Shown: piece by piece, positions 1 through 40,780 of the stretch
Layout: every line of letters begins with the position of its first letter
Numbering within the stretch: position 1 is the stretch's first letter
Assembly (NCBI GenBank): GCA_947480015.1
Contig: CANKBS010000031.1
Coordinates: 1-40,780, forward strand
DNA length: 40,780 nt
Source of the DNA: Sphingobacteriaceae bacterium
Lineage (GTDB): Bacteria > Bacteroidota > Bacteroidia > B-17B0 > Aurantibacillaceae
Direction: 5' to 3'
Notes under the pieces: generated by a model
Seen by the model: only the letters and a program-made list of their open reading frames with translations
Told to the model about the DNA's origin: nothing
Databases searched by the model: none
Translations under genes and position numbers: made by a program

Positions 1-133
1 ATTTGTCTTACGTTTAATATCCTTGATTAAACTCTGAGCTGTTTTCTTGTTTGGATTCGTTTCCATTTTCTTATTGTTTTACATTGGTTAAACTTAAGAA
101 AATGTCTCTTTGTTTTTATATTAAATCAGTACA
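1..133 (-). mobile_element. Truncated end of an IS3-like insertion sequence
   Basis: On the minus strand an ORF starts with ATG at 64-66 and reads METNPNKKTAQSLIKDIKRK, then runs off the window. This start, and above all the LIKDIKRKT segment, resembles the N-terminus of OrfA transposase proteins of IS3-family elements in Bacteroidota, which continue into a HTH_21/HTH_Tnp_1 domain. Upstream the minus strand reads TGTACTG, ending at about position 133, which fits a TG-type IS terminus followed by a short leader. Only the first 22 codons are visible, so the family call rests on recalled N-terminal similarity. The IS would lie inside the integrated element bounded by the tRNA-Glu. Confidence 0.5.
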
Positions 134-242
134 CTTTGGTTTGAAACGGAACAAGCGTTGCTTACAATGCTTTTAAACCTGTTAAGATAAAAATCGAACC
201 AAAAACAAAACCGGAGGACAAAACAGAATAACACAACTTAAA

Positions 243-521
243 ATGAAACTGTCCGTTGATTTACCTGACATAGCAGAAGTGATTGCTCAAGCGGTTGAAA
301 CTGCCATCAGCGATAAGCAAACAAAGCTTTTCGGATGGAAGTATTTTACCCTAAAGGAAACCGCAGAGCTTCTTCAGGTAAAGGTGTCAACGCTGCTGGA
401 TAAACGAATGCCCTATATGAGCGAATTGGAGTATTCACAAAACGGTAAAACGTTTTGGTTTAAAAAAGAATCAGTTGAACTATTCATTTCATCAAGGATG
501 ATCAGAAAATATAGAAGATAA
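243..521 (+). CDS. Small HTH (excisionase-like) DNA-binding protein
   Basis: This 92-residue protein has an N-terminal helix (residues 1-25) followed by a MerR/excisionase-type helix-turn-helix: WKYFTLKETAELLQVKVSTL at about 33-52 matches the usual 'lltvkEaAelLgvs..TL' pattern of HTH_17 proteins. The motif is followed by a short beta-wing (GKTFWFKKESV). The gene converges on the integrase gene with only 8 bases between stop codons. Small HTH_17 proteins beside tyrosine recombinases often act as recombination directionality factors or regulators of the element; here that is inferred from position. ATG at 243 is the first start in frame. No strong Shine-Dalgarno is expected in Bacteroidota. Confidence 0.75.
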   Translation: MKLSVDLPDIAEVIAQAVETAISDKQTKLFGWKYFTLKETAELLQVKVSTLLDKRMPYMSELEYSQNGKTFWFKKESVELFISSRMIRKYRR

Positions 522-529
522 ATTAAACA

Positions 530-1747
530 CTATAGTTTTGTTGCATTGATCATTTGATCATCCATACTTTCATCATCCAACGACGCCAAATAAGTTTGAG
601 TTATTTGTGAGTTAGAATGTTTTAGGGCATTCTGTACGAAATTTATATTTCCATTTGATTTTTTGATTGCAATGGACGCAAAGGTGTGACGCGCTATATG
701 TGTGGTCACCTTTTTTTCAATCTTTGCTTTCTCAGCTATTTTTTTTAGATACTTATTTACAAGTGCCGTTTTTCTACTGATCTCTTTTTTATAATCTTCG
801 TTCGTTAACTCCTCTAATCCATCCTTTAATATGGGCACAATATAAATTGAACTGTTGTTGGCACTTTTAAAATAGTTAAGTATGGCTTTAATTTGTGGAG
901 TTAGTTTAAATGAATTTAACGCCCCGGTTTTCTCCATTTTATATTCAATCCTTTCTTTTTTAACGTAGCTCCATTTTAGTGTGAGTACATCTTCAATACG
1001 AACACCGGCAAGATTGAACGCCAATAAAAAAGCTTGTTGACATGTTTTACTTAAACTGTCTTTGTCGCAAACAACGCTTGCAAATTTTTTCAATTCTTCT
1101 ACCGTTAATTTTTCCTTTTTCGATTTGTTGGCTTTTGGCATAGTGAACGCCTTAAAAATATAATCTTCAACTTTTATTACCTGCTCTTTAATTGCCATGT
1201 TAAACAGCGATCTGATACGTTTAAGATTTGTATAAACCGTTGAAGCTTGTAAGCCGTTTTCAAACAAGAAATTTTCGTAGCCCTTTAAGATGAAAACATT
1301 TATTTGTTTAAAATCAAGATCACCCAGTTTTTCTTTTTCGGTATATGCCTTCCAGTTATTCAAAGTTTGCTGGTATCCTTTTTTATGGTTGTAGTTAAGC
1401 ATTTGGCTCATCTTAGATTCACAATACTTTACAAGTGATTGTGTGAAGTGTGTTTTTTTAACGGAGTGAATAACGGTTTCCGGTGATATAGCTTTTTTTG
1501 CAACCGCACTCGCAAACATAACATCATTATATTCTTCCACCAGAGCATTTAAATCGGCATTAATTTTTTGGTGATTGGGATGATTATATACCCACTTTAA
1601 ATTATGGTTCTTGCTTTTAAACTGATTTTGTTTAACCGCTATCTTAGCTCTAACGCGTTTCTTTTTACCACCCTCTTGAATGCGGATATAGATTTCGTAT
1701 AGACCGTCACGATTAGGTTTGCTGGAAAGTTCTAATGCTGCTTTCAT
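530..1747 (-). CDS. Tyrosine recombinase / site-specific integrase
   Basis: A 405-residue integrase of the Bacteroidota transposon/ICE type. Residues 1-90 resemble the Arm DNA-binding domain (LYEIYIRIQEGGKKKRVR), about 100-200 the SAM-like core-binding domain, and 215-405 the catalytic domain. Catalytic residues are visible: Arg250 in NLAGVRIEDVLTLKW, His350 and Arg353 in HIARHTFASI, His377 in ALKHSNSQITQTYL, and nucleophile Tyr386. The length fits the family. It catalyses strand exchange between att sites through a 3'-phosphotyrosine. The gene begins 116 bases from the 3' end of a tRNA-Glu, the classical target geometry, so the integrated element should extend to lower coordinates beyond the window. 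All catalytic residues are present and the frame is intact, so it is probably functional. Confidence 0.93.
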   Translation of the reverse strand: MKAALELSSKPNRDGLYEIYIRIQEGGKKKRVRAKIAVKQNQFKSKNHNLKWVYNHPNHQKINADLNALVEEYNDVMFASAVAKKAISPETVIHSVKKTHFTQSLVKYCESKMSQMLNYNHKKGYQQTLNNWKAYTEKEKLGDLDFKQINVFILKGYENFLFENGLQASTVYTNLKRIRSLFNMAIKEQVIKVEDYIFKAFTMPKANKSKKEKLTVEELKKFASVVCDKDSLSKTCQQAFLLAFNLAGVRIEDVLTLKWSYVKKERIEYKMEKTGALNSFKLTPQIKAILNYFKSANNSSIYIVPILKDGLEELTNEDYKKEISRKTALVNKYLKKIAEKAKIEKKVTTHIARHTFASIAIKKSNGNINFVQNALKHSNSQITQTYLASLDDESMDDQMINATKL

Positions 1748-1815
1748 TGGAGATTGATTTGATTGTTGAATCTAAATTAATCAAAATCCACCCCTGCATC
1801 CACCTGTAAACTAAA

Positions 1816-1848
1816 AAAACCTTGCAATCTATTGATTAGCAAGGTTTT
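1816..1848 (-). terminator. Intrinsic terminator downstream of tRNA-Glu
   Basis: AAAACCTTGC (1816-1825) pairs perfectly with GCAAGGTTTT (1839-1848) around a 13-base loop. On the minus strand the stem is followed by a T run (TTTTTTTAG), as expected for a Rho-independent terminator of the tRNA transcript. It lies between the tRNA 3' end and the integrase start. Confidence 0.7.
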
Positions 1849-1863
1849 AAAAGTTATTCACTG

Positions 1864-1935
1864 TAGCCCGTACGGGAATCGAACCCGTGTTTCATCCGTG
1901 AAAGGGACGTGTCCTAACCCCTAGACGAACGGGCC
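1864..1935 (-). tRNA. tRNA-Glu (anticodon UUC)
   Basis: The minus strand begins GGCCCGTTCGTCTAGGGGTT, a typical tRNA-Glu 5' half. The anticodon loop is CTTTCAC with anticodon TTC, and the T arm carries GGTTCGATTCC. The acceptor stem GGCCCGT pairs with ACGGGCT (G1-U72 wobble), with discriminator A73. No CCA is encoded. Length is 72 bases. Its 3' end faces the integrase gene, so the T-arm and acceptor region is the probable attachment site of the element to the left. Confidence 0.95.
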
Positions 1936-2158
1936 AAATACTAATTTGGAGTGCAAAACTACTAAATTATTCTATACTAACAAAAATTATTTGAAAATTA
2001 TTTTAATTCGCTTTAAGCCTTGCTAATTGCGCTTTTCCAGATCCCGGCTTTTATAAATAGTGCCTTTTTCTAAAATAAGACTGCTTCTTAGTTTTTTTTG
2101 TATTCTCCTGCGCCGGCCTCAGAAATACTTGCAGTAATAAACATATGGTTTACATGTT

Positions 2159-2303
2159 TTTTGGGCGCCCCGCTAGTAAGCCGGGGTAATTGCTACAATG
2201 CTTACTGTCGGCGGGCTGCGCCGGGCTCCGCTGCGCTGCGGTTTTTTTGCAGCCAAAAGAGACAGGCTGCAAAAAGAACTAAACCCTTTGCATCCCATGG
2301 CGC
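2159..2303 (+). repeat. GGGCGCC-family palindromic repeat, copy 1
   Basis: The unit starts TTTGGGCGCC, contains a GC-rich inner stretch (GGGCTGCGCCGGGCTCCGC), a hairpin TTTTTGCAGCC / GGCTGCAAAAA with an AAAGAGACA-type loop, then AGAACTAAA, and ends CATCCCATGGCGC. The same order of landmarks recurs at 5955-6058, 6301-6476 (reverse) and 32511-32726. Just upstream (2112-2126) is a fragment GCCGGCCTCAGAAAT that starts the other repeat family found at 2471 and 3471. A 77-codon ORF read through this stretch is not a gene. Confidence 0.75.
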
Positions 2304-2469
2304 AAGAATACGCAGTTTAACACCATCGTGAATCAATATAATTGTAGAATTCAAATTAAAAAAAAATTAAAAATGACCCATTATTCAAATTATCCTAAGC
2401 CCATTAATATTCTCCATTAAATCTAAAAGGAAGTCTAAATTAGAACCAGACCCCGCTAGCACTTCATTT
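2304..2469. other. AT-rich spacer without recognised content
   Basis: Together with 1936-2158 this is AT-rich sequence lying between tRNA-Glu and the repeat block. I see no ORF with coding character, no RNA gene and no clear terminator in it. Confidence 0.4.
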
Positions 2470-2470
2470 G

Positions 2471-2857
2471 AGCCGGCCTCAGAAATTCTCGCTTTGAAAT
2501 CTCGAAGGCTTTGAAGGCGTGGCAAAAAAAGCCGGTCCTAGGCGCACTGCAGGTTTGCGCATGCTTTTTTTGCCTGCTTGTGTGTGAGCGATTTGCTACT
2601 CTTCCGCTACCCCCAATAATTTGAAAGCGGAAGAGTATGATCAAATCGCTGGCTCAAAGCCTTCGCAGATTTCTGCGAGAATTTCTGAAGCCTTGATTTT
2701 TTGGTTCTTTTTGCACTTGTGCTGAGCCTGTCGAAGCATCAAGGCAAATTACGTCCATTAATAAACGAATTTCTAAAATCCCATATGATTCAGCGATGCT
2801 AAAAGCCTAATACTGGTAAAACCAACAACCCTGATTTTTCGCTACCGCTCAAAACCC
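2471..2857. repeat. Large structured repeat, copy A
   Basis: A unit of about 390 bp, repeated directly with its start exactly 1000 bp further on (3471). The first about 220 bp fold into a long branched hairpin. The outer arms are GAAATTCTCGC / GCGAGAATTTC (2481-2491 and 2675-2685). Inside are GAAGGCTTTGA / TCAAAGCCTTC, GGCAAAAAAAGC / GCTTTTTTTGCC, and GCGATTTGCTACTCTTCCGC with GCGGAAGAGTATGATCAAAT. A less structured tail follows, containing GGTTCTTTTTG and CCATATGATTCAG, almost identical in both copies. A short CTGAGCCTGTCGAAG repeat interrupts the tail at about 2720. No ORF here has coding character. Confidence 0.8.
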
Positions 2858-2907
2858 CACTCAAGAGTGCTAAGACACTTGTGCTGAGCCTGTCGAAGCA
2901 ACCAGGC

Positions 2908-2939
2908 AACATTAATTACAAGCCATTGTAATTAATGTT
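2908..2939. repeat. Perfect 14-bp inverted repeat
   Basis: AACATTAATTACAA (2908-2921) and TTGTAATTAATGTT (2926-2939) are perfect reverse complements around the loop GCCA. There is no T tract typical of a terminator directly after either side, and it lies 155 bp upstream of the small ORF at 3095. It could be a protein-binding site, a weak terminator, or the tip of a repeat element. Confidence 0.6.
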
Positions 2940-3094
2940 TATGCTCTTAGTCAGGTTTACCGGCAATTCTTGGCCTGTATTTCGACCTGACCAATTTTCA
3001 ATTATGATTAAAATTTTGTATCTTCAATGAGTGAAAAAGCATAAAAATCACCTTCTTGACTTTCAGGTCGACAAATTGACAACTATTTTGACAA

Positions 3095-3244
3095 ATGAAA
3101 AATAAAGTAAAACTTGATGATGTTGATGTGGTTTTTTTACCTGGACCACTTTCTGATGAACATAAAAAATTAATAAGCGAATTCATTCGTCTCGACAAAG
3201 AGAAACGTAAAAAAAAGCCCGTACGTAAACGTGCTGTAGCCTGA
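3095..3244 (+). CDS. Small basic hypothetical protein (49 aa)
   Basis: An ATG-initiated frame of 49 codons. Residues 1-30 include VDVVFLPGPLSDEHKKLIS, and the C-terminus is strongly basic (DKEKRKKKPVRKRAVA). I do not recognise the family. Codon choice looks like ordinary coding sequence of this genome, and the frame lies in the only non-repetitive stretch between the two large repeats. An antisense ORF of 66 codons (2998-3198) overlaps it but has low-complexity Ser/Phe content and looks like a shadow. The basic tail suggests nucleic-acid contact, but that is a guess. It could be a remnant gene or cargo isolated by repeat insertion. Confidence 0.45.
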   Translation: MKNKVKLDDVDVVFLPGPLSDEHKKLISEFIRLDKEKRKKKPVRKRAVA

Positions 3245-3298
3245 CAAAATTGTAAATTCGTTTAATTAAAAGAACGAAACATACACCGCTAGCCCATC

Positions 3299-3468
3299 CC
3301 TGAAGCAGAAAGGCATTGGTTATTATTGGAAGCCTTTCGCTTCAAGACTGGCCGCTAAATCAGAAAGGCCTTGGTTATTATAGGCAGCCTTTCGCTTCAG
3401 GGCTGGCCCCTAAATCAGAAAGGCATTGGTTATTATGGGAAGCCTTTCGCTTCAGGACTGGCCGCTAG
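3299..3468. repeat. Three tandem 55-bp REP-like hairpin units
   Basis: Three copies with a period of exactly 55 bp (AGGC anchors at 3311, 3366, 3421). Each has one arm ending CAGAAAGGC, a loop TTGGTTATTAT and the other arm GCCTTTCGCTTCA, so the arms pair except for one bulged base (GCAGAAAGGC against GCCTTTCGC). Units are joined by ACTGGCCGCTAAATC-type linkers. Only the first unit retains the complete left arm CCTGAAGC. The same hairpin recurs singly at 6177-6219, 6410-6462 and 16261-16313. It is not a CRISPR: there are three units, no unique spacers, and each repeat is itself palindromic. Confidence 0.8.
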
Positions 3469-3470
3469 TG

Positions 3471-3833
3471 AGCCGGCCTCAGAAATTTTCGCTAAGAAAT
3501 CTTGGTAGGCTTGTAAGCGTGGCTCAAAAACAGAGCATAGGCGTTTAGTTGATTACGGAATGTTTTTGAGCCTGCATGTGCGTGGATGATTTGCTGCTCT
3601 TTCGCTACCGCTCAATTTGCCTGAGGCGAAAGAGCATGATCAAATCATCGGCACAAGCCTGCCAAAGATTTCAGCGAAAATTTCTGCGGCCTTGACTTTT
3701 TGGTTCTTTTTTGTCAAGAAAAAAGAACGTCCACTAATAAACGAATATCTAAAATACCATATGATTCAGTGATGCTAAAAGCCTAATACTGGTAAAACCA
3801 AGCGCCCTTGCTTTTTCGCTACCGTTCAAAACC
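3471..3833. repeat. Large structured repeat, copy B
   Basis: Second copy of the unit at 2471. Outer arms are GAAATTTTCGC / GCGAAAATTTC, and the inner stems are GGCTCAAAAAC / GTTTTTGAGCC and TGATTTGCTGCTCTTTCGC with GCGAAAGAGCATGATCAAATCA. Compared with copy A many stem positions differ, but they change in pairs that keep pairing. The tail (GTCCACTAATAAACGAAT, CCATATGATTCAG, GCCTAATACTGGTAAAACCA) is nearly identical to copy A. A local hairpin GTTCTTTTTTG / AAGAAAAAAGAAC sits at the start of the tail. Confidence 0.8.
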
Positions 3834-3851
3834 AACAAACTAAATACAGTT

Positions 3852-5204
3852 CTAAAAATACCCGTAGAGAATTCGACCCATTAAAAAATAAATCGTAATC
3901 CCTATAATATCGTTTAGCGTCGTTACAAAGGGTCCCGTTGCTAAAGCAGGATTGATCTTAAAGCGATTCAAGGTTAAAGGCACAAACGTGCCTAAAAACG
4001 ACGCACAGAGCACTACGGTTAGTAAGGCCGCACTCACGGTGGCAGCCAACTGCCAATCTTCTATTACAAAGGCATACGACCAAATTAAAAACGAACAAAT
4101 CATGCCGTTAATTAATCCCACACCTAACTCTTTTAAAAGTTTAGGCGCAATGTTATCACCTATTAAAGTATTGTTTGCTAAGCCTTGTACTATGATGGAA
4201 CTACTTTGTACCCCCACATTACCACCCATGGCTCCAATTAATGGAATAAAATAGGCCATCTCGGGATGAATCTTGATCTGATCTTCGTAAGTACCAATAA
4301 TGCGTGAACCAATAATACCTCCGCACATGCCCACAATTAACCAGGGAATGCGGGCCCTCGACAAACGCCAAAGTTTATCATTACTATCCACATCATCCGA
4401 AATACCACTCATGCGCTGAATGTTTTCGTCGGTATTTTCCTTGATTACATCCATCACGTCATCAATGGTAATACGTCCCACCAAACGGTTCAACTGATCT
4501 ACCACCGGCAATACTACCAAATCGTACTTCTGCATGTACTCCCCTACTTCCACCGTATCGGTATTGGTTCTTACGTATTGGATGTCGGGTTCGTAAATTT
4601 CTTCAATGCGCGCTAAGGGATGAGAGATGATTAATTTTTTGAGAGAGACAATGCCAATCAAACGTTCTTTGTTATCTAACACATACACGGCATACATCAC
4701 ATCCACATCATCGGCCTGCTGACGAATTTCTTCAATACACTGCGATACCGTTTCAAAAGCATACACACTCACCAACTCCTTGGCCATTAAAGATCCCGCC
4801 GTGCCTTCTTCGTAATTAATTAACTCGGCTATATCACTAGCCTGATCAATGTCTTCAATATGCGATAACACTTCCTCCTGCAATTCCTCGGGTAATTCAG
4901 AAATCACATCGGCCGCATCATCACTGTCCATATTGTCGATTTGCTCGGCAATTTGTTTCGAACTAAAAGTGGTTAAGAGGTCCTCACGTTTGTCATCATC
5001 CAATTCCAATAACACATTTGGTGCTATCTCATCATCCAGCAATTCGTATAAATAGGCGGCCTGCTGTAAATTTAATTGATTGATAATGCTTGCAATATCA
5101 GGCGCATACAAATCATGCAACTGATCTTGAAGGTAAAGACTATTCTTCTCCTCTATCGCATCTTTTAAGCTAACCAGTATGTCGGACGTTAGTTCGAATT
5201 GCAT
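3852..5204 (-). CDS. mgtE: Magnesium transporter MgtE
   Basis: A 450-residue protein, the usual MgtE length. Residues 1-130 form the acidic superhelical N domain (runs such as DDDKREDLL and SDDAADVISELPEE), 135-255 a CBS pair (IEEIRQQADDVDVMYAVYVLD and VEVGEYMQKYDLVVLPVVDQ), and 280-450 five membrane helices. GAMGGNVGVQSSS near residue 325 is the family pore motif, and the Asp in TTLNDIIGITIYF near 430 corresponds to the conserved pore aspartate. MgtE is a homodimeric inner-membrane Mg2+ channel gated by Mg2+ binding to the N and CBS domains. It follows the HEAT-like gene with a 38-bp gap, so the two are probably co-transcribed. Confidence 0.95.
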   Translation of the reverse strand: MQFELTSDILVSLKDAIEEKNSLYLQDQLHDLYAPDIASIINQLNLQQAAYLYELLDDEIAPNVLLELDDDKREDLLTTFSSKQIAEQIDNMDSDDAADVISELPEELQEEVLSHIEDIDQASDIAELINYEEGTAGSLMAKELVSVYAFETVSQCIEEIRQQADDVDVMYAVYVLDNKERLIGIVSLKKLIISHPLARIEEIYEPDIQYVRTNTDTVEVGEYMQKYDLVVLPVVDQLNRLVGRITIDDVMDVIKENTDENIQRMSGISDDVDSNDKLWRLSRARIPWLIVGMCGGIIGSRIIGTYEDQIKIHPEMAYFIPLIGAMGGNVGVQSSSIIVQGLANNTLIGDNIAPKLLKELGVGLINGMICSFLIWSYAFVIEDWQLAATVSAALLTVVLCASFLGTFVPLTLNRFKINPALATGPFVTTLNDIIGITIYFLMGRILYGYF

Positions 5205-5242
5205 GTAATGATCCCAATTTTATTGGGCTGCAAGTTAAAGAA

Positions 5243-5776
5243 TTAAATCTTAGAATTAAGATAACCCAGACTTTTTAAACTCAATTTTGTGCGACTTTTT
5301 ACAGCGGGTAATTGAGGAAACTGACTAAGCTCGTTTAAGATGAGATATAATTCGTTTTTTAATTCGGGATATAAGCGGCAAATGTTGGTGGCCACGGTAA
5401 TGGCAAAGGCTCTAATGGCGGCAGGGCAAGTCTGATCTTTGATAAAAGTAAAACAAAGATCCACCAAAACCGCATGGTGTTTTTCGGGAATGTCCATTTG
5501 CTGAAAACTGCGTAAAATATTACGGGCAATAGCAGGATGTTGGTTCCGTTTTTCTAACTTTTTTAAAAGCTCATCCAGATAAGGCCTCATGAGCTGAGGA
5601 TGTTGTTCAGCAATAAAACTCAAGGGCCAGGCCGCTCTTTGCGATACCCTTGATTCACCTTTCAGAAACACCTGCATCAACACAGCAAAACGTTCTTTAT
5701 CCTCTCCCACATAAGCCACTATGGCTGTGGTGAGACTTTTACTGTGTTCAGCTTCTAAACGTGCTTCAATGTCCAT
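5243..5776 (-). CDS. HEAT-repeat-like helical protein
   Basis: A 177-residue, wholly helical soluble protein made of repeated helix pairs, e.g. SRVSQRAAWPLSFIAEQHP, HPAIARNILRSFQQM, CPAAIRAFAITVATNICRLY and PAVKSRTKLSLKSLGYL. The spacing and the 'R.aAw.l..ia...P' pattern are HEAT/ARM-like; similar short proteins occur in many Bacteroidota with no established function. No catalytic motif and no signal peptide are visible. It lies directly upstream of mgtE on the same strand and probably shares its transcript, but a role in Mg2+ handling is not shown by the sequence. Confidence 0.7.
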   Translation of the reverse strand: MDIEARLEAEHSKSLTTAIVAYVGEDKERFAVLMQVFLKGESRVSQRAAWPLSFIAEQHPQLMRPYLDELLKKLEKRNQHPAIARNILRSFQQMDIPEKHHAVLVDLCFTFIKDQTCPAAIRAFAITVATNICRLYPELKNELYLILNELSQFPQLPAVKSRTKLSLKSLGYLNSKI

Positions 5777-5954
5777 TTTAATTCAGCTTTTTTTTACTGT
5801 TTTAGAATTAAGGCATATTGAAAGGCCATAAAAAGGCAATCTTCTTCATTCCACTCTTTTTGCATGTTTAAAAATATAAAAAATGTCCTTACGCCTCTTC
5901 CGTTTAAAAGGAAAAGACAGAACATTTCTATAGAGTTCAAATTTTTCCTCTTTA

Positions 5955-6058
5955 TTTGGGCGCCCGGGCGGGCTGCGCCGGGCTCGCTGTTCGCTCGGCT
6001 TTTTTCAGCGGTAGAAAAAACCGCTGAAAAAGAGCTAAACACTTCGCATCCCTGGCGC
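5955..6058 (+). repeat. GGGCGCC-family palindromic repeat, copy 2
   Basis: Begins TTTGGGCGCCCGGGCGGGCT, carries a hairpin TTTTTCAGCGGT / ACCGCTGAAAAA, then AGAGCTAAAC, and ends CATCCCTGGCGC. The landmarks match copy 1 at 2159, but the hairpin arms have a different sequence, so pairing rather than sequence is kept. ORFs read across it on both strands (5794-6132 and 5864-6106) are shadows of the repeat. Confidence 0.75.
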
Positions 6059-6142
6059 TCGAATAATTTTAAACTCCTGGTAAATTCTATTATTTTAGTT
6101 TTATAAATTAAAAACACCGTATAAAATTCCAATCTCCATTAA

Positions 6143-6480
6143 TTCCGAAAACCACGCCAAGACCAAAGCGGCATCTCCTGAAGCAGAAAGGCCCCATTTT
6201 ACCTGTAAGCCTTTCGCTTCAGGATGAGCCCTAAAGAAAGCAGCATATAATTTTAGATTTTAAAATAAACAGAAGAATGGATGAATACAAATTAAACTAT
6301 GCGCCATGGGATGTAGGGCAGCAAGCCTGTGGCTTGATGAGCCAGCTTGTGCGTTAGCAGGGGTGAAAGGTTTTCCGAAATTAGCCAAAGCCTTTTTGCT
6401 TCAGGGGCCACTCCTGAAGCGAAAGGCTATCCAAAATCACCAAAGGCCTTTCTGCTTCAGGGGGGAGGCGCCAAAAAAAA
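6143..6480 (-). repeat. Composite repeat, full-length copy in reverse orientation
   Basis: On the plus strand it reads CACGCCAAGACCAAAGCGGC, a CCTGAAGC..GCTTCAGG hairpin, GAGCCCTAAAGAAAGC, a non-palindromic stretch (ATATAATTTTAGATTTTAAA), then GGATGAATACAAATTAAACT, GCGCCATGGGATGTAGGGC, further CTTCAGG hairpins, and GGCGCCAAAAA. The reverse complement of 32509-32885 has the same blocks in the same order, including the non-palindromic part almost base for base. It therefore looks like one discrete element in two orientations. The rest of the 5777-6528 spacer is AT-rich, with nothing recognised besides this and copy 2. Confidence 0.8.
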
Positions 6481-6528
6481 ACGGACAATCCTAAGTAAAA
6501 ATCGAAAATGAAGATTAAGGCTTAAAAC

Positions 6529-7473
6529 TTAAAAATAGTTCATCAAACTATTTCTCCAGATCAAAATCACAACACCCAGTATAGCAATCAAACAAGCTCC
6601 TATCGCTTGAATAGTGATCTTTTCCTTATAATAAAAATAATTAATCGGTAATACCACAATAGGCAATAAGGCAAAAATAGTTTGAGCCGCTGCCACCTCC
6701 ATATGCTGAATAGCCAGTAATGACAAAGACACGCCCATTACCGGACCGAACAAGGTCCCCAGAAACATAAAAGGCAATCCGTTTTTATAATTCGTAAAAA
6801 CAGGTTTAGAATTCGCAATTAAATTACCGGTAAACAGCGACATTAAAAACGCCGCCAAAAAAGCAAACAGCAAACGGATCCACACCGCATGCAGGGTTTC
6901 TAAATGCAGATCAGGATAACAATCCAAACCTAATTTAGATAATACTAGTCCGGTACCCTGACACAGCGCGCCAATGATGCCAAATAACACACCCTTGGTA
7001 GTACGTTCAAAACCCGCGGCTTCAGAGGCTTTTTTATCTTTTCGCGATAAGGTCAACCAAATAACTCCTCCAACGGTTATGGCCATGCCGAGCAAACCGA
7101 TCACATTCACTTCCTGACCAAGAATGATATAACCCGCCAGCAAAGCCGCACCCGGAGCAAAGCTGGTGTAGAGGCTTCCGAGTTTTGGTCCGAGTATTTT
7201 AAACGAACTAAAACTAAAATAATCGCCAATGCTAAAACCTATGATGCCTGAGAGTCCGAGATACAAAAAGTGTTTGCTGCCCGGCATGCTAAACAAAAAA
7301 CTGAACTGAAAAGAATGGGAGAAGATGAGAATGCAGGAGATGACCAGCCAGGCCAATAACAAACGGTATTGGTTAAGAGCAGATGGGCCCAGGCGTTTGG
7401 TTGCTTCGGTAAAAGGAATGATGCCGATGCTCCAACTGATGGTAGTTAAAAGCGCTATGATTTCGCCAAACAT
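6529..7473 (-). CDS. EamA/DMT-family transporter
   Basis: A 314-residue integral membrane protein with about ten hydrophobic helices in two homologous halves (roughly 1-140 and 160-310), the layout of the 10-TMS drug/metabolite transporters. Typical segments are SIGIIPFTEATKRLGPSALN, GFSIGDYFSFSSFKILGPKL, ALLAGYIILGQEVNVIGLLG and, in the second half, FALLPIVVLPINYFYYKEKI, resembling the 'Pv.a.l.ay...gE' end of EamA domains. Substrate cannot be told; family members export amino acids or metabolites. It starts 22 bp downstream of yggS on the same strand, so co-transcription is likely. The 3' end abuts the composite repeat. Confidence 0.85.
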   Translation of the reverse strand: MFGEIIALLTTISWSIGIIPFTEATKRLGPSALNQYRLLLAWLVISCILIFSHSFQFSFLFSMPGSKHFLYLGLSGIIGFSIGDYFSFSSFKILGPKLGSLYTSFAPGAALLAGYIILGQEVNVIGLLGMAITVGGVIWLTLSRKDKKASEAAGFERTTKGVLFGIIGALCQGTGLVLSKLGLDCYPDLHLETLHAVWIRLLFAFLAAFLMSLFTGNLIANSKPVFTNYKNGLPFMFLGTLFGPVMGVSLSLLAIQHMEVAAAQTIFALLPIVVLPINYFYYKEKITIQAIGACLIAILGVVILIWRNSLMNYF

Positions 7474-7495
7474 GCTTATGAATTTTTATAAAGCA

Positions 7496-8158
7496 TCAGG
7501 CAGGATAAGAACGTTCTCCGAAAATACTGCTGCCAATGCGCACCAGAGTAGAGCCGCAGTTTATGGCTAATTGGTAGTCGCCGCTCATGCCAAAACTTAA
7601 AACCTCTATTTTAAAAAAAGATTTAGAAATTTTATCGGCGAAAGTTTTTAAATCTCTAAATTCTTTTTCAACTTGTGCTTCGTTGCTGGTATTGCTGGCC
7701 ATGGCCATAAAGCCTTTGATCTGTATGTGTTTTAAGTTTTTAAATGCATCCGAATTCAAAATATCTTCACACTCCTCAAAAGACAAACCAAATTTGGTAT
7801 CTTCCTGAGCAATGTATAACTGCAGCAAACAAGTAATGATGCGTTTATTTTTCTCCGCTTGTTTGTTTATTTCCTGAAGCAGTTTAAAACTATCAACCCC
7901 ATGAATGAGGTAAACAAAAGGCGCAATGTATTTTACTTTATTACTTTGTAAATGTCCAATAAAATGCCAGTGAATGTCTTTTGGCAAAACAACTTCTTTA
8001 TCCACCAACTCCTGCACATAATTCTCCCCAAAATCACGTTGTCCCGCATCATAAGCTTCTACTATAAGCGCATTGGGCTTGGTCTTAGAAACCGCCACCA
8101 GTGTCACCCCCGCCGGCAAGCTGTTTTTTATGTTTACTAAGTTTTCTTTAACTGACAT
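7496..8158 (-). CDS. yggS: YggS/PROSC-family PLP homeostasis protein
   Basis: A 220-residue protein with a single-domain TIM-barrel PLP fold. Lys25 in VTLVAVSKTKP is the PLP-binding lysine. FGENYVQEL, WHFIGHLQSNKVKYI, GFMAMAS and LSFGMSGDYQLAINCGSTLVRIGSSIFG are family signatures, the last supplying the phosphate-binding residues. Known members bind PLP without a clear catalytic reaction and buffer vitamin B6 and amino-acid pools; that role is from family knowledge. ATG 8158 gives the expected length. Confidence 0.95.
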   Translation of the reverse strand: MSVKENLVNIKNSLPAGVTLVAVSKTKPNALIVEAYDAGQRDFGENYVQELVDKEVVLPKDIHWHFIGHLQSNKVKYIAPFVYLIHGVDSFKLLQEINKQAEKNKRIITCLLQLYIAQEDTKFGLSFEECEDILNSDAFKNLKHIQIKGFMAMASNTSNEAQVEKEFRDLKTFADKISKSFFKIEVLSFGMSGDYQLAINCGSTLVRIGSSIFGERSYPA

Positions 8159-8200
8159 GGGACATTTATTATTTTTTAAGTCTGCGTATTACTCCACTTA

Positions 8201-8441
8201 TTTGGGCGCCCGGTCCGATAGCTATCGGATTACGCTCAGCCACCGGTTCCTCAATCTGTGTAATTATGCCGCAGGCATTCTTTTTAATTTCTTTCTGCGT
8301 AATCTGTGCAATCTGCGTCAAAATGTTTTCACTCCGCTCAGTGCATCGCGCTAAGCCACCGTCCCCCCAATCTGTGCAATTATGCCGCAGGCCTTTTTAT
8401 TTTTTAATCTGTGTTATCTGCGAAATCTGCGTCAAACTTGG
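8201..8441. repeat. Mixed repeat block with GGGCGCC end and TCTGCG repeats
   Basis: Starts TTTGGGCGCC and contains the palindrome GTCCGATAGCTATCGGA (8213-8229), also found at 20614. Two imperfect copies of about 110 bp follow, sharing CAATCTGTG(T/C)AATTATGCCG, CAGGC and ATCTGCG(T/A)AATCTG..CTGCGTCAAA. A CTCCGCTCAGTGCATCGCGC stretch lies between them. The whole gap between yggS and the DUF1015 gene is filled by repeats, and no gene is seen. Confidence 0.65.
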
Positions 8442-9689
8442 TTAATCATTAAAACTATAAACCACCAAGCCGCTCCTTATCTTAGGTTCCACCCAGGTAG
8501 ATTTTGGCGGCATGATGTTTTGTGTATCGGCTATCCATTTTAAATGTTCCATGGTTACCGGATACAAACCAAAAGCCACTTCTCCTTTGCCTTCATCCAC
8601 GGTTTTTTTCAAAGCCTCAGCCCCTCTAATACCCGGAATAAAACCAATGCGTTTATCAATTTTTAAATCGTGAATACCAAACATGGGTGCAAGAATGTGT
8701 TCCGTTAAAACAGAAGCATCCAAACTGCCCACCGGATCAGCAGCATTAAAAGTTCCCGGTCTTGCCATAAGCGAATACCATTTGCCTGACACATACATAC
8801 TAATTTCGTGTTTTTGTGAAGGCTTAAATAATTTGGCTTTTACTTCGGTCACTTCAAATTTCTCGTCCAATTGCTGTAAAAGATCAGGTAACTTAACTTG
8901 TTCCATATCTTTTACAAATCGGTTATAATCGTAAATCTTTAATTGGGTTTCCGAAAAGAAAACACCGAGATAATAATTATAAGCCTCGTTGCCAGTGAAG
9001 CTGCCTGCCACCGCACGACGTTCGTTGCCCAGCAATGCTGACGATGCTGAACGGTGGTGACCATCGGCAATATAAATATGCGGCATTTTTTTAAAGCGTT
9101 TGCTAATGGTTTCAACCTGCTCGGCATCTTTAATCACCCAAAGGCTGTGACGTAATTTATCGGTGGTGGTAAAATCGTATTCCGGATCTGATTCCGCAGT
9201 TTCGGTGATAATCGCATCCAGCACCGCATCGTTGGGATAACAAAATAAAACCGGATCCGCATTAAACTCGCACACATCCAAATACTCTTTTAATTTTACT
9301 TCGCGTTGTGTAATGGTTTGTTCATGCACTTTAATCACCCCATTCATATAATCATCAATGCTGGTGCAGGCCATAATACCAATGTATTCGATGCCGTTTT
9401 TAATTTGACGGTAAACATAATACGAGGGTGTTTCATCCAAAACCAGAATTTTTTCATCCACAAAGGTTTTAAATTTGCCTTTAATTTTTTCTAAACGCTC
9501 GGGCGAACCGGGTCTGGTTTTTATCCCATCATCATAATCGGGATTAATCACATGTAAAAAAGTATAGGGATTTCCGGCCAGTTTATCTTTTAATTCGGTA
9601 ACCTGATAGCCATCCATGCTGCGCGACACCACCAAGTGCACCTTATCCCGCGAAGGACGTAAAGCTTTAAAGGGAAGTACAGTGGCCAT
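8442..9689 (-). CDS. DUF1015 family protein
   Basis: A 415-residue soluble protein matching the DUF1015 family, with ATVLPFKALRPSRDKVHLVV at the N-terminus, HVINPDYDD near 47, and IYIADGHHRSASSALLGNE near 205, the most conserved family motif (ADGHHRyetA). The C-terminus has IGFIPGIRGAEAL. The reaction is unknown; DUF1015 genes are often found next to serA/serC in Bacteroidota and other phyla, suggesting a link to serine metabolism. Here it follows serA on the same strand after 64 bp. The GHH motif suggests a catalytic or metal site, an inference. Confidence 0.9.
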   Translation of the reverse strand: MATVLPFKALRPSRDKVHLVVSRSMDGYQVTELKDKLAGNPYTFLHVINPDYDDGIKTRPGSPERLEKIKGKFKTFVDEKILVLDETPSYYVYRQIKNGIEYIGIMACTSIDDYMNGVIKVHEQTITQREVKLKEYLDVCEFNADPVLFCYPNDAVLDAIITETAESDPEYDFTTTDKLRHSLWVIKDAEQVETISKRFKKMPHIYIADGHHRSASSALLGNERRAVAGSFTGNEAYNYYLGVFFSETQLKIYDYNRFVKDMEQVKLPDLLQQLDEKFEVTEVKAKLFKPSQKHEISMYVSGKWYSLMARPGTFNAADPVGSLDASVLTEHILAPMFGIHDLKIDKRIGFIPGIRGAEALKKTVDEGKGEVAFGLYPVTMEHLKWIADTQNIMPPKSTWVEPKIRSGLVVYSFND

Positions 9690-9753
9690 GTGCGATAGTG
9701 TTAGTTAGGTTCATAATAGACTGCCAATTTATTTTTGGATACATTTAATTTGT

Positions 9754-10710
9754 TTATGCTTTTAAAGCTTCAATTAATTTTTCAGAGAGTTCGATGCCAA
9801 TGCGTTCTTGTGCTTCGTTAGTAGCCGCACCAATATGAGGGGTTAAAGAAATTTTAGGATGTTTTAAAATACTGGCCAAAGGCTTCGGTTCATTTTCAAA
9901 CACATCCAAACAAGCATGCGAAATTTTTCCACTGTTTAAGGCGGCCATCAAATCATTCTCGTTAATAACCCCACCACGGGCGGTATTAATAAGAATCACG
10001 CCGTTTTTCATGCCGGCAATTTCCTTTTCAGAAATTAACTGTCCACCCGGCACATGAAAGGTAATTAAATCCGATCCTTGTAACACCGCTTCCATACTCA
10101 CGGTTTTAATCGGCACGTTTACGGCCTTATCAAGCCCATTAATAGCGATGTCAATAATGGCTTCGTTCACAAAAGGATCAAAGGCCAAAACTTTCATTCC
10201 CAAACCCAAAGCCATTTTTGCTACGGTTTGTCCGATTCGTCCAAAACCAATAATACCAAAGGTTTTACCACGGAGTTCAACACCTTTGGCATATTTCTTT
10301 TTTAATTCTTCAAATTTTTCTTCGCCGCTAAGCGGCATGCTGCGGTTGCTATCGTATAAAAAACGCACCGCGTTAAAAGCATGGGCAAAAACCAATTCGG
10401 CAACCGAATTACTCGAAGCTGCCGGTGTGTTAATCACTTGAATGCCTTTTGAACGGGCATAGTCCACATCAATATTATCCATGCCAACACCACCGCGACC
10501 GATGACTTTTAATCCGGCGCAGGCATCAATCACCTCTTTACGCACTTTGGTAGCACTTCGCACCGTTAATGCCACATAGCCTTTATCGTTTAGTTCGTTG
10601 GCTAAATTGGCCTGCTCTACTTTATCAGTAATCACAGTATATCCGGCTTTTTCAAGCAGTGCTTTTCCCGCGGCATCAATACCGTCGTTGGCTAAAATTT
10701 TTTTGCTCAT
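9754..10710 (-). CDS. serA: D-3-phosphoglycerate dehydrogenase (D-2-hydroxyacid dehydrogenase)
   Basis: A 318-residue NAD-dependent D-2-hydroxyacid dehydrogenase. The Rossmann motif is GFGRIGQ (near 155). The substrate loop is GRGGVGMDNIDVDYARSKG, and the catalytic Arg is in NTARGGVINE, Glu in DVFENEP, and His in LTPHIGAATNEAQ. The length matches short SerA types that lack the C-terminal ACT domain, so serine feedback through ACT is not expected. It would oxidise 3-phosphoglycerate to 3-phosphohydroxypyruvate, the first step of serine synthesis. The context with DUF1015 supports SerA over other hydroxyacid dehydrogenases. serC is not in the window. Confidence 0.88.
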   Translation of the reverse strand: MSKKILANDGIDAAGKALLEKAGYTVITDKVEQANLANELNDKGYVALTVRSATKVRKEVIDACAGLKVIGRGGVGMDNIDVDYARSKGIQVINTPAASSNSVAELVFAHAFNAVRFLYDSNRSMPLSGEEKFEELKKKYAKGVELRGKTFGIIGFGRIGQTVAKMALGLGMKVLAFDPFVNEAIIDIAINGLDKAVNVPIKTVSMEAVLQGSDLITFHVPGGQLISEKEIAGMKNGVILINTARGGVINENDLMAALNSGKISHACLDVFENEPKPLASILKHPKISLTPHIGAATNEAQERIGIELSEKLIEALKA

Positions 10711-10732
10711 GGCTTTCCTTTAAATTGAAGCC

Positions 10733-10740
10733 CAAAATTA
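10733..10740 (-). promoter_or_regulatory. Putative -7 box of serA
   Basis: The minus strand reads TAATTTTG, a perfect match to the Bacteroidota -7 consensus TAnnTTTG, 22 bases before the serA ATG; an AAAGGAA stretch follows as a possible ribosome site. No clear -33 TTTG was found at the usual spacing. Confidence 0.45.
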
Positions 10741-10783
10741 GAAATTAATGTTGATGTAGCGGGTATGAAACGAAAAAAAGCAT

Positions 10784-12316
10784 CTAGAATTTTATTCCCA
10801 GTGTTACCGTTAGCATGGTACTGTTGTATTTTATTTTCGACACGGTATTGAATGTGCTAAACAAATAATAATTTTCGTTGCTCATGGTTCGTGCCATGGT
10901 AAAATCGAGACTCAGGTTGTTTTTGGTTCTGAATCCAAATCCTGCGCTAAAGGTGTTTCTTACAAAATTCCCTGTAAACACATCACCAAAAGGCGAACCC
11001 TGCATGTTGTAACCCACGCGTAACATCACGGGATTTAAATTATACTCGGCACCCACACGAATATTAGAAGCCGCCTTGTATTTATTTTTAATAACCGTAT
11101 TCACTCCGGCAAAGTCAGCCACATTGGTGCTGGTTAACTGAGCACCACTGTAATTCACGCGTTCGAAATCAACGGCAATCACCGCTTTCTTATCAAGTAT
11201 ATAAGCTGCATTTAAACCCATACGGGCCGGCGTAATAATTTTATACGAAAATGTCCCGCCATTTGTTGGGTCTTTTACCGTTGTTGGATTACCGGGTGCA
11301 TAATCGTAAGACACGCTCAAACTTGAATAATACGAGTCTTGCATGGTATAAATGGTGCGGGTATGGTAAAAAGCGCCTAAACGTAAATGATCGCTTATCC
11401 GTTTAATAAAACCCAATTTTAAATTCACACCACTACCGCTTGTTTTAAAATACTCGGTATAGGTCAGGTTATTAAACCCTAATTGTGTGGGGTAAACGGC
11501 CGGTAAACCATCCACGTAAGTAGTGGTATAGCTAGTGGGTGACGTAATGGTCACGCGCATGCTATCTTTATCATCATACTCACGGTGGGTGGTGGTAGAG
11601 GTATATTTTACCTGCGGCAATCCTAAACTGACACCAAAATAAGAATCATCTTTAAAGGAATAGGCGTAGGAGAAATTGAGGTCGTTTACTCTACCGGTGG
11701 TGACAATATCGCGGGTTTGTCGCACACTGCGTTTTAAATCGAGGTTGGAGAAAAATTTATTGTTAAAGGTGTCGAGCAAAAAAGTATTAAAGCCTAATCC
11801 TTCATACGAGGAATATAAATTATTGGTAATGTTACCACTTTGTGGTTTATACTGATTCGCCAAATTAAGCATATCCTTGGCAATGGATTGCGAATTGGTA
11901 TAACCCGACATGCCCACCGAATTGGAAAAATTTTGAAGCTGGGTATTTGTAAAGGCCAGTAAATGTCGGCTATCGGCATCACCCTTGCTAGGCCAATTTA
12001 AAGCAATGCCCAAATTACTAAACGCCACATTGGCACTTATCAAATCGCTTGAGCGGTTATAAATACTGCTGCTGTTATTATTTGTTTTTAATCCGGCCGA
12101 AATAGCCATAGCGCCGGTACGGTAAATACCCAAACCGGCAGGATTATATGCGGCACAACTGAGGTCGGCACCTACCGCCCCAAAAGCTCCGCCCATGGCC
12201 ACAAAACGGGCCGTGCCACCTACACCCACGCGCGAATATCGGATAGCATCCAAATCATTTTGCGCTTGAGTAACGATCACTGTTAAAGTGAAAATACCAA
12301 CTAATGTCCTGTACAT
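10784..12316 (-). CDS. OmpP1/FadL-like outer membrane protein
   Basis: A 510-residue protein with an N-terminal signal peptide (cleavage after about ..VTQAQ). It then has the hallmark N-terminal region of OMPP1/FadL-type barrels: SRVGVGGTARFVAMGGAFGAVGADLSCAAYNPAGLGIYR style residues at about 28-70, where 'A..gGAf.A..dd..a..yNPAGL' is the family pattern. The rest alternates aromatic beta strands and ends in a strand closing with Phe (TMLTVTLGIKF). FadL proteins carry hydrophobic compounds across the outer membrane, but the ligand is unknown here. It follows the lipoprotein gene after 10 bp, so the two form an operon. Confidence 0.85.
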   Translation of the reverse strand: MYRTLVGIFTLTVIVTQAQNDLDAIRYSRVGVGGTARFVAMGGAFGAVGADLSCAAYNPAGLGIYRTGAMAISAGLKTNNNSSSIYNRSSDLISANVAFSNLGIALNWPSKGDADSRHLLAFTNTQLQNFSNSVGMSGYTNSQSIAKDMLNLANQYKPQSGNITNNLYSSYEGLGFNTFLLDTFNNKFFSNLDLKRSVRQTRDIVTTGRVNDLNFSYAYSFKDDSYFGVSLGLPQVKYTSTTTHREYDDKDSMRVTITSPTSYTTTYVDGLPAVYPTQLGFNNLTYTEYFKTSGSGVNLKLGFIKRISDHLRLGAFYHTRTIYTMQDSYYSSLSVSYDYAPGNPTTVKDPTNGGTFSYKIITPARMGLNAAYILDKKAVIAVDFERVNYSGAQLTSTNVADFAGVNTVIKNKYKAASNIRVGAEYNLNPVMLRVGYNMQGSPFGDVFTGNFVRNTFSAGFGFRTKNNLSLDFTMARTMSNENYYLFSTFNTVSKIKYNSTMLTVTLGIKF

Positions 12317-12326
12317 AATTTAAAGA

Positions 12327-13664
12327 TTAACGGTGTCTGGTTCCTCCGCCGCCGCCGCCGCTGCCACCACTGTTACGTGGACTTGAATCGCCACCACCCC
12401 CGGTACTGCCGCCGCCGCCTCCTGTATTCCAGGTATTGTTGCTGCGTTGCGCACCATTGTTTTGATTGCTGTTATTTTGTTGGTCGGTTTGCCATTGGGT
12501 AATACGTCCACCGCCATTATTCATACGGCCATTATTACGATCGCTGTTACTCGAACCATTATTGCTGTTGTAAGATGAATTTGAATTGGAGTTTGAATTG
12601 GAGTTTGAATTCCCTCCGCCAATCATCCGTCCACCATTAGTTGAACCACCATTAGTGGTGTTGGGATCATTATTCGGATTGGCATTGGAACCATTGCTCA
12701 TTCGTCCTGAAGCACCATTCGGCGCCGATTCGGTTGATTGACGAATACGGTTGGACACAATTCCATTATCAAAACGTTGACGCGTATTTTGTTGCTCGGC
12801 AACATGTTCAAAATATTTTTGTCTGCTATTTCCTTCATCCGGTATGGCCATACCCGGCGAGCTGCGGGTTGTGCTGTTACCTCCCCCGCCGCTACCACGT
12901 GGACCATAAGTACTGGCACTAATGGTATTTGGATCGAGACCATTTACATAACCCCACTGACCACTGTTATAACCGTTATAATAAGGACTGTAATAGCCTC
13001 CACCATAACCGTAATTAGAATAACCTAAACCGGAATAAAAGCCCGAGTTGTATCCGTATCCACCATAATAAGAACCATAAGCATAAGGATTGTAACCATA
13101 GGAATTGTAACCGTATGGATTATAGCCATAACCATAATTACCATATCCCATAGTATTATATCCGTAATTGCCGTAACCGTAAGAACTACCAAAACCCATA
13201 CTAAAGCCATTGCTGTAATTAGTAAATACCGATGAAGGCATGCCATAATTATAGGTACTGTAAATACTGGTACCATATAAGGCAGGATTTTGTGTATAGG
13301 TATACATATTGGTATAATACGGATCGTAATAACTTGCGCCCATCATTGGATTTTGAAAACGGTTTACACGCGAAGCATACTGATAATCGTAATAATCGTC
13401 TTTGTTATAAGAAGGATCTTTGTAATACGGATTGGCATCATCTTTGGCCTTTTGAGCCGCGGCTCTGGCAATAGCCGCCTGCTCATCCGCTTGTTTTTGA
13501 AGCGCCTCTTTTTTAGCCTGTTCTTGGGCGGCTACTTGTTGTTTTTGTTTTTCCTCTTTGGGATTAATATACACATCATCATCCGCATAAGAGCCTAATT
13601 CAGTGGTTTTGCACGAACTTAGCAATGCAATAACACTAATGGTTAACACCAATAATTTTTTCAT
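12327..13664 (-). CDS. Tyr/Gly/Asn-rich repetitive lipoprotein
   Basis: A 445-residue protein beginning MKKLLVLTISVIALLSSC, a lipoprotein signal with Cys18. Residues 35-75 are a charged Lys/Gln/Ala helix (KEEKQKQQVAAQEQAKKEAL). About 85-240 is packed with YGNYGYN-type repeats, and the last 150 residues are Asn/Ser/Gly-rich low complexity with SNSNSNSNSN and a GGGGG-containing tail. I recognise no catalytic domain. Similar Tyr-rich lipoproteins appear next to FadL-like genes and proS in Bacteroidota. A surface or periplasmic structural role is plausible but unproven. The low-complexity part creates several spurious ORFs on other frames. Confidence 0.8.
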   Translation of the reverse strand: MKKLLVLTISVIALLSSCKTTELGSYADDDVYINPKEEKQKQQVAAQEQAKKEALQKQADEQAAIARAAAQKAKDDANPYYKDPSYNKDDYYDYQYASRVNRFQNPMMGASYYDPYYTNMYTYTQNPALYGTSIYSTYNYGMPSSVFTNYSNGFSMGFGSSYGYGNYGYNTMGYGNYGYGYNPYGYNSYGYNPYAYGSYYGGYGYNSGFYSGLGYSNYGYGGGYYSPYYNGYNSGQWGYVNGLDPNTISASTYGPRGSGGGGNSTTRSSPGMAIPDEGNSRQKYFEHVAEQQNTRQRFDNGIVSNRIRQSTESAPNGASGRMSNGSNANPNNDPNTTNGGSTNGGRMIGGGNSNSNSNSNSNSSYNSNNGSSNSDRNNGRMNNGGGRITQWQTDQQNNSNQNNGAQRSNNTWNTGGGGGSTGGGGDSSPRNSGGSGGGGGGTRHR

Positions 13665-13808
13665 GGCAGATCTTTTAAGATTATTAAGCGGAGATTTTAA
13701 GTAAATTTACGCAATTGTGTGCTCATATTTTAGCTTTTTGCAATTTTTGTAATTTGGAAAGGGTTTAAATCGTATTAGGCACAATATTTTCTATATTTAA
13801 CACGAATT

Positions 13809-15287
13809 ATGAGCAAGGTTATTACCTCGAGAGAACTCGATTACAGTAAATGGTACAATGATATTGTGGTGGAAGCCGATATGGCCGACCACTCGGCAGT
13901 GAGGGGATGTATGGTGATTAAACCACATGGTTATGCCATCTGGGAAAAAATGCAACAAGCCCTCGATAAAATGTTTAAGGATACCGGACATGTGAACGCT
14001 TATTTTCCTTTATTCATTCCTAAAAGTTTATTTGAAGCCGAAGAAAAAAACGCCGAAGGTTTCGCCAAAGAGTGTGCCGTTGTAACGCATTACCGACTTA
14101 AAACCGATCCCAATAATCCGGGTAAATTAATTGTTGATCCTGAAGCTAAGTTGGAAGAAGAACTGGTGGTTCGTCCAACCAGTGAAGCCATCATTTGGAA
14201 CACCTACAAAGGCTGGATTGAAAGTTACCGCGATTTACCTTTACTCATTAACCAATGGGCCAATGTGGTGCGTTGGGAAATGCGTACCCGTTTGTTTTTA
14301 CGCACCGCCGAATTTTTATGGCAGGAAGGTCATACCGCCCATGCCACTAAGGAAGAGGCCCTCGAAGAAACCAAACGCATGTTGGATGTTTACGCTAATT
14401 TTGCCGAGAACTGGATGGCTATGCCGGTAATTAAAGGCGTTAAAACCGCCAGCGAACGTTTTGCCGGCGCCGATGATACCTATTGTATTGAAGCCCTGAT
14501 GCAGGATGGAAAAGCCTTACAAGCAGGCACATCCCATTTTTTAGGACAAAATTTTGCCAAGGCTTTTGATGTGAAGTTTGCCACTAAAGAAGGTAAACGC
14601 GAACATGTGTGGGCTACCAGCTGGGGGGTAAGTACCCGTTTAATGGGTGCACTCATTATGAGTCACAGCGATAATAACGGTTTGGTTATTCCACCGCGTT
14701 TGGCTCCTACACAAGTGGTGATGGTACCTATTTACAAAGGTGAAGATGGTTTGAAAAAAGTATCGGAAGTCGCGCATGCCCTTAAAGAAAAATTACAAGC
14801 TAAAAATATTTCGGTAAAGTACGACGACCGCGACTCACAACGTCCGGGTTGGAAATTTGCCGAATACGAATTAAAAGGCATCCCGGTGCGCATTGCAATT
14901 GGTGAAAGAGATTTGGCAAATGGTACCGTTGAAATTGCCCGTCGCGATTTATTAAGCAAAGAAATCATTAAATTGGAATACGTCGACACCTATGTTGCCA
15001 AATTGCTCGAAGACATTCAAAGTAATTTATACAACAAGGCTTTAGAGCGCACCAAGTGCATGACCTACAAGGTTGATACCTATGCCGACTTTAAAAAGAC
15101 CCTCGATGAGAAACCGGGATTTATTCTGGCGCATTGGGATGGCACAGCAGAGACGGAAGAAAAAATAAAAGAAGAAACCAAAGCCACCATTCGTTGTATA
15201 CCTTTAAACAACGAACAAGAAAACGGACTTTGTATTTACAGTGGAAAACACAGCACCCAGCGGGTTTTATTCGCGAGGGCGTATTAA
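13809..15287 (+). CDS. proS: Proline--tRNA ligase (archaeal/eukaryotic-type ProS)
   Basis: A 492-residue class IIa synthetase. It starts with [20 protein letters not shown] and [19 protein letters not shown], typical of the short ProS type without the editing INS domain. The catalytic core includes [18 protein letters not shown] and [20 protein letters not shown] (motif 2), and [16 protein letters not shown] and [20 protein letters not shown] (motif 3 area). The anticodon-binding domain ([15 protein letters not shown] on) and a C-terminal zinc-like domain ending in Tyr follow. It charges tRNA-Pro with proline in the cytoplasm. It is divergent from the lipoprotein gene. Confidence 0.97.
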
Positions 15288-15298
15288 AAATAAATCAT

Positions 15299-16015
15299 AT
15301 GAGTGAGCAGTTAGACAAACAAAGGGAAACGATCCTAAAATTACTAACCGAAAAATCGGTGATGAAACAGGATGTGTATACCAACACCATTGCCATTTTT
15401 AATCAACTCAAAGACCTTTTGAAAGAAAGGGCTGAAGACCTTTCCGCTGAAATTACCCAGGTGGATAAACGGGTAAATATTTTTTATAAGGACATTAGTT
15501 TGCAATCGATGCAATTAAAAGTGGCCGGTGATTTATTGGATTTTCAAATGCACTCCAATGTGTTTGAATTCGAGAAATCGCATCCCATGTATAAGGGCGC
15601 TTATATTCGCAGCAACGAAATGAATTCGTTTTGCGGCATCATTAGTGTTTACAATTTTTTGGCTGACTCTTACAAATACCAACGCTTAAATGACTTGGGT
15701 TATTTGGTAGCACGTGTTTTTATTAACCGCGAAAATCACTTTTTTGTAGAAACCAAAACACAAATTGGTTACAAGTATTTTAATTTCAGTGAGGCTCCCA
15801 TTAGCAGTGACAATTTAAACGACATCATTAACGAACTCATTATTTACTCTGTTAAATTCGATTTGTATACGCCACCATACGATGCGGTGAGACAGGTAAC
15901 TGTTTACGAAATGCAAGAAAAATCAAGCAGTGCGGCCCTTCGCACCGGTAAGCGTTTAGGTTACAGCGGCACCCGCGAAAGCAGCAGCAGTTTCGACGAC
16001 GAAGCACACTTATAG
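15299..16015 (+). CDS. Conserved hypothetical protein (238 aa)
   Basis: The frame is open from 15134, but the ATG at 15299 (MSEQLDKQRETILKLLTEKS) starts 11 bp after the proS stop and removes the overlap with proS, so I prefer it. Residues 1-75 are helical, with a coiled-coil feel (IFNQLKDLLKERAEDLSAEI), and 75-200 look alpha/beta with many aromatics (YKGAYIRSNEMNSFCGIISVY, LVARVFINRENHFFVETKT). The tail is Ser/Arg-rich. I do not recognise a family. No signal peptide or membrane helix is seen, so it is probably cytoplasmic. It is likely co-transcribed with proS. Confidence 0.7.
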   Translation: MSEQLDKQRETILKLLTEKSVMKQDVYTNTIAIFNQLKDLLKERAEDLSAEITQVDKRVNIFYKDISLQSMQLKVAGDLLDFQMHSNVFEFEKSHPMYKGAYIRSNEMNSFCGIISVYNFLADSYKYQRLNDLGYLVARVFINRENHFFVETKTQIGYKYFNFSEAPISSDNLNDIINELIIYSVKFDLYTPPYDAVRQVTVYEMQEKSSSAALRTGKRLGYSGTRESSSSFDDEAHL

Positions 16016-16130
16016 ATTTATTACCTTATTCTTTTTTCCACTATCTAACGAAATTTTATCCTACAAATTTTGGTGGAATTATTTTGTCATTCGCATAATT
16101 AAAACAGATCTGCGAAATTATGCCGTAGCA

Positions 16131-16330
16131 ATACAGGCATAGAAATTAAATTTCCGTTCGATGAAGTCCTAAATTTCAAATTCCGAATCCCGCGCCAAGA
16201 CCAAAGCGGCATCCCCGTGCAGACCTGGCTTAGAGCGGGTAGTTTGGTGCGGGCAGGGCCCCCTGAAGCTAAAGGCTTACCGTATTTTAACTTGGCCTTT
16301 CTGCTTCAGGGGGAGGCGCCCAAAAACTTC
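16131..16330 (-). repeat. Shortened composite repeat
   Basis: The plus strand shows TTCCGAATCCCGCGCCAAGA followed by CCAAAGCGGCATC, a stretch unique to this copy (GTGCAGACCTGGCTTAGAGC), a CCCTGAAGC/GCTTCAGGG hairpin (16261-16313) and GGAGGCGCCCAAAAAC. These are the two ends of the composite repeat at 6143-6480 with most of the middle missing, so it looks like a deletion derivative. An ATTATGCCG fragment of another repeat lies at 16116. The remainder of 16016-16377 holds no gene. Confidence 0.65.
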
Positions 16331-16377
16331 CTACTAAACATGTAAACCAAATACTGTGCAAAAGTAGAGCTAATAAA

Positions 16378-16929
16378 TCATGCCAACCTTAATAAACATC
16401 GTTCCTTCTGTAACAACGTATTCTCAGGCTCAACCAATAAACTCAAGCGCGCCTGTTGTAATTCTTTTCTGTAACTAGCTTTTAATTCGCGCCGTTTAAT
16501 GGCTTCTAAAAATCGTTTTACCTGCTCCTTGTTTTCTAAGATCAGTCCCGGCACTTTAACCGGCACTCCCTCATGCTTTGCCACCATGGTAAAATAGGAC
16601 GTATTGGTGTGTTTTACCGTACCAACTTTAAAATCCTCTGCAATCACTTTAATGCCAATGACCATCGAGGATGTCCCCACATAATTCACCGAGGCATACA
16701 TGCTCACCATCTCCCCTACTTCTACAGGTTCTAAGAAATCAACATTATCAACCGATACCGTGACGCAATAATTGCCGGCATGCTTGGAAGCACAGGCATA
16801 AGCCACCTTGTCCATGAGTGACAATAAAATACCTCCGTGAATTTTTCCGCCAAAATTGGCATAAGCCGGAATCATTAATTCGGTGATGGTGGTTTGAGAA
16901 TAACTGACCTCTCTGAAATTTTCTTCCAT
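16378..16929 (-). CDS. Hotdog-fold acyl-CoA thioesterase
   Basis: A 183-residue protein with one hotdog domain at about 8-125. ANFGGKIHGGILLSLMDKVA is the classic 'N..G..hGG.l...mD' motif of the acyl-CoA thioesterase group, with the Asp at about residue 41 as catalytic acid. VTVSVDNVDFLEPVEVGEMV and VNYVGTSSMVIGIKVIAED follow. The C-terminal about 50 residues are a helical extension, found in many Bacteroidota homologues. It should hydrolyse acyl-CoA thioesters in the cytoplasm; chain length cannot be told. It is transcribed divergently from the glycosyltransferase gene. Confidence 0.9.
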   Translation of the reverse strand: MEENFREVSYSQTTITELMIPAYANFGGKIHGGILLSLMDKVAYACASKHAGNYCVTVSVDNVDFLEPVEVGEMVSMYASVNYVGTSSMVIGIKVIAEDFKVGTVKHTNTSYFTMVAKHEGVPVKVPGLILENKEQVKRFLEAIKRRELKASYRKELQQARLSLLVEPENTLLQKERCLLRLA

Positions 16930-17033
16930 GTGCTATGTTTTATGAATGAAAGTATGAAATTATCCCTAAGCAACCAAGAATCCGAATTCATTCACAATTA
17001 ACATAACTCATTTCCTGCATTCATAATAAAAAC

Positions 17034-17041
17034 TAATTTTG
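17034..17041 (+). promoter_or_regulatory. Putative -7 box of the glycosyltransferase gene
   Basis: TAATTTTG matches TAnnTTTG and ends only 5 bases before the ATG at 17047. A TTTC at 17011 is 19 bases upstream, a near match to the -33 TTTG element. Such spacing would give a leaderless or nearly leaderless transcript. Confidence 0.5.
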
Positions 17042-17046
17042 CAGCC

Positions 17047-18189
17047 ATGGATCAGGAACAGCGTTTAAAAATTTTCATTGTCGGACCGGCTTTCCCTTTG
17101 CGTGGTGGTCCGGCTCAATTTAATGAAAACCTTTGTCTGGAGTTAAACAAAAAGTACGACGCGCAAATCATTTCTTATTCGCTGCAATACCCCAACTTTT
17201 TATTTCCGGGCTCCAGTCAGTTTGAAACAAGCGGACAAGCCCCTCAGGGCATTAAAATCCACACGCTCATCAATACCGTCAATCCTTTTAACTGGATTAA
17301 AGTGGCGCTGTTTATCCGCAAAGAAAAACCTGATTTTATTTTGTTTCGTTTTTGGCTGCCTTTTTTTGGTCCAAGTTTAGGAACCATTGCCCGCCTGGTG
17401 CGCTCACGTACAAAGATTTTGGCGCTTACCGACAATATTTTACCGCACGAAAAACGCATCGGCGATAAACTCTTTACGCGTTATTTTATTCGCTCGTGCG
17501 ATGGCTTTATTGCCATGAGCCGAAAAGTGTTGAATGACATTTCGTTGTTCTCAAAAACACATCACAAGGCCTACTCCCCGCATCCCATGTACGAAACATA
17601 CGGACCCCTGGTAAGCCTGCAGGAAGCCCGTAAAAAATTACAACTCGACCCCGAAGATAAAATCATTCTTTTTTTTGGTTTGATACGGCATTACAAAGGT
17701 CTGGATATTTTGATGGAAGCCATGGCCCGGCCGGAAGTAAAAAAACAAAAAATAAAATTGCTCATTGCGGGTGAGTTTTATGAGGACAAACAACCTTATT
17801 TAGATCTCATTCAAAAATACGACTTACACGATCACATTATTTTACACGATAAGTTTATCGCCAACAACGACGTACGGTATTATTTCTGCGCTTCTAATTT
17901 GGTGGCACAAACGTATCGTAATGCTACGAACAGTGGCGTGACCATGGTTGGTTATTACTATCAAAAACCCATGCTGGTAAGCAATGTGGGAGGCTTGGCC
18001 GAAATTGTTCCAAATGAAAAGTGTGGTTACGTTTTAGAAAACTCGGCGCCCGTAATTGCCGAAAAAATAGTTGATTATTTTAGTAATAACCGCGAAGAAA
18101 AATTTACTAAGAACGTCATCAACGAAAAGAAAAAATACGAGTGGCAGGAATTTGTGAATACTTTGGTGACGCTGTATAATATGTGTTAG
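17047..18189 (+). CDS. Glycosyltransferase family 4 protein
   Basis: A 380-residue GT-B fold enzyme. The N-terminal domain begins IFIVGPAFPLRGGPAQFNEN, where the glycine-rich loop of the acceptor domain is visible. The C-terminal donor domain has KIILFFGLIRHYKGLDILME near 215 (the 'fvGri...KG...l' signature), KLLIAGEFYED near 250, and ATNSGVTMVGYYYQKPMLVS followed by VGGLAEIV, the nucleotide-sugar EX7E-like region. It transfers a sugar from an activated donor, probably to a lipid-linked or surface glycan; the substrate is unknown. It stands alone, with no other glycan genes nearby. No signal peptide. Confidence 0.88.
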   Translation: MDQEQRLKIFIVGPAFPLRGGPAQFNENLCLELNKKYDAQIISYSLQYPNFLFPGSSQFETSGQAPQGIKIHTLINTVNPFNWIKVALFIRKEKPDFILFRFWLPFFGPSLGTIARLVRSRTKILALTDNILPHEKRIGDKLFTRYFIRSCDGFIAMSRKVLNDISLFSKTHHKAYSPHPMYETYGPLVSLQEARKKLQLDPEDKIILFFGLIRHYKGLDILMEAMARPEVKKQKIKLLIAGEFYEDKQPYLDLIQKYDLHDHIILHDKFIANNDVRYYFCASNLVAQTYRNATNSGVTMVGYYYQKPMLVSNVGGLAEIVPNEKCGYVLENSAPVIAEKIVDYFSNNREEKFTKNVINEKKKYEWQEFVNTLVTLYNMC

Positions 18190-18199
18190 TTGGAATCAC

Positions 18200-18520
18200 C
18201 CACTTTTGAACCACCCTTCGACTCCGCTCAGGGCAAGCATAAGGGCATATAAGGAAAATTTTTTTGAACTATTTAAACCAACTTGAACCTTTGAACCATA
18301 TGAACCATTTTAAACTTTGAACGTCACCCTGAGCAAGTTTATGCTGAGCAAGTTTATGCTGAGCTTGCCGAAGCATCGAAGCATCGAAGGGTGAACCCCT
18401 TTGAATGTCATCCTGAGCCTGCCGAAGGATGAACCAGTTGAACTTTTCCCAAAGTCATCCTGAGCCTGTCGAAGGATGAACCTTAAACGTCACCCTGAGC
18501 CTGCCGAAGGGTTGAACTAC
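18200..18520. repeat. Cluster of CTGAGCCTGTCGAAG repeats
   Basis: Four or five copies of a CATCCTGAGCCTG(T/C)CGAAGGATG or CACCCTGAGC..GAAGGGTG unit lie in about 300 bp (around 18328, 18410, 18454, 18490), plus a related CCCTTCGACTCCGCTCAGGG at 18216. One unit carries an internal duplication (GAGCAAGTTTATGCT twice). Each unit is a short imperfect hairpin. Two degenerate copies also occur near 2715 and 2880. The 18190-18719 spacer contains no gene besides these and the palindrome at 18543. Confidence 0.75.
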
Positions 18521-18542
18521 TTCAAACCCTTTAAACCCGTCT

Positions 18543-18580
18543 TATGAACAACTGTTAATACTTTATAACAGTTGTTCATA
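18543..18580. repeat. Perfect 15-bp inverted repeat upstream of the SMC operon
   Basis: TATGAACAACTGTTA (18543-18557) and TAACAGTTGTTCATA (18566-18580) are exact reverse complements around an 8-base loop. The plus strand continues CTTTTTATTTTTAACTTTTT, so it could serve as a terminator for upstream transcription, although the nearest upstream stop codon is 350 bp away. It lies 140 bp before the first gene of the SMC operon, so an operator role is the alternative. Confidence 0.65.
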
Positions 18581-18719
18581 CTTTTTATTTTTAACTTTTT
18601 TCTGAATAGGCTTATAATCAGGCGCTTTATTTTAAAAAGTTAATTACCTCCTTATTTGTTAATAACCGCGTTTTCAGGGCTCCCAAAGCCTTAGTATATT
18701 TAGTCGTTATCATCTTTCT

Positions 18720-19970
18720 ATGGCATTACAGGTAAACGTAAACGATATCTTATCCCAGCTCTACCAACATCGCGGTGTGGTGGAGTTTTTATTTGCGAAC
18801 CGCGAGAACATAACGGTTAACGAATTGTTGTCGCGCGAAGACATCTCGCAGGAACAATTCCAGAAACTGAAATCCCTCGATCTGGTTTACGAATACGAAA
18901 GCATTGTGAGTCTGAACGACGCCGTGGTGGCCATGTTCGAAGACTTTATGGAAATCGGTGAAGTAACCCCGGGTTTCATCAACGACTACATCAACGAACT
19001 TAACCGTCACATTCGTTTTTACCAGGAAGCCCGCGAAATGCGGTTCTTACGAAGTATCAAAAAATACCTCAAACGCATCAATGCCACGCTTACCCGCGAG
19101 ATCATCAAGTTGCAAAAAAATGTGGATGATACGTACAAAAACGAAAGTAATTACCGCATCAAACTTCAGAAACTCGAAGACTACCGCGAGAAAAGGGATA
19201 CCATCATTGAGTTCATCAAAAAAACGTCTGATGTGGTGGAAGAAACCCGTAATCTTTTCAGCTTAACCAACGACTCCGAACTCTTCGGTATCGTGCAGGC
19301 TTTAAAGGTGAGCCTCATTGAGAACCTCGATTACCTGATCGAAATTCAAACCGACATTACCGATTACATTAATAAAATTCAGTTCCAACTCGACGTTTAT
19401 AAAAAAGCGCAACGTCTCAAAGAAATTAAAGATCACGGCACACTCCGCTTTAAATCAAATTTCCACGAAACGGTGAGTAATGTGAATACCCTGCGTTATA
19501 ACGGCATTAAAACACCAAAAACAAAAATTTCAATCGACTTTTTGTATACCGACGACGGGCATATTTTGTGTAAACGTATTTCTGAAAAATACAAACTCAC
19601 CCGCCTCATGGTGCGTGGCCTGGCCGATAGAATGGCAGGAAACTTCAAGGACAAAGGTCTGGAACAACAAATTAAACTCGATACCGAAAAACTGGTAGAG
19701 CGCTTTATTGTACAAAACAAAGCCAATTTGTTTGAATACTTAATGGATTACAAATTCCCCAAAGCCATTGGTACCGTTACCTTTGAAGACCGCTTAAGTT
19801 TGTTTGTGGAAATCGCCATGGAATATCAGAATACCCTCGATTTTAAATACCGTTTGCAGTATTACGATTATCAAGATAATGAAAAAAAGAACAAACGTTT
19901 AGGCTATACACTCATTTTACCAAAAGCAGAAACAGAAAAAAAGAAAAAAAGTAAAACCGAAGCCAACTAA
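18720..19970 (+). CDS. MksF/JetA-like kleisin subunit of an SMC complex
   Basis: A 416-residue soluble protein. Residues 1-70 look like a winged helix (DILSQLYQHRGVVEFLFANR, ITVNELLSREDISQEQFQKL). About 80-250 is a long helical middle (RFLRSIKKYLKRINATLTRE, NLDYLIEIQTDITDYINKIQ). Residues 265-400 form a second globular, probably winged-helix domain (FPKAIGTVTFEDRLSLFVEI). The wHTH-helices-wHTH layout and its place before a KITE-like gene and an SMC-like ATPase match MksF/JetA kleisins, which bridge the SMC heads. The assignment rests on architecture and gene order more than on sequence identity. The tail is Lys-rich (KKKKSKTEAN). It is followed after 31 bp by the MksE-like gene. Confidence 0.75.
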   Translation: MALQVNVNDILSQLYQHRGVVEFLFANRENITVNELLSREDISQEQFQKLKSLDLVYEYESIVSLNDAVVAMFEDFMEIGEVTPGFINDYINELNRHIRFYQEAREMRFLRSIKKYLKRINATLTREIIKLQKNVDDTYKNESNYRIKLQKLEDYREKRDTIIEFIKKTSDVVEETRNLFSLTNDSELFGIVQALKVSLIENLDYLIEIQTDITDYINKIQFQLDVYKKAQRLKEIKDHGTLRFKSNFHETVSNVNTLRYNGIKTPKTKISIDFLYTDDGHILCKRISEKYKLTRLMVRGLADRMAGNFKDKGLEQQIKLDTEKLVERFIVQNKANLFEYLMDYKFPKAIGTVTFEDRLSLFVEIAMEYQNTLDFKYRLQYYDYQDNEKKNKRLGYTLILPKAETEKKKKSKTEAN

Positions 19971-20001
19971 TAACTAAAAACAAAAAAACTAAACACGCAA
20001 C

Positions 20002-20607
20002 ATGTTAGCAGAAGACTATAACTTACCAAAACAAACACACGAAATATTTTCGGTGATGGCACGTGGCAATTTTATTTCCAGCAATGGAACCCGTGATGGC
20101 ATGAACCGTTTATACGACATCATTAACAATCCCGAAAACTTCGATCGTTTACAAGCCTACTTCAACGTCATTCGTTACAACATTGAGCGTGGCAATAATT
20201 TCTTCTATTTCTCAAAATTGCACGAAGCCAACTCTGAACTTGAAAAAAAATTAGAACGTTTTGAACGTTATATCGACATCATCGACCTTTTTGCCAGTAT
20301 GGATAATAAAATCACCATTGGCAGCCGATTTCGTCCGGGTGAAATTGCAGAAGAGTGTAATGCCAACGTGCGTTTGAAACAAAAATTACAAAAAATTCCT
20401 CTTTACCGTTCAGAGACCTTACACAACAAAGTACGCGAGATCTGTGATTTAATGAGCCGCGATTCGTATTTAGAACTCGAAGACGAAAAAACTGAATCGT
20501 ACAAAGTGCTAGATTCGTATACCTACTTACTGGATGTGATTAATTCTGTAGCTATTTATGAAGACAGCAGTAATACTGATAATGCACAAGGATTGATCTA
20601 TAACTAA
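20002..20607 (+). CDS. MksE/JetB-like (KITE) subunit of an SMC complex
   Basis: A 201-residue protein of the usual MksE/JetB size. The N-terminus has IFSVMARGNFISSNGTRDGM and NRLYDIINNPENFDRLQAYF, then IRYNIERGNNFFYFSKL, resembling the 'L..G.fi...s....yr.LYd.i....e.l..yF..ig..le.g.gyfYf' pattern of MksE proteins. LERFERYIDIIDLF and a C-terminal winged-helix part ending LEDEKTESYKVLDSYTYLLD follow. In known complexes this subunit dimerises and binds the kleisin. The stop is 135 bp from the SMC-like gene, and that gap contains a perfect 18-bp palindrome. Confidence 0.75.
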   Translation: MLAEDYNLPKQTHEIFSVMARGNFISSNGTRDGMNRLYDIINNPENFDRLQAYFNVIRYNIERGNNFFYFSKLHEANSELEKKLERFERYIDIIDLFASMDNKITIGSRFRPGEIAEECNANVRLKQKLQKIPLYRSETLHNKVREICDLMSRDSYLELEDEKTESYKVLDSYTYLLDVINSVAIYEDSSNTDNAQGLIYN

Positions 20608-20613
20608 CCCTTC

Positions 20614-20631
20614 GTCCGATAGCTATCGGAC
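20614..20631. repeat. 18-bp palindrome GTCCGATAGCTATCGGAC
   Basis: A perfect palindrome within CCCTTCGTCCGATAGCTATC..CTTCGCTCAGGG, whose outer CCCT/AGGG also pairs. The core GTCCGATAGCTATCGGA recurs at 8213-8229, so it is a dispersed repeat. Here it sits between the second and third genes of the SMC operon, where a hairpin in the transcript could stabilise or attenuate it. Confidence 0.7.
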
Positions 20632-20742
20632 TTCGCTCAGGGTCCGCCGGGTAGATAAAAATTAGTTTAGATTGTTACAACAAGGAACAGAAAGAAGACT
20701 AAGCTTAAAACAGAATTAAAGAAGAAACAATTAAGATAGAAA

Positions 20743-23700
20743 ATGGAAAACTGCAGAATATTAAATAGAATTGTAGAGATAAATATTTCAAACGTAAAGT
20801 ACGCCGATATTGAATTGAGTGGGAATACCTGTTTTGTGGGAACGAATAACTTCGGTAAAACATCCCTGCAACGTGCCATTTTATTCTTTTACAGCGCCAA
20901 CAGCCGTGGATTGGGCATCTCAGCTTCTCAAAAACCTTTTGAGGAACACTACTTCCGTTATGAGAACTCCTATATCATTTATGAAATTGCAACCGAAGAC
21001 AAACCTTTCTTTGTGATCGTTTACCGTCACAATAAAATTGTGTTCCGTTTTGTGGATGCGGCTTTTGATCCGGATTTATTTTTCACGGCCAACGATGATG
21101 CCATGAAGATAAAGGATATTATTGCGAACATGGAGAAGCGTGGTATTTATATCTCCAACCAGATCGATACCTTTGAAAGATACCGGAACATTATTTTCGG
21201 AACAGAAACCGACAAACAATTATCGAAATTCCACTTATTAAAAGGAAACGAAAAATATCAAAACATTCCAAAATCCATTACCAATGTATTCTTGTCATCA
21301 AAGAGCAGTGTGGATTCGCGCTTTATTAAAGATTTTATTGCTAACTCCTTAACTACCGAAAACAGCAGCATTAAACTTGAGCAGGTAGAACGTCAGTTAC
21401 GCCAGTTCAACGAAAAGTATTCCGATATTGAGACCTATCTCAAAAAAGAATCACAACAACTCATTGAGTTGATCGACAAAAAATACGATCAGGTACACAT
21501 GCTCAAAGGCGCGCAAATGGAAATGGCCGATAAACTCGGTAGCAGTTTGCGTTTCGCCGAATCACAAAATGAAGCCATTCGTGAAGCCGCTAAGAAAAAA
21601 GAAGAAGAACTCGATTTACTGTCGGCCGAACACGAAACGATTAAAGAACAACTAGAAGGTAAATCAAACGACATTCGCGAAGAAATTGGTTATTACGACC
21701 GTACCATTCGTGAGGCCAACAAAAAATTAAAAGAATACAAAGAAAAAAACATTGATGCCGCCGTTGAAAAAAACAACGAGCGCGAAAAACTACAGGTTGA
21801 ACTCAACATCGCCCGTCGTGAATACGAAAGTTTAACATCCAACGTGGCAAGCATCGAGTTAAAATACTCTTCTCTTATCGAGCAATTGCGCAATGATAAA
21901 AGTGCTTACGTCAACAAAATAAATTCACGTACCTCCGAAATCTTTAATCACTACAACGAATTACAACTCCTTCAGAAAAATGAATTTAATAAACGGGATG
22001 CCGAGTTAAAACAAAAACGTGAAGAAGGTATTGGTGAAGTAAATGCAGAGGTTACTTCCAAACAAATTGAATTCAACGAATTAAAAAGTGAAGAAAAAGT
22101 AATCCGTACAACTCGTTTTTACGAACAAGAAATAAAAAGTCTCGAAAACGAATTGGCCGAATTACGCGCCGTAAATTACAAGAACAAAAGTGAGCGCGCC
22201 ATTAAACAAAACATGGTGGTTACCATCCAACGTGAGTGGGAAGCTTTGGAAACAAAATTAAAAGCCTCACTCAACAACCGTGTTAACCAAACCAATAACG
22301 AGATCATCAAAATTAAAAATGAGATCAAGGATATTGAAGGGAAATTAAATGTACAACACGATGCCTTTTACGGCTTCCTCGAAAAAAATGTAAAAAACTG
22401 GCACCAGACCATTGGTAAAGTGGTGAACGAAAAATTACTGTTCCGCACCGATATCTCCCCTGAATTAAAACAGGAAACGGCCGACAGTCTTTATGGCATA
22501 AGTCTGAACCTCGAACCGGTTGAGATCGTTTCAAAATCCATTGAAGAATATCAGTTTGAGAAAAACGAACGCATGGCTCAGATCCGTGATCTGGAAGAAG
22601 CACTCAACCTGTTTCAAACCGCCAACAACGAAGAAAAAATGCTGGCTGCCGATAAATTCGGAAAACAACTGGGTGAGTTAAAAGAAGATGTAAAAGTGCT
22701 TTCTTACTCGCTTGAATTAGCCGAAAAACGCGAACAAAAATTAGGGCATGAACTCGAAGACTGGAGCAGTCGTGCCGGCAAAGAAGTGGAACAATCACTC
22801 AGCGGCAACCGTCAGCGTTTAAATATCATTGAAGAAGAGTTAGCCATTCTTACTAAAAAGAAGAACCTCCTCATCAATGATTTCACCACACAATTCGATA
22901 AATTAAAAGCCTACAACGAAGAACGTCTGGCTGAATTAAAAGAACGTCAGGAATCAGAAGTTTCGGAACTGGAAGTAGAAAAGAAAAACCAGGTTAAGGA
23001 ATTCGAAAACAAAGAAGAAGAATTAGGCAAAGAAAAAGACAGCAATTTTAAAAGCAAAGGGGTTGATGCCAAACAATTAAAGAACGTTGAAACCCGCATG
23101 AAAGAATTGCAGGAGGCTTTGAAGGAGATTGAACAGTATGCACAGATCATCAGCGATTACCTCAAAGATAAACGCGAAACCTTTGATCGTTTACCTGATC
23201 TCATTCAAAAGAAAGATGAGTTCGTGAAAACCAATAACGACTTGCATGCTCAGTTAGAAGAAACCACCCGCAAGTTTAACATGAAACGCATGGAACTGAA
23301 TAAACAGAAACGTGCCTTTGATGAAGAACTCATTGATTTTAATAACGGGATCAATTTCTACAGTAACAACTTCCGCGAAACGCCAGTATACACCAAGTAT
23401 TCCGACATTATCGAACGCGCCGAATCAAAACGTACCAATTACCACATCATGGATTTGTGTACACAATTATTAAAGAATGATTCACACTTTAATGAAGAAT
23501 ACGGTGCATTTCAACGTTATGTAAACGAGTTTGCCGGTAAATTCAGAATAGAGAATCACTTTAATTTTGTAATCCGTAACGATGCCTCACAAGGCGAATA
23601 CGAACGTTTTGCACAAAACTTACGTTCCTTCATCAACGAAAATAAAATTGAACTATCCATCGCTGAAACGGCCACACAAATTGGTTTGGTAACCGATAGT

Positions 23701-24426
23701 ATTGCTACGAAAGTAAAAGAGTTAAGCGGACAAAAAGATAAGATCCAACACATCATTGGTTTAATTGCTGAAGATTTTAAGAAAGCAGAATTTGAAGAAA
23801 GTAAATTAATTGAGTTTATTAAGATCCGTCTGGAAGAATCAGATAACAAAGTTTATCGTTTATTAAAACGCATTCAGGAATTCCGTGAAGAGAACGGCTT
23901 GGTGTATAACGAAGGTTTATTTAATACCGATTTTGCAACCGGTCAAAAACGTGAGATCAGCACCCGCGCTGTTAAATTACTCGAACAATTACGCACCGCT
24001 ATTAAAGAACAAGAGCAGGAAGAAATTCGTTTACAGGATTTGTTTGAATTAAAATTCAACATTAAAGAAGGTATGAACGAAACCGGCTGGACACATAAAA
24101 TCGACAGCATTGGTAGTACCGGAACCGATATCCTTGTAAAAGCGATCATTTATATCACCCTCTTACACGTGTTTATTAAAGAGTCGTCGCACCGTAGCAG
24201 TAAAGACTTTAAAGTACATTGTATTATTGACGAGGTAGGACAAATTTCGGCGCATTACCTGCGTGAGTTATTACGTTTTGCCAAAAACAGAAATATTATG
24301 ATGATCAATGGTCTCCCTAATAAATCAGGTTTGGAAAGTCACTACAAATACACTTACCAGTTCAGAAGAGAAGAGAACAACAATGTTCGCATCTTCCCAA
24401 GCATTGTAACGGAAGTAGAGGCTTAA
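20743..24426 (+). CDS. SMC-like ATPase, MksB/JetC-type (DUF3584-like)
   Basis: A 1227-residue protein with an SMC layout. The N-terminal ATPase half has Walker A GTNNFGKTS at 33-41, in which a Phe stands where many SMC proteins have Ser or Gly. Long coiled coils (about 245-535 and 610-900, Glu/Lys-rich heptads) flank a non-coiled hinge-like segment at about 535-605 (FYGFLEKNVKNWHQTIGKVV). The C-terminal head has an atypical signature SIGSTGTDILVKAI (1122-1135) in place of LSGGQ, Walker B VHCIIDE ending at D1163/E1164, and a late SGLESHYKYTYQF segment. The N-terminus (INISNVKYADIELSGNTCFV) and size recall the DUF3584 ATPase family and, by operon context, MksB/JetC. Role inferred: DNA loop extrusion or plasmid restriction together with the two upstream proteins. 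ATG 20743 precedes the first beta strand directly. Confidence 0.82.
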   Translation: MENCRILNRIVEINISNVKYADIELSGNTCFVGTNNFGKTSLQRAILFFYSANSRGLGISASQKPFEEHYFRYENSYIIYEIATEDKPFFVIVYRHNKIVFRFVDAAFDPDLFFTANDDAMKIKDIIANMEKRGIYISNQIDTFERYRNIIFGTETDKQLSKFHLLKGNEKYQNIPKSITNVFLSSKSSVDSRFIKDFIANSLTTENSSIKLEQVERQLRQFNEKYSDIETYLKKESQQLIELIDKKYDQVHMLKGAQMEMADKLGSSLRFAESQNEAIREAAKKKEEELDLLSAEHETIKEQLEGKSNDIREEIGYYDRTIREANKKLKEYKEKNIDAAVEKNNEREKLQVELNIARREYESLTSNVASIELKYSSLIEQLRNDKSAYVNKINSRTSEIFNHYNELQLLQKNEFNKRDAELKQKREEGIGEVNAEVTSKQIEFNELKSEEKVIRTTRFYEQEIKSLENELAELRAVNYKNKSERAIKQNMVVTIQREWEALETKLKASLNNRVNQTNNEIIKIKNEIKDIEGKLNVQHDAFYGFLEKNVKNWHQTIGKVVNEKLLFRTDISPELKQETADSLYGISLNLEPVEIVSKSIEEYQFEKNERMAQIRDLEEALNLFQTANNEEKMLAADKFGKQLGELKEDVKVLSYSLELAEKREQKLGHELEDWSSRAGKEVEQSLSGNRQRLNIIEEELAILTKKKNLLINDFTTQFDKLKAYNEERLAELKERQESEVSELEVEKKNQVKEFENKEEELGKEKDSNFKSKGVDAKQLKNVETRMKELQEALKEIEQYAQIISDYLKDKRETFDRLPDLIQKKDEFVKTNNDLHAQLEETTRKFNMKRMELNKQKRAFDEELIDFNNGINFYSNNFRETPVYTKYSDIIERAESKRTNYHIMDLCTQLLKNDSHFNEEYGAFQRYVNEFAGKFRIENHFNFVIRNDASQGEYERFAQNLRSFINENKIELSIAETATQIGLVTDSIATKVKELSGQKDKIQHIIGLIAEDFKKAEFEESKLIEFIKIRLEESDNKVYRLLKRIQEFREENGLVYNEGLFNTDFATGQKREISTRAVKLLEQLRTAIKEQEQEEIRLQDLFELKFNIKEGMNETGWTHKIDSIGSTGTDILVKAIIYITLLHVFIKESSHRSSKDFKVHCIIDEVGQISAHYLRELLRFAKNRNIMMINGLPNKSGLESHYKYTYQFRREENNNVRIFPSIVTEVEA

Positions 24427-24450
24427 TTTAGACTTATTGAATTTACATTT

Positions 24451-24487
24451 AACCCGGTTCTGAACATTCAGGATCGGGTTTTTTAAT
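24451..24487. terminator. Bidirectional intrinsic terminator after the SMC operon
   Basis: AACCCGGTTCTGA and TCAGGATCGGGTT form a stem (two G-U pairs) with loop ACAT, followed on the plus strand by TTTTTTAATTTT. It ends the SMC operon, and its minus-strand reading (T-rich arm AAATGTAAAT) also faces the end of the convergent ORF6N gene at 24489. Confidence 0.8.
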
Positions 24488-24488
24488 T

Positions 24489-25084
24489 TTATTTTCTAAG
24501 GCTTTTATTGGTCTTTCGTTTAGCAGTCGGCTTCTTCACTACTCTTTTCTTTTTTGGAATCTTAAAGCCGATTTTTTTGCGTGGTTTCGACGACTTGTCT
24601 ATAAACTCATCAAAGTATCTGAAAACGATTTCAATGTTCTTATCATGATTTTCAATTTTCTTTTTAATCTTTTCAATTTCCAATTTCAATTCTGTGTGAG
24701 TAACAAGCACCTCTCTTAATTTCACGAAAATTTCGATAATCCTAATACTTACCAAAACCGCCTGATCGCTCTTTAGTACATTGGCCAGCATTAACACGCC
24801 ATGTTCGGTAAAAGCATATGGCAAAGTACCGCCCAGAGCGGCTCGCGAAGGTATCGCATTTTGCGATACCATAACATCCACCTCATTTTCGCTCAGTTGG
24901 AACATAAAATGCTCAGGAAACTTTGAATAATTCCTTTTTACCTGTTCACGAAGACGGATGGCCTTAACCCCGTAAAGTGCCGCCAAATCACGATCTACCA
25001 TGATTTTCTGACCACGCAAAACATAAATCTTGTCATGACCACTTCCTGCGGAACCAGGCTTAAATTAGACTTTCTCTTGCTCAT
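24489..25084 (-). pseudogene. ORF6N-domain DNA-binding protein, frameshifted near its start
   Basis: From 25019 leftward the frame encodes an ORF6N domain: RGQKIMVDRDLAALYGVKAI, LREQVKRNYSKFPEHFMFQL, VMVSQNAIPSR and LPYAFTEHGVLMLANVLKSD. The C-terminus is a Lys-rich tail. That frame has no ATG before an upstream stop, only TTG at 25019. In another frame an ATG at 25084 gives MSKRKSNLSLVPQEVVM, the usual N-terminus of this family. Adding one base at about 25033 (ATGACAAG to ATGAACAAG) joins both into ..EVVMNKIYVLRGQK.., so a 1-base deletion is likely. It could also be a sequencing error, or the short TTG-started form could still be made. Similar domains occur in phage antirepressor-like proteins. 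Confidence 0.7.
24850..24870. promoter_or_regulatory. 21-bp palindrome inside the ORF6N gene
   Basis: GGTATCGCATTTTGCGATACC is a 9-bp perfect inverted repeat around TTT. On the coding strand it spells VSQNAIP codons, a conserved part of the ORF6N family. The identical 21 bases occur again upstream of the gene at 25100-25120. Confidence 0.55.
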
Positions 25085-25099
25085 TTGTATTCAATTTCA

Positions 25100-25120
25100 G
25101 GTATCGCATTTTGCGATACC
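25100..25120. promoter_or_regulatory. 21-bp palindrome upstream of the ORF6N gene (candidate operator)
   Basis: An exact second copy of the palindrome at 24850-24870, 15 bases upstream of the ATG at 25084, where it would overlap the promoter or leader. It could be an operator for autoregulation, with the coding copy as a second site. Alternatively it arose by local duplication. Confidence 0.5.
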
Positions 25121-25215
25121 TCTGTTCACTCAAAACTATTTTATTTCTTTTAAATCCTCAATTTTCTAAAACAAATAAATTTCACAGAATTGAACTTATT
25201 ACAAAAGTGGACTAA

Positions 25216-25341
25216 TTATTGATTAGTGTCTAATTTTAAAATGGTCAGTTTGCTCTCATTCATTCTTGCAAACTGGTTCGCAGAACAAATCACCCCTCTT
25301 GCACCTGTAACACCAAATGCATCAACATCAGTATTAAGCAT
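25216..25341 (-). CDS. Short ORF, possible gene remnant
   Basis: A 41-codon minus-strand frame MLNTDVDAFGVTGARGVICS..NQFARMNESKLTILKLDTNQ has amino-acid content that looks protein-like rather than random, in a spacer with no other gene. A stop lies just upstream in the same frame, so it is probably a 3' fragment of a lost gene. I do not recognise the family. The remainder of 25121-25494 is AT-rich, with only very short open stretches. Confidence 0.25.
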   Translation of the reverse strand: MLNTDVDAFGVTGARGVICSANQFARMNESKLTILKLDTNQ

Positions 25342-25494
25342 GACTTCGGGCACTTTGACCTAGGTTATGGAATTAACCTCTCAACAATGCGATGGCCATT
25401 TAACTAATTTAGAAATTTAAATGGAAGAAATGCGCATCAAGTTATTTGATACCTTCCTGTAGTTTAAGAAGAAATTGTTTTATATTTCTGAAGT

Positions 25495-25902
25495 TTAAAC
25501 AGCTAATTCCAATTCCAGAACTTTCCTTACTTCCTCCAAACCTCTTGTACAAAGTGGCCTTATTACAAAATCAGAATGATTGGTCATGTTTGCAATCCTT
25601 TTTAAATGAAGGTCATTCAAAGTAGGCATCACAAAAAAGAAAGTGATTTGTTTTCCCAAACTTGGTTTTATTTTTATGTAGTCTTCCAAAAAATCAAGTC
25701 CTTCCTCATTCGATTCGTTATCATCCAATAAAATAATTTCAGGAATATTCTCAAGTGTTTTTGAATTCACTTCTAAGGAAATAATAGCTTCAAAACTATT
25801 ACTAAAGGTTTTAATTTTTTTGTCCACAAAATAATTCTCGAACTTCTTCTGTTCTAAATACCTGAACAGATCTTCGTCCTTCATGGAAAGTATTTTATTC
25901 AT
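25495..25902 (-). CDS. Degenerate response-regulator receiver-like protein
   Basis: A 135-residue single-domain protein with the alternation of a receiver (REC) domain. It has NKILSMKDEDLFRYL at the N-terminus with acidic residues near 9-11, IPEIILLDDNESNEEGLDFL around the phosphoacceptor position (Asp near 76), ITFFFVMPT at the conserved Thr/Ser, and FVIRPL where canonical receivers have Lys-Pro. The conserved Lys is Arg here, the first acidic cluster lacks the usual DD after a hydrophobic strand, and there is no output domain. It may be a stand-alone or pseudo-receiver. No histidine kinase is nearby. Alternative: an unrelated flavodoxin-like small protein. Confidence 0.6.
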   Translation of the reverse strand: MNKILSMKDEDLFRYLEQKKFENYFVDKKIKTFSNSFEAIISLEVNSKTLENIPEIILLDDNESNEEGLDFLEDYIKIKPSLGKQITFFFVMPTLNDLHLKRIANMTNHSDFVIRPLCTRGLEEVRKVLELELAV

Positions 25903-26344
25903 AGGGGTTTTGTGTGTAAATAGTACAGGACAAATTAAAACATTAAATTCACCCTGTGTAATGACATTCCTCAGTTAATAAGATGAATTATCCCAATTAA
26001 ATCGATTTAGATGCAATCTGCAAGTTGTTTTTAGATTCTGGTTTGTTAGCAAGCATTTCAATTTCTTTATCTTAGAAACAGACTGGTTTTTAATGTTTAA
26101 TGTTTAGTTTTTGTACTTGAATCTTGCTTCTTGATTTTTGTATCTTTCCTCTGCAATCATTAATTAATCTCCCCCAAATATATAATCTCTAATTTTTAAT
26201 TGGATCCCCCAATCTTTAATTTGTAATGTTTAATTTTTAATTCTTATCCCTAATCTTTAATCTCTAATTTTTAATCTTTAATTTGGTATTTGCAATCTGC
26301 AATCCTATCAAAAAAATATGTAAATTCAGGTCAGAAATCGACCT
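25903..26344. other. AT-rich spacer with TTTAATCTCTAATTTTTAA-type simple repeats
   Basis: From about 26085 to 26305 the plus strand is built of degenerate repeats of TTTAATTTTTAATC, TAATCTCTAATTTTTAATC and GCAATCTGCAATC. No ORF, RNA gene or palindrome of note lies in it. An AGGTC-agaaatc-GACCT inverted repeat at 26328-26344 abuts the next start codon. Confidence 0.5.
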
Positions 26345-27295
26345 ATGAAAAAACTTATTTTCCTTGCGCTCCTACTGCTAAACCTGACTATTGTCGCACA
26401 AACCTATCCAAGCTCGCAAGAGGATGGTAAATACTATACCGTTAATGGCTACAAACTTTGGGTAGTGAGTTTTGGTAAAGGCGACCCCCTCTTCTTTATT
26501 GCCGGTGGTCCGGGTGGCACACATTATGGCCTGCGTTCCTTCGATTCGTTAAGTACTACCAATACACTGGTATATTACGATGGTCTTGGTCGCGGTAAAT
26601 CCGATACAGCCAAAAATGTTTCAGAATATTCCTTATCGCGTGATATTGAGGACCTCGAAGGACTTAGAAAAGCCATGGGTTTTGAAAAAATCAATATTCT
26701 TGGTCATTCATACGGCGGATTAGTGGCTCAAGGCTATGCCATTAAATACCCCGCACAAACCAAACACCTTATCTTAGCCAACTCATTTCACAGCTTTGTG
26801 ATGTGGCAGGCGAACGACGATAACAGCAACCACGAAATCAAAACCAATTATCCCGAAGTGTGGAGCGAACTCATGAAAGCGCGCGATGCCGGTGCTATCT
26901 CCAGCGATCAAATACATCAAGATATTTATGGCAAAGTGCCCTATGGTTTTTTATACGCATATAACCCCGATAATTTTAAAAGCCGCGGAAGAAAACCCTA
27001 CCCCAATGCCTTTAACGCACGCCTTTATTATCAAATGGTAGGTAAAGACGGCGATTTTATTGTGGGTAGTGATATTGGTAATTTTGATTTTAGGAAACAA
27101 TTAAAAGACCTAAGAATGCCCATTCTTATCATTGGTGGCCGTTACGACCGTGTAGCCGTGCCTTCACAAATGATCAAATACCGCGAATATTGCCCACAAG
27201 CTGAATTTAAAATGTTTGAAAAGTCAGGCCATAATCCCCAAGTAGAAGAACCTGCAGAAGAATTTAAACTCATCCGTTTGTTTTTAGGACACTAA
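26345..27295 (+). CDS. Alpha/beta hydrolase, proline iminopeptidase-like (S33)
   Basis: A 316-residue protein with an N-terminal signal peptide (KKLIFLALLLLNLTIVAQ), so periplasmic or exported. The fold signatures are FFIAGGPGGTHYGLRSF near 50-66 (oxyanion HGGPG-type loop), LVYYDGLGRGKSD, the nucleophile elbow ILGHSYGGLVAQG (Ser near 122), the acid Asp in IGGRYDRVAVPS near 273, and His in KSGHNPQVEEP near 300. The pattern fits peptidase family S33 (prolyl aminopeptidase / tricorn F1-like). It would release N-terminal residues, often proline, from peptides; exact specificity is not visible. It converges with nhaD, whose stop lies 9 bp beyond its own. Confidence 0.88.
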   Translation: MKKLIFLALLLLNLTIVAQTYPSSQEDGKYYTVNGYKLWVVSFGKGDPLFFIAGGPGGTHYGLRSFDSLSTTNTLVYYDGLGRGKSDTAKNVSEYSLSRDIEDLEGLRKAMGFEKINILGHSYGGLVAQGYAIKYPAQTKHLILANSFHSFVMWQANDDNSNHEIKTNYPEVWSELMKARDAGAISSDQIHQDIYGKVPYGFLYAYNPDNFKSRGRKPYPNAFNARLYYQMVGKDGDFIVGSDIGNFDFRKQLKDLRMPILIIGGRYDRVAVPSQMIKYREYCPQAEFKMFEKSGHNPQVEEPAEEFKLIRLFLGH

Positions 27296-27304
27296 GCCGT
27301 TTTT

Positions 27305-28585
27305 TTAAAAGAAAAACGCATGCTCGGCAATATAAACCAAAGCACCCGCAAAATAACCCAATAACGCTAAAAAACTAATGCGTTTTAGGTACCAGAAAAA
27401 GCCAATCTCTTCCATACCCATGGCAGCAACACCTGCCGCAGAACCAATAATAAGCGTGCTGCCTCCGGTGCCGGTGCAATAAGCTAAAAACTCCCAAAAA
27501 TAATGATCGGTTGGATAATCGGTTAAACTATACATACCCTGCACTGCGGCAACCAGCGGTACGTTATCAACCAATGCCGATAAAATACCAAGCGACATCA
27601 CAATCAAATTATCATTCGCTATGGTTTTGCTCATCCAATGTGCTAGATCAGTTAAAATACCCGCCGATTCCAAGGCTGCAATACCAACCAGAATTCCAAA
27701 AAAGAAAAGTATACTAGGCGAATCAATTTTCCTTAAAGCATTAACCACCGATAAGTGATGTTTTTCCTCTTCCTCTTTATTGCCATGTAAAACTTCAGTA
27801 ATTACCCACAATAAGCCCAAACCAATTAAAATACCCATATAAGGCGGTAAATGTGTCACCGCTTTAAAAACCGGCACGAGCAATAAAATCAGTACGCCCG
27901 ACAAAAAAACCACCCACTGTTGTTTCACGGGTAAACTACTTGGCTTGGCACTAGCATCAAGCAGCGGACGTTCAACCTCGCCTTTTAATTTAAAAGAAGA
28001 ATAAATTAAAGGCACTAAAACACAAACCAAACTCGGTACAAATAATTTTACCACAATGTTCTTAGCTGTAATCTGCCCACCAATCCATAACATGGTGGTG
28101 GTTACATCACCAATGGGCGACCACGCCCCTCCGCCATTTGCGGCAATAATCACAATCCCCGCAAAATACAAACGGTCCTCATCTTTACGAATAAGCTTGC
28201 GTAATAACGATACCATCACAATGCTGGTAGTTAAATTATCCAATAGTGCCGATAGAAAAAAAGTGATCATCGCCACAATCCAAAGTAACTTCCATTTTTT
28301 TAATTCAGAAATCCGTTCGGTAATAATATTAAAACCATCGTGTGCATCCATTAACTCCACTATAGCCATGGCCCCGAGTAAAAAAAATAAAATGCCCGAA
28401 AGTTCACCCAAGTGTGCGGTTAATTGCGCATTTACTGCTACTTTGTCGGGCATGTAACTACTATACACCACCCAGCACAAAACACCCGATACCAAGGCCG
28501 TAGCGGCCTTATTAATTTTAAAGCTGTGCTCAAAAGCAATGATTACATAACCAAGCACAAAAACACATATGAGCAAAAGAGTCAT
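27305..28585 (-). CDS. nhaD: Na+/H+ antiporter NhaD
   Basis: A 426-residue polytopic protein of the ion-transporter (ArsB/NhaD/CitM) superfamily with about 11-12 hydrophobic helices. Diagnostic stretches are FLSALLDNLTTSIVMVSLLR, ANGGGAWSPIGDVTTTMLWI, and the second-half counterparts ILSALVDNVPLVAAVQGMYS and CTGTGGSTLIIGSAAGVAAM. The intramembrane Asp residues and TTS/NLT motifs match NhaD. It exports Na+ (or Li+) in exchange for protons at alkaline pH. A small hypothetical gene precedes it by 25 bp on the same strand. Confidence 0.92.
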   Translation of the reverse strand: MTLLLICVFVLGYVIIAFEHSFKINKAATALVSGVLCWVVYSSYMPDKVAVNAQLTAHLGELSGILFFLLGAMAIVELMDAHDGFNIITERISELKKWKLLWIVAMITFFLSALLDNLTTSIVMVSLLRKLIRKDEDRLYFAGIVIIAANGGGAWSPIGDVTTTMLWIGGQITAKNIVVKLFVPSLVCVLVPLIYSSFKLKGEVERPLLDASAKPSSLPVKQQWVVFLSGVLILLLVPVFKAVTHLPPYMGILIGLGLLWVITEVLHGNKEEEEKHHLSVVNALRKIDSPSILFFFGILVGIAALESAGILTDLAHWMSKTIANDNLIVMSLGILSALVDNVPLVAAVQGMYSLTDYPTDHYFWEFLAYCTGTGGSTLIIGSAAGVAAMGMEEIGFFWYLKRISFLALLGYFAGALVYIAEHAFFF

Positions 28586-28610
28586 GCTTCCTAAAAATTT
28601 ACAAATAAAA

Positions 28611-28883
28611 CTAAATGATTTTATTCAGATAAAACGACAAACTTTCGTAATTTTTTTCAAAATCGCGTTGATAACCACTGCTGTTATATTCAGTGGGATT
28701 TCCGTAAGAAATGGCTTCAAAGTTTTTTAAAAGCAAGGCTAAATTATCAGCCTCCATTTTTTCACCAAACAACTTTTTATTGTTCTCCAACAAATTGTAA
28801 ATCCGCAAAGCACACTTATGGCTCACATCACCCTTCATCTCAAAAATTTCGTTTATTAATTGCTCAATTCTAGCCATAGTCAA
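28611..28883 (-). CDS. Small hypothetical protein upstream of nhaD (90 aa)
   Basis: A 90-residue, mostly helical soluble protein (IEQLINEIFEMKGDVSHKCA, LRIYNLLENNKKLFGEKMEA, FEKNYESLSFYLNKII). I do not recognise the family. An internal ATG two codons in (MARIEQ) could be the real start. It is likely co-transcribed with nhaD. On the minus strand TAGATTTG (28889-28896), 5 bases before the ATG, is a good -7 box, which supports the gene being expressed and nearly leaderless. Confidence 0.6.
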   Translation of the reverse strand: MTMARIEQLINEIFEMKGDVSHKCALRIYNLLENNKKLFGEKMEADNLALLLKNFEAISYGNPTEYNSSGYQRDFEKNYESLSFYLNKII

Positions 28884-28888
28884 AGATA

Positions 28889-28896
28889 CAAATCTA
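28889..28896 (-). promoter_or_regulatory. Putative -7 box of the small gene upstream of nhaD
   Basis: The minus strand reads TAGATTTG, a perfect TAnnTTTG, ending 5 bases before ATG 28883. No convincing -33 element is seen. Confidence 0.4.
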
Positions 28897-28964
28897 TTAG
28901 CTATTACAGCTTATTAGTTCTATTTTAGTGTTGCCTCCCCTCACCTTTCATATATCAATTCATC

Positions 28965-29561
28965 ATGAACAACATTCAATTAAAAACACGCCTAATTGCG
29001 GTCCTGTTTTGTTCAATACTTAAACTCCAAGCGGGCAATTTACCCGACAGTTTAATGTCAAACAAAGATTCCAGTAATAAAGAAAAACGCTATTTCGAAT
29101 TAAGCTTAGGTAATTCCCTACTCTTTATCTCTAATTCGCGTATCGATCAAATTCACGCCAATACAGCTGTGGTGGTGCCCACCAATGCCTTGCTTGTATT
29201 TGCCGAATTTCTGCCGCATAAAAAAATGCGCATCCCCCTATTCGCAAACATACCCAAAGAATCGAAACAATTTATTGTTAACAACACCCTGGTTAGCGAA
29301 AGAGCCTCCCCCACCTTTGGCTTTGGACTGCAATTTCAACTGTTTAAAATTGCGATTGGTAAAAAATCAAGGGTTGAATTTGAATCGGGACCACTCGCTT
29401 CTTTCCTTTGGAGCCAGAATAATGTCATGAAGTTCGCCCCGCTTTTAGCAGGACGGTTTCGGTTTTTAAAAAATCAGGATTTTGTCATTTACCTCGGCAG
29501 CTCTTATTCAATAGGCGTTAACGCCGTTGGTGTATTGTTTGGAACAGGTTACATTTTTTAA
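28965..29561 (+). CDS. Exported hypothetical protein, probable small beta-barrel
   Basis: A 198-residue protein with a signal peptide (LIAVLFCSILKLQAG, cleavage near 26). The mature part has alternating strands (YFELSLGNSLLFISNSRI, TFGFGLQFQLFKIAIGKK, FVIYLGSSYSIGVNAVGVLF) and ends in Phe (GTGYIF), typical of outer-membrane barrels of Bacteroidota. I do not recognise a specific family. It is transcribed divergently from the nhaD pair and converges on the DUF1566-like gene with a 3-bp gap. Confidence 0.6.
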   Translation: MNNIQLKTRLIAVLFCSILKLQAGNLPDSLMSNKDSSNKEKRYFELSLGNSLLFISNSRIDQIHANTAVVVPTNALLVFAEFLPHKKMRIPLFANIPKESKQFIVNNTLVSERASPTFGFGLQFQLFKIAIGKKSRVEFESGPLASFLWSQNNVMKFAPLLAGRFRFLKNQDFVIYLGSSYSIGVNAVGVLFGTGYIF

Positions 29562-29564
29562 TAA

Positions 29565-30371
29565 CTAAGGATCTTTTCTTACACAACGACATGGATAAAC
29601 ATTATCCTTGGTGCTCGCCGAATTGTGATTGCCGCTTAAAAAATTTTCGGAATACGCTGTAAAAGCATCCGTTTCCGTGCTGGTCCAGTATTCAGGAGCA
29701 GTCATACCAAGGCTGACTTTTTTAAGATACATCAGTTCAAGCTCCGTTACCGATGGTAAATACCAATCACTATAACCATAAGCCACCAAATCGGCACAAA
29801 CCTTCGCTGCATGCGGATTGGCAAGCAAGGCAATGGCTTTGGTGTTAGCCGAACCATCGGCAGGACTATTGGCGCCGCTAACTTCACCGGCTGGACCCCA
29901 ATTGCTTGCCCCATTATCGGTTGGATGCACATACATTTTAGCGCCATTTGAAACCACAGAAGCCAATACATCGGTGGTAAATTTTATTTCGTTGCCATAC
30001 ACCGTTCCATAAGCATCGGTGGCATAAGCCCTCAGGTAATAAGTTTGATTTGGCAAAAGCTCCGTTAGGTTGGAAACAAAAGCCCCGGTACCTTCTCCGT
30101 TATTGGTCTTAAAATCAGTGACGCTTGGAAATTGATTCACATTCCAGCAAACCCCTTTTGCATAAATAGTCCCGGTATAATTAATACTGCCCCCCGATTT
30201 GGCGCTGTTATTGGTAATTCCGCTTATAGCAATGGTGCTAACATCCGCCAATACTTGTGGTTCGGGACTAGCACTGGTTTTGTTTTTATTGCAGGCAGAA
30301 AATAAACCAATACCCGCTATAAGTATGCACACGCTTTTAAATAAATAACCCATCCTGTTTGCTTTAAACAA
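29565..30371 (-). CDS. Lipoprotein with FN3-like and DUF1566-like domains
   Basis: A 268-residue frame; an ATG at 30353 (MGYLFKSVCILIAGIGLFSA followed by Cys) gives a cleaner lipoprotein signal than the first ATG. Residues 40-135 read as a fibronectin-like strand domain (GVCWNVNQFPSVTD, LTELLPNQTYYLRAYATDAY, GTVYGNEIKFTT), as in many Bacteroidota surface lipoproteins. The C-terminal half (ADLVAYGYSDWYLPSVTELE, YWTSTETDAFTAY, YPCRCVRK) matches the DUF1566 / Fib_succ_major pattern. It is probably anchored at the cell surface; its function is unknown. Confidence 0.75.
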   Translation of the reverse strand: MFKANRMGYLFKSVCILIAGIGLFSACNKNKTSASPEPQVLADVSTIAISGITNNSAKSGGSINYTGTIYAKGVCWNVNQFPSVTDFKTNNGEGTGAFVSNLTELLPNQTYYLRAYATDAYGTVYGNEIKFTTDVLASVVSNGAKMYVHPTDNGASNWGPAGEVSGANSPADGSANTKAIALLANPHAAKVCADLVAYGYSDWYLPSVTELELMYLKKVSLGMTAPEYWTSTETDAFTAYSENFLSGNHNSASTKDNVYPCRCVRKDP

Positions 30372-30584
30372 AGATAAGAAAATAGAGGCAAATTGGCATT
30401 CTTAAGCCCATCAAATCTAGCCTCTTGCATTTTTATAAAATCTGATTAACCGCTTTATCCATTCAGACGCCTATCATTCGGTCACACCTAAAAATTAGAT
30501 GCTTTTAATATTATGCCCGCCCTTAGCGCCTTTCATGAGTCTTGGCTTTTTCAAATTCCTTATCCCAAATACCGGTATTATTCT

Positions 30585-30592
30585 TAATTTTG
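30585..30592 (+). promoter_or_regulatory. Putative -7 box of argS
   Basis: TAATTTTG (TAnnTTTG) ends 4 bases before ATG 30597, implying a leaderless or nearly leaderless mRNA, as for the glycosyltransferase gene. A clear -33 TTTG is not visible. Confidence 0.45.
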
Positions 30593-30596
30593 CGCG

Positions 30597-32378
30597 ATGA
30601 TAAATGCCGAAAAACTCCTTTATGAGTCAGTACAAAAAGCCTTAGTGGAATTATATTCCCTCTCCACAGCCACCATTACATTTCAAAAAACACGCAAAGA
30701 ATTTGAAGGCGATTTTACCTTGGTTACTTTTGCTTTTACGAAAGAAACAAAAAAAGCACCCGAACAATTAGGCAAAGAACTAGGTGAATTTCTCCTGCAC
30801 CATAATCCAGCCATTGCCGCTTACAGCGTGGTGAAGGGCTTTTTAAATTTATCGTTAAGCAATGCGTTTTGGTTAACTTACTTCAACGCCATTAAAGATC
30901 TTACCGACATCGGCCATCAAAAAGAGAATAGTTCCGGCAAGACCATCATGCTCGAATACTCTTCTCCCAACACCAATAAACCCCTTCATTTAGGCCATGT
31001 GCGTAATAATTTACTGGGCTTTTCAGTAGCGCAAATTTTAAAAGCAAACGGCCATACGGTTGTTAAAACCAATTTGGTAAACGATCGTGGCATTCATATT
31101 TGTAAAAGTATGCTGGCCTGGCAAAAATTCGGACATGGCGAAACCCCTCAAAGCGCAGGCTTAAAGGGCGATCATTTGGTTGGAAAATACTATGTTGAAT
31201 TTGACAAGGCTTATAAAAAACAAATTGAAGAACACATTGCCAAAGGCATAAGTAAAGAAGAAGCCGAAAAAACAGCGCCTTTAATGTTAGAGGCGCAAGA
31301 AATGCTCCGGCAATGGGAAACCGGAAACACCGAAGTGGTAAAACTCTGGAAAACCATGAACGACTGGGTTTACGAAGGTTTTGCAGTAACCTACAAAACC
31401 CTGGGTGTCGACTTCGATAAAATGTATTACGAAAGCAACACGTATTTATTGGGTAAGGAAGTGGTGCAAGAAGGTTTACATAAAAACGTATTTTTTAAAA
31501 AAGAAAATGGCAGCATTGCTATTGATTTAAGTGCCGATGGCCTGGATGAAAAAATTGTTTTACGTAGCGATGGCACCTCGGTTTACGTGACCCAAGATCT
31601 TGGTACTGCCATTGAACGTTTTAAAGAATTTCCCGGTCTCGAACAATTAATTTATACCGTTGGTAACGAACAGGATTATCATTTTAAAGTATTATTCAAA
31701 ATCCTCGAAAAGCTAGGCTATACCTGGGCTAAAGAATGTTACCACCTCAGCTACGGCATGGTTGAATTACCCGAAGGTAAAATGAAAAGTCGCGAAGGTA
31801 CCGTGGTTGATGCCGACGAATTATTGCAAGAAATGTATGATACCGCTGAAGCTACCACCAAAGATTTAGGCAAGGTTGAAGGCTTTACCGAGGCCGAATT
31901 GGATGAATTATACCGCTTGGTAAGTTTAGGTGCTTTAAAATACTTTATTCTAAAAGTAGATCCTAAAAAGAAAATGATGTTCGACCCTAAAGAGAGCATC
32001 GACTTTAACGGACATACCGGTCCGTTTATTCAATACACCCACGCCCGTATTAAATCGGTATTGCGCAAGGCCAGCGACATGGTTCACAGCGACATTCCCG
32101 GCATCGAATTAAATGCCATCGAAAAAGAAATTATTAAATCTATTTACGATTTTGAATCGGTAGTTACCGAAGCCGGTCAGTTTTATTCCCCGGCTTTAAT
32201 TGCTAACTATACTTACGAGCTCACCAAACTTTATAACCGTTTTTATCACGAGTTTTCTATCTTAAAAGAAGAAAACAACGATGTGAAAAATTTCCGACTC
32301 CAGCTTTCAAAAGCCAGTGCACAAGTGCTTTCAAATGGCATGGCCTTACTTGGCATTAAAGTGCCTGAGCGTATGTAG
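30597..32378 (+). CDS. argS: Arginine--tRNA ligase
   Basis: A 593-residue class I synthetase. The N-terminal Add1 domain spans about 1-95. The HIGH motif appears as SPNTNKPLHLGHVRNN near 122-137, and the KMSKS-equivalent as LPEGKMKSREGTVVDADEL near 390-408. FIQYTHARIKSVLRKA and an all-helical anticodon-binding domain follow to the C-terminus ALLGIKVPERM, the usual ArgS ending. It charges tRNA-Arg in the cytoplasm. It is a single-gene unit flanked by repeat-rich DNA downstream. Confidence 0.97.
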   Translation: MINAEKLLYESVQKALVELYSLSTATITFQKTRKEFEGDFTLVTFAFTKETKKAPEQLGKELGEFLLHHNPAIAAYSVVKGFLNLSLSNAFWLTYFNAIKDLTDIGHQKENSSGKTIMLEYSSPNTNKPLHLGHVRNNLLGFSVAQILKANGHTVVKTNLVNDRGIHICKSMLAWQKFGHGETPQSAGLKGDHLVGKYYVEFDKAYKKQIEEHIAKGISKEEAEKTAPLMLEAQEMLRQWETGNTEVVKLWKTMNDWVYEGFAVTYKTLGVDFDKMYYESNTYLLGKEVVQEGLHKNVFFKKENGSIAIDLSADGLDEKIVLRSDGTSVYVTQDLGTAIERFKEFPGLEQLIYTVGNEQDYHFKVLFKILEKLGYTWAKECYHLSYGMVELPEGKMKSREGTVVDADELLQEMYDTAEATTKDLGKVEGFTEAELDELYRLVSLGALKYFILKVDPKKKMMFDPKESIDFNGHTGPFIQYTHARIKSVLRKASDMVHSDIPGIELNAIEKEIIKSIYDFESVVTEAGQFYSPALIANYTYELTKLYNRFYHEFSILKEENNDVKNFRLQLSKASAQVLSNGMALLGIKVPERM

Positions 32379-32438
32379 CGAAGTTTTTATTACTGAAAAT
32401 TAATTCCAGCATTCTTAAGATGAACTAGATTTTTTGAT

Positions 32439-32470
32439 TTTGGGAATTTGGGAATTTGGGAATTTGGGAA
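32439..32470. repeat. Four tandem copies of TTTGGGAA
   Basis: A perfect 8-bp tandem repeat, four units, in the spacer after argS. It could be a slippage-prone microsatellite. No reading frame crosses it. Confidence 0.8.
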
Positions 32471-32508
32471 GCTAAAGGATATTGAATCAAGTTAAAGGAT
32501 TAGTCTAC

Positions 32509-32885
32509 TTTTTGGGCGCCTCACAAGCAGGCCATTGTTTTCATTCGTTAGCCTGCTTGTGACCGGGCTGCTCAGGGCTTACTATGCTGTTCAACGCTAA
32601 AGCCGGCCCATCAAGGCACAGTCTTGATGTCCTGCCGCCGAAGAGACAGGCGGCAAAAAAGAACTAAAGCTGTCGCACAAGCTGTCTCATCATGCCACAG
32701 GCATAATGCCCTACATCCCATGGCGCTTAGTTTAATTTGTATTCATCCAATTTTTCGTTTATTTTAAAATGTAAAATTATATGTTGTTTTCTTTAGGGCC
32801 TATCCTTAAGCAAAAGGCTTACTGGTACAAAACTAGCCTTTCAGATATAGGAGATGCGGCGGCGGTCTTGGCGCGGTTTTTAGAA
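32509..32885 (+). repeat. Composite repeat, full-length copy in forward orientation
   Basis: Starts TTTTTGGGCGCC, then an ACAAGCAGGC..GCCTGCTTGT hairpin, CGGGCTGCTCAGGGC, a TGCCGCC..GGCGGCA hairpin with loop GAAGAGACA, AAAGAACTAAAG, and CATCCCATGGCGC (to 32726). The non-palindromic part AGTTTAATTTGTATTCATCC and TTTTAAAATGTAAAATTATA follows, then CTTTAGGGC, a degenerate AAGCAAAAGGC hairpin and GGTCTTGGCGCGG. Block order equals the reverse complement of 6143-6480. No gene is present in 32379-32950. Confidence 0.8.
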
Positions 32886-32950
32886 TAAAAATTTGAGAAA
32901 ATACTTGAATTGAATGTTTAATTTCTACTCAACAGTTTTACCTATTGATC

Positions 32951-34123
32951 TTAGATCCACTCTTTTTGATTAAACACATGGTTTAAAATGTCCTTTTCTT
33001 TTTGATCAAACACTTTGCCTCTGCGTTCAAAAACTTTGCTAGCTGTTTCAAATAATTTATCCGTACGGTAAGTTTCAAAACCGGTACTTCCACCCCAACT
33101 AAAGTTAGGTATGTAGGTGGCCGGAAAACCACCCCCATAAATGTTCGCAGCCACGCCCGCAACCGTTCCGGTATTTAACATGGTATTGATACCTGTCTTA
33201 GAATGATCGCCCATAATTAAACCACAGAACTGTAAACCGCTATCAACTTGTTTTTTCTGATTGTAATTATAAACTTTAACGTTGCCGTAATTATTTTTTA
33301 AATTGCTGTTATTGGTATCGGCTCCTAAATTACACCACTCGCCAACGACCGAATTTCCTAAAAATCCATCGTGAGCCTTATTAGTATATCCAAAAATAAC
33401 CGAGTTGTTTACTTCCCCGCCCACCTTGCAATGCGGACCAATGGTAGTAGCACCATATATTTTTGCGCCTAATTTTAAAGTACTGTGTTCGCACAAAGCC
33501 AAACCACCACGCACTACCGAACCTTCCATAATCTCGGCATCAATGCCCAGATAAATGGGTCCACTTGTTGTATTTAAAATACAGGCTTCAGCTTTTGCGC
33601 CTTTTTCTAAAAATACTAAGGAACGGTCACCAATAACCGTAACCGTGTTGCTTAATGGCTGAGATGTTCTGTTTTTAGTAACTAACTCAAAATCGGCTTT
33701 TAAGGCCTCCGCATTTTTTTGAAAAATATCCCATACCTGGTTTATTTCCAAAACAGCACCATCAAAAGAAATTTGCTTTAAGGAACTTGTCTGGTGAAGA
33801 TCCGATTTACTGCCACAAAAAGCTATGATTTTATGAGATGAAACTAAAGCATCACCTGACTTTAATTGCTGAATAGCCGTAATTAGTAATTCATTCGGGC
33901 AGTACCGCGAATTAATAAAAACCGATGTGCTTGCATCTATGTAAGGAAATTTAGAACTAAGATAATCCTGTGTAAAATAACTACAAAAAACACCAAGACT
34001 TTTATCCCACTTTTCTTTAATACTTAAAATACCAATTCTAATTTCAGAAACAGGTCTGGTAAAGGTTAAAGGTAGAAAATCTTTCCAGCTAGATGCTTCA
34101 TCAAATAATACAAAATTCATCAA
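32951..34123 (-). CDS. GlmU-like sugar nucleotidyltransferase / acyltransferase family protein
   Basis: A 390-residue protein. The N-terminal about 170 residues resemble a reduced nucleotidyltransferase domain (NFVLFDEASSWKDFLPLTFT, RPVSEIRIGILSIKEKWDKS). From about 190 a left-handed beta-helix of hexapeptide repeats follows (SGPIYLGIDAEIMEGSVVRG, GAKIYGATTIGPHCKVGGEV, VVGEWCNLGADTNNSNLKNN). This is the Bacteroidota GlmU-family type, often annotated as a putative glucose-1-phosphate or GlcNAc-1-P nucleotidyltransferase. The usual GxGxRM pyrophosphorylase loop is not seen, so nucleotidyl transfer activity is uncertain. Its start lies 1 bp from the PorE-like gene stop, so translation is probably coupled. 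Confidence 0.82.
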   Translation of the reverse strand: MMNFVLFDEASSWKDFLPLTFTRPVSEIRIGILSIKEKWDKSLGVFCSYFTQDYLSSKFPYIDASTSVFINSRYCPNELLITAIQQLKSGDALVSSHKIIAFCGSKSDLHQTSSLKQISFDGAVLEINQVWDIFQKNAEALKADFELVTKNRTSQPLSNTVTVIGDRSLVFLEKGAKAEACILNTTSGPIYLGIDAEIMEGSVVRGGLALCEHSTLKLGAKIYGATTIGPHCKVGGEVNNSVIFGYTNKAHDGFLGNSVVGEWCNLGADTNNSNLKNNYGNVKVYNYNQKKQVDSGLQFCGLIMGDHSKTGINTMLNTGTVAGVAANIYGGGFPATYIPNFSWGGSTGFETYRTDKLFETASKVFERRGKVFDQKEKDILNHVFNQKEWI

Positions 34124-34124
34124 A

Positions 34125-36878
34125 TTATCGTTTAATTGGTTTAGTTATTTTAAACTCGGTGCGACGATTAATTTTGTGTTCTTCTTCCGAACACTCAACC
34201 CCATCGTTACATTTGTTTAATAAGCGGGTCTCGCCATAACCCACCGCTTTTAAACGGGTACGTGCAACCCCTTTGTTTACAAGATAATCAACCGCTGTTT
34301 GGGCTCTTCTGCGAGATAATCCCATGTTAAATTCAGAGCTTGACTGAGCATCGGTATGTGAACTAATTTCCATAACCAATTTTGGATACTCAAGCATTGC
34401 GTCGGCGGCTTTATTTAACACAACCTCAGCTTCCGGACTAATTTTATAATCGCCATAAGCATAATAAATATTTTCGACAATGGTAATGGATAATTCTGAC
34501 TCCTCTTCCGGCTCTTCTTTCTCTTTGGTAACCACCTTTTCTTTCACATCTTTGGCTATTTTCTCGGCTTTCAATTTCTTCGCAGCAATATCTTTTTTCA
34601 ACTCCTCCACTTTGAAAGACGGATCTTCCACAACGAATTCACCCATCGAAAATTTATCCACCTCAAGTATTTTAAACACAAACTTCCCTCCGGTTAAATC
34701 AACCACTTTATAAATCCGCCCTTTACTATCAGCAATGAATAAACGGTTTACGCCGGCTAAACTAGGATCGCTTTCATCTGTTTCGAAAATATAATTTTTA
34801 TCGGCATCTAAATTTTTAAAATTAAAGCGTCCACCTGCCATGGTCGTCCATTCTTGAGCATTACTGCCATCCTCATCTTTCACTCTAATTTTTGCATTCA
34901 CAATTGGTTTTTTATCCTGATCGTAAACAAAACCATATATACCCATAACCAAATTCACATCCTCAGCATCCATTTCATCGAGTAAATTTTTATCGGCATT
35001 AAGTACTTTAAAGTAAAATTTATCCTTCCCTTTGTAAATGGTACGAACATCTTTGCCTAATTTATTGGTGAGCGTAATTTTAGTTCCCTCAGCTAATTTC
35101 ACATCGCCTTCTTCAATTTCAACTAAATAGTTTTGATCAGATGGAATGTTACGAAAAGCAAAGGCTCCGTATTCGTTAGTAGTAGCTTCTTCCACCACAT
35201 CACCAAAATCATTTACCAGTTTTAATTTTGCATTTACCAAAGGTTTTGAGCCATCGCCGGCTTTTAAAGTACCTGCAAATATCAGGTCGTCTTCGGTAAA
35301 CAAGTCAGGTAAACCATTGGGGTCGATTGGCAAATTTCTAAAAGCGAATTTATTATCCTTGTATTTACCAGTTACACGATGAATGACAGAATCTTTATCC
35401 GCTAAATAATAACGGGCTTTACCAACTAATTCAGGGTCTTCCTCACTAATAACCGCCATGTATTTTTTATCGCCATCTAAGTTCTTGAAGGCAAAGAAAC
35501 CTTTTGCATCGGTATAGGTACTATCCATTACATTGCCCTGCTCATCCAATAACATCACCTTTTTACCTTTGGCAAAATCTCTTAAATTTTCGGTTAACAA
35601 AATATTTCCCGAAACAACCAAGGATTTACTTTTAAATTCGTAAAAATAAATATCATCGTTACCCCTACCGCCCGCACGGTTGGAAGAAAAATAACCCATG
35701 GAGTCATTTAAAAAAGTAATACCGAAATCATCGGTACTGCTATTCAAATTTAAGCCCTCATTACGTTGTAGGATCCACTTTGAACTCACCATTTTTGCGG
35801 AATAGATATCTAACCCACCATAACCCGGTAAACCGTTAGAGGAGAAAAACAAAGTGCCGTCTTTACGAATAGTAGGAAACATTTCATCTCCGCTGGTATT
35901 AATATCAGGACCTAAATTAACAGGGGGGCCCCAGCTACCACCTTCTTGTTTACTCATGTAAATATCTTTTCCACCATATCCTCCCGGCATATCGCTCGTA
36001 AAATAAAGTATTTGGCCATCGGCACTAATACTTGGATGCCCTATCGAATAATCGGCATTATTTAATGAAATAGGTTTAATGTTTTTCCAGTTTCTGTTTT
36101 GACCGGTAGAAGTATAAATTTGTGAACGGTTCACATAACCTTTCTTATCAACATAATTAACACGTGTAAAATAAAGGGTTTTTCCGTCTTCTGTTAAAGA
36201 ACCAGGACCATCATGGTAATCGGTATTTATTTTTTTAGAAAATGTTTTTGATTTTTTTAAATCGGTACCATTCAAATCAGAAACGTACATGTTTAAAAAG
36301 GGTTCACCATTGTAATCGTTCACTTCATAATTAATAAAATCAAACGATTCTCTTTCGGCAATAAACATTACCCGTTTATCGGTTACATAAGGTGAAAATT
36401 CAGCTTTCTCGGTATTAATCGCGTCCATATTTTTAATACTGTATTCAATGGGACGCGACAAGTAATATTTTATTTCTTTACAAAATTTTAAAGCATTAGC
36501 CACCGCCTGATCACCGGGATTTAATTTTAAATAATTGGCATACTGTTCAGCAGCTTCTTCATATTTATAATTAGCTTTTAAAATCTGAGCATAATTAATA
36601 TAAGCTTCCTTAGGCGAATCTGGATTTAATTCTAGTAACTTCTGGTAAGCATCCTCAGCTCTGATATAATTATTTATGAGCTTATAGCTATTGCCCAATT
36701 TAAGCAACGCTTCCTGTTTTTTATCGGCACTTTTTGATCGGATTTCTTTTTTATAAAAAGGTATCGCTTTAATATATTCGCCGTTCTCAAAAAACTTATC
36801 TCCTTTACTCATTTGCCCTAGGGAGGCGAGACTGAGTGAAAGAATAAAAGCTAGGCTATAAATGTGTTTATGAATCAT
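34125..36878 (-). CDS. PorE-like OmpA-family protein (TPR, beta-propeller, CRD, OmpA)
   Basis: A 917-residue protein with a signal peptide (LAFILSLSLASLGQ) and four modules. Residues 25-130 are TPR-like (GEYIKAIPFYKKEIR, YIRAEDAYQKLLELNPDSP). About 160-420 is a PD40/WD40-like propeller (GHPSISADGQILYFTSDMPG, ISGDEMFPTIRKDGTLFFSS). About 420-770 holds repeated carboxypeptidase-regulatory-like units (DAKGFFAFKNLDGDKKYM, NEYGAFAFRNIPSDQNYL, GGRFNFKNLDADKNYIFE). Residues 795-917 are OmpA with LVMEISSHTDAQSSSEFNMG and LSRRRAQTAVDYLVNKGVAR. This layout equals PorE-type T9SS accessory proteins that link outer membrane and peptidoglycan. It follows the PorP/SprF-like gene after 8 bp. Confidence 0.88.
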   Translation of the reverse strand: MIHKHIYSLAFILSLSLASLGQMSKGDKFFENGEYIKAIPFYKKEIRSKSADKKQEALLKLGNSYKLINNYIRAEDAYQKLLELNPDSPKEAYINYAQILKANYKYEEAAEQYANYLKLNPGDQAVANALKFCKEIKYYLSRPIEYSIKNMDAINTEKAEFSPYVTDKRVMFIAERESFDFINYEVNDYNGEPFLNMYVSDLNGTDLKKSKTFSKKINTDYHDGPGSLTEDGKTLYFTRVNYVDKKGYVNRSQIYTSTGQNRNWKNIKPISLNNADYSIGHPSISADGQILYFTSDMPGGYGGKDIYMSKQEGGSWGPPVNLGPDINTSGDEMFPTIRKDGTLFFSSNGLPGYGGLDIYSAKMVSSKWILQRNEGLNLNSSTDDFGITFLNDSMGYFSSNRAGGRGNDDIYFYEFKSKSLVVSGNILLTENLRDFAKGKKVMLLDEQGNVMDSTYTDAKGFFAFKNLDGDKKYMAVISEEDPELVGKARYYLADKDSVIHRVTGKYKDNKFAFRNLPIDPNGLPDLFTEDDLIFAGTLKAGDGSKPLVNAKLKLVNDFGDVVEEATTNEYGAFAFRNIPSDQNYLVEIEEGDVKLAEGTKITLTNKLGKDVRTIYKGKDKFYFKVLNADKNLLDEMDAEDVNLVMGIYGFVYDQDKKPIVNAKIRVKDEDGSNAQEWTTMAGGRFNFKNLDADKNYIFETDESDPSLAGVNRLFIADSKGRIYKVVDLTGGKFVFKILEVDKFSMGEFVVEDPSFKVEELKKDIAAKKLKAEKIAKDVKEKVVTKEKEEPEEESELSITIVENIYYAYGDYKISPEAEVVLNKAADAMLEYPKLVMEISSHTDAQSSSEFNMGLSRRRAQTAVDYLVNKGVARTRLKAVGYGETRLLNKCNDGVECSEEEHKINRRTEFKITKPIKR

Positions 36879-36886
36879 AGTATAAC

Positions 36887-37813
36887 TTATAAAAATCTTG
36901 GATTAATTATTTTTGATTTAGATCCTGCAATGTCAAAACCAATCATGCCTTCAAAGCTTGGCCCCAAGCGTGTGGCGTTTTTTAAACCGGTATCATAAGA
37001 TAAGCCTACACGAAATTGGTTGGTAATGTAATAAGAGATGAGTCCACCCGGACCATAACCATAGCGGTAAAAAGCACCAAACCACATTTTTTTATACAAA
37101 AAGAAATTGGCATTCACATCCATACTCATGCTATTGCCAACTGATTTTACAAGAATGGTTGGAGCAAATACCAGGTCCTTATCCAATACAAACGAATAAC
37201 CCGCTGTTAGAAACATATGCGTGCCTAAACGATAAGAAAACTTTCCAAGCAAAGCATTATCTGCCGTGTAAGAGTATACCGTAGGTGTATTAATATGGGT
37301 AGCGCTAAAACCAATAAAAAATGATTTTGCTTTTAGGTACAAACCACCATTAATATCGAGCGTTCCTTTATTTATGGAAGATAAAAGTTGAGTAGGCACT
37401 TCCGCTTCCTTAAAACCAATTTTATCGAAATTAAACTGATAACGATTATATCCGGCGTTTAAGCCAAAAGATAAATGCATTTTAGGGCTTAGTTTTAAAA
37501 TGTAGGCAAAGTTACCGTAAACACTGGTCACGTTGCGCGGCCCCATCATATCATTAACTAAGGTTAAACCCAAACCAATATTTTTATTTAAGACAGGACC
37601 ATGCACACTGGCACAGGTGGTTTTAGGTGCGCCATCAAAACCTACCCATTGTTGGCGGTTAGAGGCCACAGCCGAAATACCATCACGCGAACCAGCATAG
37701 GCAGGATTAATGACCATTTGATTAAACTGGTAAAGGTTATATTGCGGATCCTGTTGTGCTTCCATTCCATTGGAAAGAAAAACAGCGCTTAATATCATTA
37801 TGATTTTTTTCAT
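36887..37813 (-). CDS. PorP/SprF-like type IX secretion membrane protein
   Basis: A 308-residue outer-membrane protein with a signal peptide (IIMILSAVFLSNGMEAQ). The start of the mature part, DPQYNLYQFNQMVINPAYAG, and SRDGISAVASNRQQWVGFDG are the signature of the PorP/SprF family. Beta strands follow (LGLTLVNDMMGPRNVTSVYG, FSYRLGTHMFLTAGYSFVLD). Members anchor type B (CHU_C) cargo after T9SS secretion, and many genomes carry several, each beside its cargo. Here the neighbour (6 bp upstream) is a CHU_C protein, which fits that pairing. Confidence 0.93.
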   Translation of the reverse strand: MKKIIMILSAVFLSNGMEAQQDPQYNLYQFNQMVINPAYAGSRDGISAVASNRQQWVGFDGAPKTTCASVHGPVLNKNIGLGLTLVNDMMGPRNVTSVYGNFAYILKLSPKMHLSFGLNAGYNRYQFNFDKIGFKEAEVPTQLLSSINKGTLDINGGLYLKAKSFFIGFSATHINTPTVYSYTADNALLGKFSYRLGTHMFLTAGYSFVLDKDLVFAPTILVKSVGNSMSMDVNANFFLYKKMWFGAFYRYGYGPGGLISYYITNQFRVGLSYDTGLKNATRLGPSFEGMIGFDIAGSKSKIINPRFL

Positions 37814-37819
37814 CCTTCG

Positions 37820-38338
37820 TTAGTTTTTTATTACTTCAACCCAACCCTTCATTGGTTTAGAACCATTGCCTAAATCAACAATATAAAAGTAAGTACTCGA
37901 AACCAGTTTATCTAACATATCTGAAGCCGGCCATGAACGGGCTTTATTATCGTATAATTTGACATCAAACAATTGTTCTCCCCAACGATTAAAAATGGTA
38001 ACCCGGTTGTTCGGAAACTCACTAATACCGTCAATGGTAAACACATCATTCAGCCCATCTCCATTTGGTGTTACCCCACTCCATACATGAATGATGGTAG
38101 GAATAAGATCGGTTTGAGAAATAATCTCAGGTTGCAAAAAACCCTGCGTTAACATCACAGCTCCATTTACCAGAGTTTCAGTAAACGGTTCGCCAATGTT
38201 GTCGGTAATCCAAATGCCAGTTGTACCAACCTGGCGGTGGTCGCCGGCCGCATTGAAAACCTGTGGACTAATAGTAGGCGCCTGACTGAAGAGTTTGACG
38301 CTGACTATTAGGAGTGTTATTAAAATCAGTTTTTTCAT
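37820..38338 (-). CDS. Small secreted protein with T9SS type B (CHU_C) C-terminal domain
   Basis: A 172-residue protein with a signal peptide (KKLILITLLIVSVKLFSQA) and a first part of about 60 residues ending TQGFLQPE. It then has the gliding-motility-associated C-terminal domain: WSGVTPNGDGLNDVFTIDGI, NNRVTIFNRWGEQLFDVKLY, and the end ..GNGSKPMKGWVEVIKN. The domain covers nearly all of the mature protein, so there is no large cargo. It may be a structural partner or signal-only protein for the neighbouring surface proteins. It precedes the PorP/SprF-like gene by 6 bp. Confidence 0.9.
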   Translation of the reverse strand: MKKLILITLLIVSVKLFSQAPTISPQVFNAAGDHRQVGTTGIWITDNIGEPFTETLVNGAVMLTQGFLQPEIISQTDLIPTIIHVWSGVTPNGDGLNDVFTIDGISEFPNNRVTIFNRWGEQLFDVKLYDNKARSWPASDMLDKLVSSTYFYIVDLGNGSKPMKGWVEVIKN

Positions 38339-38463
38339 GTTATATTTTCTTCCTTATTTTATGTTTACCTTGAAATATTCGTTGTGTATCTAACTAGTAT
38401 AGTTAAAACAATTTCATACGTCACCTTTAGCTATTCTTTTATTTCGTTCAATTTCACATTCTT

Positions 38464-40780
38464 TTAGTATAATCTAAATCCACTGAAGTACGTATAATTG
38501 TTACCTGAAACATAAGTACTTGTAGAAGCTAAAGTAAATTGAACCACCCAAACAGTAATCACATCACCGGCAGCAAGTGGCACAGTAACACCTATTTCAT
38601 TTGAATGATAATTTGCATTCGTTGCCTCCATTTTATACTTATATGACACCCCATTTTTATAAATAGCAACAAATGAATGGTACCCGGCCGACATGCCGGA
38701 AGACCAGGAAACTGTAGCATCAAAATGATAAACACCTGTAGTGGGCGCTACATATGCATTGGTTGCAAAATCACTTCCACTATCTAGCTCCTCTGCACCA
38801 AATGCAATCTGAGTCCAGGTACTAGCCAAAATGGTTTGACCTACCGTTGAATAGGCATGAAAACCTGTGTTCCTTGTGTTGTCCTTCCAAGTTGCATTAC
38901 CCGATGCGTCAGAAACTAAAACTTTATCCGCACCTTGTGTTCCATCAACGAGACGGGTTGAGCCGTTCACATGTAACGAAGCGCTTGGCGCTGTAGTGCC
39001 AATACCCACATGACCACCCATAAACACACCTGAATTGGAAACTCCTGCGAAACCTGCGTAAGTGGTAGGAGAACCCAAAGTACCTTGAGTTGCCACTACC
39101 CCATAGCCTCCTGCACCAACTCCGGTTGCATTACCCCACACGCCAATATTAGCACCAAAAGGATTATTATTGTGATAACCTGCTAAAAAGGCCTGCCCAT
39201 AAATTGTAGTACCCGCAGAGGTACCAATACTATTTGATTCAGCATAAATGGCTGAACCGGTATTTGAACCTTGATAAAAAGAAGATTGACCCTGTAAATT
39301 TGTAATCACAGCCGTACCCGGTGAAACTTCGAATTTATTAGTCGGCGCATTCGTACCAATGCCAACTCTACCTGTTTCATCAATTCTCATTTGTTCATTG
39401 AGTGTTGTACCATTATGAGTACTAAACGCCAAAACACCCATGGCTGTTGATCCTGCTCTGAACGCAGCAATTCTTGCGATATTGGCCGAAGGAGGTGTGC
39501 CGTTTACCGAGTTAAAATCTATTCTACCAATTGCAGTAGTGCCGCCAATTGAAGCGCCTTCAATTTCGATGGCAGATGTTGCATTGGTATAAACACTTCC
39601 TGAACTAACGGTTAAATAACGCGAAGAACCGGTATTAATTCCCGGGCTAAGAGTTCCAATAGCTAAGTTGCCACCCATATAAGCATTGTTTGGCGAATAT
39701 AACCCCCAAAAATTACTATTTATATCTCTGAATGATAAGGCCCCAAAGGTGGAGGCTGAACTAAACTCAGCTCCAATTACTGCGGCAGAATTTGGAAAAT
39801 CCATATAACTGTAACCTGCTACTCCAGAAGTGAAATTATTACCCCAATTGGTTGCACCTTTCACTCCGGCATCAACACCTAAATAAGACCAGCTGGATCC
39901 TCCACTGGCTGCAACACCCGATACTCCTAATCTATAACCTTGAATTGCCGATTTTCCAGGTCCATAATCACCCAAAATTCGCATGGCATACGCATTCGTT
40001 AATGGGTCAGGAGTTGTGTTTAAACCAACAAAACCCGATGCGTTGATCATCATACGATTAGTATTATTTGTTCTAAAAGTCAATCCCTGTCCGTCGGTTG
40101 TTCCAACAAAACTGGTTAAGGAGTTCGTTCCAACGTTACCTCCCAATGACCAGGTATTGGCAGCAATAGCAGATATGGTATAACTAGGGCCACCGGTAAC
40201 CGTAATTCCCGCGCCTGCATTAATGGTATTACTCACCGGAGAGTTAATAGTATAATTCGGATACAAACCAGTAATGGTTGTAACACCACTTCCTGTGGAG
40301 AAAACTGGGGATGGAACACCCACCAAATAATTTGGCCCTGCTGATACTGTTGCTATGCCAGCCGCTAATACAGTAGGAGCCGGCGGTACATTAATATTAA
40401 ATGAATTTGTACCTACCGAGGTAACACCAACTGCACCTGCTGTTGAAGTAACTGCCACCGAAGTTTGTGCCACGGTTACGTTAAATGTATTGGTACCTGC
40501 CGAGGTTACAACGGCAACACCTGTTCCGGTTACGGAAGTTTGAACAGTTGCAGGTGGAATATTAATATTAAATGAGTTCGTGCCTGCAGAAGTAATACCT
40601 GCTACTCCGGCTGTAGAAGTTACAGCTACAGAGGTTTGTGCAACAGTGATATTAAATGTATTGGTACCTGCCGAGGTTACAACGGCAACACCTGTTCCGG
40701 TTACGGAAGTTTGAACAGTTGCAGGTGGAATATTAATATTAAATGAGTTCGTGCCTGCAGAAGTAATACCTGCTACTCCG
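38464..40780 (-). CDS. Tail-fibre-like repeat protein with C1q-like C-terminus (5' end beyond the window)
   Basis: The frame ends at 38464 and is open to the window edge; the GTG near 40473 is only an internal codon, so the gene is longer than seen. From the visible N-terminal side there are tandem units rich in Thr/Val/Ala (VTGTGVAVVTSAGTNTFNVT), with a 171-bp (57-codon) period, the last two copies being identical where both are visible. A long stretch of tail-fibre-like motifs follows (RIDETGRVGIGTNAPTNKFE, HVGIGTTAPSASLHVNGSTR). The last about 140 residues form a C1q/TNF-like jelly roll (FHAYSTVGQTILASTWTQIA, VAPTTGVYHFDATVSW, NYTYFSGFRLY). Likely a large surface fibre; no T9SS domain is on its own C-terminus. 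Confidence 0.75.
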   Translation of the reverse strand, partial: GVAGITSAGTNSFNINIPPATVQTSVTGTGVAVVTSAGTNTFNITVAQTSVAVTSTAGVAGITSAGTNSFNINIPPATVQTSVTGTGVAVVTSAGTNTFNVTVAQTSVAVTSTAGAVGVTSVGTNSFNINVPPAPTVLAAGIATVSAGPNYLVGVPSPVFSTGSGVTTITGLYPNYTINSPVSNTINAGAGITVTGGPSYTISAIAANTWSLGGNVGTNSLTSFVGTTDGQGLTFRTNNTNRMMINASGFVGLNTTPDPLTNAYAMRILGDYGPGKSAIQGYRLGVSGVAASGGSSWSYLGVDAGVKGATNWGNNFTSGVAGYSYMDFPNSAAVIGAEFSSASTFGALSFRDINSNFWGLYSPNNAYMGGNLAIGTLSPGINTGSSRYLTVSSGSVYTNATSAIEIEGASIGGTTAIGRIDFNSVNGTPPSANIARIAAFRAGSTAMGVLAFSTHNGTTLNEQMRIDETGRVGIGTNAPTNKFEVSPGTAVITNLQGQSSFYQGSNTGSAIYAESNSIGTSAGTTIYGQAFLAGYHNNNPFGANIGVWGNATGVGAGGYGVVATQGTLGSPTTYAGFAGVSNSGVFMGGHVGIGTTAPSASLHVNGSTRLVDGTQGADKVLVSDASGNATWKDNTRNTGFHAYSTVGQTILASTWTQIAFGAEELDSGSDFATNAYVAPTTGVYHFDATVSWSSGMSAGYHSFVAIYKNGVSYKYKMEATNANYHSNEIGVTVPLAAGDVITVWVVQFTLASTSTYVSGNNYTYFSGFRLY
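40399..40780 (-). repeat. 171-bp tandem repeats within the tail-fibre-like gene
   Basis: The segment from 40490 to 40609 recurs without change at 40661-40780, a period of 171 bp or 57 codons; a more diverged copy lies at about 40399-40489. The identity, including third codon positions, suggests recent expansion or gene conversion. The array continues past the window. Confidence 0.85.

Follow-up and report, generated by a model that had tools for sequence, protein, structure and literature searches.

The window analysed here (the whole 40,780-nt stretch of DNA) carries a three-gene operon that probably encodes the main, and the only recognisable, chromosome-organising SMC complex of a Bacteroidia genus, a nuclease-free condensin of the MksBEF type. 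As judged from sequence and predicted models, three subunit types, an F-E-B gene order, the catalytic motifs, conservation in the genus and the lack of an adjacent JetD-type gene all characterise this operon. Three plus-strand ORFs were called at exactly the coordinates of the initial annotation, namely 18720-19970 (416 aa), 20002-20607 (201 aa) and 20743-24426 (1227 aa), and its assignment of these genes to a kleisin-like protein, a KITE-like protein and an SMC-like ATPase in the order mksF-mksE-mksB was borne out by ORF calls, Pfam and Foldseek. The same order was found in 58/58 related loci with all three genes, which is more than chance. As had also been proposed, the operon closes with a terminator-like hairpin (24451-24480, plus strand; 13 pairs, 6 of them G-C, with a T-rich tail), a kind of stem that is not more frequent in the region than in shuffled sequence (6 versus a mean of 7.5), and is followed by an unrelated gene on the opposite strand, which encodes an ORF6N-domain protein by Pfam profile match (24489-25019). 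A prophage or phage origin of the operon was rejected, as a search of 50,697 phage records found nothing similar; among the PHROGs, the kleisin and KITE proteins had no match and that of MksB was marginal (0.0099).

The mksF-like gene was assigned to the kleisins from its ORF, an AlphaFold model, Foldseek and VIA-align. The model of the 416-aa product (mean pLDDT 66, pTM 0.40) consists of a predicted winged-helix-like N-terminal part, a long helical bundle, a low-confidence linker and a C-terminal helix with strands. The structure comparison suggested by the initial annotation placed MukF/JetA-type kleisin chains at the head of the Foldseek list: the first eight rows were chains of JetABC, MukBEF and MukF entries, and the best matches, JetABCD (1.6e-4) and JetABC (3.4e-4), were the only two rows under an E-value of 0.001. 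MukBEF/MukEF rows also came out on top in VIA-align (Z 13.0-13.7), which contributes little beyond Foldseek because unrelated helical bundles, next in rank, reach Z 12-13. In Pfam the protein stayed below threshold, with TMF_TATA_bd as its one match (19.9 bits versus a cut-off of 29.1), and the kleisin sequence profile had no match in the PDB. The second gene, mksE, encodes a KITE subunit of the Pfam MksE family (PF21980; 1.2e-28, 100.9 bits versus a cut-off of 27); the sole PDB match of its profile was a designed protein, and no individual stretch of that match passed.

The product of mksB matches PF12128 (DUF3584; 2e-66, 224.8 bits versus a cut-off of 31) and carries the catalytic motifs of an SMC-like ATPase, all on the plus strand: the Walker A motif GTNNFGKT (residues 33-40; 20839-20862) with G38 and K39 invariant in 26/26 aligned heads, the ABC signature SIGSTGTD (residues 1122-1129; 24106-24129) with S1125, G1127 and T1128 invariant in the same 26/26, and the Walker B acidic pair D1163-E1164 (24229-24234), again invariant in 26/26. 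The signature, regarded as atypical in the initial annotation, is indeed present but is no oddity of a single protein; because SxGT is common to all 26 aligned ATPases, it characterises the branch. The claim of an N-terminus closer to DUF3584 did not hold as a contrast to JetC, since PADLOC files JetC, too, under this family ('DUF3584 domain; MukB-like'). PADLOC itself matched MksB to the defence ATPases AriA (3.6e-7) and LmuB (5.7e-5), both more strongly than to JetC1 (E 0.012). Identification of the ATPase as Smc was rejected (TIGR02168, 8.5 bits versus a cut-off of 567), phmmer of MksB against the PDB returned no match, and the profile of the N-terminal head matched mainly ABC transporters and P-loop proteins. 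The secondary structure of a low-confidence model (1200 residues; mean pLDDT 62, pTM 0.28, heads mostly below 50) suggests a head, a coiled coil, a short central non-coiled stretch, a second coiled coil and a head.

MksB was detected in 38/40 genomes of the genus, those without it being G050 (91% complete, 430 contigs) and G055 (73% complete, 320 contigs). The 56 full-length MksB sequences are 71-92% identical, and median dN/dS is 0.034-0.060 over the pairs with measurable dS (4/55, 12/60 and 15/56); presence and identity suggest vertical inheritance of the operon. Conversely, the Smc model TIGR02168 reached its cut-off of 567 in 0/40 genus genomes (best 63.5 bits), an absence read from profiles with at most 13 candidates scored per genome; weak coiled-coil matches, all under the cut-off, formed a background in 40/40. 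ScpA was found in 0/40 genomes and ScpB in a single one (G020), at a contig end and without ScpA, and the SMC_hinge profile (PF06470) matched in 0/14 genomes of the family. The search for a second SMC-ScpAB set advised by the initial annotation, run by profiles, recognised none in the source genome, with 0 SMC_hinge candidates, 0 ScpA and 0 ScpB matches; the general SMC-kleisin-KITE plan is shared with Smc-ScpAB. Because MksBEF is near-universal in the genus and a standard SMC ATPase is unseen, MksBEF may have taken over chromosome folding.

It is unlikely that MksBEF is an accessory to an Smc-type complex too divergent for these profiles. This explanation would fit a Hi-C study that describes two Bacteroidetes species without a known condensin, one of them, a Bacteroides species, with arm alignment, and invokes unidentified SMC complexes (PMC10197239). 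Against it stand the uniformly negative Smc, ScpA and SMC_hinge profiles, the single ScpB match among 40 genomes, and the fact that the hinge profile does detect Smc in other Bacteroidia, being present in 71/296 genomes (46.6-79.9 bits versus a cut-off of 22.5). With 225/296 genomes lacking the hinge and 144/296 showing none of hinge, MksE and MksB-branch head, Bacteroidia are evidently viable without any profile-detectable condensin, which counts against the preferred reading of MksBEF as the main chromosomal condensin. The MksB branch and hinge-bearing Smc co-occur in only one genome, a negative association that is significant at the genome level (Fisher p = 3.9e-6) and not significant when collapsed to families (p = 0.43), the latter again speaking against the preferred reading. 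The set comprised 60 MksB-head matches, reduced to 59 by dropping G254 (21.4 bits, marginal) and to 52 by dropping G070, G156, G157, G165, G202, G240 and G319 as carrying only the sister type described below (A2); G319 was so classed by MksE score alone, and the G156 locus (L191) lacks a nuclease. In the one genome where the MksB branch and Smc overlap, G213, mksB is separated from the gene for the kleisin by a nuclease-like gene (L160; 32.3 bits).

The proposed lack of JetD beside the operon was confirmed with two JetD-type nuclease profiles, which gave no JetD-type or DUF7281-type match in the window or in any of 60 related loci whose sequence extends 1.2 kb or more beyond mksB. Loci L021-L094 and the genus genomes overlap partly in species, so the 60 loci and 40 genomes do not count as independent samples. 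A conserved downstream effector was likewise rejected, the first gene after mksB belonging to 50 families among the 60 loci, the largest found in 3 loci. The initial annotation had named an adjacent JetD homologue in close relatives as evidence against its reading; close relatives, defined by the above range of MksB identity, have none, and only at distant sisters, with heads ~35-41% identical to those of the nuclease-free form, does a JetD-like DUF7281 gene adjoin mksB, which weighs against that reading only weakly. These A2 sisters (L187-L190, L192, L193, L200, L202; plasmid loci L288-L290, L292) have the same subunits, order and SxGTD signature, and their kleisin and KITE proteins match the nuclease-free form at the profile level (probability 100 and 99.9), but a fourth gene sets them apart: its product of 284-302 aa matches PF23947 (DUF7281) and PADLOC JetD, and in six loci of the class and four on plasmids the gene immediately follows mksB. 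Thus equipped, the A2 sisters resemble defence systems, and distant relatives in general, some plasmid-borne, mostly have the DUF7281 JetD-like gene beside mksB.

The sisters lend some credence to a Wadjet-like anti-plasmid or anti-phage complex with its nuclease encoded elsewhere in the genome. A classical JetD elsewhere was rejected, as PF09983 (JetD_C) gave 0 matches in the genome, a blank that does not exclude the DUF7281 type because, when the class was surveyed, PF09983 missed this type in genomes carrying A2. Still, we consider such a complex improbable, given that MksB is near-universal in the genus and JetD_C occurs in 5/40 genomes, that the nuclease-free form and its nuclease-bearing sister occupy separate loci in two genomes of the family, G162 (L167, L192) and G020 (L183, L202), and that the nuclease profiles had no match in the genus loci examined. 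The JetD_C Wadjet is a separate locus in those five genomes, all of which also carry MksB, so neither takes the place of the other.

Genes for defence tend to be patchily distributed. The occurrence of MksB in all but two genus genomes, its low dN/dS and the lack of a conserved neighbour after mksB hence also argue against a defence complex that works without a nuclease, silencing or trapping extrachromosomal DNA uncut, to which we assign a similarly small chance. In its favour are the architecture shared with defence SMC complexes, the PADLOC matches to AriA and LmuB, and the restriction of viral DNA in human cells by Smc5/6, an SMC complex with KITE subunits (described in PMC10586767).

The preferred reading, a chromosomal MksBEF condensin, would involve two MksB ATPases joined at the hinge and bridged by the MksF kleisin, which would carry the MksE KITE subunits. 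By binding and hydrolysing ATP, the SxGTD heads would power DNA capture and the formation of chromosomal loops, and MksBEF would act on the chromosome in place of Smc-ScpAB. Complex formation, loop extrusion and a role of MksFEB in chromosome segregation are thus predicted. Among its closest counterparts by description is MksBEF of Pseudomonas aeruginosa, likewise a kleisin-KITE-SMC operon in F-E-B order, without a nuclease and with a Pfam MksE-family subunit, which is reported to contribute to chromosome organisation and to be probably JetABCD minus JetD (PMC10586767). P. aeruginosa, however, is described as having SMC as well (PMC7485682), whereas no Smc is recognisable in the genus studied. 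In our literature search, no report came up in which MksBEF is the sole condensin of a lineage of Bacteroidota, although the founding MksBEF paper (PMC3179180) may already say so. With no recognisable Smc or ScpA, a near-universal MksBEF and nuclease-bearing sisters, the genus offers a way to test whether a chromosome can be managed by MksBEF on its own and whether loss of the nuclease converts defence SMC complexes into housekeeping condensins.

An origin of the operon from nuclease-bearing Wadjet-like complexes, or one shared with them, appears plausible. More specifically, and with somewhat less than an even chance, a Wadjet-like JetABCD/MksBEFG ancestor, a plasmid-defence complex, shed its JetD-type nuclease and became the sole chromosomal condensin of the family, replacing Smc-ScpAB as MukBEF is described to have done in enterobacteria (PMC10586767), with a second, B-F-E branch in other Bacteroidia families as a possible independent parallel; if true, domestication including the B-F-E branch would help to explain the many Bacteroidota without Smc. 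Wadjet JetABCD loci with JetD_C (L206-L220 and similar) share the kleisin-KITE-SMC plan but differ in the SGG- or SSGE-type signatures of JetC, in a JetD of 380-419 aa as the next gene and in their patchy spread (14/296 genomes in the class). Escherichia coli MukBEF (L287) has the same F-E-B order, the kleisin's leading fold matches include MukF, and MukB is the best solved-structure match of the combined A+B C-terminal head profile (2e-7, with no JetC row); MukB differs in its length of 1486 aa, and matches of A-group heads to the single MukB sequence were not significant (25.9% and 4.9%). In profile-profile comparison, the head halves of the A group (including the nuclease-linked sisters) matched type B at 99.6/97.9% and JetC of JetD_C-bearing Wadjet loci at 89.7/36.4%, a contrast that upholds the distinct ATPase branch surmised in the initial annotation. 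In a MukB-rooted tree with an unsettled deeper order, ultrafast bootstrap (UFB) values were 100 for A+A2, 87 for A, 97 for A2 and 92 for B. FastTree weakly grouped the nuclease-free A with nuclease-free Persicobacter copies (0.76) and recovered a nuclease clade (0.93) that encloses one nuclease-free member (L191).

The operon in the window comprises three forward-strand genes: a mksF-like kleisin gene (ORF1, 416 aa; ORF call, 18720-19970), the KITE gene mksE (ORF2, 201 aa; 20002-20607; Pfam MksE, 100.9 bits) and mksB, encoding the SMC-like ATPase (ORF3, 1227 aa; 20743-24426; DUF3584 ATPase, 224.8 bits), separated by 31 and 135 bases, respectively. ORF1 matched no family above its cut-off, and its profile had no match among PDB sequences. 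Its predicted model (mean pLDDT 66) shows a winged-helix-like N-terminal part and a long helical bundle, followed by a linker that looks disordered and, at the C terminus, a helix and strands; the top eight Foldseek rows obtained with this model are all JetABC, MukBEF and MukF chains, with E < 0.001 for two. These gene identities and fold matches mark the three genes as an MksFEB-type operon encoding kleisin, KITE and SMC subunits, confirming the initial annotation, which had also correctly placed a terminator and an unrelated gene after mksB: a terminator-like hairpin lies at 24451-24480, followed on the opposite strand by an ORF6N/anti-repressor-like gene (24489-25019) that also matches the PADLOC candidate family PDC-S05 (1.7e-55).

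A DNA search retrieved 74 loci of close relatives. Full-length MksB from 56 of them is 71-92% identical to the window MksB, and the order F-E-B is kept in all 58 loci holding the three genes. In the 60 loci with a complete mksB followed by at least 1200 bases, the genes that come first after mksB belong to 50 families, none represented in more than 3 loci; 38 of these genes share the mksB strand. The side upstream of mksF is more stable, with a glycosyltransferase cluster in 29 loci. Neither a JetD profile, built from loci with the classical Wadjet nuclease domain JetD_C, nor a DUF7281 nuclease profile matched in loci L001-L094 or in the window, so that the description of the operon as JetD-less was right in substance. 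By the features tested, the window operon is an MksBEF member; with no nuclease subunit encoded in the operon, it is not a Wadjet member. A nuclease gene at another site in the genome, the alternative first raised, might still serve it.

The window MksB carries the Walker A motif GTNNFGKT, the signature SIGSTGTD and the Walker B pair D1163-E1164. Neither the S, G and T of the signature nor the two acidic residues vary across 26 aligned C-terminal heads of the MksB branch. At JetD_C-bearing loci in the same phylum, the signature of JetC-like ATPases is SGG or SSGE. The alignment firmly supports reading the signature as a rule of the whole branch, not as a local oddity of the window MksB, as first supposed. 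Likeness to DUF3584 had likewise been wrongly set against JetC, the Wadjet ATPase, which PADLOC itself files as 'DUF3584 domain; MukB-like'. The proposal of a distinct condensin branch fared better. In profile comparisons (N and C heads), the A group, pooling the window operon with its nuclease-bearing sisters, scored 99.6 and 97.9% against the short-MksB B group and 99.8 and 96.6% against the f2 loci, but only 89.7% (over 27 residues) and 36.4% against JetC; the type C group scored 95.1 and 95.5% against JetC. A PDB search with the combined A+B C-head profile matched MukB at 2e-7, with no JetC among the matches, but A-group heads alone gave no significant match to a single MukB sequence.

A JetD-like gene beside the operon, absent from close relatives (L001-L094), does occur in distant sisters. 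In eight of these nine class loci (A2; heads 35-41% identical in the seven measured), mksB is followed by a homologous gene of 284-302 aa, of DUF7281 type. It adjoins or overlaps mksB in six loci, is separated from it by 889 bases in L189 and runs off the contig in L200; no nuclease gene is present in L191. The DUF7281 match is 5.6e-13 in L187 and 8.7e-5, below the cut-off, in L190, and PADLOC JetD1 matches are 1.4e-5 and 2e-5. Read by eye, the product appears to contain EN and GDxD motifs, which are typical of Toprim enzymes. Among plasmids, the closest relatives of the window MksB are from Phocaeicola massiliensis and Persicobacter (25-29% identity over 98-99%); the nuclease is present in four of six plasmid loci examined and absent in two, and two Persicobacter strains each have one nuclease-bearing and one nuclease-free plasmid locus. 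Both the nuclease-free A operon and an A2 operon are found in G162, of the same family (A2 mksB broken into two ORFs), and in G020, of the same genus, and this coexistence indicates that the nuclease-free form in the window genome is no recent decay product. Wadjet-like operons with the short DUF7281-type nuclease (L187:9911-10765, L190:339-1247, L288:7145-8023 and L290:7196-8053) are missed by the JetD_C profile and matched weakly by PADLOC; such systems may thus be under-counted.

MksFEB is nearly universal and conserved in the genus, and the only condensin recognisable there with the profiles used. The MksB head profile matched in 38 of 40 genomes, with completeness of 91% and 73% in the two exceptions. 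No genome had an Smc match (TIGR02168) at the cut-off of 567 bits, the best reaching 63.5; ScpA matched in none and ScpB in one. This lone, strong ScpB match lies at a contig end (L108, G020:C7:130984-131325) in a genome without a ScpA match. JetD_C was found in five genomes, at separate Wadjet loci, all five also carrying MksB of the window branch. In the family of the window genome, MksE is present in 14/14 genomes and the hinge in 0/14. By analogy with Pseudomonas aeruginosa, where MksBEF organises chromosomes, and with enterobacteria, where MukBEF replaced Smc-ScpAB (both from passages of PMC10586767; passages of PMC10197239, PMC12153180, PMC10123090 and PMC10512200 are also cited), we infer that MksFEB may do the work of Smc-ScpAB in this genus.

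Across 296 Bacteroidia genomes, SMC_hinge was detected in 71 and MksE in 94; JetD_C occurred in 14, and the MksB head profile matched in 60, one of them marginally. The A or B form is present in 52 genomes, only one of which (G213) also has the hinge (Fisher test, p = 3.9e-6 by genome; at family level, with 72 families as an upper bound, p = 0.43). None of SMC_hinge, MksE and the window-type MksB head was found in 144 genomes. Smc loss is therefore common in Bacteroidia, and MksFEB alone does not account for it.

The class also holds other MksBEF forms. A second nuclease-free form, with short MksB (about 890 aa) and the order B-F-E, occurs in families f11, f20, f26 and f40 (L149, L151, L154, L155, L164, L165, L168, L174, L175, L180, L205, L224 and L225); a kleisin-sized gene adjoins mksE in 13/13 loci checked, and these loci share no conserved neighbour. 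Among 24 B-F-E loci and three E-B loci (family f9), a JetD-like gene separates mksB from the kleisin gene in two (L160:8503-9294, genome G213, and L186:4892-5689). Another F-E-B form has a kleisin of about 440 aa and an MksB of about 1060-1200 aa with a mostly GSxGQ or GSxSQ signature (L150, L153, L156, L157, L162, L163, L172, L176-L178 and L204), some loci with a gene of 300-317 aa 3' of mksB, weakly JetD_C-like in L177. The family f2 genomes of loci L194-L196 have a hinge-bearing Smc as well as an MksE-MksB pair with no recognisable kleisin gene immediately 5' of mksE.

Elsewhere in the window, dispersed short CCTGAGCNTGYCGAAG-like repeats lie before mksF (18358-18509) and near the window start (2721-2736 and 2883-2898), with 6 matches at up to 2 mismatches versus 0.06 expected. 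A phage-type integrase gene (530-1747) adjoins a tRNA-Glu gene (1863-1935), the usual layout at the boundary of an integrated element, and neighbouring genes at 34125-37813 encode an OmpA-domain protein and the type IX secretion system protein PorP/SprF.
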